This document shows, piece after piece, positions 1 to 43,813 of a stretch of DNA of 43,813 nucleotides. The translations under genes were made by a program, and so were the position numbers. Origin of the DNA: an uncultured Blautia sp. Lineage in GTDB: Bacteria; Bacillota; Clostridia; Lachnospirales; Lachnospiraceae. Position 1 is the stretch's first letter. Every line of letters begins with the position of its first letter. Under the pieces are notes generated by a model. That model searched no databases and had not been told where the DNA came from. It worked only from the letters and a program-made list of their open reading frames with translations. The stretch is from NCBI GenBank assembly GCA_900542045.1, contig UQMI01000028.1, forward strand, positions 1 to 43,813, written 5' to 3'.

Positions 1-61
<61 letters not shown>

Positions 62-226
62 ATGGTTTGATTTCCGGCAGGATGACCTCCTGGTCATTCC
101 TATCCTTCTTACTGTCTTTGGTTCGAAAACCGTTCGTTAAAACGTTCTTGTAAAAGAATTTTCGAGTCCATGTGTCTCACTGTTCAGTTATCAATGTTCT
201 TTGCCGCTCTCTCAAACAGCTTAACC

Positions 227-255
227 AGCATACCACACTGTTTATTCTTTGTCAA
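227..255 (-). promoter_or_regulatory. rrn promoter P2
   Basis: On the minus strand TTGACA (250-255) is followed after exactly 17 bp by TATGCT (227-232). This is the promoter proximal to the 16S gene, about 165 bp upstream of the mature 5' end. T-rich tracts (A-rich on the coding strand) lie directly upstream, as in strong rRNA promoters. Confidence 0.85.
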
Positions 256-305
256 GACTTTTTTTATCTTTTTTTAAGATTTCTCAGCTCTTTTTGCTGG
301 CTTTT

Positions 306-324
306 CTTTCTCGCAACGAGAAAG
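306..324 (-). other. Perfect hairpin at the predicted 5' end of the P1 rRNA transcript
   Basis: An 8-bp perfect inverted repeat CTTTCTCG-CAA-CGAGAAAG sits 7-8 bp downstream of the P1 -10 box. The P1 transcript would therefore begin with, or within one or two bases of, this stem-loop. A role in 5' stability, initiation or leader processing is inference. Confidence 0.6.
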
Positions 325-331
325 CTTAGTT

Positions 332-360
332 AGAATACCACGACTGGAAAGGATTGTCAA
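332..360 (-). promoter_or_regulatory. rrn promoter P1
   Basis: On the minus strand TTGACA (355-360), a 17-bp spacer and TATTCT (332-337) form a near-consensus sigma-A promoter. Together with P2 about 105 bp downstream it makes the tandem promoter pair usual for rRNA operons. Confidence 0.87.
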
Positions 361-392
361 CATCTTTTTTCATCTTTTTTCATCTTTTTTTT
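361..392 (-). promoter_or_regulatory. Phased A-tract / UP-like element upstream of rrn P1
   Basis: Three exact head-to-tail copies of the 10-mer CATCTTTTTT (361-370, 371-380, 381-390) abut the P1 -35 box. On the transcribed strand these are A6 tracts repeated every 10 bp, the classical arrangement for intrinsic DNA curvature and for alpha-CTD contact. Positions 393-535 contain no gene that I can support. Confidence 0.75.
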
Positions 393-535
393 ATTTTCTC
401 CAAACATTTTCTTTTCATTCCCCAAAACGATGGATTCTGCCCCCTTCTATACAGGATTCTCCCGTCTCCGGCGTGTTTTCCCGTATATTAATGCACATCT
501 GCTTTCCTGTAAATCTCAGAACCGCAAAAGGCCCC

Positions 536-574
536 GGACAAAACTGAGGGCATCCGATGACGTCAGATGCCCCC
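536..574 (-). terminator. Rho-independent terminator of the cvpA-like gene
   Basis: On the minus strand GGGGGCATC...GATGCCCTC forms a stem (7-8 bp, loop about 11) followed by a TTTTGT tail. The cvpA-like stop codon lies inside the stem, so the gene and terminator are fused. Confidence 0.7.
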
Positions 575-1273
575 TGCCGGAAAAATACTCAAAAACAGTT
601 TGACAAATATATCCTTTTCATAGAGATAACTCAGAAACAGATCTTCATCGATCATTTGAATGCATGTCCGGCCCCAGGATGTGTTCCAGCAGACGGTAAT
701 GATCAGAAACACAATCCACACAAACAGCAGACCGCGGATACCTCCCACAAAAATGCCGGCAAACCGGTTCAGCCCCCGAAGAACCGGCAGTCTCGTCATA
801 ATATCCAGGCCAAATACTACCAGATGGATCAAAACAGAAGCCAGCAGATAAGACAGGAGAAATGCGATTCCGCTGGTCAGCAATTCCGCCACATATCCTG
901 CCACGTATTCCAGAAACGTATTCACTCCCAGGAGCTCGTATACTTCCGACTGGTTATTCTCCACGATCCCTTCCTTTAGAAATGAAGGCAAAGGCAATTC
1001 CTCTATCAGATTCTCCTGGCCGTTTTCCTCTTCCACAGCTGTTTCTTCCTGCAAAAACTCCAGACAGGTATCGGCAATCCCTTCATAAACCGGCGTATGC
1101 TCCACCAGAAACTGATTTACATAGGGATGAATGGCCCATACTGCCAGCAGTGCCAGCACGACAAAAAACGCTGACACCACTTCTTTCACAAATCCGCGCC
1201 GATATCCATTGATACAGGATACCAGCAGTACCACAATCACTCCCACCGCAAGCCAATTCATATCCAGGTTCAT
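563..1273 (-). CDS. CvpA family membrane protein
   Basis: A 236-residue integral membrane protein that resembles the CvpA (colicin V production) family by its N-terminal hydrophobic hairpin with a GYRRGFVKE turn (about residues 23-31). Two further hydrophobic pairs follow, roughly residues 127-160 and 165-190, the second pair flanking a glycine-rich GIFVGGIRGLL segment. Residues about 88-105 are acidic and probably extracytoplasmic. The molecular function of CvpA proteins in Firmicutes is unsettled (envelope homeostasis is the usual suggestion). It lies 11 bp downstream of the DUF5711 gene and ends in a terminator, so it is the last gene of that transcript. Confidence 0.8.
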   Translation of the reverse strand: MNLDMNWLAVGVIVVLLVSCINGYRRGFVKEVVSAFFVVLALLAVWAIHPYVNQFLVEHTPVYEGIADTCLEFLQEETAVEEENGQENLIEELPLPSFLKEGIVENNQSEVYELLGVNTFLEYVAGYVAELLTSGIAFLLSYLLASVLIHLVVFGLDIMTRLPVLRGLNRFAGIFVGGIRGLLFVWIVFLIITVCWNTSWGRTCIQMIDEDLFLSYLYEKDIFVKLFLSIFPAGGI

Positions 1274-1284
1274 TTTCTACTCCA

Positions 1285-2538
1285 TCATTTGAACTTAATC
1301 GTAACCAGTCCGTTGTCCAGCACAAGCACATAGCGATTCATTCCCAGCTTGAAGAAATCACTGATATTTCCTTCATCAATGGTCCCATTAAACTTCTCCA
1401 CGCCCTGAGCGCTGATCACACATACCTGGGAGCTGTTGTGCATGACAACCTGTCCGCCGCTCATCTTTATATTCGTATAGGAAATGCCGAATTCTGTGGT
1501 AAATTTCTGCCTGCCGTTTTTATTATAGACCTCCATTACATACTGCTTATCTGTATTTTCTTCGCTGTCATTCATAAATACAAGGCCTATACTCTCTTCA
1601 TCATAAAAGGCACTGACAATTTCCTGATCCACTTCCACAGTAGTCTCTTCCTTCGGTACTTCCTGTCCTTTATATATGGTAAATCCATCATCCCGGAAGG
1701 CCACCGCCGTATTTTCATCCAGATATTCCACCTGGGGCACCACCACACCTTCGTATTTGTATCCGCTCACAATATTATCAATCTGGTTTTGTCCCACAGA
1801 TCCAAAATTGTAAAACGCCACATAACTGGTGGTCTGTCCGCCATCTACAAACTGGTATGCCACCATAATCATCATGCCATCCGGAGATACAGATATATCC
1901 AGCGGATATCCCGGATCGTCCACACGGGTCTGGTTTTCCGCGATCAGACTGCCGTCCGATGCATAAAAGTTAATCCAGGTATCATCGCCTCCATCCAGGA
2001 TTGCCGCCACAACTCCCTGTTTTGCCACCTTCGCTTTCACGATATTCAGGTTGGTCGTGACGCTTCCGATCTGGCCGCTCTCATCGAAAATGGCCATGGA
2101 AACATTGTCCTGATCGTAAATTACCACTGTACCATCGCACTCATCGATCATGGGATTCTGCATTTCGTCATAGGTAACATTCCAGAGAGTTTCCTGGTCT
2201 TTGTTCAGCAGAGACGCCGACTCTCCGCTGTACTTCAGGAGATTGCCGCCCAGTTCGGTATACTTTGTAGATACCGTATCCTCCTGTTCACTGGTAGCCA
2301 CCACCCGGTAGCTGTTATACTTTCTTCTCTGCACCAGAAACAGGAGCAGACACACCGCTACTGCCACAATGCCGATTACAACCAGCGTCCGTATCAGATT
2401 TTTCTTCCGGTTACGGGACAGCCTGGCTTTGTATTCCTGCAGTTCATTTCCCGCCTGCGCCTGCAAAGGCGCCGATCCCGTTTCATTCGGGACAGGAGCT
2501 CGTTTCTTCCTTCCTTTTCGCTTGAATAATTTCACCAT
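1285..2538 (-). CDS. DUF5711 family membrane-anchored protein
   Basis: A 417-residue protein with a strongly basic cytoplasmic N-terminus, one membrane segment (about residues 48-68) and a large extracytoplasmic part. That part has repeated short beta-strand blocks of the type G..V..A...G....V..Y., suggesting a beta-propeller; this matches my recollection of DUF5711, common in Lachnospiraceae. A ribosome site (GGGGAAAG) precedes the ATG. The role is unknown. It is 11 bp from the cvpA-like gene and about 90 bp from the LysM gene upstream, with the same orientation, so the three may form one envelope-related operon. Confidence 0.7.
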   Translation of the reverse strand: MVKLFKRKGRKKRAPVPNETGSAPLQAQAGNELQEYKARLSRNRKKNLIRTLVVIGIVAVAVCLLLFLVQRRKYNSYRVVATSEQEDTVSTKYTELGGNLLKYSGESASLLNKDQETLWNVTYDEMQNPMIDECDGTVVIYDQDNVSMAIFDESGQIGSVTTNLNIVKAKVAKQGVVAAILDGGDDTWINFYASDGSLIAENQTRVDDPGYPLDISVSPDGMMIMVAYQFVDGGQTTSYVAFYNFGSVGQNQIDNIVSGYKYEGVVVPQVEYLDENTAVAFRDDGFTIYKGQEVPKEETTVEVDQEIVSAFYDEESIGLVFMNDSEENTDKQYVMEVYNKNGRQKFTTEFGISYTNIKMSGGQVVMHNSSQVCVISAQGVEKFNGTIDEGNISDFFKLGMNRYVLVLDNGLVTIKFK

Positions 2539-2631
2539 TTATCTTCTTTCCCCTTATGGATCCGTATTTTCTCTGTACGCAGTACTCATTCTTACGCACA
2601 TGCTTTGCTTGGCTCATTATAACACACTCTT

Positions 2632-3954
2632 CTACGGGAGTAAAATTTTTTGTCCCGGGTAAATGATATCTTCTGTAGAAATACCGTTCAATCTGCAAAT
2701 TTCCGGTATCATATCCATTGTACCGTATTTTCTGGTGCTGATCTTATACAGAGAATCTCCAAACTGGATCGTATAACTTTCATACGCCCCGGCCCCGGCC
2801 TCTTCTTTTCCCGGTTCTGCCGCTGAATCGGTCGTCTGCGCTTCTTTTTTCTCCTGCTCTTCCGTCTGCCGCTGATTTTCCTCTCTGATAGTTTCCGTCA
2901 CGGAATCCTGAACGGTTATTTCCTGCTCGTCCTCTCCATCTGTACTCTCCGGATCTGTATCCCGGGCTGCCTCCTCCCGCTCCCCGGCCTGCTGTTTTTC
3001 TTCCTGTTCTGCAGATTGTGCCGCGTTCTCCTTCTCTGCTCCCTGTGATATCGTATCCTGTTCTTCGTCCCGGATGTGTTCTTCCTGTTCCTGCGCAGCG
3101 TCTTCTTTTGCTGTACTTTCCGGAAATCCTGCCACCTGACGCACTTCTTCAGTAATATTTTCTGTGGTCTGCTGCATTTTCTGATAATCATTCAGAAAAT
3201 TGATCCCAATCACAAGAACTGTAATCGTCAGACAGGCACTGGCCGCATACATGAACGCCGGCGTTTTTTTCTGCTCTTCTTTCTTTTCTTTTTTACCTGC
3301 AATGATTTTCCGGAAGCTTGCCACTGCCTGGTCCTCAGCCGCAGGCTTGGCATCCACCGTCATATTCCCCTGCACGGAGATCATATATTCCTGCATTTGC
3401 TGATTTTTTTCGTAATAAATATAATAGCCCTCCTGCCGTGCCATATGTCCGTTTTCATAGACAAAAAAGGCCTCCTCCTGTTCCGTAGGATCTTTCAGGA
3501 AGAAAACCTTATCATTTCCACCAAAATAATTCAGGTGTGTCCGGTAAAAGCTGTCACTGATCTCCATGGGCAGATCCGGCATGGTATAAAACCAGCCGAC
3601 AACAGCCTCCTCCGGAAAGTATTTTTTCTTTTTTTCCTCAATCCATGTCCAAATCTCTTCTGTAAACGCCACTTTCTCCGGTGCTGCATCCAGATTTTCC
3701 ACCAGCAGCGCTCCCCTGATAAACGTATAGGCAGCTCCTTCCTGCCAGTTGATCTGGCCGAACAGGATCGCCGTCTTTCCCTGTTTTCTCCCATCTGCCG
3801 CCAGCTTCTCCAGAAATGTATGAGCATAATCTTCAATATAAATTTTGTGACTGCCCCTGGGTTCCCCTATCTGCCGTATATTTCTCGGAATCCTGAAAAA
3901 TTTTTCGTTCCCCTCTGCTTCTTTTTTCTCCTCTTTATAAATCACTTCTATCAT
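2632..3954 (-). CDS. LysM-domain membrane protein with a degenerate JAMM/MPN-like N-domain
   Basis: The start is placed at the ATG at 3954, which has AAGGGGTGA 7 bp upstream; a longer reading frame to 3996 has no such support. The 440-residue product has three parts. Residues about 36-190 look like a JAB1/MPN (JAMM) fold: VVGWFYTMPD (118-127) aligns with the family's GW(F/Y)HSHP, and S133 falls where the JAMM serine lies, but both metal-binding histidines and the following aspartate are replaced. A membrane segment follows (about 232-254), then a long Glu/Gln/Lys-rich linker and a C-terminal LysM domain (about 393-440, YTIQFGDSLYKIS...IYPGQKILLP). LysM binds peptidoglycan. The protein would tether a cytoplasmic, probably non-catalytic, MPN-like domain to the wall. 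The fold assignment is my inference from the motif. Confidence 0.75.
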   Translation of the reverse strand: MIEVIYKEEKKEAEGNEKFFRIPRNIRQIGEPRGSHKIYIEDYAHTFLEKLAADGRKQGKTAILFGQINWQEGAAYTFIRGALLVENLDAAPEKVAFTEEIWTWIEEKKKKYFPEEAVVGWFYTMPDLPMEISDSFYRTHLNYFGGNDKVFFLKDPTEQEEAFFVYENGHMARQEGYYIYYEKNQQMQEYMISVQGNMTVDAKPAAEDQAVASFRKIIAGKKEKKEEQKKTPAFMYAASACLTITVLVIGINFLNDYQKMQQTTENITEEVRQVAGFPESTAKEDAAQEQEEHIRDEEQDTISQGAEKENAAQSAEQEEKQQAGEREEAARDTDPESTDGEDEQEITVQDSVTETIREENQRQTEEQEKKEAQTTDSAAEPGKEEAGAGAYESYTIQFGDSLYKISTRKYGTMDMIPEICRLNGISTEDIIYPGQKILLP

Positions 3955-4174
3955 CGCGATATCACCCCTTCTGTTCAGGAGAATACCACAGAGCATCTGC
4001 GGATTTTAGCAAATCTTAAGACCCGTTCCAAAATATTTCACGACAGAATCTCTCATAACTTACCGCAGCACAGGTATGCTCCGCAGCTCCATTTTTTCAC
4101 TTGCTTTCCACAGGTATATTTTTATAAAAACGGGGATATGATGAAGAGAAAAGAGAAAAAAATGAGGTTGCCAT

Positions 4175-4876
4175 ATGACTTTCTATATTGATAGCCGTAG
4201 AGAACACTGCAGTCTGGAAATCGGACATGGCCTGCGCAAATGTATCCAGCAGCACTTCCAGCACTGGACGGAACTGGTCTTTCTCTGCATCGGCAGCGAC
4301 CGTATCACCGGCGATTCCCTGGGGCCTTACATCGGTTATAATCTGTCAGGCTGCCGTCTGCCCGGAACCGCCCTGTATGGAACGCTGGAATCTCCTGTAC
4401 ACGCGATGAACCTGAGCTCTACTCTGACAGACATTTATCAGAATCATAAGTCTCCGCTGGTCATTGCCATTGATGCTTCCCTGGGCACAAAAAAGCACCT
4501 GGGTTTCGTCACCATTGGCAATGGCAAACTCTACCCAGGTGCTGGCGTGCATAAACAGCTTCCCGCAGCCGGCGATATTTTCATCACCGGAATTGTCAGC
4601 TATGCCGGTATGCTGGAACATTTCTCCCTGCAGAACACCCGTCTTTATACAGTTATTTCCATGGCAAACGCCATTACGGACGGAATCTTGTATGCCTATC
4701 GTTCCTGCTGCCAGAGATTCCCCCAGCTTCTGGAAGAAGCTCCGCACGGAACTGCCGAAGATGACTCTCTTTGCTTCCCGGAAACTTTTACCGCCAGCGC
4801 CCGGGGCGAGACAGCTTTTTCTTCCAGCCGCCCGCCGTTTCACACAGACTGCAGTATTTATCCACCAGACAAATGA
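4175..4876 (+). CDS. yyaC: YyaC-like sporulation protein (putative spore protease)
   Basis: A 233-residue cytoplasmic protein that matches the YyaC family by GSDRITGDSLGP (about residues 46-57), followed by a GTLESPVHAMN segment and the VIAIDASLG block. YyaC is related in fold to the germination protease GPR/HybD peptidases and is sporulation-associated; its substrate is not established. ATG at 4175 is preceded by GAGGT at 7 bp. The C-terminal about 30 residues run past the usual family length and overlap the convergent HD-domain gene by 89 bp. Its presence argues for a spore-former. Confidence 0.8.
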   Translation: MTFYIDSRREHCSLEIGHGLRKCIQQHFQHWTELVFLCIGSDRITGDSLGPYIGYNLSGCRLPGTALYGTLESPVHAMNLSSTLTDIYQNHKSPLVIAIDASLGTKKHLGFVTIGNGKLYPGAGVHKQLPAAGDIFITGIVSYAGMLEHFSLQNTRLYTVISMANAITDGILYAYRSCCQRFPQLLEEAPHGTAEDDSLCFPETFTASARGETAFSSSRPPFHTDCSIYPPDK

Positions 4877-5315
4877 TCAGCGTTTCCGGATGGCAAGGCG
4901 GCACCACAGTCAGCGGCCACATATGTTTCAGGATCATTTCCTGCTCCAGGTCATTAATAACAAAATGCCGGCCGGCATTGCACAGGGCTCTCCGGGGATG
5001 CGTCAGGCCATGAAAACGCTGGCCGGTCTTTCTGGCGTGGGTATGCCAGTCATACAGAAACAGGTCATGCAGCATGCCGGCCCGCGCCGCAGAGCAGGCA
5101 TCCAGTCCCAGAAATCTGCAGATCCTGTAATTATAATACGCCACACGCATACAGTGCCGGTAACAGCTTGTATGCCCATGCTGAGTATAATTTTTCATTT
5201 TCTGTACCACCGGGTGCTCTGCCAGATCCCGGATGCAGGCATAAAATTCCTGTTCGCCGGCTGTTCTGTTGTTCCGTTTCCAACCGCCAAGCCCAGATCT
5301 TTTCATAACAGACAT
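4788..5315 (-). CDS. HD-domain phosphohydrolase family protein
   Basis: A 175-residue protein with an HD-type metal site: an upstream histidine in QHGHTSCYRHC (about residues 45-55), the HD doublet in AGMLHDLFLYDWH (about 79-91) and a late aspartate in CLVDKYCSL. Proteins of this kind hydrolyse phosphate esters or nucleotides; no specific substrate can be read from the sequence. ATG 5315 overlaps the preceding ribosome site; the second ATG at 5306 has AAGGA at a better distance and may be the true start. It follows the transketolase stop by 2 bp, so it is the last cistron of that operon. Confidence 0.72.
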   Translation of the reverse strand: MSVMKRSGLGGWKRNNRTAGEQEFYACIRDLAEHPVVQKMKNYTQHGHTSCYRHCMRVAYYNYRICRFLGLDACSAARAGMLHDLFLYDWHTHARKTGQRFHGLTHPRRALCNAGRHFVINDLEQEMILKHMWPLTVVPPCHPETLIICLVDKYCSLCETAGGWKKKLSRPGRWR

Positions 5316-5317
5316 CC

Positions 5318-6256
5318 TTATGCAAATGCCTTTATCTGTTCATAGACACCCTGTCCGTCTAATTTATATTTCTTCAGCAGTTCCACTGCCGGTCCGGATT
5401 CTCCGAACACATCCCGGATACCGATCCGGTAAACCGGCACCGGATGCTTTTCCGACAGACATTCGCAGACTGCGCTGCCCAGACCGCCGATAATGGAGTG
5501 TTCTTCTACGGTCACTACTTTTCCTGTCTTTTTGGCTGCTTCCACCACCAGTTCTTCATCCAGAGGCTTCAATGTATGAATATTGACCACATGTGCGGAA
5601 ATTCCGTCTTTTTCCAGAAGCTCTGCAGCTTCCAGGGCAGAATTTACACAAAGCCCTGTGGCGATAATGGTCACATCGGTTCCTTCTCTTAATACGATTC
5701 CCTTGCCAAGTTCAAAGTGGTAATCCGGTCTGTCGTTGATCACAGGTACTGCAAGACGTCCAAACCGCAGATACACGGGGCCCTCATGGGCATAAGCCGC
5801 CTTCACCGCCGCACAGGCTTCCACGTCATCTGACGGGCAGACCACAGTCATTCCCGGAAGACTTCTCATCAGAGCAAAATCTTCGTTGCACTGGTGTGTG
5901 GCTCCGTCCTCGCCTACAGAAATGCCTCCATGGGTGGCGCCGATCTTCACATTCAAATGAGGATACGCAATGGAATTGCGGATCTGCTCAAAAGCACGTC
6001 CGGAAGCAAACATGGCAAAACTGCTGATAAACGGCACTTTGCCTGTAGCAGCCAGTCCCGCACCGATGCCTGCCATGTTGCACTCTGCGATTCCGCAGTC
6101 AATATGTCTCTCCGGAAATTCTTTTTTGAACATTCCGGTTTTGGTGGCTTCTGCAAGGTCTGCATCCAGCACCACCAGATCCTCATGCTCTCTTCCCAGT
6201 TCCACCAGTGTTTTTCCGTAGCTTTCTCTGGTTGCTATTTTCTTTACTTCTGACAT
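5318..6256 (-). CDS. Transketolase, C-terminal subunit
   Basis: A 312-residue protein equal to the pyrimidine-binding and C-terminal domains of transketolase. It shows the DADLAEATKTGMF region near the N-terminus, the CGIAECNMAGIGAGLA block carrying the Glu that activates thiamine diphosphate (about residue 58), and the FASGRAFEQIRNSIAYPHLNV segment. With the N-terminal subunit it interconverts C5/C3 and C7/C6 sugar phosphates. The ATG overlaps the N-subunit gene by 13 bp, implying translational coupling and equimolar synthesis. Split transketolases are common in Clostridia and archaea. Confidence 0.93.
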   Translation of the reverse strand: MSEVKKIATRESYGKTLVELGREHEDLVVLDADLAEATKTGMFKKEFPERHIDCGIAECNMAGIGAGLAATGKVPFISSFAMFASGRAFEQIRNSIAYPHLNVKIGATHGGISVGEDGATHQCNEDFALMRSLPGMTVVCPSDDVEACAAVKAAYAHEGPVYLRFGRLAVPVINDRPDYHFELGKGIVLREGTDVTIIATGLCVNSALEAAELLEKDGISAHVVNIHTLKPLDEELVVEAAKKTGKVVTVEEHSIIGGLGSAVCECLSEKHPVPVYRIGIRDVFGESGPAVELLKKYKLDGQGVYEQIKAFA

Positions 6257-7083
6257 AACGCTTCACCTGCCTTTTCCAAATCTGCCATTGCAATTTTATA
6301 TTCTTCGTCGTTGGGGGCTTTTCCATGCCATCCGGCCTGTCCCTCCATGAAGGAAACACCTTTTCCTTTCAGGGTCTTCATAACGATGGCTGTGGGCATT
6401 CCCTTCACCTCTCTGGCTTCACGGAAAGCCGCATCCAGCTGTTCAAAATCATTTCCATCTGCCACATTGATCACATGGAAATTAAATGCCTCAAATTTTT
6501 TGTCAATGGGATAGGGTGAGCAGACGTCTGCCACATTTCCATCGATCTGCAGACCATTGTTGTCCACAATCACTACCAGATTATCCAGCTTTCTGTGGCC
6601 TGCGAACATGGCCGCCTCCCACACCTGGCCTTCCTGGATCTCGCCGTCTCCCAGAAGGGTATATACCCGGTAGGAATCACCGCTCAGCTTTGCAGAAAGA
6701 GCCATTCCCACCGCTGCAGAGATTCCCTGTCCCAAAGAACCGCTGCTCATGTCTACTCCGGGTATATGTTTCATATCCGGATGTCCCTGAAGATAGGACC
6801 CCAGATGACGCAGCGTCGTCAGATCCTCCACCGGAAAATACCCTCTGTTGGCCAGAGCAGCATACAGTCCCGGTGCCGTGTGGCCTTTGGACAGAACAAA
6901 ACGGTCCCTGTCCGGCTTGCCCGGTTCCCTGGGATCGATATTCATCTCTTCAAAATACAGATACGTAAACAATTCGGCTGCCGACAGGGATCCACCCGGA
7001 TGACCTGCCTTTGCCGCATGAACAGAAGTCACGATTCCTTTCCGAATCTCATTGGCAACTTTCTGAAGTTCCAGTTTGTTCAT
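6244..7083 (-). CDS. Transketolase, N-terminal (ThDP-binding) subunit
   Basis: The start is set at ATG 7083 with GGTGGAG 8 bp upstream, rather than at 7125. The 279-residue product has the transketolase AGHPGGSLSAAE motif (about residues 24-35), the FVLSKGHTAPGLYA histidine motif, and the ThDP motif GDGEIQEGQVWEA ending in VIVDNN (about 141-170). It must pair with the downstream C-terminal subunit to form an active enzyme. It lies 91 bp after the transaldolase gene, all in one pentose-phosphate operon. Confidence 0.93.
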   Translation of the reverse strand: MNKLELQKVANEIRKGIVTSVHAAKAGHPGGSLSAAELFTYLYFEEMNIDPREPGKPDRDRFVLSKGHTAPGLYAALANRGYFPVEDLTTLRHLGSYLQGHPDMKHIPGVDMSSGSLGQGISAAVGMALSAKLSGDSYRVYTLLGDGEIQEGQVWEAAMFAGHRKLDNLVVIVDNNGLQIDGNVADVCSPYPIDKKFEAFNFHVINVADGNDFEQLDAAFREAREVKGMPTAIVMKTLKGKGVSFMEGQAGWHGKAPNDEEYKIAMADLEKAGEALCQK

Positions 7084-7173
7084 TTTTTTCTCTCCACCTT
7101 TTCTTTTTTGTAATGCCTCCGTCACATTCCGGCAACGGTCCGCAGACCTTTGTTTTCTCCGTCACACATCTAT

Positions 7174-7827
7174 TTATTTACCGAAAACCGCTTCGTAATC
7201 CTTCTGGAATTTTAAGATTCCGGCATCTGTCAGCGGATGATGCAGCATTTTTTCCAGTACGCCAAAGGGCACTGTGGCAATATCCGCACCGGCCAGAGCA
7301 CATTCTGTCACATGCATCGGATGACGGATGCTGGCCGCAATAATCTCTGTATCCAGTCCGGAAGCAGCGAACATCTCCACAATCGTACGGATCAGCGCCA
7401 CTCCGTCCTCAGATATGTCATCCAGTCTCCCAAGGAACGGGGATACATAAGTTGCCCCGGCTCTGGCAGCCAGCAACGCCTGATTGGCCGTAAAGATCAG
7501 CGTCACATTCGTCTTAATTCCTTCTTTGGACAGAACCTTCACTGCTTTGAGTCCTTCTTCTGTCATGGGGATCTTGACAACCATATTGGGATGGATGGCT
7601 GCAATCTGGCGGCCTTCTGCGATCATTCCCTCTGCATCTGTGGTGGTTGCCTTCACCTCTCCGCTGATGGGTCCGTCCACAATACCGGCAATCTCTCCAA
7701 TCACTTCAGAAAAATCTCTTCCTTCCTTGGCAATCAAAGACGGATTTGTCGTCACACCGCAGATGATCCCCATATCATTTGCCCTGCGAATTTCGTCAAC
7801 ATTTGCTGTGTCGATAAAAAATTTCAT
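7174..7827 (-). CDS. fsa: Transaldolase / fructose-6-phosphate aldolase family
   Basis: The start at ATG 7827 has GGGAGG 7 bp upstream. The 217-residue product is the short transaldolase type: MKFFIDTAN at the N-terminus, [13 protein letters not shown] (about 24-36), the Schiff-base lysine in [13 protein letters not shown] (about residue 82), NVTLIF and SPFLGRLDD. Members are either FSA (dihydroxyacetone + G3P to F6P) or true short transaldolases. Being next to both transketolase subunits favours transaldolase activity in the non-oxidative pentose phosphate pathway; the two cannot be separated by eye. Confidence 0.9.
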
Positions 7828-7911
7828 AATCTTACCTCCCAATTCAGCACTTCCGTGCTCACTTTTCCCCAAAACAAAGCGGGCAAGCCCACTTCAACTC
7901 TCCTTTTCCAG

Positions 7912-8508
7912 TTACAGATCTACTCTTCCTTCCAATGCCCGAAGAAGCGTCACTTCATCAATATATTCCAGATCGCCTCCCACCGGCACGCCGCTGGCGA
8001 TCCGGCTTACCCGGATCCCGGACGGCTTGATCAGCTTGCTGATATACATGGCCGTTGTTTCGCCCTCCAGACTGGAATTTGTAGCTATGATCACTTCCCG
8101 CACATCCTGCTGAAGCCTCTGCATCAGCTCCTTCAGCCGTATGTCATCCGGGCCGATGCCCAGCATGGGGGAAATGGCCCCGTGGAGTACATGATAGACC
8201 CCTTCGTATTTTCCGGTCTTTTCATAGGCTGCCAGATCTCTGGTATTCTCCACGACCATAATCGTACTGTGATCTCTGGCCGGATTGCTGCAGATAGGAC
8301 ACAGTTCCTGATCCGTCAGCGTATAACAGCACTTACAGTACTGTACCTTATCTCTGGCATCTGCAATGGCCGCCGTCAGCTGGTCCACCTGGTCCCTGGG
8401 CATATTAACAATATGAAAAGCCAGCCGCTGGGCCGATTTTGCCCCTATGCCCGGAAGACTGGCCAGCTGTTCTATTAATTTGCTGATATGACTGCTGTAA
8501 TATTCCAA
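7912..8508 (-). CDS. recR: Recombination mediator RecR
   Basis: A 198-residue RecR: N-terminal helix-hairpin-helix ([16 protein letters not shown]), a four-cysteine zinc finger ([16 protein letters not shown], about 57-72), then the Toprim domain with [17 protein letters not shown] and the [10 protein letters not shown] block, and the [12 protein letters not shown] end. It loads RecA with RecF/RecO at gaps. The start codon is TTG at 8508; the sequence from there aligns directly with other RecR N-termini. The dnaX-ybaB-recR gene order is conserved in Firmicutes. Confidence 0.96.
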
Positions 8509-8542
8509 CTTCTTCTATGTCTCCTTATCCCTGCCCCGGAAA

Positions 8543-8893
8543 TCAGAACGGAAGGCCTCCGCCCAGTCCGCCGGTGATCTTGGACATCAGTGCCGCTGTC
8601 TCCGCTTCCATCTTGCGCAGCGCTTCATTGACAGCCGCCATGATCAGGTCTTCCAGCATTTCAATATCATCCGGATCCACTACTTCTTCCTGAAGCTTTA
8701 CCTTCACTACTTCTTTCTTGCCCGTAACGGTCACTTCCACAGCGCCGCCGCCGGCAGATGCCGTAAATTCTTTTTCTTCCAGTGCTTTCTGATTCTCTTC
8801 CATCTGCTTCTGCATCTTCTGTGCCTGCTTCATCAGATTGTTCATATTTCCCGGCATTCCCATACCTCCGGGAAATCCGCCTCTTTTTGCCAT
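8543..8893 (-). CDS. YbaB/EbfC nucleoid-associated protein
   Basis: Start at ATG 8893, preceded by GGAGGAACTG. The 116-residue product has a glycine/methionine-rich N-terminus, a helix with [18 protein letters not shown], and the conserved [21 protein letters not shown] block near residues 76-95, then a Gly-rich tail. This family binds DNA as a dimer. It sits between dnaX (32 bp) and recR (34 bp) in the classical operon. Confidence 0.95.
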
Positions 8894-8924
8894 AAAACAG
8901 TTCCTCCTTCTGCTCTCTTTTCTG

Positions 8925-10535
8925 TTATTCTTCGGAAGGCTCTTCCTCGTCTTCAAACTCGATATCCATATGGATATTGCTGCGAAGGGCTTCATCCACA
9001 GTGATCTGCGCAAGCCCCTGCTGCTGATGTTCCCCGCCCATCACCATGACGATCTCCACATCCATGCCCATTCTTCTGGCAATGAGTTTTTTCAGTTCCT
9101 CCCGGTACATGGGGTCATCAATGTACAACTGCCCGTAATAATCCTGAAATTCCACGTAAAGGACAGGTTCTCCTGTCTCTCCATTATACTTTGGTATCGC
9201 CCCCAGCAGCTTCTGCTTAAACATGCCGGTGGTTTCTGCCACGATTCCGCGCCAGTTTGCCACGATCTTCTGCAGATCCTCAGGAGCAGCTCTGGACGGC
9301 TTGGGCATTTCCGCAGGAGTCAATTCCGATTCTACCCTATCTTCCGGGGTATTTGCAACCATTACCTGCACAGAAGCAGGCCGTTCTTCTATTTTTTTCT
9401 CCAGAACACGGATCCGGTCCAGAACAGAATCCAGATTGGTTTCCATGGCCGGCCGGCACAGCTTGATCAGTGCAATCTCCACCTGTACCCGTTTCTGTGT
9501 GGAATAACGGATCTGATTGGATAGTTCCGAGAAGATTCGGATGTACCGCATCAGCGTCTCCACCTCTGTCATCTGCGCCTCTTCTTCCATGGCTTTCAGA
9601 TTCTCAGAGGACACGTCAATGGCCTCCCCCGGATCCTCCGACGTTTTCACCAGCAGAAGATTTCGCAGGTACCAGGTAAAATCAGACACAAACTGGGTCA
9701 GCTCCCTGCCTCTTACCACCAGCTCCTCCAGAGCTTTGATCACGCCGTTCACATTGCCCTCCAGGATCTGCCGCAGCATCCGGCTGAATACTTCCGTGTC
9801 CACAGCTCCCAGCACATCCAGAACCTTGTCATAGGTCAGCTTTTCTCCCATATAGAAAGCAATGCACTGGTCCAGCAGACTGAGGGCATCACGCATGGAA
9901 CCGTCAGCCGCCCTTGCCACATAACGGATGGCCTTCTCCTCCGCTTCCACGCCTTCGATCCGGTTCAGCTCTTCCAGACGGGCTGCAATGGTATCTACGG
10001 TGATCCGCCGGAAATCATACCGCTGACACCGGGACAGTATCGTAATCGGTATCTTGTGGGCTTCTGTGGTGGCCAGAATAAAAATAACATAAGAAGGAGG
10101 TTCTTCCAATGTCTTCAGCAGCGCATTGAACGCCCCTGTGGACAGCATATGAACCTCATCAATAATATAGACTTTATAGCGTCCCTGTGTAGGACGATAA
10201 GCCACTTCTTCACGGATCTCGCGGATATTGTCCACACCGTTGTTGGAAGCGGCATCGATTTCAATCACATTCATAGAAGTCCCCGCCTGTATAGCCATAC
10301 AGGTGGGGCACGTATTACATGGACTTCCGTCTACAGGATGCTCACAGTTCACTGCTTTCGCCAGGATTTTCGCCACAGTGGTCTTACCGGTCCCTCTCGT
10401 TCCGCAGAACAGATACGCATGCCCGATACGGTTTGCCTTTATTTGATTTGTCAGTGTAGTTACAATATGTTCCTGTCCTTTGACATCGGAAAAATTATCC
10501 GGACGGAACTTTCGGTATAGAGCGGTATAGCTCAT
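8925..10535 (-). CDS. dnaX: DNA polymerase III subunit gamma/tau
   Basis: Start at ATG 10535 ([12 protein letters not shown]) with AGGAG 8 bp upstream. The 536-residue clamp-loader ATPase has Walker [10 protein letters not shown] (about 45-53), four zinc cysteines between about residues 64 and 79, Walker B IIDEVHML, and the sensor/arginine finger LSRCQRYDF. The C-terminal third is much shorter than E. coli tau and carries the usual [19 protein letters not shown] domain of Firmicutes. It loads the beta clamp in the replisome. Confidence 0.97.
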
Positions 10536-10558
10536 GGATCTACTCCTATCTGTCTCAA

Positions 10559-11641
10559 TTAATCGCCAAAGCTGATGCCGATCTGTTTTGCTGCCAGTAC
10601 CGTCTGATCCTTGGGTGATACAGTTTTCAGCTTGCCGGCGCATTCTGCCAGCGGTACCCGCTTGATCTTTCCGTTTACAATACCGATCATGACACCATAT
10701 TCCTCATCCAGAATCGCTGCTGCCGCGCCGGCGCCGATTCTGGTGGAGAGCACACGGTCGTATGCACAGGGACTTCCGCCTCTCTGTGTATGTCCCGGAA
10801 CGGTAATGCGCACTTCATTCCCGGCAATCTTCTGGATCTGATCCGCAATCTCATAAGAAACAGAGGGGTACTTCTTGGCCCGCTCTTCCAGTCTCTTTTT
10901 CAGTTCTTTCTTGGAAAGTTTCGCGTCCTCTTTGGAGATCGCTCCTTCTGCCACAGCCAGAATCGTAAAGCGCTTGCCGGCTTTGGATCTCCGCTGGATG
11001 GCTTCCACGACTTTCTTAATATCATAGGGGATCTCCGGTATCAGGATAATATCCGCACCGCCGGCAACGCCTGCATGAAGCGTCAGACTTCCCACTTTAT
11101 GTCCCATCACTTCAACAATAAATACACGGCCATGAGAAGCAGCGGTGGTGTGAATGCAGTCAATGGCATCCGTAGCAATATTCAGTGCGCTCTGGAATCC
11201 GAAGGTCATATCGGTTCCCCAGATATCGTTATCAATGGTTTTGGGAAGGTGAATGATATTCAGCCCTTCCTCACGCAGCAAGTTGGCAGTCTTCTGTGTG
11301 CCGTTCCCGCCCAGGATCACCAGACAGTCCAGACAAAGCTTATAGTATGTCTGCTTCATTGCCTCGACTTTATCCAGACCCTTCTCATCCGGTACGCGCA
11401 TCAGCTTAAACGGCTGCCGGGAAGTCCCCAGGATCGTTCCTCCCTGTGTCAGGATCCCGGAGAAATCCTTGGAAGTGAGCATTCTGTATTTTCCATAGAT
11501 CAGCCCTTTATAACCATCGTCAAAACCATATACTTCCAGCTCATCCAGACTGTTGGTCAGTCCCTTTACCACACCTCTCATGGTGGCATTAAGCGCCTGG
11601 CAGTCACCGCCGCTGGTAAGCATTCCAATCCTCTTTATCAC
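10559..11641 (-). CDS. pfkA: 6-phosphofructokinase (clostridial subgroup)
   Basis: A 360-residue PFK with GTG start at 11641. It shows MLTSGGDCQALNATMRG, LGGNGTQKTANLL, and the catalytic PKTIDND followed by GTDMTFGFQSA, GRVFIVEVMG and GGSPCAYDR. At the two positions that separate phosphoryl donors, Gly (GGNG, E. coli 104) points to ATP while Lys (PKTIDND, E. coli 124) is usual in PPi enzymes. This G/K mix is known in ATP-dependent enzymes, so ATP is the better guess. The Asp of the E. coli GGDG motif is Asn here. It phosphorylates fructose-6-phosphate in glycolysis. Confidence 0.93.
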   Translation of the reverse strand: MIKRIGMLTSGGDCQALNATMRGVVKGLTNSLDELEVYGFDDGYKGLIYGKYRMLTSKDFSGILTQGGTILGTSRQPFKLMRVPDEKGLDKVEAMKQTYYKLCLDCLVILGGNGTQKTANLLREEGLNIIHLPKTIDNDIWGTDMTFGFQSALNIATDAIDCIHTTAASHGRVFIVEVMGHKVGSLTLHAGVAGGADIILIPEIPYDIKKVVEAIQRRSKAGKRFTILAVAEGAISKEDAKLSKKELKKRLEERAKKYPSVSYEIADQIQKIAGNEVRITVPGHTQRGGSPCAYDRVLSTRIGAGAAAAILDEEYGVMIGIVNGKIKRVPLAECAGKLKTVSPKDQTVLAAKQIGISFGD

Positions 11642-11677
11642 GTTGCATCCCGCCCTTCTTTATAATATCTTGGGTTT

Positions 11678-11706
11678 ATTATATAATACTTTTCCCATTC
11701 TCACAA
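11678..11706 (-). promoter_or_regulatory. Promoter of pfk
   Basis: On the minus strand TTGTGA (11701-11706), 17 bp, TATAAT (11678-11683). It lies 37 bp upstream of the GTG start and is divergent from the SRP RNA promoter. Confidence 0.65.
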
Positions 11707-11760
11707 CCAGAAATACACCCATCGCCGATCCGGGCGGATTAAAATTTTCCCCCCGCATAA

Positions 11761-11789
11761 TTGACAATCCCCGGAAATCATAGTATAAT
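11761..11789 (+). promoter_or_regulatory. Promoter of the SRP RNA gene
   Basis: TTGACA (11761-11766), 17-bp spacer, TATAAT (11784-11789): a perfect consensus sigma-A promoter ending just before the RNA 5' end. Confidence 0.88.
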
Positions 11790-11792
11790 TAA

Positions 11793-12058
11793 GCTCCGCG
11801 CAGCCGGGGAGTTAGCGGTGCCCTGAACCTGCAATCCGCTACAGCAGGGGTGATGCCAATCTGAGGCTTCCTATTCGTGAAGCTGCCCTTTATAAGTGAT
11901 GTTGACGTCTGGGTCTTACGCAACAGGAATCTGTGAACCGTGTCAGGACAGGAATGTAGCAGCACTAAGCAGAAGCTCTTGTGTGCCGTGAGGGTGCCTG
12001 GGCCGAGTTAACTGTAAAGGTAACGTTCATGGTAGTATTCCGAGGTGCGGCGCGCGAA
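11793..12058 (+). ncRNA. ffs: Signal recognition particle RNA (large, Gram-positive type)
   Basis: About 265 nt with no plausible reading frame, in the expected size for the Bacillus/Clostridium SRP RNA with an Alu domain. The 5' GGGGAGTTAGCGGTGCCCTG and following CAATCCGCTACAGCAGGGGTGA are the conserved Alu-domain loops. GTGCCGTGAGGGTGCCTGG, and the CAGGACAGGAATGTAGCAGC segment, mark the S domain with its GGAA-type loop. The ends pair (CCGCGCAGCC with the 3' GGTGCGGCGCGCG). With Ffh it targets secretory and membrane ribosomes to the membrane. End positions are good to a few bases. Confidence 0.95.
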
Positions 12059-12073
12059 AAAAGGACATAATAA

Positions 12074-12113
12074 GGACTGTTCTGAAGTTTCCTCTCAGAA
12101 CAGCCTTTTTTTT
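12074..12113 (+). terminator. Terminator of the SRP RNA gene
   Basis: GGACTGTTCTGA...TCAGAACAGCC forms an 11-bp stem with one bulged A, followed by eight T. Its 3' arm overlaps the stop codon of the convergent tadA gene. On the opposite strand it lacks a T run. Confidence 0.88.
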
Positions 12114-12586
12114 GCCTCTTTTTCTTTTTTCTTTTTTTCCCGAAGCTCCCGGAAAAAACCGGAGAGCATGGCGGAACACGCTTCTTCCAGAACGCCCCTT
12201 TCCACCTGCACCTTATGGTTGAATCCGTCCATTTCCAGCAGATTCATGACCGAACCCGCACAGCCTGCCTTGGGATTCATGCTGCCGATCACCACTTTGT
12301 CGATTCTGGACTGCACCAGGGCCCCCGCACACATCTGGCAGGGTTCCAGCGTCACATACATGGTACATCCCTCCAGCCGCCAGTCACCCAGTTTTCTGCT
12401 GGCCTTCCGGATAGCATTCAGTTCCGCATGGGAAAGCGTATTTTTGTCGGTGTTCCTTCGGTTATAACCCCTGGCAATGATCTTTCCCTCACAGACGATC
12501 ACACAGCCGATGGGCACTTCTTCCAGCGCATAAGCCTTCTTGGCCTGTTTCAGCGCCTCTTTCATATATTTTTCCTGCTCTTCCAT
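12095..12586 (-). CDS. tadA: tRNA-specific adenosine deaminase TadA
   Basis: A 163-residue zinc deaminase with HAELNAI (about residues 53-59) carrying the catalytic His-Glu pair and PCQMCAGA (about 83-90) carrying the two zinc cysteines. It converts A34 to inosine in the tRNA-Arg wobble position. ATG 12586 is preceded by GGAGGCATTT. The last about 20 residues are a lysine/glutamate-rich tail. A minus-strand TATAAT at 12617-12622 with TTGCGT 17 bp upstream could be its promoter. Confidence 0.94.
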   Translation of the reverse strand: MEEQEKYMKEALKQAKKAYALEEVPIGCVIVCEGKIIARGYNRRNTDKNTLSHAELNAIRKASRKLGDWRLEGCTMYVTLEPCQMCAGALVQSRIDKVVIGSMNPKAGCAGSVMNLLEMDGFNHKVQVERGVLEEACSAMLSGFFRELREKKKKEKEAKKRLF

Positions 12587-12677
12587 AAATGCCTCCCCGT
12601 TTTCCTCTATGCCTGCATTATAGCCGATTTACCCGTCAGACGCAATCCGCCGCAGAAATGTCTCCTGCCGGAACGGT

Positions 12678-12706
12678 TTGACGAATACTGTCAAATCCGT
12701 TACACT
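12678..12706 (+). promoter_or_regulatory. Promoter of the radical-SAM activase gene
   Basis: TTGACG (12678-12683), 17 bp, TACACT (12701-12706), about 58 bp upstream of the ATG at 12765. Divergent from the tadA promoter. Confidence 0.6.
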
Positions 12707-12764
12707 GGATTTACAGACCAAACTGCAGGGTGCATCCTGTATGTTTCTTTTTGGAGGACCTGCC

Positions 12765-13460
12765 ATGAAAATATGTGGTTTAAATAAAACAACTTTACTG
12801 GACTATCCGGGCAAGGTGGCCGCTACACTCTTCCTGGACGGCTGCAATTTCCGCTGCCCGTTCTGCCAGAACAGCGCTCTGGTGCTCCATCCTGCCAGAG
12901 AACCGGAAATCTCCCGGGACACCCTGCTTGCCTTTCTGGCAAAACGCCGCAGAATCCTGGATGGGATCTGCATCTCCGGCGGTGAACCTACTCTGCACCA
13001 GGAACTTCCCGAGCTTCTGGAGACCATCCGTTCTTATGGATACGCCATCAAACTGGACACCAACGGCTCCCGTCCCCATGTCATCCGTTCCCTTCATCAG
13101 TCCGGACTGATTGATATGGTTGCCATGGATATCAAATCTTCCCCGGAAAATTATGGAAAGCTGTCCGGACTCCGCTATCCGGATCTGCCTGCCATCGAAG
13201 CCTCCGCAGACTATCTGATGCATTCCGGCATTCGCTATGAATTCCGCACCACAGTAGTCCAGGAGCTGCACCGTCCGGAGGATTTCCGTTCCATCGGAAA
13301 ATGGCTGAGCGGCGCAGAAGCTTATTTCCTGCAGGCTTACCAGGACTCCCCTTCCGTGATCTCTCCCGGGTTCAGCAGCTATTCTTATGAAGAGCTTTCC
13401 GGTTTTGCATCCATCCTTTCAGAAACCATTTCCAGGGTGGAAATTCGGGGTATCGATTAG
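12765..13460 (+). CDS. Radical SAM protein, anaerobic ribonucleotide reductase-activating type
   Basis: The start at ATG 12765 has TTGGAGG 7 bp upstream. The 231-residue product has the radical-SAM CNFRCPFCQN motif (CxxxCxxC, about residues 26-35), the GGEPTL block binding SAM, and LDTNGSRP. The MKICGLNKTTLLDYPGK N-terminus is typical of the family annotated as anaerobic NrdD-activating protein (nrdG-like), which makes a glycyl radical on a partner. No nrdD is adjacent, so the partner is not shown. It overlaps the convergent DUF6128 gene by 42 bp. Confidence 0.88.
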   Translation: MKICGLNKTTLLDYPGKVAATLFLDGCNFRCPFCQNSALVLHPAREPEISRDTLLAFLAKRRRILDGICISGGEPTLHQELPELLETIRSYGYAIKLDTNGSRPHVIRSLHQSGLIDMVAMDIKSSPENYGKLSGLRYPDLPAIEASADYLMHSGIRYEFRTTVVQELHRPEDFRSIGKWLSGAEAYFLQAYQDSPSVISPGFSSYSYEELSGFASILSETISRVEIRGID

Positions 13461-14714
13461 GCGGTACCAGTAACCGCCTCTGCCTCTCTGCATACCTGCA
13501 AATTCCGGGAGACGGCTGCTTTTAAAATGAGGGAACCCGAACATATTGGCCATCATCCGTTCCTGCTGTTCATACACGCCCGGAACCCCCAGCACATACT
13601 GGCTGGTTCCCCGCAGCTTTCCAAGCAACAGATAGCCAAACTGCTGATAACCATGGAGCAAAAAGCGATTGTTTCGCATGGGCCATACGCGCTTGGGAAA
13701 ATATCGGAAATCCGCCGGCGTCATCTTCCTGCACTCTATGATCTCGCCGTCTTCAAACGGCCAGAACGTATTGGTTTCCTGCTGCGGCTCCCGGACATCC
13801 ACTCTCCCCATTTCTTCTCTATTTCCCGTGAGATCAGCTCCTGACTTCTCTTTTCTTCTCACAAAATCTGCAGATCGTTCCGATATATCGTTGGGATTCT
13901 CCGTATGTTCTTCCAGAGACTCCATTTCTCCTTCCATATCTGCAAATCCCCCGTCTTCTCCCTGAGCCAGATCACGTTCTGTTTCTCTGTCCTCTGTCGG
14001 CAGAGTCTCTTCTCCGACCCCATCCGTTTCTTCTTTTTCCTGCATTTCTCTGCCCGATTCTCCTCTTTCTTTCTCTTTCCCGTCTCCCCATTCTCTCTCT
14101 GCAGTCTCTCCGTCACTCCACTCTTTTTCTGTTGACTCTCTGTCATTCCATTCTATTTCTGCGGACTCCCTGTCATTCCGCTCTCTTCTCTCAGATTCTC
14201 CAATACCCGGTTCTCTTTCCCCAGCTTTTCTATCACCTGATGTTCTTCCCTGCACTCCCTCATCTGGTTCTTCTCTTTCTGATACCACACCGTCCTGTCC
14301 GCGGTCTGCTTCTGTCCCCTCTCCGGGCAGCCGGAATGCCAACGGAGAAATCGGCTCATCATCCCACTGGGTTCCATAAAATCCGCCTCCCTCCAGAAGA
14401 ATCACCATGCCATTCAGATCGTCCAGCCCCACTGGATTCCCATTTAAACTGTCTGCTCTGGTTGCCAGCCGAAAATCGACCCTCCCGGAAGTTGTCTTGC
14501 CTTCACCCAGCCTGGTCCCCCACAGATCCTGCTGCTTCCGCACAAAGCCATAGATCTGACAGTTCTGATCCGGCGCCAGATTCGGACACTGCATATGTAC
14601 CTCCATAATACAGTTTCCATTTCTGGCTTCTACTTTTACAAAGCCCCGGTTTTCCTTCTTGGTCTCGCCATGGTATTCATATAGATAAGCGACAAATCTA
14701 CGATAAGATGACAC
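13419..14714 (-). CDS. DUF6128-like protein with Glu/Arg-rich repeat linker
   Basis: A 431-residue protein starting at GTG 14714, with GGAGG 6 bp upstream. The N-terminal domain (about 1-130, starting SSYRRFVAYLYEYH) and the C-terminal domain (about 305-431, FRYFPKRVWPMRNNRFLLHGY and HLLLG-type strands) appear conserved. They are joined by about 170 residues of low-complexity acidic/basic sequence containing degenerate copies of ND(R/G)E(S/T)(A/T)E.EW. No signal peptide or membrane segment is seen. The family name is from memory and the function is unknown. Confidence 0.65.
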   Translation of the reverse strand: MSSYRRFVAYLYEYHGETKKENRGFVKVEARNGNCIMEVHMQCPNLAPDQNCQIYGFVRKQQDLWGTRLGEGKTTSGRVDFRLATRADSLNGNPVGLDDLNGMVILLEGGGFYGTQWDDEPISPLAFRLPGEGTEADRGQDGVVSEREEPDEGVQGRTSGDRKAGEREPGIGESERRERNDRESAEIEWNDRESTEKEWSDGETAEREWGDGKEKERGESGREMQEKEETDGVGEETLPTEDRETERDLAQGEDGGFADMEGEMESLEEHTENPNDISERSADFVRRKEKSGADLTGNREEMGRVDVREPQQETNTFWPFEDGEIIECRKMTPADFRYFPKRVWPMRNNRFLLHGYQQFGYLLLGKLRGTSQYVLGVPGVYEQQERMMANMFGFPHFKSSRLPEFAGMQRGRGGYWYRLIDTPNFHPGNGF

Positions 14715-14785
14715 TGTCCGCCTCCTGCAGATTCTGATTCTCTAAAATATATGAATAAAAATTTCTCATAGAACAAAACTTTTTG

Positions 14786-14814
14786 TTGACAAATGAAGAT
14801 AAAGGCCCTATAAT
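14786..14814 (+). promoter_or_regulatory. Promoter of tRNA-Pro
   Basis: TTGACA (14786-14791), 17 bp, TATAAT (14809-14814). Full consensus; transcription would start a few bases before the tRNA. Confidence 0.9.
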
Positions 14815-14825
14815 AACTATTGCTT

Positions 14826-14899
14826 CGAAGCGTGGCTCAGTTTGGTAGAGCGCTGCGTTCGGGACGCAGAGGTCGCGTGTTCGAATCACGTCGCTTCGA
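14826..14899 (+). tRNA. tRNA-Pro (anticodon CGG)
   Basis: A 74-nt cloverleaf: acceptor arms CGAAGCG / CGCTTCG, D-arm with GGCTCAG...TTGGTAGAGC, anticodon stem CTGCG/CGCAG enclosing TTCGGGA (anticodon CGG), and a T-arm with GTTCGAATC. The CCA end is not encoded. It is a single-gene transcript with its own promoter and terminator. Confidence 0.97.
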
Positions 14900-14934
14900 T
14901 TTGCGAATAAGTCCTATAGAAGGGCACGAAAGAG

Positions 14935-14964
14935 CAGCACATCCGGAAGGATGTGCTGTTTTTT
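14935..14964 (+). terminator. Terminator of tRNA-Pro
   Basis: A perfect 10-bp stem CAGCACATCC/GGATGTGCTG with a GGAA tetraloop, followed by TTTTTT. Confidence 0.92.
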
Positions 14965-15057
14965 CGTAAAGAAAAGCAGAAGATTCCATTCAGGCTTTCT
15001 CTGCAGCTAAAAATGTTCCACAGGACGCAAGAATTCCAAAAGAAAGGATACCCGATC

Positions 15058-15537
15058 ATGATCTTAAAAAAATATGAATCCTCTTATTGCCTGCCAATGG
15101 CCCAGTTATTCTACGATACGGTCCATTCTGTCAACGCTGCCGACTATACGCCCCAACAGCTGCAGGCCTGGGCCCCGGGTACGGTAGATCTGCAGGCCTG
15201 GGATCAGTCTTTTTCCCAGCATTACACCCTGCTTGCCATAGAAGGAGGACAGGTTCTGGGCTTCGGTGATATCACTCCCACAGGCTATCTGGACCGGCTG
15301 TATGTACACAAAGATCATCAGCACCAGGGAATCGCCACCTTTCTCTGCGACAGGCTGGAGCAGGCTGTTGCCGCCGAACGGCTCACCGTTGCCGCTTCCA
15401 TCACCGCCAGACCCTTTTTTGAAAAAAGAGGCTACCGAGTTCTGCAGGAACAGCAGGTGGAAAGACACGGCATTATCCTGACAAATTATCGAATGGAAAA
15501 GATCAGATCTGATAAATCCGGGGCTGCCTTGCCGTAA
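15058..15537 (+). CDS. GNAT family N-acetyltransferase
   Basis: The start at ATG 15058 (MILKKYESS) is preferred over upstream ATGs because it begins the domain and follows AAAGGA. The 159-residue GNAT fold shows YVHKDHQHQGIATFLCDRLE (about 82-101), with the Q/RxxGxG/A acetyl-CoA loop, and ARPFFEKRGYRVLQEQ near the C-terminus. The YLDRLYVHKDHQHQGI pattern is that of YafP-like acetyltransferases. The substrate is unknown. It overlaps the convergent nitrilase gene by 35 bp. Confidence 0.88.
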   Translation: MILKKYESSYCLPMAQLFYDTVHSVNAADYTPQQLQAWAPGTVDLQAWDQSFSQHYTLLAIEGGQVLGFGDITPTGYLDRLYVHKDHQHQGIATFLCDRLEQAVAAERLTVAASITARPFFEKRGYRVLQEQQVERHGIILTNYRMEKIRSDKSGAALP

Positions 15538-16312
15538 GCAGAGGCAGTTCTTCCCGGATCCGCTTCACTTCACCCAAATCGATCTCTGTCACCATACATC
15601 CCGGCTTCTCATCCATCTCTCCCAGAACATTTCCCCATGGATCCACCACCATAGAATGCCCCCAGGCCTGATAAGACGCCTGTGCATCTCTGGCCGGGGA
15701 TGTGGCTGCCACATAACACTGATTATCCACCGCCCGGGCACGGTTCATCAACTCCCAGTGGGCCGGGCCTGTGGTAGTATTAAAAGCGGCGGGGACCAGC
15801 AGTATTTCCGCTCCTTCCAGCACCATTTTCCTGGCAAGCTCAGGAAATCGAAAATCAAAGCAGATGCAGATCCCTACTTTTCCAAATTCTGTTTCGGCTA
15901 CGGTACAGCATTCCCCGGGACTCAGGGTATCAGACTCCCGAAAATACTGTTTTCCCTTAATGTCAATGTCGAACAGATGGATTTTTCGATGTTTGGCAAT
16001 CTGCTTTCCGTTTCGGTCAAACAGATAGGCCGTATTGTAGATTCGTCCCGCCTGGTCTGTCTCCGGCATCGATCCCGCCAGAAGATACATATGATATTTC
16101 TCCGCCAGAAAGCTGCACCGCTGCCAGCATTCTCCATGCTCCGGCTCCGCATATACCGGAAAATTTTCCGTTTCATACGGGCAGTTGAACATTTCGCCAA
16201 AAACCGCCAGATCCACCTGACGTCCGGAAATCCCTTTCAGACATTCCTCCATCTCATCCAGATTCTTCCTTTTTTCTCGAAATACCTGGGTTTGAAACTG
16301 TGCAATTCTCAT
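15503..16312 (-). CDS. Carbon-nitrogen hydrolase (nitrilase superfamily, omega-amidase-like)
   Basis: A 269-residue enzyme with the full Glu-Lys-Cys triad: Glu in AVFGEMFNCPY (about residue 40), Lys in AKHRKIHLFDID (about 112) and Cys in GICICFDFRFPE (about 148). RKIHLFD and the preceding YNTAYLFDRNG match the Nit2/omega-amidase and YafV-like branches. These hydrolyse alpha-ketoglutaramate or related amides. ATG 16312 follows GGGAG. The next gene upstream lies beyond the broken carboxypeptidase. Confidence 0.87.
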   Translation of the reverse strand: MRIAQFQTQVFREKRKNLDEMEECLKGISGRQVDLAVFGEMFNCPYETENFPVYAEPEHGECWQRCSFLAEKYHMYLLAGSMPETDQAGRIYNTAYLFDRNGKQIAKHRKIHLFDIDIKGKQYFRESDTLSPGECCTVAETEFGKVGICICFDFRFPELARKMVLEGAEILLVPAAFNTTTGPAHWELMNRARAVDNQCYVAATSPARDAQASYQAWGHSMVVDPWGNVLGEMDEKPGCMVTEIDLGEVKRIREELPLLTARQPRIYQI

Positions 16313-16342
16313 AATTTTTCTCCCTTCACCGGCTCATTTCCT

Positions 16343-16937
16343 TCATAAAGATTCGTTTGTCCTGCGTTTTCTGTTTTCTCTTCCGGCTCTGTTCTGCGCA
16401 GCCCTCCGTCTGCGTACCTGCAGCCTTCTTTTTCTGGCCCTCTTTCTCTGTACACCGACATACGCGCCACAAAGCCCGGCCAGAACCGCGCCTCCGCCCA
16501 GGACTGCTGCCGGCCAGGGAATGGCGCTCCTGCTGTCTGACGATATTTCCTCTTCCTCTGGCGAAGAATCGTCCTGCTCTGCAGTCTGCATACTCATTCC
16601 CGTTCCTTCCGATGAAATCTCTTCCTCATTCTGCTCCAGATAGGCAAATCCATACTCCAGCAGCTTAATAGTATCTTCATAATGTGTCTGCTCGCTTTTC
16701 ATTACCACTGCGATCAGAGCACGCCCGTCTTTCTCCGCACTTGTCACAATAATGCTGTTCCGTCCCGTTTTTCTCATACAGAATCTCCCCTGTATCCCCA
16801 TCCATCAATACCGCTGCCTGCGATTCAATGACTGGCTCAGTCAGCGCCGCTCCCCAGACATACACCGCCCAAGGCTGCAAAATGATAAGCTGCAGAACCA
16901 CCATAACCGCCGTTAACAAATTTCGAATTTTTTTCAT
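16343..16937 (-). pseudogene. D-alanyl-D-alanine carboxypeptidase (S11), internal deletion and frameshift
   Basis: The N-terminal piece (from ATG 16937, GGTGGGA upstream) has a signal peptide and the first strand of an S11 peptidase (QAAVLMDGDTGEILYEKNGTE). The C-terminal piece, in another frame, has the last part of the same domain (IIVTSAEKDGRALIAVVM...YEDTIKLLEYGF) and the usual C-terminal membrane anchor. Everything between them, about 230 residues holding the catalytic SxxK, SxN and KTG boxes, is gone; the joint lies at about 16755-16775. The frame changes at the joint. The upstream ribosome site and both ends are intact, so the loss looks recent. It cannot be a working peptidase. Confidence 0.88.
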
Positions 16938-17110
16938 ACTGTCCCACCTTATTTGTACTCACTCCAATGCCAGCGCATCCGGCAGCAGTATCCCTCAGAC
17001 ACACTCCCCTTCTGCACAGTATCCTCCGCCACAGTGCGATCCCCGTTTCACTCCAGTCGGCGCAAAGCAGATGTCCACCGGACCTCTTGCATCCAACGGA
17101 TTTTTTATGT

Positions 17111-17197
17111 GACAGGGAAGTCAGAATGAAACGTTCTGCTTTCCTGTCATATATAAAAAACAGCCATTTCAAACACATTGTGTTTCCATGGCTGTTT
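17111..17197 (-). terminator. Terminator downstream of the 3D-domain gene, with a second hairpin
   Basis: On the minus strand AAACAGCCAT...ATGGCTGTT with an inner AAACAC/GTGTTT stem (about 17157-17197) is followed by TTTTTTATAT: a good intrinsic terminator. A second long hairpin (GACAGGGAAGTCAGAA/TTCTGCTTTCCTGTC, 17111-17148) follows without a T run. The spacer 16938-17110 upstream of the broken carboxypeptidase shows no gene that I can support. Confidence 0.8.
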
Positions 17198-17242
17198 CTT
17201 TCAAATACTCCCATCTTCTGTTTGCTTACACAGCTCTGCTCT

Positions 17243-18532
17243 TTAGCTCAGACGGTATACATCCGCGTACTGAAGCCCGAAATTCAGTGCTTCCTGATGA
17301 GAACTGAAGAAAATATCCACATGTCCATAAGGTGTTCCCAAATCTTCCACGGTATATACGGTTCCATTGATCAAAAGCTGCGTTCCAAACGGTACGCCTG
17401 CCATGGCCACAGTCCTTCCCGCTGAAGGCCATGTGCCGCTGGCCGTCTGATTTCCTGCGGTTCCGCAGCACTGCGCACAGTTGCAATATCCAGTCAGCTT
17501 AAAGTTTCCCAGATATGTACCCTGACTGCTGTCTGCGTCCGCTCCTGAATCGGCCGCGTCAGAATCCGCAGAATCGGAACCGGTATCCTGTGAAGGTTCC
17601 TCAGGTGCCGCGTCAGATGATGCACTGTCATCTGCTGTCTCCTCAGATGAATCGGTCGTGCCAGCGTCATTTTCCCCACTGTCATCTGAAACCTCCTGAT
17701 CCTGCGATTCCACAGCCTCGTCCTGCGCCGGCGCTGCTTCCTCTGCTGCTGCAGCTGCCGCCGCCTCTGCCTCTGCTGCCTCTTTTTCTGCAGCCTGGGC
17801 CTGCAATAATTCATTCAGGTGAATTTCCTGACTTGTAAGCTCTTCCAGCAGCGACTGGGCCTGGGCCTGACTGTCGCTGATCTGCTGTGCATAGGATGTG
17901 ATGTTCTCCGTTGTGGAATCCACCAGTTCCTGCACCTCTGCCTGTTTGGATTCTTTTTCGTTCTGCAGATCTTCAATCTCCTGCGATTCTTTTTCTATCT
18001 GTTCTTCATGCTCTTTGATCGTTGCCTGTGTTTCTGTGTACGCATCCAGTGTATCTTTTTCGTACTCAGATATCTGACGGATATTCTCCGCTCTGGTGAT
18101 CATCTCTGCAAAACTTTCTGAAGAAAGGATGGCTTCCAGGTAAGAAGTATTTCCATTCTCATACATATAGGAAATACGCTCTTTCATTCCTTCGTACTGC
18201 TCTTCTGCCTGAGCCTGCGCTTCCTTCAGTTTCTCGCGGGTCTCCTGCAGCTCAGCTTCTTTCTCATGTGCCTGTCCTTCCAATTCCTCTATCTGCTGAC
18301 TCAGCTGTATATACTCAGCGTTCAGCTCATTCAGATAAACTTCAAACTCTCTTTTCGTCTCCTCCAGAGAACTGATCTGGTTCTCCGCAGCATCCAGACT
18401 GGACTGTGTTTCCTGCTTGGCAGATTGTGTATCGGCAATCTCCTCATCCACACTGGTAGCCGATGCGGGTACTGCCAGGCTTACGCTTAAAACTCCAGCC
18501 AACAGCCAGGATAACAATCTTTTTTTGTTCAT
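17243..18532 (-). CDS. Secreted coiled-coil protein with C-terminal 3D domain
   Basis: A 429-residue protein with a signal peptide (LLSWLLAGVLSVSLAVPASA, cleavage about residue 26). A long coiled coil follows (about 30-250), similar to the N-terminus of the peptidoglycan hydrolase regulators PcsB/CwlO. After it come an Ala/Glu then Asp/Ser-rich low-complexity linker (about 255-340) and a 3D domain (about 340-429). The domain has TGYCNCAQCCG, the first Asp in VEDLGTPYGHVD and the second in HVDIFFSSH. 3D domains occur in cell-wall lytic transglycosylase-like proteins (as in resuscitation/YuiC factors). Probably wall remodelling. Confidence 0.87.
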   Translation of the reverse strand: MNKKRLLSWLLAGVLSVSLAVPASATSVDEEIADTQSAKQETQSSLDAAENQISSLEETKREFEVYLNELNAEYIQLSQQIEELEGQAHEKEAELQETREKLKEAQAQAEEQYEGMKERISYMYENGNTSYLEAILSSESFAEMITRAENIRQISEYEKDTLDAYTETQATIKEHEEQIEKESQEIEDLQNEKESKQAEVQELVDSTTENITSYAQQISDSQAQAQSLLEELTSQEIHLNELLQAQAAEKEAAEAEAAAAAAAEEAAPAQDEAVESQDQEVSDDSGENDAGTTDSSEETADDSASSDAAPEEPSQDTGSDSADSDAADSGADADSSQGTYLGNFKLTGYCNCAQCCGTAGNQTASGTWPSAGRTVAMAGVPFGTQLLINGTVYTVEDLGTPYGHVDIFFSSHQEALNFGLQYADVYRLS

Positions 18533-18577
18533 AAAATATACCTCTTTTTTATACTTCGTTTTCCTTAGTACTTGTCT

Positions 18578-18605
18578 ATTATAACATGAACGCTCAAAAA
18601 AGCAA
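18578..18605 (-). promoter_or_regulatory. Promoter of the 3D-domain gene
   Basis: On the minus strand TTGCTT (18600-18605), 16 bp, TATAAT (18578-18583), about 45 bp upstream of the ATG. Confidence 0.6.
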
Positions 18606-18686
18606 TGGTTTTTAATTAATTTTGTAACAAATGCGTAATATTTTCAAAATTTCCCCTATATTTTTTTCAATGTACCGGCCTCTCTA

Positions 18687-18707
18687 TTGCAATGTTATAC
18701 ATTGCAA
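18687..18707. promoter_or_regulatory. Perfect palindromic operator upstream of the small Xre gene
   Basis: TTGCAATGT-TAT-ACATTGCAA: nine-base arms around a three-base centre, with no mismatch, 73 bp upstream of the Xre start. Its size and symmetry fit a dimeric Xre repressor, so autoregulation is likely. A further CAATGT half-site lies at about 18668. Confidence 0.7.
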
Positions 18708-18779
18708 ACTCTCTAATACAGTTTGTTTATATTTCCAATAAAATTGCATAAACTAATAAAAACAAAGGAGGGGCGATCC

Positions 18780-19016
18780 ATGGACGAGAAGCATCATGAC
18801 AAATTTCAACAACTGGGTCTGAATATTGCACGATACCGAAAGCTCCGCAATATGACACAGATCGAGCTTGCTGAAGCTGCAGGCATCAGCCGGACACACA
18901 TCAGTAATATTGAAGCCCCTAACGGAACTGCGTCTGTTTCCCTGACCAAACTGTTTGATATTGCAGACGCCCTGAACATTCCCGTTCAGCTGCTTTTTGA
19001 ATTTCATGATATATAA
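18780..19016 (+). CDS. Small Xre-family transcriptional regulator
   Basis: The start at ATG 18780 has AAAGGAGGGG 4-8 bp upstream, a better choice than the in-frame ATG at 18723. The 78-residue protein is almost only a helix-turn-helix: NIARYRKLRNMTQIELAEAAGISRTHISNIE (HTH about 24-44), then a short C-terminal helix pair ending in LLFEFHDI. It has no effector domain. A perfect palindrome upstream and an intrinsic terminator downstream show a single-gene unit, probably self-regulating. Targets are unknown. Confidence 0.88.
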   Translation: MDEKHHDKFQQLGLNIARYRKLRNMTQIELAEAAGISRTHISNIEAPNGTASVSLTKLFDIADALNIPVQLLFEFHDI

Positions 19017-19116
19017 GTGGGAAATAAAAAAGATGCCGGCATCTGCGTACCGAACGCTGCACAGAACTGTTCTGTACACAGACGCAGCCAAAAGAATAAA
19101 GAACTCACGGGGCACA

Positions 19117-19146
19117 GAAACGGCTGCACATGGCCGTTTCTTTTTT
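19117..19146 (+). terminator. Terminator of the small Xre gene
   Basis: GAAACGGC/GCCGTTTC, a perfect 8-bp stem with an 8-nt loop, followed by TTTTTT. Positions 19147-19403 hold no gene that I can support. Confidence 0.85.
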
Positions 19147-19403
19147 ATAGAACAGAAAAGCAGACTTCTCTATACTGTCCTTCCCATTCTGTAAAACTGC
19201 CCGGATACACAAAAAGAATCACGCCGCCCAGGATTCTCCGCCTGTGGCGTACTGCCTCCCGCAGCCCCTTTTTGTTCCGCCGCCCCGGAGTACTTCAGAG
19301 AATTTTCCGGCTCCTCCCCGGATGACAACAAGTTGCCTCTTTTGTAATGTAAGACAGATGTTTTCTTTAAAATGCTGTTACCTGTTTCTATATGTCTGCA
19401 GTG

Positions 19404-19907
19404 TTATCCAATGTAAATTCCATTGGTCAGAGTGGTTCTGGACTCCTTCACTCCGCCGTCCTTTGCCGCATGGTAGCCACGCACCCGGTAGTAATAGCCG
19501 CTGGGTACGGTTACCGTCAGGCTGCGGCTTAAGTCGAACAAATCGGTATCGGAATAATTCCAGTATTTGTAAGTTCCATATGAGCCATCAACTTTTCTCT
19601 CAAGGTACAGATAGAGATATAATGTATCACAAGTACGATGAGCCATAGTTGTACCAGAAACGGTTATCTTATTACTAGACAATTTAGTAATCGTCGAACA
19701 TCCATAATTAAACAGATTTCCTCTAGTCAAACCATACTGAATATCTTCCGCATAATCTCCATTAATATCTTCTGATTCACGCTCCCAGTCTATTTCATCC
19801 AAAATACTGCTAGCCATAACTGGAGTATTATATATCAATAATAATAGGATAACAACTAAAGCCGCCCCCCACAATTTTATATCTAGAACCTTTTGTCGTA
19901 ATTTCAT
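19404..19907 (-). CDS. DUF6147-like secreted protein
   Basis: A 167-residue protein with a hydrophobic signal segment (about residues 12-32, AALVVILLLLIYNTPVMAS). The mature part has alternating polar/aromatic strands (LYLYLYLERKVDGSYGTYKYW), a GYYYRVRGYHAAK motif and an ES..T.T.GIYIG end. It resembles the DUF6147 group of secreted Lachnospiraceae proteins from memory; the function is unknown. AAGGAGGG precedes the ATG. The lower GC and AT-rich codons compared with its neighbours suggest an accessory gene. Confidence 0.65.
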   Translation of the reverse strand: MKLRQKVLDIKLWGAALVVILLLLIYNTPVMASSILDEIDWERESEDINGDYAEDIQYGLTRGNLFNYGCSTITKLSSNKITVSGTTMAHRTCDTLYLYLYLERKVDGSYGTYKYWNYSDTDLFDLSRSLTVTVPSGYYYRVRGYHAAKDGGVKESRTTLTNGIYIG

Positions 19908-19979
19908 ACCATCCCTCCTTACTATCTCATCCGTCCAACATTATTCTATTATTACGAACCCCCCTCTAAAAAATAACGT

Positions 19980-20828
19980 TTAATCTTCTAAAACCATTTG
20001 CTCAATCATATGTCTAAATTCTTGATAGTCCATTTTTCCGCTTAATTGATAATATACATTTTCTACCTTCCACTGCGCCATATAACTCGGTTGTAAGTCA
20101 CCCGTTTCCTGTATTTTATATAATTCGACATTAATATTTTGATTGCTATACACAGGAATTATCTCATCCGCATCTCCATGCATAGATATACTGGAAGCTA
20201 TCTCATCATTTGATACCTGAATTCGTAAATTTATTGCCCATTCACCATACAGATAATTCAAATTAGCATTCATCGCCGTCTCATCTACATAATAACTATA
20301 ATATTTCAACTTTGCAGGCCGGTACAAAAAAGTGGGAACACCTACAGACAACTTATCTTCTATAACCAATACAGCTTCATTCTCATCTGTTTCTGCCACA
20401 TCCTGATCACTGCCACTGGTTACATTCACCTGCACATCATTTCCAATCAACATATTAATATTATCAATTAAATAATTCCTGTTCGCTTCGCTGGTCATAC
20501 TCCCGGCAAACACACTGACACCCACAACCAACAAAAAAGCGGCGGCTTTTGCCAGTCCCCGTGCTGCTTTTCCCTGTTTTTTCTCTTTCTTTGGTTCTTC
20601 CGGAGCTTCCTTTGTCTCCGGCTGGCTGTCCTCCCGGTAAATACCCCGGACTTTCATCTCCGCAACCAGTTTTTCATACGAGCCCTGTACATCAATCTGA
20701 TCATCTGGCAGCACATCGTCTTTGCTCAATACATCCTGGATAATGTCGTCTGCTTCTTTTTTATACTCTTCAGACATCCAGTCACCGATCTCCAAATTCT
20801 CATCTATTTTCCGACTCATTTTATCCAT
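19980..20828 (-). CDS. Membrane-anchored DUF4367-like protein (anti-sigma-like)
   Basis: A 282-residue protein: an acidic N-terminal cytoplasmic part (1-95), one membrane segment (about 98-112, AKAAAFLLVVGVSVFAGSM), and an extracytoplasmic beta-rich domain ending in YYQLSGKMDYQEFRHMIEQM. The layout and the TSEANRNYLI motif after the membrane segment resemble DUF4367/anti-sigma-factor proteins linked to ECF sigma factors. An ECF-type sigma gene is 1.3 kb away, beyond murG and not in the same transcript, so partnership is only possible. Confidence 0.65.
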   Translation of the reverse strand: MDKMSRKIDENLEIGDWMSEEYKKEADDIIQDVLSKDDVLPDDQIDVQGSYEKLVAEMKVRGIYREDSQPETKEAPEEPKKEKKQGKAARGLAKAAAFLLVVGVSVFAGSMTSEANRNYLIDNINMLIGNDVQVNVTSGSDQDVAETDENEAVLVIEDKLSVGVPTFLYRPAKLKYYSYYVDETAMNANLNYLYGEWAINLRIQVSNDEIASSISMHGDADEIIPVYSNQNINVELYKIQETGDLQPSYMAQWKVENVYYQLSGKMDYQEFRHMIEQMVLED

Positions 20829-21007
20829 TGCAACTCATCTTTCCTTGACATTTCTTTTTCCCTGGTTCATAGTATCTAATATACTGACCGATTTTCCATT
20901 TTTACGTGTCTGGCCAGCACAATGGCCCTAATTCATACCAATCATGCAGACATTCGGAAACACGGTAATGGTAGATAAATATTAACAATAACAGGAGGCT
21001 GCTTACT

Positions 21008-22078
21008 ATGAAGCATATTGTCCTAACCGGCGGCGGTACAGCCGGCCATGTCACTCCCAATATGGCTCTCATTCCCCGTTTGCAGGAACTGGGTTATACC
21101 ATTTCCTACATCGGTTCCTACGATGGAATTGAGAAAAAACTAATCGAAGAAATCAATATTCCCTATTATGGGATTTCCTCCGGAAAACTCCGGCGTTACT
21201 TTGATGTCAAAAATTTTTCTGATCCGTTCAAGGTCTTAAAAGGTTACGGGCAGGCAAGAAAGCTTTTAAAGACTTTAAAACCAGATGTGGTATTCTCCAA
21301 AGGAGGCTTTGTCACCGTTCCCGTAGTCATCGCAGCCAGGCAGCTGAAAATTCCGGCACTGATCCATGAATCCGATATGACACCGGGACTCGCCAACAAA
21401 CTGTGTATTCCATCCGCAGCCAAAATCTGCTGCAACTTCCCGGAGACAGTCAGCCACCTGCCGGAAGAGAAGGCGGTTCTCACCGGCACTCCCATCCGAC
21501 AGGAACTGCTGCAGGGCGATCGCAGCAAGGCATTGGAATTCTGCGGATTTTCAGATGACAAACCAGTAATCCTGGTTATCGGCGGAAGCCTGGGCGCCGC
21601 CTCTGTCAATGAAAACATCCGGAAAATCCTTCCTGAACTGCTGAAAGACTTCCATGTGATTCATCTCTGCGGAAAGGATAAGGTGGATCCCTCCCTGAAT
21701 CACGTACCAGGCTACGTCCAGTATGAATACATCAAGAAAGAGCTGGCTGACCTTTTCGCACTGGCCGACCTTGTGGTATCCCGTGCCGGAGCCAATGCCA
21801 TCTGTGAGATCAGCGCCCTCCACAAACCCAATCTGCTGATTCCTCTTTCTGCCAAAGCAAGCCGCGGAGACCAGATTTTAAATGCCCGTTCTTTCGAACG
21901 TCAGGGTTACAGCATGGTACTGGAGGAAGAAGAAATCACAGATCAGACGCTTCTGAAAGCGATCCATGAACTTTACGCAAACCGGCAGACCTACATTGAT
22001 GCCATGTCTGCCAGCAAACACATTGATTCCATCGACCATATTGTCAGCCTGATCGAACAATGTGCTGCCGGCAAATAA
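21008..22078 (+). CDS. murG: UDP-GlcNAc:lipid I N-acetylglucosaminyltransferase MurG
   Basis: A 356-residue GT-B enzyme with [17 protein letters not shown] at the N-terminus (lipid-binding glycine loop), the [16 protein letters not shown] loop (about 96-111), a [11 protein letters not shown] loop, and RAGANAICE (about 261-269) binding UDP. It adds GlcNAc to lipid I, making lipid II, on the inner membrane face. AGGAGG lies 9 bp before the ATG. It stands alone, outside the dcw cluster; many Clostridia carry such a stand-alone copy, possibly as a second murG. Confidence 0.95.
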
Positions 22079-22097
22079 GTTTCACGTTTCAGCGGAA

Positions 22098-22628
22098 TTA
22101 ATATTTCAGATTTTTATAACTTTCACCAAATTCTTTGCGAATCCAGACTCTGGCTCTGTGAATCGTCGTCCGCAGATGCAGGATGGATATGCCATATTCC
22201 TTAGCCACTGCTTCTGGATTCTCATCCAGAATTACGATCCGCACCATCAAGTCATGCCACAATGAATTTTTCTCTTTCAGTTTTTCAAAAATCTCTCTGC
22301 GGAGTTCTCCATACACCATCTGCGCAGGACAGCTGTCCGGCATGCCATAGGGACTTTCCCTGCGCACCAGATTCTCCTCTACACTGCATACTTCCCGGCT
22401 TGCCGCAGATTTTCTCATATAATCGATCGTCTTTCTCCTGGTATTCAGTACGATCCATGCACGTATCAGATCTTCATCCGGTTCATCGAATCTCTGATAC
22501 AATTTCATGAATACCTCCTGACAGATGTCTTCTGCCAACTCCATATCCCTGATCATGTCGAAAGCAATCTTTATGGCTAACCTATAATTGTTTTCATAGA
22601 TTCTTTTAAAGCTTTCATTACTCATCAT
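22098..22628 (-). CDS. ECF-type RNA polymerase sigma factor
   Basis: A 176-residue sigma-70 family protein. Region 2 is seen in YENNYRLAIKIAFDMIRDMELAEDICQEVFMKLYQ (about 10-44 in part), followed by RAWIVLNTRRKTIDYMRK. Region 4 (about 130-170) contains NPEAVAKEYGISILHLRTTIHRARVWIRK in pieces. It directs RNA polymerase to an unknown regulon. The start is one of two adjacent ATGs after AAGGGG. It is convergent to murG with a 19-bp gap. No anti-sigma gene is directly next to it. Confidence 0.87.
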   Translation of the reverse strand: MMSNESFKRIYENNYRLAIKIAFDMIRDMELAEDICQEVFMKLYQRFDEPDEDLIRAWIVLNTRRKTIDYMRKSAASREVCSVEENLVRRESPYGMPDSCPAQMVYGELRREIFEKLKEKNSLWHDLMVRIVILDENPEAVAKEYGISILHLRTTIHRARVWIRKEFGESYKNLKY

Positions 22629-22650
22629 CTGTAAAACCCCTTGCTATCTG

Positions 22651-23055
22651 TTATTTTTGAAATGCCTTCAGTATTTCTTCCTTGTCTGCCTCTGTCAGCG
22701 TTCCCGGTGTCCATGTCACCCCAACACCATCCTGTTCCCATCTGGGAATCAGATGCATATGAAAATGAAATACTGTCTGTCCGGCCGCGGCACCATTGTT
22801 CTGCACCACGTTATAACCGTCGCATCCCAGCACGTCCGTCATTTTCGTAATCATTTTCTTCGCCAGAACCATGGCTTTTCCTGCCAGTTCATCCGGCAGC
22901 TCATACAAATTGGCCGCATGCTCTTTGGGAATGATCAGCGCATGCCCCTTACTCGCCGGACCCTGATCCAAAATCACGCGAAATTCTTCATCCTCATACA
23001 AAGTCGCTGTCGGAATTTCGCCCTTTGCAAGCTTACAAAAAATACAGTTTTCCAT
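22651..23055 (-). CDS. HIT family nucleotide hydrolase
   Basis: The start at ATG 23055 (MENCIFCKLAKGEIP) has GGAGG 8 bp upstream. The 134-residue protein has the zinc-binding CIFC N-terminus, KGHALIIPKEHAANLYEL, and the HIT triad in FHFHMHLIPRW (about residues 96-106). It is HINT/Fhit-like and cleaves nucleotide phosphoramidates or dinucleoside polyphosphates. It is divergent from the histidine kinase gene. Confidence 0.94.
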   Translation of the reverse strand: MENCIFCKLAKGEIPTATLYEDEEFRVILDQGPASKGHALIIPKEHAANLYELPDELAGKAMVLAKKMITKMTDVLGCDGYNVVQNNGAAAGQTVFHFHMHLIPRWEQDGVGVTWTPGTLTEADKEEILKAFQK

Positions 23056-23162
23056 TTCATTTACCTCCATTTCCTTTTTTGGCGCATTCTGTCGAAATAT
23101 GCAGTACGATATGCATTGCCATTTCCCAACGCCAATGATAAACTTTTTTTGGGTGATCATTT

Positions 23163-23858
23163 ATGAATTCATACGAAACAAAACTATTTCAATTACAACA
23201 GGACCAACAATATACCCTTTCCAAAATCTCACATGAAATCCGTAATCCGGTTACACTGATCAACAGTTCTTTACAGCTTCTGTCTGAAAAATATCCGGAA
23301 ATAGCTGACTGCGATTATTGGGAAGATATTATGGACAATATGGAATATCTGAAAGCTCTGCTGCAGGATCTTTCCTCCTACAATAATGCCTCCCGCATTT
23401 CTCCCCAGACAGTCTATATGGATATCTTTCTTGAAAAGGTTGCTGCCTCTGTACGCCCGGTACTGCAGTACCTGAACATACAATTCGAATGCAGAATTCG
23501 GCATCCCCTGCCTGCTCTGTCCATTGACGAAATCAAAATTCGGCAGGCTCTCCTCAATCTCATTCGAAATGCAGAGGAAGCTATCCAAAGCCCCGGGGAA
23601 ATCCGTCTTTCCGCTCAGACTGACGGAGCATTTCTGTGTATTTCCGTGACTGACAATGGTCCCGGCATTCCAAAAGAATATCTGGATACCCTTTTTGACC
23701 CTTTCGTCACACACAAACCCGAAGGCACCGGCCTTGGATTGTCCATAGTGAGAACAGTGGCCAAAGCCCACGGCGGCACTGTATCCGTACAGACCGGAAG
23801 CAGCGGCACCACCTTTACCTTACAGCTTCCTCTTTCTCCCGAGACCTCTATTTACTGA
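23163..23858 (+). CDS. Soluble sensor histidine kinase
   Basis: A 231-residue kinase made only of a HisKA domain (phospho-His in KISHEIRNPVTLI, about residue 22) and an HATPase domain: N-box LLNLIRNAEEA, G1 DNGPGIP, F-box LFDPFVTHK and G2 GTGLGLSIV. There is no membrane segment or sensor domain. Its size and style resemble the KinB/KinE-type C-termini or small nitrogen-regulation kinases. No response regulator is adjacent, so it is an orphan, possibly feeding the Spo0A phosphorelay (inference). A weak GGGTGAT precedes the ATG. Confidence 0.88.
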   Translation: MNSYETKLFQLQQDQQYTLSKISHEIRNPVTLINSSLQLLSEKYPEIADCDYWEDIMDNMEYLKALLQDLSSYNNASRISPQTVYMDIFLEKVAASVRPVLQYLNIQFECRIRHPLPALSIDEIKIRQALLNLIRNAEEAIQSPGEIRLSAQTDGAFLCISVTDNGPGIPKEYLDTLFDPFVTHKPEGTGLGLSIVRTVAKAHGGTVSVQTGSSGTTFTLQLPLSPETSIY

Positions 23859-24442
23859 GATTTTTTGCGTCTGTACAACAGTACCGCAGACAGGAATCCA
23901 CAAAGCAAGCCTCCCACATGGGCCGCATTGTCCACCCCTGTGCTGGTAAAACCAAAATACAAAGCAAGACCTGCTACGATCAACAGCTTACGGGTCGTAA
24001 AATCTTCCAGTTTGCCTCTGTTGATCAGAATCACGTAGAACAGGCCTCCCATAACTGCAAATACAGCTCCGGAAGCTCCGGCAGATACTGCATAGTTTTC
24101 CCGTTGGATATCCACCAGAAATGAAATCAGATTTCCGCCAAATCCCCCTGCAAGATACAGGAAAAGATAGGCAAGTTTCCCCATTGCGCGCTCCAAATGG
24201 TCGCCCAATACATAGAGAACCAACATATTGTTTACCAGATGAGCCATTCCAAAATGCAGAAACATACTGGTAAACAACCGGTAGTATTCCTGCCGTTCCA
24301 GACAAAGCGGCACATACATGGCACCCCAGGAAATCATATTTTCCGTATCCAGACTTCCGCCGGAAATTTCCACCGCCAGGAATACCAGAATATTCACGAG
24401 GATTATCGTATTATTCACCGGCGACTTTCGAAATGCTTCCAT
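23852..24442 (-). CDS. Rhomboid family intramembrane serine protease
   Basis: A 196-residue protein with about six membrane helices. The catalytic serine lies in SAGASGAVFAVMGG (about residue 118) and the histidine in NAAHVGGLLCGF (about residue 170). HFGMAHLVNNMLVLYVLG matches the conserved HxxxxHxxxN-type region. It cleaves membrane proteins within the bilayer; the substrate is unknown. It overlaps the convergent histidine kinase gene by 7 bp. The spacer 24443-24591 shows no gene. Confidence 0.92.
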   Translation of the reverse strand: MEAFRKSPVNNTIILVNILVFLAVEISGGSLDTENMISWGAMYVPLCLERQEYYRLFTSMFLHFGMAHLVNNMLVLYVLGDHLERAMGKLAYLFLYLAGGFGGNLISFLVDIQRENYAVSAGASGAVFAVMGGLFYVILINRGKLEDFTTRKLLIVAGLALYFGFTSTGVDNAAHVGGLLCGFLSAVLLYRRKKSQ

Positions 24443-24591
24443 CCTCTGTATGACTCCCTTCCAATCAGTTTCTCCATGTCATTATATATACGAAAGATAT
24501 GGTCTGTACAGACGTTTAGCCCATACAGTGCTAATGCATAATTATAAAATCATCCTTTTCTTTTATACATTATTTTCCGAAAAAATTCCAG

Positions 24592-25935
24592 CTATTTCAG
24601 GAAAATATACTGGATTTCCGCAAAGCTGATCTCATCATAATTCTGAAGCTCATATTCCTCCTCCCCCTGCAGCAGCCTTCCGTTCACACAGGTCCCATTG
24701 CGGGAGTTCAGATCCGACAAATAAAATCGCTCCTCTTTTCTGGTAATTCTGGCATGAACCCGGCTAATAGTCGGTGCTTCCAGCAGAATATCCGCCGCCA
24801 CCGGTAATTTCCCAATAACTGTCATCTCTTTTTCCAGAAAAACTGTCGGATATTTCCCGGGGATCTTGCTGACCAGAGAACTGACCAGAGGCTGCCGGGT
24901 CTGATACAGCACCGTTGTTTCTCCGCTGGAAAGGCCATCTTCCTGATCCTCTTCCCCGGTTTCTGTTCGTCCCTCCTGCTTCTGCTGACGGGCTTCCTGG
25001 AATTCCTCCCAAAGACTTTCCCTGCTGTCTTCCTTCCCTGGCTCCTGTGTTTTTTCTTTTTCTGTCTTCTGCCGTTTGCTCCACTTACCTATGACAAGCA
25101 TGGAAAACGCCGCTGCTGCAGCTGCTGCGCACAACAGCAAAGCCAGCTGCCACTGCAGATATCCCAGCAGACAGGCTGCAAGTCCGCCGCCAGCCACAGC
25201 TGCTACCCCCAGAACAGCCGCCCAGACCACTGGCCCTTCAGCCCCTTCTTCCTCATCTGCTCCGTCCGCAAAAAATGCCTGCATAGCTTCCCGGCGGACC
25301 GCTTCCTGTTCCATTTTTTTCTGATATTCTTCAAAATCTGTTTCTTTTTCATTCTGAAAACCAGATTTCTGTACCGGAGTCATTTCCTCCCCTGAATAAT
25401 GATAAAGCATTTCCTTCATCTGTTCTGCCTGGATTCCTTCCTCCATAGCCAGACGGTAAATCCCATACCCCACAGATACGGCCCGGGTATCTGTATGATC
25501 GATCTTTGGCAGGTAATATTCCGTAAAACTCTGAAATTGTTCGGTCGCATTTTTCTGGTATCCGGCCAGATAACACAGAAGAACTTTCTTCTGTTCCAGA
25601 TCCAGATAAATATATTCCGGTCGCAGTACCAGATCATCCGGACACAGCAGATATTCTTCCATCTGTGAAAGACCGCTGATGATACCGTCCAATATCCACT
25701 GCAGATCCCCGCTTCCTATTTTCTGTTTTTCATAAAAAGAAAACAGGGACTGACGGCCAGTGATTTCATAATAGAAAAGGATCTCGCCGTTTAATCCTCT
25801 TATCGTACAGGGAAGGAGCGAGGACACTCCATTTCCGAGCAGCATCCGTATCTGATAGGAGGCCACATTTTGCCCGTTTTCTCCTTTGATAACCAGATAA
25901 CTGTGATTCATGTCCCGTTTATATTCTACTTCCAT
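24592..25935 (-). CDS. DUF6382 + FHA domain protein (Tad pilus locus)
   Basis: A 447-residue protein. The N-terminal domain (about 1-190, DUF6382 by recollection) resembles a pseudokinase-like region found in clostridial Tad loci. Two adjacent membrane segments (about 232-275) follow, then a charged linker and a C-terminal FHA domain (about 360-447). Its phosphothreonine pocket residues are visible in ISRVHARI and LSDLNSRNGTCVNG. FHA proteins read Ser/Thr phosphorylation, here perhaps controlling pilus assembly. The ATG follows GGAGG and abuts the stop of the TadE gene, so it is the last cistron of the pilus operon. Confidence 0.83.
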   Translation of the reverse strand: MEVEYKRDMNHSYLVIKGENGQNVASYQIRMLLGNGVSSLLPCTIRGLNGEILFYYEITGRQSLFSFYEKQKIGSGDLQWILDGIISGLSQMEEYLLCPDDLVLRPEYIYLDLEQKKVLLCYLAGYQKNATEQFQSFTEYYLPKIDHTDTRAVSVGYGIYRLAMEEGIQAEQMKEMLYHYSGEEMTPVQKSGFQNEKETDFEEYQKKMEQEAVRREAMQAFFADGADEEEGAEGPVVWAAVLGVAAVAGGGLAACLLGYLQWQLALLLCAAAAAAAFSMLVIGKWSKRQKTEKEKTQEPGKEDSRESLWEEFQEARQQKQEGRTETGEEDQEDGLSSGETTVLYQTRQPLVSSLVSKIPGKYPTVFLEKEMTVIGKLPVAADILLEAPTISRVHARITRKEERFYLSDLNSRNGTCVNGRLLQGEEEYELQNYDEISFAEIQYIFLK

Positions 25936-26391
25936 TTATGACCTCCCCACTGCATCCGCAGCTTTCCGGACAACTCTGACACTTCGTATAAACTCCACAG
26001 GTCTGCAGATGGCACTGCTCCCCTCTGCCTGGAGCTTCCACTTCATTCCGCCAAACAGCGCCTGTACCTCTCCTTCAACCCTCACCTGAATATTTTCGTT
26101 TTCTTCGCTGATATAACAATATTCCCCCTCAACTTCAAAATAATCTTTCAGGCGTTCTTCTGCCCGCAGTCTCGCCATTGCACTGCCATTTTCTTTTTGA
26201 AATACACACTCAGCAGTTCCTGTAACGGCGGCTTCATAAGCGGCAGCCGTCAGCCATACTTTATGATGCATATAAAATCCCGCTGACCAGACTCCGAAAA
26301 CCACCAGCAGAATAAGCGGCATCAGACACGCCAGTTCTACTGTAAAACTCCCCTTCAGATAATTTTTTCCCCGTTCATTTATATACTCCAA
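25936..26391 (-). CDS. TadE-like pseudopilin
   Basis: No ATG is available at a sensible place. The best start is TTG 26391, 9 bp after AGGGGG, inside the end of the prepilin peptidase gene (13-bp overlap). The 151-residue product begins LEYINERGKNYLKG and has the TadE signature GSFTVELACLMPLILLVVFG (about 14-33) with the conserved Glu after the processing point, then a periplasmic/extracellular domain. TadE-type minor pilins are processed by the adjacent prepilin peptidase and join the Tad/Flp pilus. Confidence 0.82.
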   Translation of the reverse strand: MEYINERGKNYLKGSFTVELACLMPLILLVVFGVWSAGFYMHHKVWLTAAAYEAAVTGTAECVFQKENGSAMARLRAEERLKDYFEVEGEYCYISEENENIQVRVEGEVQALFGGMKWKLQAEGSSAICRPVEFIRSVRVVRKAADAVGRS

Positions 26392-26807
26392 AAATACATT
26401 CCCCCTATATACCCTGCCAGCAAAAAAGGCAGCAGCGGCAGTGTCTCTTTGCCGTCTCTCCTTTTCAGAAACAGACTTCCTGCCCATATCATACTCAAAA
26501 ACATACTCAGAATCAGAAAAACCAGCATTTCCTGCCAGGACAGATAAAGCCCCATTCCCAACACCATCCATGCATCGCCCATTCCCAGATCTCCGCAGCT
26601 GATCCGGCTGATCAGCCAGAAAAAAACTCCCGGCAGCAGTGAAAATCCTTCCATCCACCCTGTTTCAACTATCCGGCTGATCAGTACCGGTATTCCTGCC
26701 GCCAGGAACAGCAGCAGCGCTCTCGCCGGCAATTTCCGGGTCCGGATATCCCAGTAAGAGAAATATCCCAGCATCAGTACAATCCAGGCTCTCTGTATGA
26801 TCTGCAT
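26379..26807 (-). CDS. A24 family prepilin peptidase (TadV/CpaA-like)
   Basis: The start at ATG 26807 has GGGAGG 7 bp upstream; the frame is open to 26822. The 142-residue membrane aspartyl protease has its first catalytic Asp in YFSYWDIRTRKLP (about residue 18) and the second in the GxGD motif CGDLGMGDAW (about residue 72). It has about six hydrophobic helices and lacks the N-methylase domain, as in TadV. It would process the Flp and TadE prepilins. Confidence 0.88.
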   Translation of the reverse strand: MQIIQRAWIVLMLGYFSYWDIRTRKLPARALLLFLAAGIPVLISRIVETGWMEGFSLLPGVFFWLISRISCGDLGMGDAWMVLGMGLYLSWQEMLVFLILSMFLSMIWAGSLFLKRRDGKETLPLLPFLLAGYIGGMYFWSI

Positions 26808-26825
26808 TCCCATTCCTCCCATCCG

Positions 26826-27584
26826 TCACGCCCCTGCTGCTGCGCAGGTCCTGCACTGGGGCAGATGTGCCAGTTCCGATTTCTTGACCAGCCGGACCGT
26901 CCGCTTCAGTCCGCTGCAGCCGGCCATTTTATGATAACGGTTTCCAGAATCTGTGATATATACCAGTCCCCCGCTTTCTCCTGTATTTCCGCAATGTTCA
27001 CAGGGATAATACTTCTCCCCGCTCTGATTGCGCAGCTGTCCCACGCTGCTCTCTGTGGTCTGATGAATGGACAGATCCAGATGGTGACAGGAAGCGTCTG
27101 TATGATAGACACCTCCATATGTAGTCACATATACCATTTCTTCTCCTTCCAGTCCGTCTTCCGCCGCTTCCCCGCCGCTGTATCCGGTCCAGCAGTGGAC
27201 CGTCACGGTATTTTTCATCCAGATTCTGGGAAGTGGAATAAATGCGATCGGACTTTCAAAAGAATAAACTGCCGGAAGTGTAATCTCCTCCGGTTCTCCA
27301 ACTGCATATGCATACATTCCGGCTTTTCGGGCGCTGCTGCATAATTCCAGAAGCTTCTCCGTCTGTATCTTATAAATCTCCATAAAAGATACCAGCGTAA
27401 GCATTCCCAATAAAAACAACGGCAGCACAAATGCACATTCCACCGTCATACTGCCTCTGTGAGAGGCAGAGGCAGATGCTTTTTCAAAAGCATTGCCGGG
27501 TCCTGCCGGGGATCTCGAACCCGTTTTTCTCGGAAGAGAGCTTGTCTTTACTTTGTTTCCTGAAATCCACTTTCGAAAAAGCAC
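26826..27584 (-). CDS. TadE-like protein with two tandem Cys/His modules
   Basis: A 252-residue protein from GTG 27584, with GGAGG 9 bp upstream. A positive leader is followed by the TadE-type segment RGSMTVECAFVLPLFLLG (about 43-60). The extracellular part carries two copies of a motif: Y160-H161....C166 ... C195..C198, and Y217-H218....C223 ... C244..C247, each starting with VYVT/VYIT and ending in P-C-x-x-C or Q-C-x-x-C. This YHxxxC(x~20-30)CxxC pattern resembles a small metal-binding or disulfide module found on the C-termini of some secreted Firmicute proteins. On a pilus tip or minor pilin it could bind metal or a surface. It lies 26 bp after DUF5702. Confidence 0.78.
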   Translation of the reverse strand: MLFRKWISGNKVKTSSLPRKTGSRSPAGPGNAFEKASASASHRGSMTVECAFVLPLFLLGMLTLVSFMEIYKIQTEKLLELCSSARKAGMYAYAVGEPEEITLPAVYSFESPIAFIPLPRIWMKNTVTVHCWTGYSGGEAAEDGLEGEEMVYVTTYGGVYHTDASCHHLDLSIHQTTESSVGQLRNQSGEKYYPCEHCGNTGESGGLVYITDSGNRYHKMAGCSGLKRTVRLVKKSELAHLPQCRTCAAAGA

Positions 27585-27610
27585 CTGTATCTGCCTCCCA
27601 TCTGATCTTC

Positions 27611-29059
27611 CTATCCGCCTGCCTGCTCATAAGTATATGCACGGATCCCTGTAAAACTTTTCTGCATTCCCGCCCGTACATCCACACTTATTTCTGCCGC
27701 CGCAATACAGCAATCCAGCCGAAAATTCTGTTTTCCCTCCATTGCCCGGACGGAACATTCCACCATATCCATGCCCCGCTCCAGCTTTTCCTCTTTCCCT
27801 TGCATAAATAGCAGAATACGCAGATAATCCTGATACGTCAGCCCGTTTTCTGCTTCCTTCCTGTCACTGTCCAAATGTTCCAGCAGCTTCGGCAGATTCT
27901 CCAGAGACAGCTGCCAGCTGCTTTTGTCCTTTACCAGAGCAATCTTTCCTCCCGCCAGCAGTTCCCGCACATCCAATATACTCTCACCAAATGCCCAGCA
28001 GGCCAGAATCGCCAGACGGATCACAGGCTCCGCCACCGGAATCAAAAAAGCCGCCGCAATTCCAGAAGCCAGAGCCCCTGCCTGCGCGCTCTTCTCTCCA
28101 TCACTGTATAGATGGATCAGGTTCGCGCCCTCCCGCAGCAGCAGAATGCGATTTACTGTTTTTTTCAGATTCTCCACATCAGAATGTTCTCCAAATAAAA
28201 TGTATTCTGTCTGATATGCCAGGCTGCCGTTTCCCGGCTGCAGAAAATTCCCACATTTGTTCAGAAGATATTCCTGAAACAAAAGTCCGTCAGCAGTTCC
28301 CTCCTGCACAGCTTCCCGCCCCATCGGCATCCCCTGATTCTAACTGCGGCCAGACAAAAGCTCACCTGGTTCCACATGCAGTCCGGAGACTTTCTGCGGC
28401 TGTTCCAATACCAGCTCCAGTATTCCCATCTTCTGTATCCTTCGGATCACGTCTATGGGATTTTCCTGCAGATCCGCAGGGGGCGCTGCCGGTTCTTCAT
28501 TTGTAAACTCTGTTTCTTCACTGGCTTCTGCAGCCTTTTGTATTTCCGTATCATACTGCTCCAATATGCTCTCTTTGTCCCTGCTTTCCTGCATCTGCTC
28601 CTGCTCTCTGGCTGTTGCTGTCTGGCTCTGTACCTTGCCCAACAGGAGCTGAATTCCCTGATCAGCCAGCAGCAGCCGTTCTGCTTCCACTGCCTGCCGG
28701 TAAAAAGAAGCCCCGCTGTCATCTGTGGCCAGCTGGTATCCCGTCCATCCTCCGCTCTCCAGTTCTAATTCTGTGAAATTCTGCTCCAGCACCGGTTCCA
28801 TATATGCTCTTACCACATCATACATTCTGCCCATATTCAGGGAACCGCTTCCAAAGGAGCCATCCAGATAAAACAGCTCATAATTTTCCAGCAGCTCCTG
28901 ATCGTATTGCGCAAACAGGGAATACATTCCAATATCCAGGGCTCCTGCAATCTGTACTCTGGACGCCGCCAGCTTTACAGAAGTGATCTGTACACAGACC
29001 AGTGCAACGGATAAGCTCAGCACAAAAGCGAGAAATACGGTAACACTTCCTTTTTTCAG
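27611..29059 (-). pseudogene. DUF5702 Tad-locus protein interrupted by an in-frame amber codon
   Basis: One continuous frame codes for a DUF5702 protein (about 482 codons) with a single TAG at 28340-28342. The N-terminal part has LKKGSVTVFLAFVLSLSVAL (TadG/TadE-like membrane anchor) and AGALDIGMYSLFAQYDQELLEN in pieces; the C-terminal part has LLFQEYLLNKCGNF, YQTEYILFG, FGESILDVRELLAGGK and SWQLSLENL. The start seems to be CTG 29059, 9 bp after AAGGAGG, or a mutated ATG; GTG 29023 is alternative. Two ATGs lie 10-16 bp after the TAG with AGGGG near, so re-initiation might give two half proteins. In the family these halves are normally one protein that acts in Tad pilus assembly. Confidence 0.78.
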
Positions 29060-29173
29060 GGAATTCCACCTCCTTGTCAGTTTCCGGAAATCATAACAGA
29101 ACCTGAAACTGCCTTAAAACCAATTCCGGTTCAGAAATGAGCACAGGCATGGTCTTTTCTGTCCATGCTGCAG
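29060..29173. other. Probable left junction zone of the integrative element
   Basis: This 114-bp spacer lies between the pilus operon and the transposition operon. It contains the hairpin GCATGG-(10)-CCATGC at 29147-29168 but no gene. The element's left end must lie here or just inside the small membrane ORF; no direct repeat with the right side could be established by eye. Confidence 0.35.
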
Positions 29174-29377
29174 CTAAATAGAATTACTCTGTTCGGTAAT
29201 CTTAGAAAGGATACTCTTCACCAGACTCACCAGCTGCTCTTTAAAAATGACTACTAGTCCAATCAGCACCACCAATATATTTACTATCTTTGGAATAATA
29301 TAGATAAAATAAGCTTTTATACACTGTATACATTGTGTATTCTGTAGAAATGCATGAATAAGAGTCTTTTGCTTCAT
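29174..29377 (-). CDS. Small membrane protein translationally coupled to the transposition operon
   Basis: A 67-residue protein whose ATG overlaps the TnpC-like stop as ATGA, the usual sign of coupling. It has one long hydrophobic stretch (about 26-46, YIIPKIVNILVVLIGLVVIF) preceded by CIQCIK and followed by a short polar tail. No family recognised. Because it is the last cistron of the transposition operon it may belong to the element rather than to the pilus locus. Confidence 0.5.
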   Translation of the reverse strand: MKQKTLIHAFLQNTQCIQCIKAYFIYIIPKIVNILVVLIGLVVIFKEQLVSLVKSILSKITEQSNSI

Positions 29378-29763
29378 AAGCTTTTGATAAAATTTAGTTC
29401 TTTTTTCTTCAATGCTCTTTGCAGCCTCTGATTTTCTTCTTTTAATGTTTGATTTTCTTCCTGTGCATTTGCAAGCTGTCTTTTAACTAGCAGCAGCTGT
29501 TTTTCCATTGCTTTGTCAAGAATTACTTGCTGCGGTTTAACAAAGGTTTTGCCCGACTGCAAATCCTGTGCTCGATCCAACGCCCTTCGAACTTCTCCAT
29601 TTTTGTAAAAAAATCCCCGTGATAACCCCGTCCTTTTTACCAATTCTCCAACGGCCACTCTCAAGTTTTCATCCAGCATTTTCTGGATTTCACTCACAGC
29701 TAGATCTATTTTATTTTGGTTCATTTGATGATTGCTCTCAACCATCTTTTCATAATTCTTCAA
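29374..29763 (-). CDS. TnpC / DUF6262-like transposition accessory protein
   Basis: A 129-residue protein from TTG 29763, which abuts the recombinase stop and has GGAG 9 bp upstream. The N-terminal half contains an HTH-like segment (VAVGELVKRTGLSRGFFYKN, about 36-55); the C-terminal half is a coiled coil (AQEENQTLKEENQRLQRALK). Tn554 TnpC is the same size, is not a recombinase, and influences orientation and rate of transposition. This match is by layout, size and operon position. Confidence 0.78.
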   Translation of the reverse strand: MKNYEKMVESNHQMNQNKIDLAVSEIQKMLDENLRVAVGELVKRTGLSRGFFYKNGEVRRALDRAQDLQSGKTFVKPQQVILDKAMEKQLLLVKRQLANAQEENQTLKEENQRLQRALKKKELNFIKSL

Positions 29764-31263
29764 TTATTCCCACTCCTTTGTGATCTGCGCTAATACCTCG
29801 TCCATTGCAGCTCTTGTCTCCCTTGTCTCCTCCGCCAATGCTCGATCACCAAATTTCCTATAACGTTGTACTGTGTTTGTATTGGAATGCCCCAGCAATT
29901 TTGCGATCGTATGATCATCCACATGCATTTCGGTTAACCGTTTTCCATAACTCCGGCGAAAAGTATGTGTTCCTACACCGAACAATTCCCCTCTGTCATC
30001 TCGTAGATCCTCTTCGCGGATCATCGCCATGAGTTGGTATTGTATTTTTCCATACCGCATAGGTGTCTTTGGGTCTTTGTCATAAACAAAAATATATTCC
30101 GTTTCCCCATATCGATCCTTTGTATAAGCGATCGATTTCTGGATCAGCTGTATGATCTCCTCATGCGCCGGTTTATAACAGGTTCTTTGGGTCTTTGCTT
30201 GATATACCCGGACCATCCAATTTCCCCCTCTTTCTATTAAGCAATCGGTCTTTAACAGCAGGGTATCGGAAATTCGATTACCCAGCATTTGGTGCAAAAA
30301 TAACGCGCGCGCAACCTGCTCATCCATATTTACGATTGCCCGGTTGAGGCATTGCAATTCCCGATCCGAATAGGCACGGTAGGCAGGGCATTCTCCTCTT
30401 GTCGGTATGTCACCTGATAAAAAAATTTGACATAACTGCCTCCAATCATAAATCCGTCCTATGGTATCCAAAATGCTCTTCAGGCTCTGCAATTCGCTCC
30501 GAAATGATTTTTTCCCTTCTACTTCGGTATTTATATACACTAAATAATCTTCCAGCTGCTCTCGATCAAACATCCGAAAAGACAGGGTATCCGGATAGTT
30601 CCGTGCCAAAAAATGCGAAAGCCGTTTGACTGCGCGTATCTGCTGCTGGATCGTCCGCACTGCCAGGTACCGCAAAGTTACTTCACAGGCCTTTTTTACT
30701 TCCTGCCGCATCCCATTTTGCTTGATGCCGCTAAAATTCAGCGTCAGACAGTTCCAGGCAGAATTCTCCTTTAGCGGAAACCCCAATTGCTCCAAATGCC
30801 AGATATCTTTTTCTGTTTCCGGGCACTGCTCTTCCGGCAAAAGATATTTATATATCCGTTCGAGATATAAAATCGCTTCTGCGCGGGATCTCTTTCTTGC
30901 ATCATATTCTTTTCTATATTGTGTTTTCGTTACCGAACATCCATTTTGCAGCATCCACTTTTTCAGTTCCCGGAGCAGATCTTCTTTCTCCTCTTCCAGC
31001 AAACTTTCCATGTTCGGATAACACGCACAAAAAAATCGACATAATTGGTGGTAAGGCCAAAATTCGGATCGTATACTTCCCAATGCCAAGTGCTGTCCCC
31101 GAAATAAGATAAAGGTACCAAATTCTTTTTGCAGCCCCTGCGTAGGCAGCTTCGACAGATCAAAGCATTGCTCAGGCCTTATCAATTTGTTGGCTTTTTG
31201 TGCCGCTGTCGCACGTTGATAACACGCCAGATCCTTCACATAAATCCTAGTTTTTGCTTCCAT
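29764..31263 (-). CDS. Tyrosine recombinase 3 of the transposition operon
   Basis: A 499-residue site-specific recombinase. The catalytic domain is at the C-terminus: first Arg in MLGNRISDTLLLK (about residue 332), HTFRRSYGKRL (His and second Arg, about 446-449), and LLGHSNTNTVQRYRKF with His and the nucleophilic Tyr. The N-terminal 190 residues show no known domain, followed by a SAM-like core-binding region (about 195-300). The start at ATG 31263 overlaps the gene upstream by 17 bp. Classical Tn554 has only two recombinases, so this third one is notable. Confidence 0.88.
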   Translation of the reverse strand: MEAKTRIYVKDLACYQRATAAQKANKLIRPEQCFDLSKLPTQGLQKEFGTFILFRGQHLALGSIRSEFWPYHQLCRFFCACYPNMESLLEEEKEDLLRELKKWMLQNGCSVTKTQYRKEYDARKRSRAEAILYLERIYKYLLPEEQCPETEKDIWHLEQLGFPLKENSAWNCLTLNFSGIKQNGMRQEVKKACEVTLRYLAVRTIQQQIRAVKRLSHFLARNYPDTLSFRMFDREQLEDYLVYINTEVEGKKSFRSELQSLKSILDTIGRIYDWRQLCQIFLSGDIPTRGECPAYRAYSDRELQCLNRAIVNMDEQVARALFLHQMLGNRISDTLLLKTDCLIERGGNWMVRVYQAKTQRTCYKPAHEEIIQLIQKSIAYTKDRYGETEYIFVYDKDPKTPMRYGKIQYQLMAMIREEDLRDDRGELFGVGTHTFRRSYGKRLTEMHVDDHTIAKLLGHSNTNTVQRYRKFGDRALAEETRETRAAMDEVLAQITKEWE

Positions 31264-33214
31264 CCTGCTCCTTCTTTCTTCTTGTTTTTTTCCCCAGACT
31301 ACGCGCGGATTGATAATAAAGATCGCTTCTTTCGTCGATCTGATCCGGGATATAATCCAAATATTGCTTGGTCATATCCTCCTCTTTATGCCCCAGGTAA
31401 TCCCGTACCGCTTGTATGGATACACCTTGCTGATACATTTTAGTTGCCACACCGTGTCGATAGTCATGCGACCGAAAAACAAAATCTTCACACTCCAATC
31501 CATACACCTTGCACAAACGTTGCATTTGTGTGCAGAACGTCTGACTCTTATAGGCCCCTCCCTTCCGATTCTGAAACACATATTCTTCCGGTCCGATCTG
31601 CTTTTTCTTGATATACTCTGTCATCAATTGATATAAAACCGTGGGAATCGGGATCATTTTTTCCGTCTTCATCTTGTGTTGATAAATCCGAATCCATGCA
31701 TCCTGTCCCCTCCAAAAATAGGCATCCCCTTTGATACAGCACACTTCGTTGATCCGCAATCCAACGCTCCACAAATGAAGAAACATCAACCGCAGATGTT
31801 CTGGAAAGTACTTCAAATGGGCCAATAACTTGCCTTGACTTTCCTCAGAAACACATCGATCCCGATGGGTTGGGAGCACTTTTTTCAAATAGTATTCGAG
31901 GCAAAGCGGATTCTTTTTGATATATCCTTTGATCAATAAAAAGCAAAAAAAGCCATGGATATCAGCTAAAATCTTATTAAAAGTATCTGCCAGCAGTTCT
32001 TTTTCTTCCTCTTCTTTTATATAGCGATCGACCTCGTTTACAGATACTTCTGTGAGGGAATATCCCATCCGATCACAATACAGCAAGAAGTCTTTGATAT
32101 GATAATATTCCCCCTGAATCGAATGGATCGCCTTATTGCTAACCCCAATACAATAGCGCATATAGGCCTGAAAAAGCTTCCGATTGTCTACCTGTAAGAT
32201 GTCATAAAAATGGAAGGATTCTGGCGAATTTGCTGGATTTATCCGGCCATTTTTGAAAGAAAAACGCGCTAAATACCATACATTTGCATCCCAATTTGTC
32301 TTCTCCGCATGCAAAAACAGGTATTTTCTTACGTTCCCAACGATCTGCATATAGAGATTTGTTTTTGTGCCAACCTTCCCTTCCATACTCCCGCGGAATG
32401 CCTCGATCTCTGTTTTTTCCAGCTTCTCCAGATCCGAAATTCCATGTTGCACACAAAATAAATACAGTTTTTGCAAAGGAAGAAGAAACCGCTCCCTTCG
32501 ATTTTTCCAATTGTATTCTGTTTCTAACACATGATTTAACATTGCAAAAATCTGCTTCTTTAACCGAACGTCCGCCTGCAGAGAAAAATCAAATAATAAT
32601 TCTTGTTTATTGCGAAGGTAATAAAAACTCCTTGCGATCGCATAATCGGGATGATAGCCCAGGTAGATCGGTGCTTCTTGAAATAGTAACTTACAGGGCC
32701 GAAACGGCTGCCTCTCCTGCTTCTTCTTGATCGCAAATAATTTCAGGCGATCCAGGACCTTCAAATGCGTTTCCATTCGGCTTAACGCTGCTTTCGCAAC
32801 ATAGGATTCATAGGCTTCCCGGACTTGGTAGTCAATCTCTTCCAATCGATGGATCCCCTGCATCATCAGGTAATGGAGGATTTTGTTCGCTTCTACCCGC
32901 GACAACTCCCCATAGGCCTTGACTTCTTCCACAAGATCTGGGAAAAACGGACGCCAATAACAAAAGAGTACGGACTCAAAAGCGGCTGCATAATATTTTT
33001 TTTGGTTGGGCGAAAGAAATTCTTTTTGTGCAACAAAATCCCGGAACTCCTCTTCCGTCTCCAACGTCACCTCCCCCAACGAATCGACCCCGATCTCCCA
33101 GAGAAATTCCGCCACCATCTCCCTTTCTTTTCCCGTTACATACGAACAGCATTCCAGTTCCTTTTGCCACTGCTGGCTGTAAAGATACGACTTCCGACTT
33201 TCCATTTGCCGCAT
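31247..33214 (-). CDS. Tyrosine recombinase 2 (TnpB of Tn554 type)
   Basis: The start is set at ATG 33214, 9 bp after AAAGGAGG; the frame is open to 33265. The 655-residue protein has the catalytic domain at the C-terminus: WSVGLRINEVCCIKGDA (first Arg), SHDYRHGVATKMYQQG (His..Arg), and YLGHKEEDMTKQYLDY (His, Tyr). The large N-terminal region (about 400 residues) is typical of TnpB (630 aa in Tn554). All five catalytic residues appear intact. Confidence 0.9.
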   Translation of the reverse strand: MRQMESRKSYLYSQQWQKELECCSYVTGKEREMVAEFLWEIGVDSLGEVTLETEEEFRDFVAQKEFLSPNQKKYYAAAFESVLFCYWRPFFPDLVEEVKAYGELSRVEANKILHYLMMQGIHRLEEIDYQVREAYESYVAKAALSRMETHLKVLDRLKLFAIKKKQERQPFRPCKLLFQEAPIYLGYHPDYAIARSFYYLRNKQELLFDFSLQADVRLKKQIFAMLNHVLETEYNWKNRRERFLLPLQKLYLFCVQHGISDLEKLEKTEIEAFRGSMEGKVGTKTNLYMQIVGNVRKYLFLHAEKTNWDANVWYLARFSFKNGRINPANSPESFHFYDILQVDNRKLFQAYMRYCIGVSNKAIHSIQGEYYHIKDFLLYCDRMGYSLTEVSVNEVDRYIKEEEEKELLADTFNKILADIHGFFCFLLIKGYIKKNPLCLEYYLKKVLPTHRDRCVSEESQGKLLAHLKYFPEHLRLMFLHLWSVGLRINEVCCIKGDAYFWRGQDAWIRIYQHKMKTEKMIPIPTVLYQLMTEYIKKKQIGPEEYVFQNRKGGAYKSQTFCTQMQRLCKVYGLECEDFVFRSHDYRHGVATKMYQQGVSIQAVRDYLGHKEEDMTKQYLDYIPDQIDERSDLYYQSARSLGKKTRRKKEQDGSKN

Positions 33215-33242
33215 GGCATTCCACCTCCTTTCCTTTCTTTCC

Positions 33243-34358
33243 TTATAGCAGTTGATCGATTGCATACAAGTTTTTATGATTTTGGAAATAGAGGTCTGTC
33301 GCTGCTACCAATTCCTCGCTTCCGATATCCAGGTATTTCTCGGTGGTTGCGATCTTACGGTGTCCCAGAGCCTTTGAGATCAAAAGCAGATCCCATCCGG
33401 CCTTTCTCCTTTCGTTGGCAAAATAGTGGCGCAACATATGCGGCGTTGCTTTGATCCCGGTTTTCTTTTCCAAACGGCGCAGCATCGCATAAACGCCATT
33501 GACCCCCAAGGGTTCCCCCAAATATGCGCCAGACAAATTTACGAACAGGTACTCCGTATTTTTTAAGATCTCCCGATGCTCTGCCAAATAGCACATGAGC
33601 ACTTCAAAGGTTTCCGCGCTTATCTTGGCCCTCCGGTATTCCGCATTTTTCGCCCTTGCGCCATTTGCATTGTTTTCTCGAAAACGAACTTTCAGACATC
33701 GCGATTGGTAATCGATATCCTGGGTGTAGCGGATTCCCAACATTTCACCGATTCGGAAACCGGTCTCCGCCAGCAATAAGAGAAGTACCCGGTCACGCAA
33801 ATTCGTACAATGCTCTAACAGAATGAGCAGGTTCTCTTGCTCGATGGTCCTGCCAATATGTTCTTCTTCTGGAAGATAGCCTTTAAACACGCGATGGGTT
33901 GTCTGCAAACGGATCCCCTCCCGATTCGAAAAGGTTACCACATGACTTGCCAAGACCTTCAGATCCTGCAGCTCTTCGGCTAATTCCAAAAACTGATACC
34001 ATCCAAAAACATCCCGCAGATAGGTATTGCAGGTTGCATTGGCCGGGCACTGCAGATGCTCTTCCTCCGTATGCTTGCCCCTCTTTAGCCATTGCAGGAA
34101 ATCCGTAAAATGGATTGTTTGCTGATCATAGGGCAGTACACAGACATCACCTACCTGCAGCTTTTCTTCCTCCAGAAACGTCAGATAGTAAGAAAGGGCA
34201 AATGCCTCCCGCTTCACGGTATTCGGTGAGTGATTTGTCTCTATCCGATATTTGAGGTACTTGGTTGGCCATTTCACGATCGACTGATCTTCCCGGTAGC
34301 GGATCATATAATACGTCGTCATTCCATCGTGCAGCGTATCCACAAGGTATGGTTTCAT
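33243..34358 (-). CDS. Tyrosine recombinase 1 (TnpA of Tn554 type)
   Basis: A 371-residue integrase, close to the 361 residues of Tn554 TnpA. It has an N-terminal core-binding domain (about 40-140) and a catalytic domain with LLAETGFRIGEMLGIRY (first Arg), TPHMLRHYFANERRKAGWD (His..Arg), and ALGHRKIATTEKYLDIG (His, Tyr). First cistron of the operon; the ATG has GGGAGGGGAGG upstream and a perfect promoter 33 bp before it. Confidence 0.92.
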   Translation of the reverse strand: MKPYLVDTLHDGMTTYYMIRYREDQSIVKWPTKYLKYRIETNHSPNTVKREAFALSYYLTFLEEEKLQVGDVCVLPYDQQTIHFTDFLQWLKRGKHTEEEHLQCPANATCNTYLRDVFGWYQFLELAEELQDLKVLASHVVTFSNREGIRLQTTHRVFKGYLPEEEHIGRTIEQENLLILLEHCTNLRDRVLLLLLAETGFRIGEMLGIRYTQDIDYQSRCLKVRFRENNANGARAKNAEYRRAKISAETFEVLMCYLAEHREILKNTEYLFVNLSGAYLGEPLGVNGVYAMLRRLEKKTGIKATPHMLRHYFANERRKAGWDLLLISKALGHRKIATTEKYLDIGSEELVAATDLYFQNHKNLYAIDQLL

Positions 34359-34390
34359 CTTCCTCCCCTCCCTTCCTCTACACTATACAC

Positions 34391-34419
34391 ATTATACCCA
34401 TTATTGATATATATGTCAA
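34391..34419 (-). promoter_or_regulatory. Promoter of the transposition operon
   Basis: On the minus strand TTGACA (34414-34419), 17 bp, TATAAT (34391-34396): full consensus, with a TG-free extended spacer rich in AT. Confidence 0.88.
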
Positions 34420-34442
34420 TTATATTTGATTTATATATCAAT
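34403..34442. promoter_or_regulatory. Operator over the transposase -35 region
   Basis: A perfect 11-bp inverted repeat ATTGATATATA (34403-34413) / TATATATCAAT (34432-34442) with an 18-bp centre. The left arm occupies the spacer of the transposase promoter and its centre contains the -35. It sits between the divergent transposase and Xre genes, so it is a likely site for that Xre protein. Confidence 0.6.
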
Positions 34443-34489
34443 ATCATGCAAGTAAGCAGAGTTTCCGGACAAGACACCCCTCCTTTTCA

Positions 34490-34518
34490 TTGACGCACCC
34501 GCCTCCGGTTGTTACAAT
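34490..34518 (+). promoter_or_regulatory. Promoter of the element's first Xre gene
   Basis: TTGACG (34490-34495), 17 bp, TACAAT (34513-34518), 28 bp before the start codon and divergent from the transposase promoter. Confidence 0.75.
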
Positions 34519-34546
34519 AAATAAGAATGGATGAGGAGGTATTCGG

Positions 34547-35248
34547 ATGCGTACAGACTTTGACAAGACCACATTTGCCGATCTGCTCAAACGCAGCGTT
34601 GGCTCACGTACCCAAAAGGAGTTTGCCGCTTTGACAGGGATCAGTTCTGCCCATTTATCACGCTTGCTCCACCAAAAATTTGATTCCCCGCCAAGTATCG
34701 ACACCTTACAGAGGCTCGCTGCCCACGCGCAAAATGGAGTCACTTACTGGGATCTGTTAAATGCCTGCGGGTATATGGATGTAAAAAAAGAAGGGTATCC
34801 CTGGATTGCTCCCAGCGCAGACGCCCAATCACACCCCCAGGATCGCTATCTGGCTGCCACCATTTTGACAGCTTTACAGACTCTGCCGATCCCTTGGGTG
34901 CAAGAACCTGTCGAAAACCGGAGGTACCATCTGGCCATTGCGCTGCAAAATCCCCTTCCCTCCCATTGGTATTTTCAATTTCTGGATGATGCGGCAGCGC
35001 AGATGCCCCGTTTTTTGTCTGCACAGTATGCCGCTTTGCTTTTTCAGCCACTTCGTCCGGAAGATAAGTATAGCTTCGTGACCTGCCACAAGGAGGTCTA
35101 TACGCTGTATCGCATACATCGTCCCACAAATCTAAATGTAAATCTCTCCATCGTATGGGCCGATATCGAGCAGCTGCAGGTGCAGGCAGAGGATTGGATC
35201 ACCTTGTGCGATCCCAAGATCCCTTCTGTTTCAGAGATCCATTTTTAG
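34547..35248 (+). CDS. Xre-type regulator of the element
   Basis: A 233-residue protein with an N-terminal helix-turn-helix (about 20-45, RTQKEFAALTGISSAHLSRL) and about 150 C-terminal residues without a recognised domain, perhaps for dimerisation or ligand binding. GAGGAGG lies 7 bp before the ATG. It is divergent from the transposition operon across a symmetrical operator, so it probably represses the recombinases and itself. It meets the sigma-like gene tail to tail with a 4-bp overlap. Confidence 0.8.
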   Translation: MRTDFDKTTFADLLKRSVGSRTQKEFAALTGISSAHLSRLLHQKFDSPPSIDTLQRLAAHAQNGVTYWDLLNACGYMDVKKEGYPWIAPSADAQSHPQDRYLAATILTALQTLPIPWVQEPVENRRYHLAIALQNPLPSHWYFQFLDDAAAQMPRFLSAQYAALLFQPLRPEDKYSFVTCHKEVYTLYRIHRPTNLNVNLSIVWADIEQLQVQAEDWITLCDPKIPSVSEIHF

Positions 35249-35691
35249 GGAGGTTGCGCTTTCCCCTTTGCCGCCTCCTCTTCCCCAAAAAAAGTTTCTT
35301 CCAAATAGAAGGTCTTTAATTTTTCCATCAACCGTTTTCTCCGGTAACGCATCGTAGACGTCGAGAGCCCCAAGGTCTTTGCGATCGCCTGATCGCTCAT
35401 CTCCCCTTGCATCAGTAAGATCCATTGCTCTTCCGGGGTAAATCGCCCCAAAAAATCTTTTAAATACGCCAGTGTGATCCTTCGCAGCGCTTCCTTCTCG
35501 GTATCGCGCTCCTCATCGATCACAAGGTCCTGCAGCCTTTCCAGACTGATCGCCCGGTACTTGTATTTCTCCCTATTTTTTTGCTGCAGCTTTCTTCTTC
35601 GTCTTTCGTTTGCAAACACCGCCCGGATCTTTTTTATTTCCTGCTCACTGCATCCCGCTTCCCTGCAGACTTTTTCATAGTATCGTTTCAT
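35245..35691 (-). CDS. Sigma-70 region-4-like protein
   Basis: The start at ATG 35691 has GGAGG 9 bp upstream; upstream in-frame codons to 35967 lack support. The 148-residue protein is basic in its first half. Near the C-terminus it has a sigma region 4 type HTH: EQWILLMQGEMSDQAIAKTL..STSTMRYRRKRLMEKLK (about 95-132). Region 2 is not visible. Small proteins of this form are common as phage/ICE late-gene or transfer regulators. It is the last cistron of the leftward regulatory operon. Confidence 0.7.
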   Translation of the reverse strand: MKRYYEKVCREAGCSEQEIKKIRAVFANERRRRKLQQKNREKYKYRAISLERLQDLVIDEERDTEKEALRRITLAYLKDFLGRFTPEEQWILLMQGEMSDQAIAKTLGLSTSTMRYRRKRLMEKLKTFYLEETFFGEEEAAKGKAQPP

Positions 35692-35845
35692 TTCTAAAGC
35701 CTCCTGTCCGTTTCTCGCTCTTTCTTTCCGGTACCGGCCACGTTTTACTATGTTGACTCTATCACACAAAGCATCGGACATGCAGTAGGCTCTTGTTCGG
35801 ATTTTTGTCGGACCTGAAAAGGCCATGGTCCTTTGGGGATCCCTT

Positions 35846-36406
35846 TTACCCAGGAAGTTGCCCCTCTTCTTCGATGGTTGATTGAGTGAGCACCTGCTTC
35901 CACTGTGGGATCGCATTTCCCCACAAAGCCAAGCCAAAAATCTTGATCGCCTCCTTCTTTTTATCATAATAGGTGCTCCGCTCCAATCCCAGTACTTCCA
36001 GGATTTCCGGTTCTGTGTAGCAAAACCGGCTCAAATAGCATTTAAAGATGATGTCAAAATACAGCTCCGGCGTATAAGGGAAATCCCGCATCTTCAGCAT
36101 CGCCGTATCCACCAGCTCGATCAGCCAGTTGGTCCGGAACAAACCCTGTACGGTCTGTTCAAATTTTTCCCGTTCTTCCGTAGGCGTAAAGGCATTGAGG
36201 TATCCCAACCCTTCCGACAACTCCTTTCCATAACTCTCTTCGCTCTCTTTTTGGCGCATGGCAGCTCGATCTCCAGCCGCCCAGCAGACATTTCGATAGA
36301 TCTTTAACAAAAGCTTTGCCTTCTCATATAGCATCTGCTCATCCAGATCATAAATTTCGCATAAGCACTGGATACTTTTTTGGGCCAGTGAATGTCTCCT
36401 TCCCAT
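35846..36406 (-). CDS. Putative HTH protein of the element's leftward operon
   Basis: The start at ATG 36406 has GGAGGGG 4-7 bp upstream. The 186-residue protein is mostly alpha-helical. Residues about 130-155 (YLSRFCYTEPEILEVLGLERSTYYDKKK in two parts) look like an HTH, as in phage ArpU/RinA-type regulators. No family recognised with certainty. It lies 96 bp downstream of the zinc-ribbon gene and about 150 bp before the sigma-like gene, in the same direction. Confidence 0.6.
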   Translation of the reverse strand: MGRRHSLAQKSIQCLCEIYDLDEQMLYEKAKLLLKIYRNVCWAAGDRAAMRQKESEESYGKELSEGLGYLNAFTPTEEREKFEQTVQGLFRTNWLIELVDTAMLKMRDFPYTPELYFDIIFKCYLSRFCYTEPEILEVLGLERSTYYDKKKEAIKIFGLALWGNAIPQWKQVLTQSTIEEEGQLPG

Positions 36407-36502
36407 GATCCCCCTCCTCTTTCTTCCTTGCAGCACTTCTTCCCTACCGGTTCCTTTGATCGTCTTTGGCCGTAGCACGGCACTGCTCTCCCCGGTTGCC
36501 GA

Positions 36503-36682
36503 TCAACCCCGAACCATTTCCCGTAATTGCTGCTTTGTAAGCACGGGTATGTATTTCATTTTTTGATCAGCTGTCGAACAAGTCAGATTTCCACAGCGTT
36601 CACACTCCATCCAACCGTTTGTCTCTTCCAAATACAAGTGATAATTGATGGTGCCGCAGATCGGACACTTTACATTTTTCAT
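36503..36682 (-). CDS. Small zinc-ribbon protein
   Basis: A 59-residue protein with two CxxC pairs, KCPICG (about residues 5-10) and CERCGNLTC (about 27-35), so a treble-clef or ribbon zinc site. The start at ATG 36682 is chosen for the compact domain; an in-frame ATG at 36796 has a stronger AAAGGAGG 4 bp before it and would add 38 basic residues. Such mini zinc proteins in phage/ICE early operons are often DNA- or RNA-binding. First cistron of the leftward operon. Confidence 0.6.
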   Translation of the reverse strand: MKNVKCPICGTINYHLYLEETNGWMECERCGNLTCSTADQKMKYIPVLTKQQLREMVRG

Positions 36683-36872
36683 CGTCTTTTCTTCCTTTCT
36701 CCCAAGCAAGGGCGCAGAGATTCTCGCTGCCATAGAGATCCATGGGGATCCCGCCCACTTCTTTGCCGTTCTCCCCTTCTTTCTACTCCTCTGCATCGGA
36801 CCTCCTTTGTCCCCTTTCTCACCTCTGGTTTTTCCATTAGCAACAATATGCAACTTTATGCAATTTACCTGC

Positions 36873-36901
36873 TTGACAACCTCCCGTCTCTTGTCTATAA
36901 T
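36873..36901 (+). promoter_or_regulatory. Rightward promoter of the Xre-ImmA module
   Basis: TTGACA (36873-36878), 17 bp, TATAAT (36896-36901): full consensus, reading toward the Xre gene at 37057 through the repeat array. Confidence 0.85.
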
Positions 36902-36920
36902 GTGCATATAGTTTCCTATT

Positions 36921-37004
36921 CTTGCTTTTTCTTGCTTCTTTCTTGCCTTTGATTGTAGCAAGATAACGCAAGATTGTCAACCAAAACATGCAAGATTTTG
37001 CAAC
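36921..37004. repeat. Helically phased CTTGC/GCAAG operator array
   Basis: CTTGC occurs at 36921, 36931 and 36942; its complement GCAAG at 36958, 36968 and 36990, plus GCAAC at 37000. Steps are 10, 11, 16, 10, 22 and 10 bp, so most copies lie on one face of the helix, and the orientation flips in the middle. The array covers the leftward promoter and the start region of the rightward one. It is a likely cooperative binding site for the Xre protein at 37057. Confidence 0.65.
36952..36980 (-). promoter_or_regulatory. Leftward promoter facing the Xre-ImmA promoter
   Basis: On the minus strand TTGACA (36975-36980), 17 bp, TACAAT (36952-36957). It points at the rightward promoter, so the two transcripts would cross. 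Confidence 0.8.
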
Positions 37005-37056
37005 ATCCAACAAGCACACCAAAACGCAAACACAAAAAAGATGATAGAGGTGACAA

Positions 37057-37497
37057 ATGAAAGCATTCAAAGACAAATTGCGAGAGCTTCGCAGCCAACA
37101 AGATCTCAGTCAAAAACAGCTTGCTACAAAGGCTGGAATCAGCGTACGCTCCATCGCAGGTTACGAACGGGGCGAGGCAGCCCCTCAACCTACCCAATTA
37201 TATAAACTGGCAAAAACCCTCCAAGTGTCAACGGAATACTTAAAAAACGATGCCATCGAGGATCCCAGTTATGGTCTGGACCGCATGGAATACGTGGAAG
37301 AAATGCGTCAAAAAAGCAGCCTGCAGGATTCTTTAAATTTAGAACGTATGCTGGAACAAAATCAGGCCTTATTCGCCGGAGGAAGCATCAGTGAAGACGC
37401 AAAAGACGCTTACTTTCAAGCGGTTATGAAAGCTTACCTGGAATGCAAAGAGGCCGCAAAGGAAACCTTTGGCAAAAAGACAAAAGCGCCCAAATAG
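37057..37497 (+). CDS. Xre-family repressor paired with ImmA
   Basis: A 146-residue protein with an N-terminal HTH (about 16-40, LSQKQLATKAGISVRSIAGYERGE in pieces) and a helical C-terminal region. GAGGTG lies 7 bp before the ATG. Followed directly by an ImmA/IrrE metalloprotease, the same pairing as ImmR-ImmA of ICEBs1, in which the protease cleaves the repressor to release the element. The phased array upstream is the expected operator. Confidence 0.88.
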   Translation: MKAFKDKLRELRSQQDLSQKQLATKAGISVRSIAGYERGEAAPQPTQLYKLAKTLQVSTEYLKNDAIEDPSYGLDRMEYVEEMRQKSSLQDSLNLERMLEQNQALFAGGSISEDAKDAYFQAVMKAYLECKEAAKETFGKKTKAPK

Positions 37498-37568
37498 GCT
37501 CACCTGTCTGGTATGCACACTTGCCGCATCCAGTCGAAACACTTTGGAAAAGCAGGGAGGGAAGATGT

Positions 37569-38123
37569 TTGACGCTCGAAACAATCTCTGGCATTGCCAG
37601 ATCATTAAAGAAAAAATACGCAGAATCCGATCCGGAACGATTGGCCAAGCAGATGAAGATCCTTGTGGCCCATGAACCAATGGGCCTATTCGAAGGTTGC
37701 TGCAAAGGCTTCTTTTTGACTTATAAACGCAAAAAGCACATCACCGTCAACAGTGACCTGCCCGATATCTTGCAAAAAGTGGTAATCGCACATGAATTGG
37801 GGCATTGTGTGCTGCATTCCCACTCTGCCTGTGCCGCTTATCATGAGATCACCCTATTTGATTCCACGGATCGGACAGAATATGAAGCCAATGTTTTTGC
37901 ATCCGAATTACTCCTAGAGGATGAAGATGTCATCGATGTGTTGAACGAAGATCTGTTCTTTTTCCAGGCCGCCAGCCTCCTGCAGGTCCCCTTTGAATTA
38001 TTGGATTTCAAATTCCGGATCTTAAAACGGCGCGGCTATAAAGTCGATTCTCCTGTACAAGCGCAAAGTGATTTTTTGAAACATTTGGAACAAACGGCAG
38101 ACCAGCTTGACTATTTTGAATAA
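37569..38123 (+). CDS. ImmA/IrrE family metallopeptidase
   Basis: The frame has no useful ATG. TTG 37569 has GGAGG 8 bp upstream and begins about 70 bp after the Xre stop, giving 184 residues. The zinc-binding HExxH is in VVIAHELGHCVLHSH (about 72-77 for the motif), and the third ligand Glu in RTEYEANVFASELL (about 110). It probably degrades the upstream repressor in response to DNA damage or a partner-cell signal, by analogy with ICEBs1. Confidence 0.88.
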   Translation: MTLETISGIARSLKKKYAESDPERLAKQMKILVAHEPMGLFEGCCKGFFLTYKRKKHITVNSDLPDILQKVVIAHELGHCVLHSHSACAAYHEITLFDSTDRTEYEANVFASELLLEDEDVIDVLNEDLFFFQAASLLQVPFELLDFKFRILKRRGYKVDSPVQAQSDFLKHLEQTADQLDYFE

Positions 38124-38150
38124 AAAATCGGAAAAGGAGGGCAGAGGTCT

Positions 38151-38651
38151 ATGACAAATTGGAATCCCTGGCATGGCTGCACCAAAATAAGCCCCGGCTG
38201 TTATCATTGTTATGTCTATCGGAGAGATGCCGAATTTGGCAAGGATGCTTCTCTTGTAACAAAGACGAAAGCATTTGATCTGCCCATCAAAAAAAAACCG
38301 CAAAGGTCAGTACAAACTCCAATCCGATGGAGATTTTATCTATACCTGCTTTACTTCTGACTTTTTTCACCCCGCTGCAGATTCCTGGCGCAAAGAAGCA
38401 TGGGAGATAATGCGGGTCCGTTCTGACCTGCGATTTTTCTTGGTCACCAAACGCCCGGATCGTTTTTTTATCAGTCTGCCTGGGTTTTGGAAACGATGAC
38501 ACAATGCGTAGAATACAATGTCAGCTTTCATTTTAAGCAGACCGGCGCCCTGTTTAAACACGGCCAGAAAGTCTATCGGATCGACCGGAAAGATCAGATC
38601 CCACAGGCAGACAAAGCCGCCATTGATTATCACGCGTCTCCCTTCCTTTAA
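38151..38651 (+). pseudogene. DUF5131 (phage Gp37/Gp68 family), frameshift and internal deletion
   Basis: The N-terminus is good (NWNPWHGCTKISPGCYHCY with the radical-SAM-like Cys cluster, after GGAGG). A run of nine A (38289-38297) shifts the frame; with eight A the sequence would continue as IKKNRKGQYKLQSDG. The second frame then runs through TCFTSDFF and RSDLRFFLVTKRPDRF to a stop at about 38500. The third frame resumes near the family's C-terminus (CVEYNVSFHFKQTG to the stop at 38651). About 85 residues of the middle are lost. Not functional. Confidence 0.85.
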
Positions 38652-38754
38652 CGAACTTACCTGTCGATGATACACGAAAAGCAGCAATCACTTTCACAAA
38701 CCACTTGCAACACTGCACCCCCGCCTCCCAACGCCCACCTATCGCGTGCGAACT

Positions 38755-38800
38755 AAAAAATACCTCCTTCTAGGTAATCATCCTAAAAAGAGGTATTTTT
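38755..38800. terminator. Bidirectional terminator between the element and the agr region
   Basis: AAAAAATACCTC/GAGGTATTTTT with an inner CTAGG/CCTA helix. T runs lie on both strands, so it ends both the decayed DUF5131 transcript and the Ig-like gene. Positions 38652-38754 contain no gene and probably hold the element's right end. Confidence 0.8.
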
Positions 38801-38832
38801 GTTATAGACTACTTTTCTCAAGCAATACTTTT

Positions 38833-39435
38833 TTACTCATATTCAGGAGCAAACTGAATGGTAGTTGCTTCTCCATATACTCTCGAATCAGCAACTTTTT
38901 TAAATGGTGTAATGGAAATGTACTGTTCCCACGCTTCTGCACTTTTTATCTGATAGCGGGTACAGCTCTTAGATAATATAATCTCCTCTTCCATAATCTC
39001 ATTCGCCCCTTTAATTCTGGTAATCCTTAACAAATATCCCGTTGCATCCGGTACTTTATTCCAAGTAAGCAAATGATCATTCGCCAAGTAACTCAATTCC
39101 GTCTTTTGGCTAGAAAAAGCATCTCCCTGAACTGTAATTTTACAACTGTATTTCTTTTTTCCCACGTTTGCAGTTATGACTGCTTTTCCTTCTTTTTTCG
39201 CAATTACTAAAACACTTCTTTGATTGATAGGCAGCATGGTCACTACACTCTTCCGATCCACTTTCCACTTCACTTTTTCTTTTGTATTTAAAAGCGTTAT
39301 ATTTGTGGATGTTCCATTTTCCATAACCACACTTTCCTTATTCAATCTTACCGATGACTTTTCAGATGCGTAAACTGGAATACTAAGTATAACGCACAGC
39401 AGGATTACCACAATTTTAGAAATCTTTTTTTTCAT
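38833..39435 (-). CDS. Secreted Ig-like (BIG2-type) protein
   Basis: A 200-residue protein with a clear signal peptide (KKKISKIVVILLCVILSIPVYA). A BIG2-like domain follows (about 25-105, with LLNTKEKVKWKVDRKSVVTM and GKAVITANVGKKKYSCKITV in parts), then a fibronectin-III-like domain (about 110-200, LTWNKVPDATGYLLRIT). It has no sortase signal, so it is released or loosely wall-bound. AAAGAGG-type ribosome site upstream (GGAGC). Its AT-rich codons match the agr locus next to it; regulation by agr is only a guess. Confidence 0.75.
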   Translation of the reverse strand: MKKKISKIVVILLCVILSIPVYASEKSSVRLNKESVVMENGTSTNITLLNTKEKVKWKVDRKSVVTMLPINQRSVLVIAKKEGKAVITANVGKKKYSCKITVQGDAFSSQKTELSYLANDHLLTWNKVPDATGYLLRITRIKGANEIMEEEIILSKSCTRYQIKSAEAWEQYISITPFKKVADSRVYGEATTIQFAPEYE

Positions 39436-39617
39436 AATAAAGCTCCTCTATTGAATCTAATGCTATCTAAATACAGTTCCCTTAAATACTAATCTGCAAT
39501 GGCTTCACCCCCTGTTCCCATCGAAAACACTATTTAAATATTATCCATAATATAACCTTCAGTCCTCGTCCCCTCTGCAAAATATTCAGACATACCCTCA
39601 ATATAACGACATAGAAT

Positions 39618-39824
39618 TTAACCAAGTTTCTGCTCGGTACAACGGTTGTCCGACGAATCAACGATACTGAAAGACTTTGTATGCATAGGATCATCGCTTA
39701 CATAGCCAAGAGAAATGCCAAGATTGCCTGCTGGCATTTCTTCGTACGAACCAATGTCCTTGTTAGAATATACAATCGATTCATATTCCAGTTCTGTCGT
39801 TTCCGCATATGCTACAGTATTCAA
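39618..39824 (-). pseudogene. Remnant of a small secreted protein
   Basis: About 68 codons without ATG or ribosome site. The segment NTVAYAETTELEYESIV looks like the end of a signal peptide plus mature start. An ATG preceded by GGAG lies at 39835 in another frame, just upstream, as if most of the signal peptide were deleted with a frameshift. The remaining IGSYEEMPAGNLGISLGY part is of unknown family. The rest of 39436-39971 shows no gene. Confidence 0.4.
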
Positions 39825-39971
39825 TGGTTTTCATTTACTCCATATATCTCTGAAAATTCTTTAACGAATCTGGTAAACTCGCAATATACTTTACAAAAAT
39901 GTTTAACTGAATTATAATATTTATCGTTATATCTTTGTCTATTTATGACATTTCCGTATCGTATATACCAT

Positions 39972-40733
39972 TTATATCTTTTCATATTTCTCCAACATAA
40001 AAAATAACATTCTCTTATATCGATAAGAATAGTCTACCCGCATTTTATTTTTCATGATCAATTGCCGATTTACTTGATCGACTTGTTCTACATATGTAAC
40101 ATTAATTACGGTTGCCTGGCTAATCTGACAAAACAAATTACAATCGAGTTGTTTCATGAATTCCTTGATTGTTCCACGTTTACTGATTATTTCGTTCTCC
40201 AGAATAATTTTCACTTTATGGCTATTCAATTCTGTTTCCAAAAGGATAATTTCATTATACGGAATAAGATACCTTTTTCGGCTGATCTGCAGTGCAAGAT
40301 GTCCTATCTGATTATGAATATTACTAGCCTGATAATAATTCTTCAGGGCCCGTTCCAGGCATTGCGTTATTCTTGCTCTCAGTACTTCTCTGTCTCCCTT
40401 AATCACATAATCCATGGCTTCCAAATGCTTATCATACGGAAAATATGACAACTCCCTATGGACCGTAACGAACACCAGATAACTCCTTGGATCGACTTCC
40501 CGGATTTTTTCTGCCAGATCAAACCCATCCATATCACCGCGTAATTCCACATCCAAATAATATAATCCCATAGCAGGTGTATTCTTCTTCAACTCTTGAA
40601 AAAGTCGTTCTGGACTGTCTGTTTGAAAAGTAATTTTTGCTGGAATTTCGTTAATAATAATATATTTTTCTAAAATATCTTTCCAGATATTTAACTGTTT
40701 CTGATCATCTTCACATAAATAAATAGATAACAC
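39972..40733 (-). CDS. agrA: LytTR response regulator, AgrA-like
   Basis: A 253-residue protein from GTG 40733 (GAGG 9 bp upstream, 2 bp after the kinase stop). Receiver domain 1-125 with acidic pair CEDD (8-10), phospho-Asp at about residue 61 (YYLDVELRGDMDG) and Lys in MDYVIKGD. LytTR DNA-binding domain about 150-250 (LILLETELNSHKVKIIL-type strands). It would switch on target promoters when phosphorylated by the adjacent kinase. Confidence 0.9.
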   Translation of the reverse strand: MLSIYLCEDDQKQLNIWKDILEKYIIINEIPAKITFQTDSPERLFQELKKNTPAMGLYYLDVELRGDMDGFDLAEKIREVDPRSYLVFVTVHRELSYFPYDKHLEAMDYVIKGDREVLRARITQCLERALKNYYQASNIHNQIGHLALQISRKRYLIPYNEIILLETELNSHKVKIILENEIISKRGTIKEFMKQLDCNLFCQISQATVINVTYVEQVDQVNRQLIMKNKMRVDYSYRYKRMLFFMLEKYEKI

Positions 40734-40735
40734 CT

Positions 40736-42043
40736 TTATACACCTCTTTCGTATATAATTAACCTCTGCTCAAACACATCGTTTTCAGATGACATCAACC
40801 ATTCTACATTTTCATACTTTTCTAATATTCTGTTTACTTCATACAGCCCCAGCCCAGAGTGGCCCGCTTTCGAAGTGATTCCCTTTCTACATAACTCAGT
40901 TATCTCCAATCCATTTTCTATCGTATCGTTTTGTATAACAATAGAAACTCTTTCATCACTATATTCAAAATTCACATTTACTTTTTTACTCTCTGTAATT
41001 TCTGCAGCTTCCACTGCATTATCTAAAAAAATTCCTATTACACGGCAAAGATCCAGCAAATCCATTTCTATTTTACGAATCTTCGAAGGTATATCTAATG
41101 TTAAATCCACCCCTCTATATAGCATTTGTAAACATTTTCCGAAAAATAAACCTTTTAATTCCGGTATTTCTAAATTACTCAGTTTCTTTACTTGGGGCAA
41201 TGAAAAATCTTGTTTTTTATAAAATGGCTCTATCTTTGTTTCAAAATATAATTTCAGTTTCTCCCATTCTTCATCCTCTATATATTCCTTCATTGTTAAC
41301 ATAATATTTACATAGTCATGCCGAAAAATCCTAGTTTCATCATAAAGTGCTTCCAATTTTTCCGTATATTCTTTCAAATATGTTTGTTCCGCTATCTGCA
41401 CTTTAAGTTTTTGATCCTTTAACAACACTTTGTATACAAAGCGAAAAATCAGGCAATTACATACAAAATAAATAGTAAAAAAAAGCCCATTAATCTGAAG
41501 CATATTATCTGGGTAACCAACATAACCGCCATAAATAATGTTAATTACCAACATAAAAATATATACTAGCATCTGAAAAAAAATGCCTGTCACAATACTT
41601 TTATTAAAGAGCTGCATTTTTTTGTTTAAATGCCATTTTTCAATAAATAAGTAGCGAATACCTGCGCACAAAGTAAATGTGATGGCTACATACAATAATG
41701 AATACCCTGTAAAATAAATATGATGTATATCATCGAATGATATGTTCCAGATCAAATTCAGAAGATTTGTGCTAATATAATCAACAACGATCACTATACT
41801 GTATAAAGCCATAAATAATAGAACATTGCCTTTCTTTTCCTTGCTCTTATATAATAAATAAAATAAACTTCCGCCTACTTTAAATACGGTCGATATTTGC
41901 CCATGATTCAAGCTTATAGTACTATCTATTAAAATCATATAAATTGCTAAAATCAAAATTGCTTTCTTAGAAAGAAAATCTATTCTGGCCAGAACAGTAC
42001 AATAAACAAAAATCAACGAAGAAAAAAGAACATACCATATCAT
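40736..42043 (-). CDS. agrC: GHKL sensor histidine kinase, AgrC-like
   Basis: The start is taken as ATG 42043 (MIWYVLF, with GGGGAG upstream). The 435-residue protein has about six membrane helices in residues 1-205, then the phospho-acceptor His in TRIFRHDYVNIM (about 242) and an HPK10-type ATPase with N-box FLDNAVEAAE (about 339-348) and GHSGLGLYEV. This is the AgrC design, sensing a cyclic peptide at the cell surface. It is divergent from agrB. Confidence 0.9.
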   Translation of the reverse strand: MIWYVLFSSLIFVYCTVLARIDFLSKKAILILAIYMILIDSTISLNHGQISTVFKVGGSLFYLLYKSKEKKGNVLLFMALYSIVIVVDYISTNLLNLIWNISFDDIHHIYFTGYSLLYVAITFTLCAGIRYLFIEKWHLNKKMQLFNKSIVTGIFFQMLVYIFMLVINIIYGGYVGYPDNMLQINGLFFTIYFVCNCLIFRFVYKVLLKDQKLKVQIAEQTYLKEYTEKLEALYDETRIFRHDYVNIMLTMKEYIEDEEWEKLKLYFETKIEPFYKKQDFSLPQVKKLSNLEIPELKGLFFGKCLQMLYRGVDLTLDIPSKIRKIEMDLLDLCRVIGIFLDNAVEAAEITESKKVNVNFEYSDERVSIVIQNDTIENGLEITELCRKGITSKAGHSGLGLYEVNRILEKYENVEWLMSSENDVFEQRLIIYERGV

Positions 42044-42111
42044 TTTTGAAATTCTCCCCTTTTGAATAGCTCTATTTTTATTATTACAAAGTGTATGCAT
42101 TCGCATCACAA

Positions 42112-42169
42112 ATACGACATATCCGTTACTAATATGACACTTTTTATGAAAAATCCGCAAAATACGTCA
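42112..42169. promoter_or_regulatory. Phased repeats in the agr divergent spacer
   Basis: Three copies of AATA(C/T)G(A/T)CA at 42111-42119, 42131-42139 and 42161-42169, spaced exactly 20 and 30 bp, all in the same orientation. Placement between agrC and agrB and spacing near two helical turns fit an AgrA (LytTR) binding site, although the motif differs from the S. aureus box. Confidence 0.5.
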
Positions 42170-42180
42170 AAATAAAATAC

Positions 42181-42762
42181 ATGAAAATAAGTAAGCGATT
42201 AAGTATATGGTGCTCTCGGGAATTACAGCTTGAAAATGTTATACAGCAAACCGTTGAATACGGATTTTCGCTAATGTTTGATACACTCCTAAAATACGCT
42301 ATAATCTTTTTTTCAGGCATTATATGTAAAAAAGTTTCTAATACAGTCCTTGTATTGATCATTTTTGCATTATTACGCAGTTCAGCAGGAGGATACCACG
42401 CAAAGACAAGTTTGGGATGTGGTCTTTATATGTTTTTCATATGGGCAATCAGCATCTTTCTGCCAAATATCTATTCTCATAAACCTATGATTATTTTGGC
42501 AATCTATTTTTTTTGTATAGTCACAATTTGCTGTTTTGCTCCTAATGGTGGCCCAAATAATCTACCTTCTAATAAAGTACAAATTATTTATTTTAAAAAA
42601 TTATTTGCCATAGCAACCGTTACTATTTGCTCTTTGATTGCATATAAGATTCCTTATTTTCAATCAAATATTTTAACAGTAATGATATCTACCATGTTTT
42701 TAATTATCAAAGAAGCATTAGGGAAAGGAGTTCATTATGAAACTGAAACAACAAACAGCTAA
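42181..42762 (+). CDS. agrB: AgrB-like autoinducer-processing membrane endopeptidase
   Basis: A 193-residue membrane protein with the AgrB signature RSSAGGYHAKTSLGC: catalytic His73 and Cys80, the same seven-residue spacing as in S. aureus (77/84). Several membrane helices follow and FAPNGGPNNLPS is the usual conserved loop. It cleaves AgrD and forms the thiolactone/lactone ring. No Shine-Dalgarno sequence precedes ATG 42181, so initiation may be weak or leaderless. It overlaps agrD by 26 bp. Confidence 0.93.
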   Translation: MKISKRLSIWCSRELQLENVIQQTVEYGFSLMFDTLLKYAIIFFSGIICKKVSNTVLVLIIFALLRSSAGGYHAKTSLGCGLYMFFIWAISIFLPNIYSHKPMIILAIYFFCIVTICCFAPNGGPNNLPSNKVQIIYFKKLFAIATVTICSLIAYKIPYFQSNILTVMISTMFLIIKEALGKGVHYETETTNS

Positions 42763-42883
42763 ATTATTAACCGTTCTTGCTTTAAAAACAGCCCAAACAG
42801 CTGTAAATAAAAGTGTTTTTGCAGGTGTCTATTATTCCAAGCCATCATCAAGTGTTGCAAAGTGGCTTCAAAAGAATAGTTAA
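42737..42883 (+). CDS. agrD: AgrD-like autoinducer precursor peptide without cysteine
   Basis: A 48-residue peptide with AAAGGAG 6 bp before its ATG, starting inside the end of agrB. It has the AgrD plan: amphipathic N-terminal leader (MKLKQQTAKLLTVLALK), a middle segment AVNKSVFAGVYYSKPSSSVAK and a basic tail KWLQKNS. Clostridial AgrDs usually carry (S/C)...(Y/F)QPK.PE-type ends, which aligns with VYYSKPSSS. There is no cysteine at all; the ring would have to use Ser (e.g. Ser26 or one of Ser34/37/38/39), giving a lactone, as in the Ser-type AIP of S. intermedius. It may alternatively be dead. Confidence 0.85.
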   Translation: MKLKQQTAKLLTVLALKTAQTAVNKSVFAGVYYSKPSSSVAKWLQKNS

Positions 42884-43005
42884 GTAAGTGTAGTAACCTC
42901 TTCTCATACTTACCATAATCCAAATAGTTTTGAACCACTATAAAAAATTATTAACTAATCGAGAAAGTTCTGTCCTAAAAACGTAAATTAGAGATATCCC
43001 CAGAC
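42884..43005. other. Spacer downstream of agrD
   Basis: About 120 bp with no gene and no clear terminator. The intron remnant begins at its right edge. Confidence 0.5.
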
Positions 43006-43642
43006 AAGTAATAAGGGAGAGGGAGAATAATTTTCTCGCCCTTTCCATTGAACCGTACGTACGGGTCTCATATACGGCTCTACAACTTATATTCCAACTT
43101 CTACTAAGTAATAGGATAAGAGATTGAGCAGACCTGCTCCATCTTTTATCCTATTTTCAAGTAATTCTTTACTGATAATGAAATTCACTACGTTCGTTCC
43201 ACTTCTTCTGTACCAGCCAAGTCTTGAATTTGCAACTTTATGAATATCTTCCTGCTTAAATCCATTTCGATTCTTCCTGTTTAGATAACTTAGGTTTCTG
43301 TAGATGGCTTTTGGCTTCTTCCATTGCTTCATAACTATCATCCTTATTTTATGTCTTAGCCATTCTCCAAACTCTTCCATAAACTGCTTCATTAGTCCGA
43401 TTCTGAAGTAATTAATCCATCCTCTCACAATCTCATTTACTCGTTTGATTGTCACTGTCAGAGGTCTGGCTGTTGCTTTCCCTCTTTTCAGATATTCAGC
43501 CAATTTCTTCTTAAGTTTCTTTTCTGTGGTAGGCTTTACCTTCCACTCACCACCGTTTTTCAAAAACGTGAATCCCAGGTATTTGCTTCGTGTCGGTCTG
43601 ACTACTTTCGTTTTTGTTGCATTTACTTTTATCACTTCACCG
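43006..43642 (-). mobile_element. Group II intron, 3' fragment
   Basis: On the minus strand, after the maturase stop, GAGCCGTATATGAG...ACGTACGGTTC (about 43050-43080) is domain V. It is followed by domain VI with the GGGCGAGAAAA/TTCTCCCTCTCCC stem and the 3' end at about 43006. Domains I-IV and most of the reverse transcriptase are missing, so it cannot splice or move. Confidence 0.82.
43087..43635 (-). pseudogene. ltrA: Group II intron reverse transcriptase/maturase, C-terminal fragment
   Basis: 183 residues match the end of the RT domain and the maturase (X) domain: KTKVVRPTRSKYLGFTF, GWINYFRIGLMKQFMEEFG, and the KVANSRLGWYR segment near the end. The catalytic YADD and the whole N-terminal half are absent; a stop lies in frame directly upstream. 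The fragment would not be active. Confidence 0.88.
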
Positions 43643-43813
43643 TTTCATGTACAATACATGCAAAAACGCAATTCATTCCTCCGCCTTAGATTCTGGATAC
43701 TTCTTTGAGTATTCCGGGTGATTTTGGTTCTTCCGCATATTTTGGTATAAAGTATAGCTTTTGAGCCTCATACCTGATAAAATTAATATAATTAAAATGA
43801 AAGAAGGAATCTT
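43643..43813. other. Right edge, no assignable gene
   Basis: A 32-codon frame on the minus strand (43673-43771, starting MRLKSYTLYQ) is rich in Lys/Asn/Glu and may be a fragment of an unknown gene; it has no clear ribosome site. CATGTA-TTG-TACATG at about 43646-43660 is a small palindrome at the intron truncation point. Confidence 0.3.

Follow-up and report, generated by a model that had tools for sequence, protein, structure and literature searches.

Serine takes the place of cysteine in several described agr-type signals. Ser rings are listed for S. pseudintermedius, for the GBAP of E. faecalis and for agr2 of C. difficile (PMC12312760, Table 1), and the S. pseudintermedius lactone has been described separately (PMC3673130). 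Replacement of the central Cys by Ser in some cases is stated in PMC4916163, and an acyl-enzyme mechanism on the Cys of AgrB is given in PMC4979651. The P-x-x-P motif is characteristic of AgrD and is the site where AgrB binds, according to the account in PMC3901668. A literature search, conducted mostly on titles and abstract openings, yielded no recognised census of Ser-type AgrDs.

The locus described here lies near one end of the window, i.e. the whole stretch of 43,813 nucleotides that was analysed, and comprises agrB, agrC, agrA and a small agrD-like open reading frame (Table 1). The locus is real, its AgrD is probably of the Ser type and its Cys-free state is largely ordinary.

Genes of the locus and their setting

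Table 1 Features of the agr locus and of the surrounding window
Feature	Position	Strand	Details
agrB	42181..42762	+	193 aa, PF04647, catalytic His73 and Cys80 kept
agrD-like gene	42737..42883	+	48 aa, Cys-free; ring assigned, by inference, from the Ser-to-Pro spacing in the AgrD survey
agrD-like peptide, parts			leader approximately 1-25; ring probably S26-G30, with Ser26 as predicted ring residue; tail 31-48 with Pro36 as its only Pro
Shine-Dalgarno of agrD-like gene	42724..42730	+	AAAGGAG, inside the 3' end of agrB
agrC	40736..42043	-	GHKL sensor kinase, 435 aa, divergent from agrB; ATG at 42043, GGGGAG upstream
agrA	39972..40733	-	receiver and LytTR domains, 253 aa
agrC/agrB intergenic region	42044..42180		divergent, 137 nt; direct repeat AATACGACA / AATATGACA, 20-nt period
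run of short ORFs	39530-39971	-	downstream of agrA
ORF with signal-like N-terminus	38833-39435	-	200 aa, downstream of agrA
69-codon ORF	38151-38360		Shine-Dalgarno present; start MTNWNPWHGCTKISPGCYHCY
16S rRNA gene, 5' end	1-61	-	start of window
group II intron maturase, C-terminal part	43087-43635		near window end

The predicted AgrB scored 93.6 bits against PF04647 (cut-off 23). The original prediction, made from this sequence alone, held that its His73 and Cys80 are kept, and this was borne out, the two columns being H and C in all 136 aligned AgrBs, that of the window included. At four other positions the protein has minority states, namely G at 123 (14/136), N at 127 (8), L at 128 (3) and I at 135 (6), the usual residues being D/E, K, P and R/K, respectively; these positions lie in a gapped region of the alignment.

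The frames of agrC and agrA are open, and PF14501, PF00072 and PF04397 were over their cut-offs in the pair, which thus contains both a kinase and a LytTR regulator. The AgrC and AgrA models NF046015 and NF046049 were also matched (E values 1.2e-47 and 2.8e-39), and the kinase and regulator look intact, as had been proposed, though both matches are below the strict equivalog cut-offs. The direct repeat between agrC and agrB is a possible candidate AgrA site; as a demonstrated site it was rejected, 8 % of shuffled sequences doing as well.

The agrD-like ORF starts with ATG at 42737 and stops with TAA at 42881-42883. It overlaps the end of agrB by 26 nt, and the gap between AAAGGAG and its start codon is 6 nt. 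An overlap of the same length (-26 nt) was also observed in G360, a genome of the survey, for three AgrDs. A script scan of the whole 43.8-kb window gave only four ORFs that start with ATG, encode 40-75 aa and have a 5-nt Shine-Dalgarno core, which makes a chance frame unlikely here; two of the four are other-frame ORFs within larger same-strand ORFs. A small ORF with a ribosome site and overlapping agrB, as is expected of an AgrD gene, is therefore present, and the description of it as a Cys-free gene of 48 codons was confirmed.

The GC content of the agr genes is 31 %, compared with 47.5 % for positions 1-38800, and it is 29-35 % in the 1-kb windows of 39001-43000 versus 39.5-53 % in the others, suggesting that the agr region is an acquired island. 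The window begins within a 16S rRNA gene and has part of a maturase near its end, which would fit a metagenomic contig whose assembly stopped at repeats. Positions 42884-43813, at the window end, had no plasmid match. Downstream of agrA and on the same strand are a protein of 200 aa, whose N-terminus is signal-like and whose Ig-like matches are all below threshold, and a run of short ORFs which may be a broken secreted gene; both are possible candidate targets of the agr system. The 69-codon ORF further away is apparently cut short, and its start may resemble that of a phage protein family.

The agrD-like peptide and a survey of agrB-linked AgrDs

The agrD-like peptide was without a match in NCBIfam, including TIGR04223, at E values up to 10, and in Pfam at E values up to 1, although the TIGR04223 cut-off was passed by 10 of 10 control AgrDs (six Ser, one Thr and three Cys). 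A home-made profile of 131 surveyed AgrDs, all but two of which score more than 30 bits against it, gave 6.4 bits with the peptide, the leader alone matching, and 4 of 1000 shuffled sequences scored as high. Profile positions 1-24 align to residues 2-25 of the peptide, and Ser26 is within one position of the ring residue of the profile, 26. When 246 ORFs of the window (34-75 aa, the candidate included) were scanned with the profile, one scored higher, 7.6 bits; this unrelated frame, short and rich in Ser, lies near position 31917 and not beside agrB. The helical moment of the leader of the agrD-like peptide is only modest.

The tail (VYYSKPSSSVAKWLQKNS) lacks P-x-x-P, Pro36 being its single Pro, and the window is accordingly among the 21 of 150 AgrBs for which no AgrD was found by the P-x-x-P rule. 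A ring of S26-G30 would leave a tail of 18 residues, a length found in one of the 129 surveyed AgrDs when counted from the same point, the tail being 11 residues in 79 of them. The proposed AgrD layout of the peptide thus holds in part: the leader weakly resembles that of AgrD, but the tail departs from it and the NCBIfam and Pfam models miss the peptide. The tail is also free of acidic residues; an acid-free or basic tail was rejected as a special feature, since 22/129 AgrDs are without an acidic residue and 22/129 have a net charge of +3 or more.

The genomes surveyed belong to the phylum of Vagococcus, hence Bacillota, and PF04647 was present in 164 of 398. The sample was non-random: resemblance to the AgrB of the window was the reason for including 30 loci, the Vagococcus locus L002 came from a separate search, a further 30 loci came from the PF04647 scan, and 100 were chosen among the matches which that scan listed. 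The resulting 162 sequences (161 loci and the window stretch) contained 150 different AgrBs, that of the window included. An adjacent ORF was called AgrD by the P-x-x-P rule, which succeeded for 129 AgrBs, and the ring position was placed upstream of the second Pro, at a distance of 10 residues or, rarely, of 11 or 12. The script labelled the ring residue as Cys in 78, Ser in 44, Thr in 4 and other in 3 AgrDs, and by these raw labels the second Pro is preceded by Cys or Ser at a distance of exactly 10 residues in 117/129. Four labels were corrected by hand, those of L010 (to Cys), of L058 and L088, for which the script had taken the wrong ORF, and of L002 (Cys at -12), giving 81 Cys, 43 Ser, 4 Thr and 1 unclear. 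Cys is missing from the entire peptide in 36 of the 129.

Thr is found at the usual ring position in L089 and L139 and one residue before it in L008 and L135, which suggests, from the peptide sequences, that these four would form threonine lactones. The ring position of L027 is occupied by a residue other than Cys, Ser or Thr.

The AgrB tree had 136 rows, consisting of the 129 AgrBs, that of the window and six with hand-labelled AgrDs (L156, L128, L112, L011, L016 and L023; the AgrDs of L112, L128 and L156 were accepted by eye), with the other 14 AgrBs, for which no AgrD had been found, excluded. On this tree a minimum of 26 changes of the ring residue is required in total; for Ser, the well-supported branches require a minimum of 13 gains or losses. 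Around the best genome match of the window, the three AgrBs L008, L010 and L013 are accompanied by Thr, Cys and Ser, respectively. On the tree, the AgrB of the window lies beside L002; this was not taken as meaningful, as the tree warns of long branches meeting.

Relatives of the locus

Protein and genome searches revealed no close relative of the locus. When MurG was used to place the source organism, the best genome match had 63 % identity. A search of 5.8 billion proteins with AgrB and AgrD returned, at its sensitivity, only the locus itself; the AgrD cluster has two member sequences on 20 contigs and the AgrB cluster three on 9, indicating that the locus recurs. The best matches elsewhere have at most 32 % identity for AgrB and at most about 32 % for AgrC, and a class-level search of 15 genomes around the best AgrB match gave the same two matches and nothing further. 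Among plasmids, 15 records had an AgrB match in a protein search with a laxer limit, and AgrC matched proteins in 77 plasmid and 14 phage records, all with less than 60 % identity. No match was found to the agr stretch among plasmids by DNA, to AgrB among phages by protein or among solved structures, or to AgrC, AgrB or AgrB alignment A2 among viral contigs.

Five named plasmid relatives were read, and the AgrD is Cys-free in two and contains Cys in three. The Cys-free AgrDs, of Lachnospira eligens and Paenibacillus rhizovicinus, are annotated as 'AgrD family cyclic lactone autoinducer peptide'. Cys is present in AgrD-like ORFs of Enterococcus raffinosus and Latilactobacillus curvatus, which the records leave unannotated, as well as in the AgrD-like sequence of a Paraclostridium sordellii plasmid (L170). 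On the latter plasmid, one annotated ORF (1911-2636) consists of the AgrB match with an in-frame AgrD-like end, possibly an AgrB-AgrD fusion as judged from the sequence, and adjoins a LanM-type gene.

Interpretation and comparison with known systems

We consider the locus a complete agr-type module, probably on an acquired AT-rich island, whose AgrD would be converted to a lactone through Ser26, most likely with a five-residue ring (probability about 0.72). The sequence itself provides all four genes, an AgrB with its catalytic residues, and an AgrD that is free of Cys and has Ser26 at its given place. From these we infer the size of the ring, how the peptide is processed, exported and sensed, and that the system is active at present. 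AgrB would cleave the C-terminal tail from the 48-aa AgrD and bind the newly formed C-terminus to Cys80 as a thioester, which Ser26 would then attack to close the lactone ring, most likely S26-V-F-A-G30. The leader would then be trimmed to a short N-terminal tail on the lactone and the peptide exported; AgrC would sense it and phosphorylate AgrA.

The original prediction had treated a Cys-free AgrD as exceptional and had offered either a Ser lactone or a decaying peptide. The first point did not hold, with Ser at the ring position of a third of the surveyed AgrDs (43/129) and repeated switches on the AgrB tree, and the absence of Cys was rejected as a sign of decay or rarity on the basis of the survey of 129 AgrDs, the switches on the tree, the TIGR04223 controls and the plasmid relatives. 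Between the two readings offered, the Ser lactone is the better, because Ser26 stands 10 residues before Pro36, the only Pro, and Ser is a common natural alternative; taking Pro36 as the Pro from which to count is an assumption. The low profile score, the TIGR04223 miss, the lack of P-x-x-P, the minority states of AgrB and the presence of Cys in three of the five plasmid relatives weigh against this explanation.

Some of the same observations would be expected of a listener strain, in which AgrD, and perhaps AgrB, is decaying and gives no active signal and AgrC and AgrA still respond to the signals of other strains. The missing P-x-x-P, the weak match to the AgrD profile and the minority states of AgrB at several usually conserved positions agree with such decay, but the frames are open, the Shine-Dalgarno sequence is strong, His73 and Cys80 are kept, Cys-free AgrDs are common and the peptide cluster recurs on many contigs. 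A listener strain is thus possible but unlikely, and positive support for it was not found. The divergent tail and the AgrB states could be signs of co-divergence of enzyme and substrate, or of early decay. It is conceivable, though doubtful, that AgrB and AgrD have co-diverged into an agr subtype in which P-x-x-P has been dropped and the AgrB loop, usually A-P-x-D/E...K-P, has changed, giving another recognition code with cyclisation through Ser26 kept.

The peptide might also be cyclised differently, through another Ser such as Ser34, in a ring of another size, or as a larger GBAP-like lactone that begins at Ser26 and ends near residue 34 or 35. It has several Ser residues (26, 34 and 37-39), larger Ser rings such as the nine-residue ring of GBAP exist (PMC12312760, in its account of GBAP), and S26-G30 leaves an unusually long tail; we nevertheless find such a ring rather improbable, the 10-residue spacing to Pro36 fitting Ser26 and a five-residue ring. 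That the ORF is no AgrD at all, but an unrelated small protein or a chance frame with the true precursor elsewhere, would explain the lack of a family match and the weak profile score. This seems very unlikely given its position, its overlap with agrB, its Shine-Dalgarno sequence and its putative leader, and the single ORF of the window with a higher profile score is not beside agrB.

The Ser-lactone reading is thus preferred, and the view that AgrD needs Cys is corrected by the survey, in which Ser or Thr stands at the ring position in 47/129 AgrDs (corrected labels). The frequent switching of this residue makes Ser-lactone signals a broad and testable class. The present locus is one very divergent member of it, and the divergence of its AgrD tail is mildly interesting.

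Compared with the Ser type of TIGR04223, the locus has the same short ORF at agrB, a putative leader, a Ser 10 residues before a Pro and AgrC and AgrA partners, but its peptide is without P-x-x-P, has a long tail and is missed by the model. The megaplasmid of Lachnospira eligens ATCC 27750 (WP_012740347.1, WP_012740348.1) carries the best-ranked named AgrB, with 29.5 % identity over 76 % of the query, and likewise has a Cys-free AgrD and agrC and agrA on the opposite strand. Its agrD, however, precedes agrB, its AgrD tail has P-x-x-P, and its agrB is convergent to agrC, whereas agrB of the window is divergent. C. difficile agr2 (agrB2D2C2A2) is likewise clostridial and includes a two-component pair of its own; Table 1 of PMC12312760 lists it with a Ser ring, NSA[SSWVA], of other sequence. 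The AIP of S. pseudintermedius and the GBAP of the E. faecalis Fsr system are, as presented in PMC12312760 and PMC3673130, also Ser lactones from agr-like systems; they differ in sequence, GBAP also in its nine-residue ring, and, unlike the predicted signal of the window, have been characterised as molecules.
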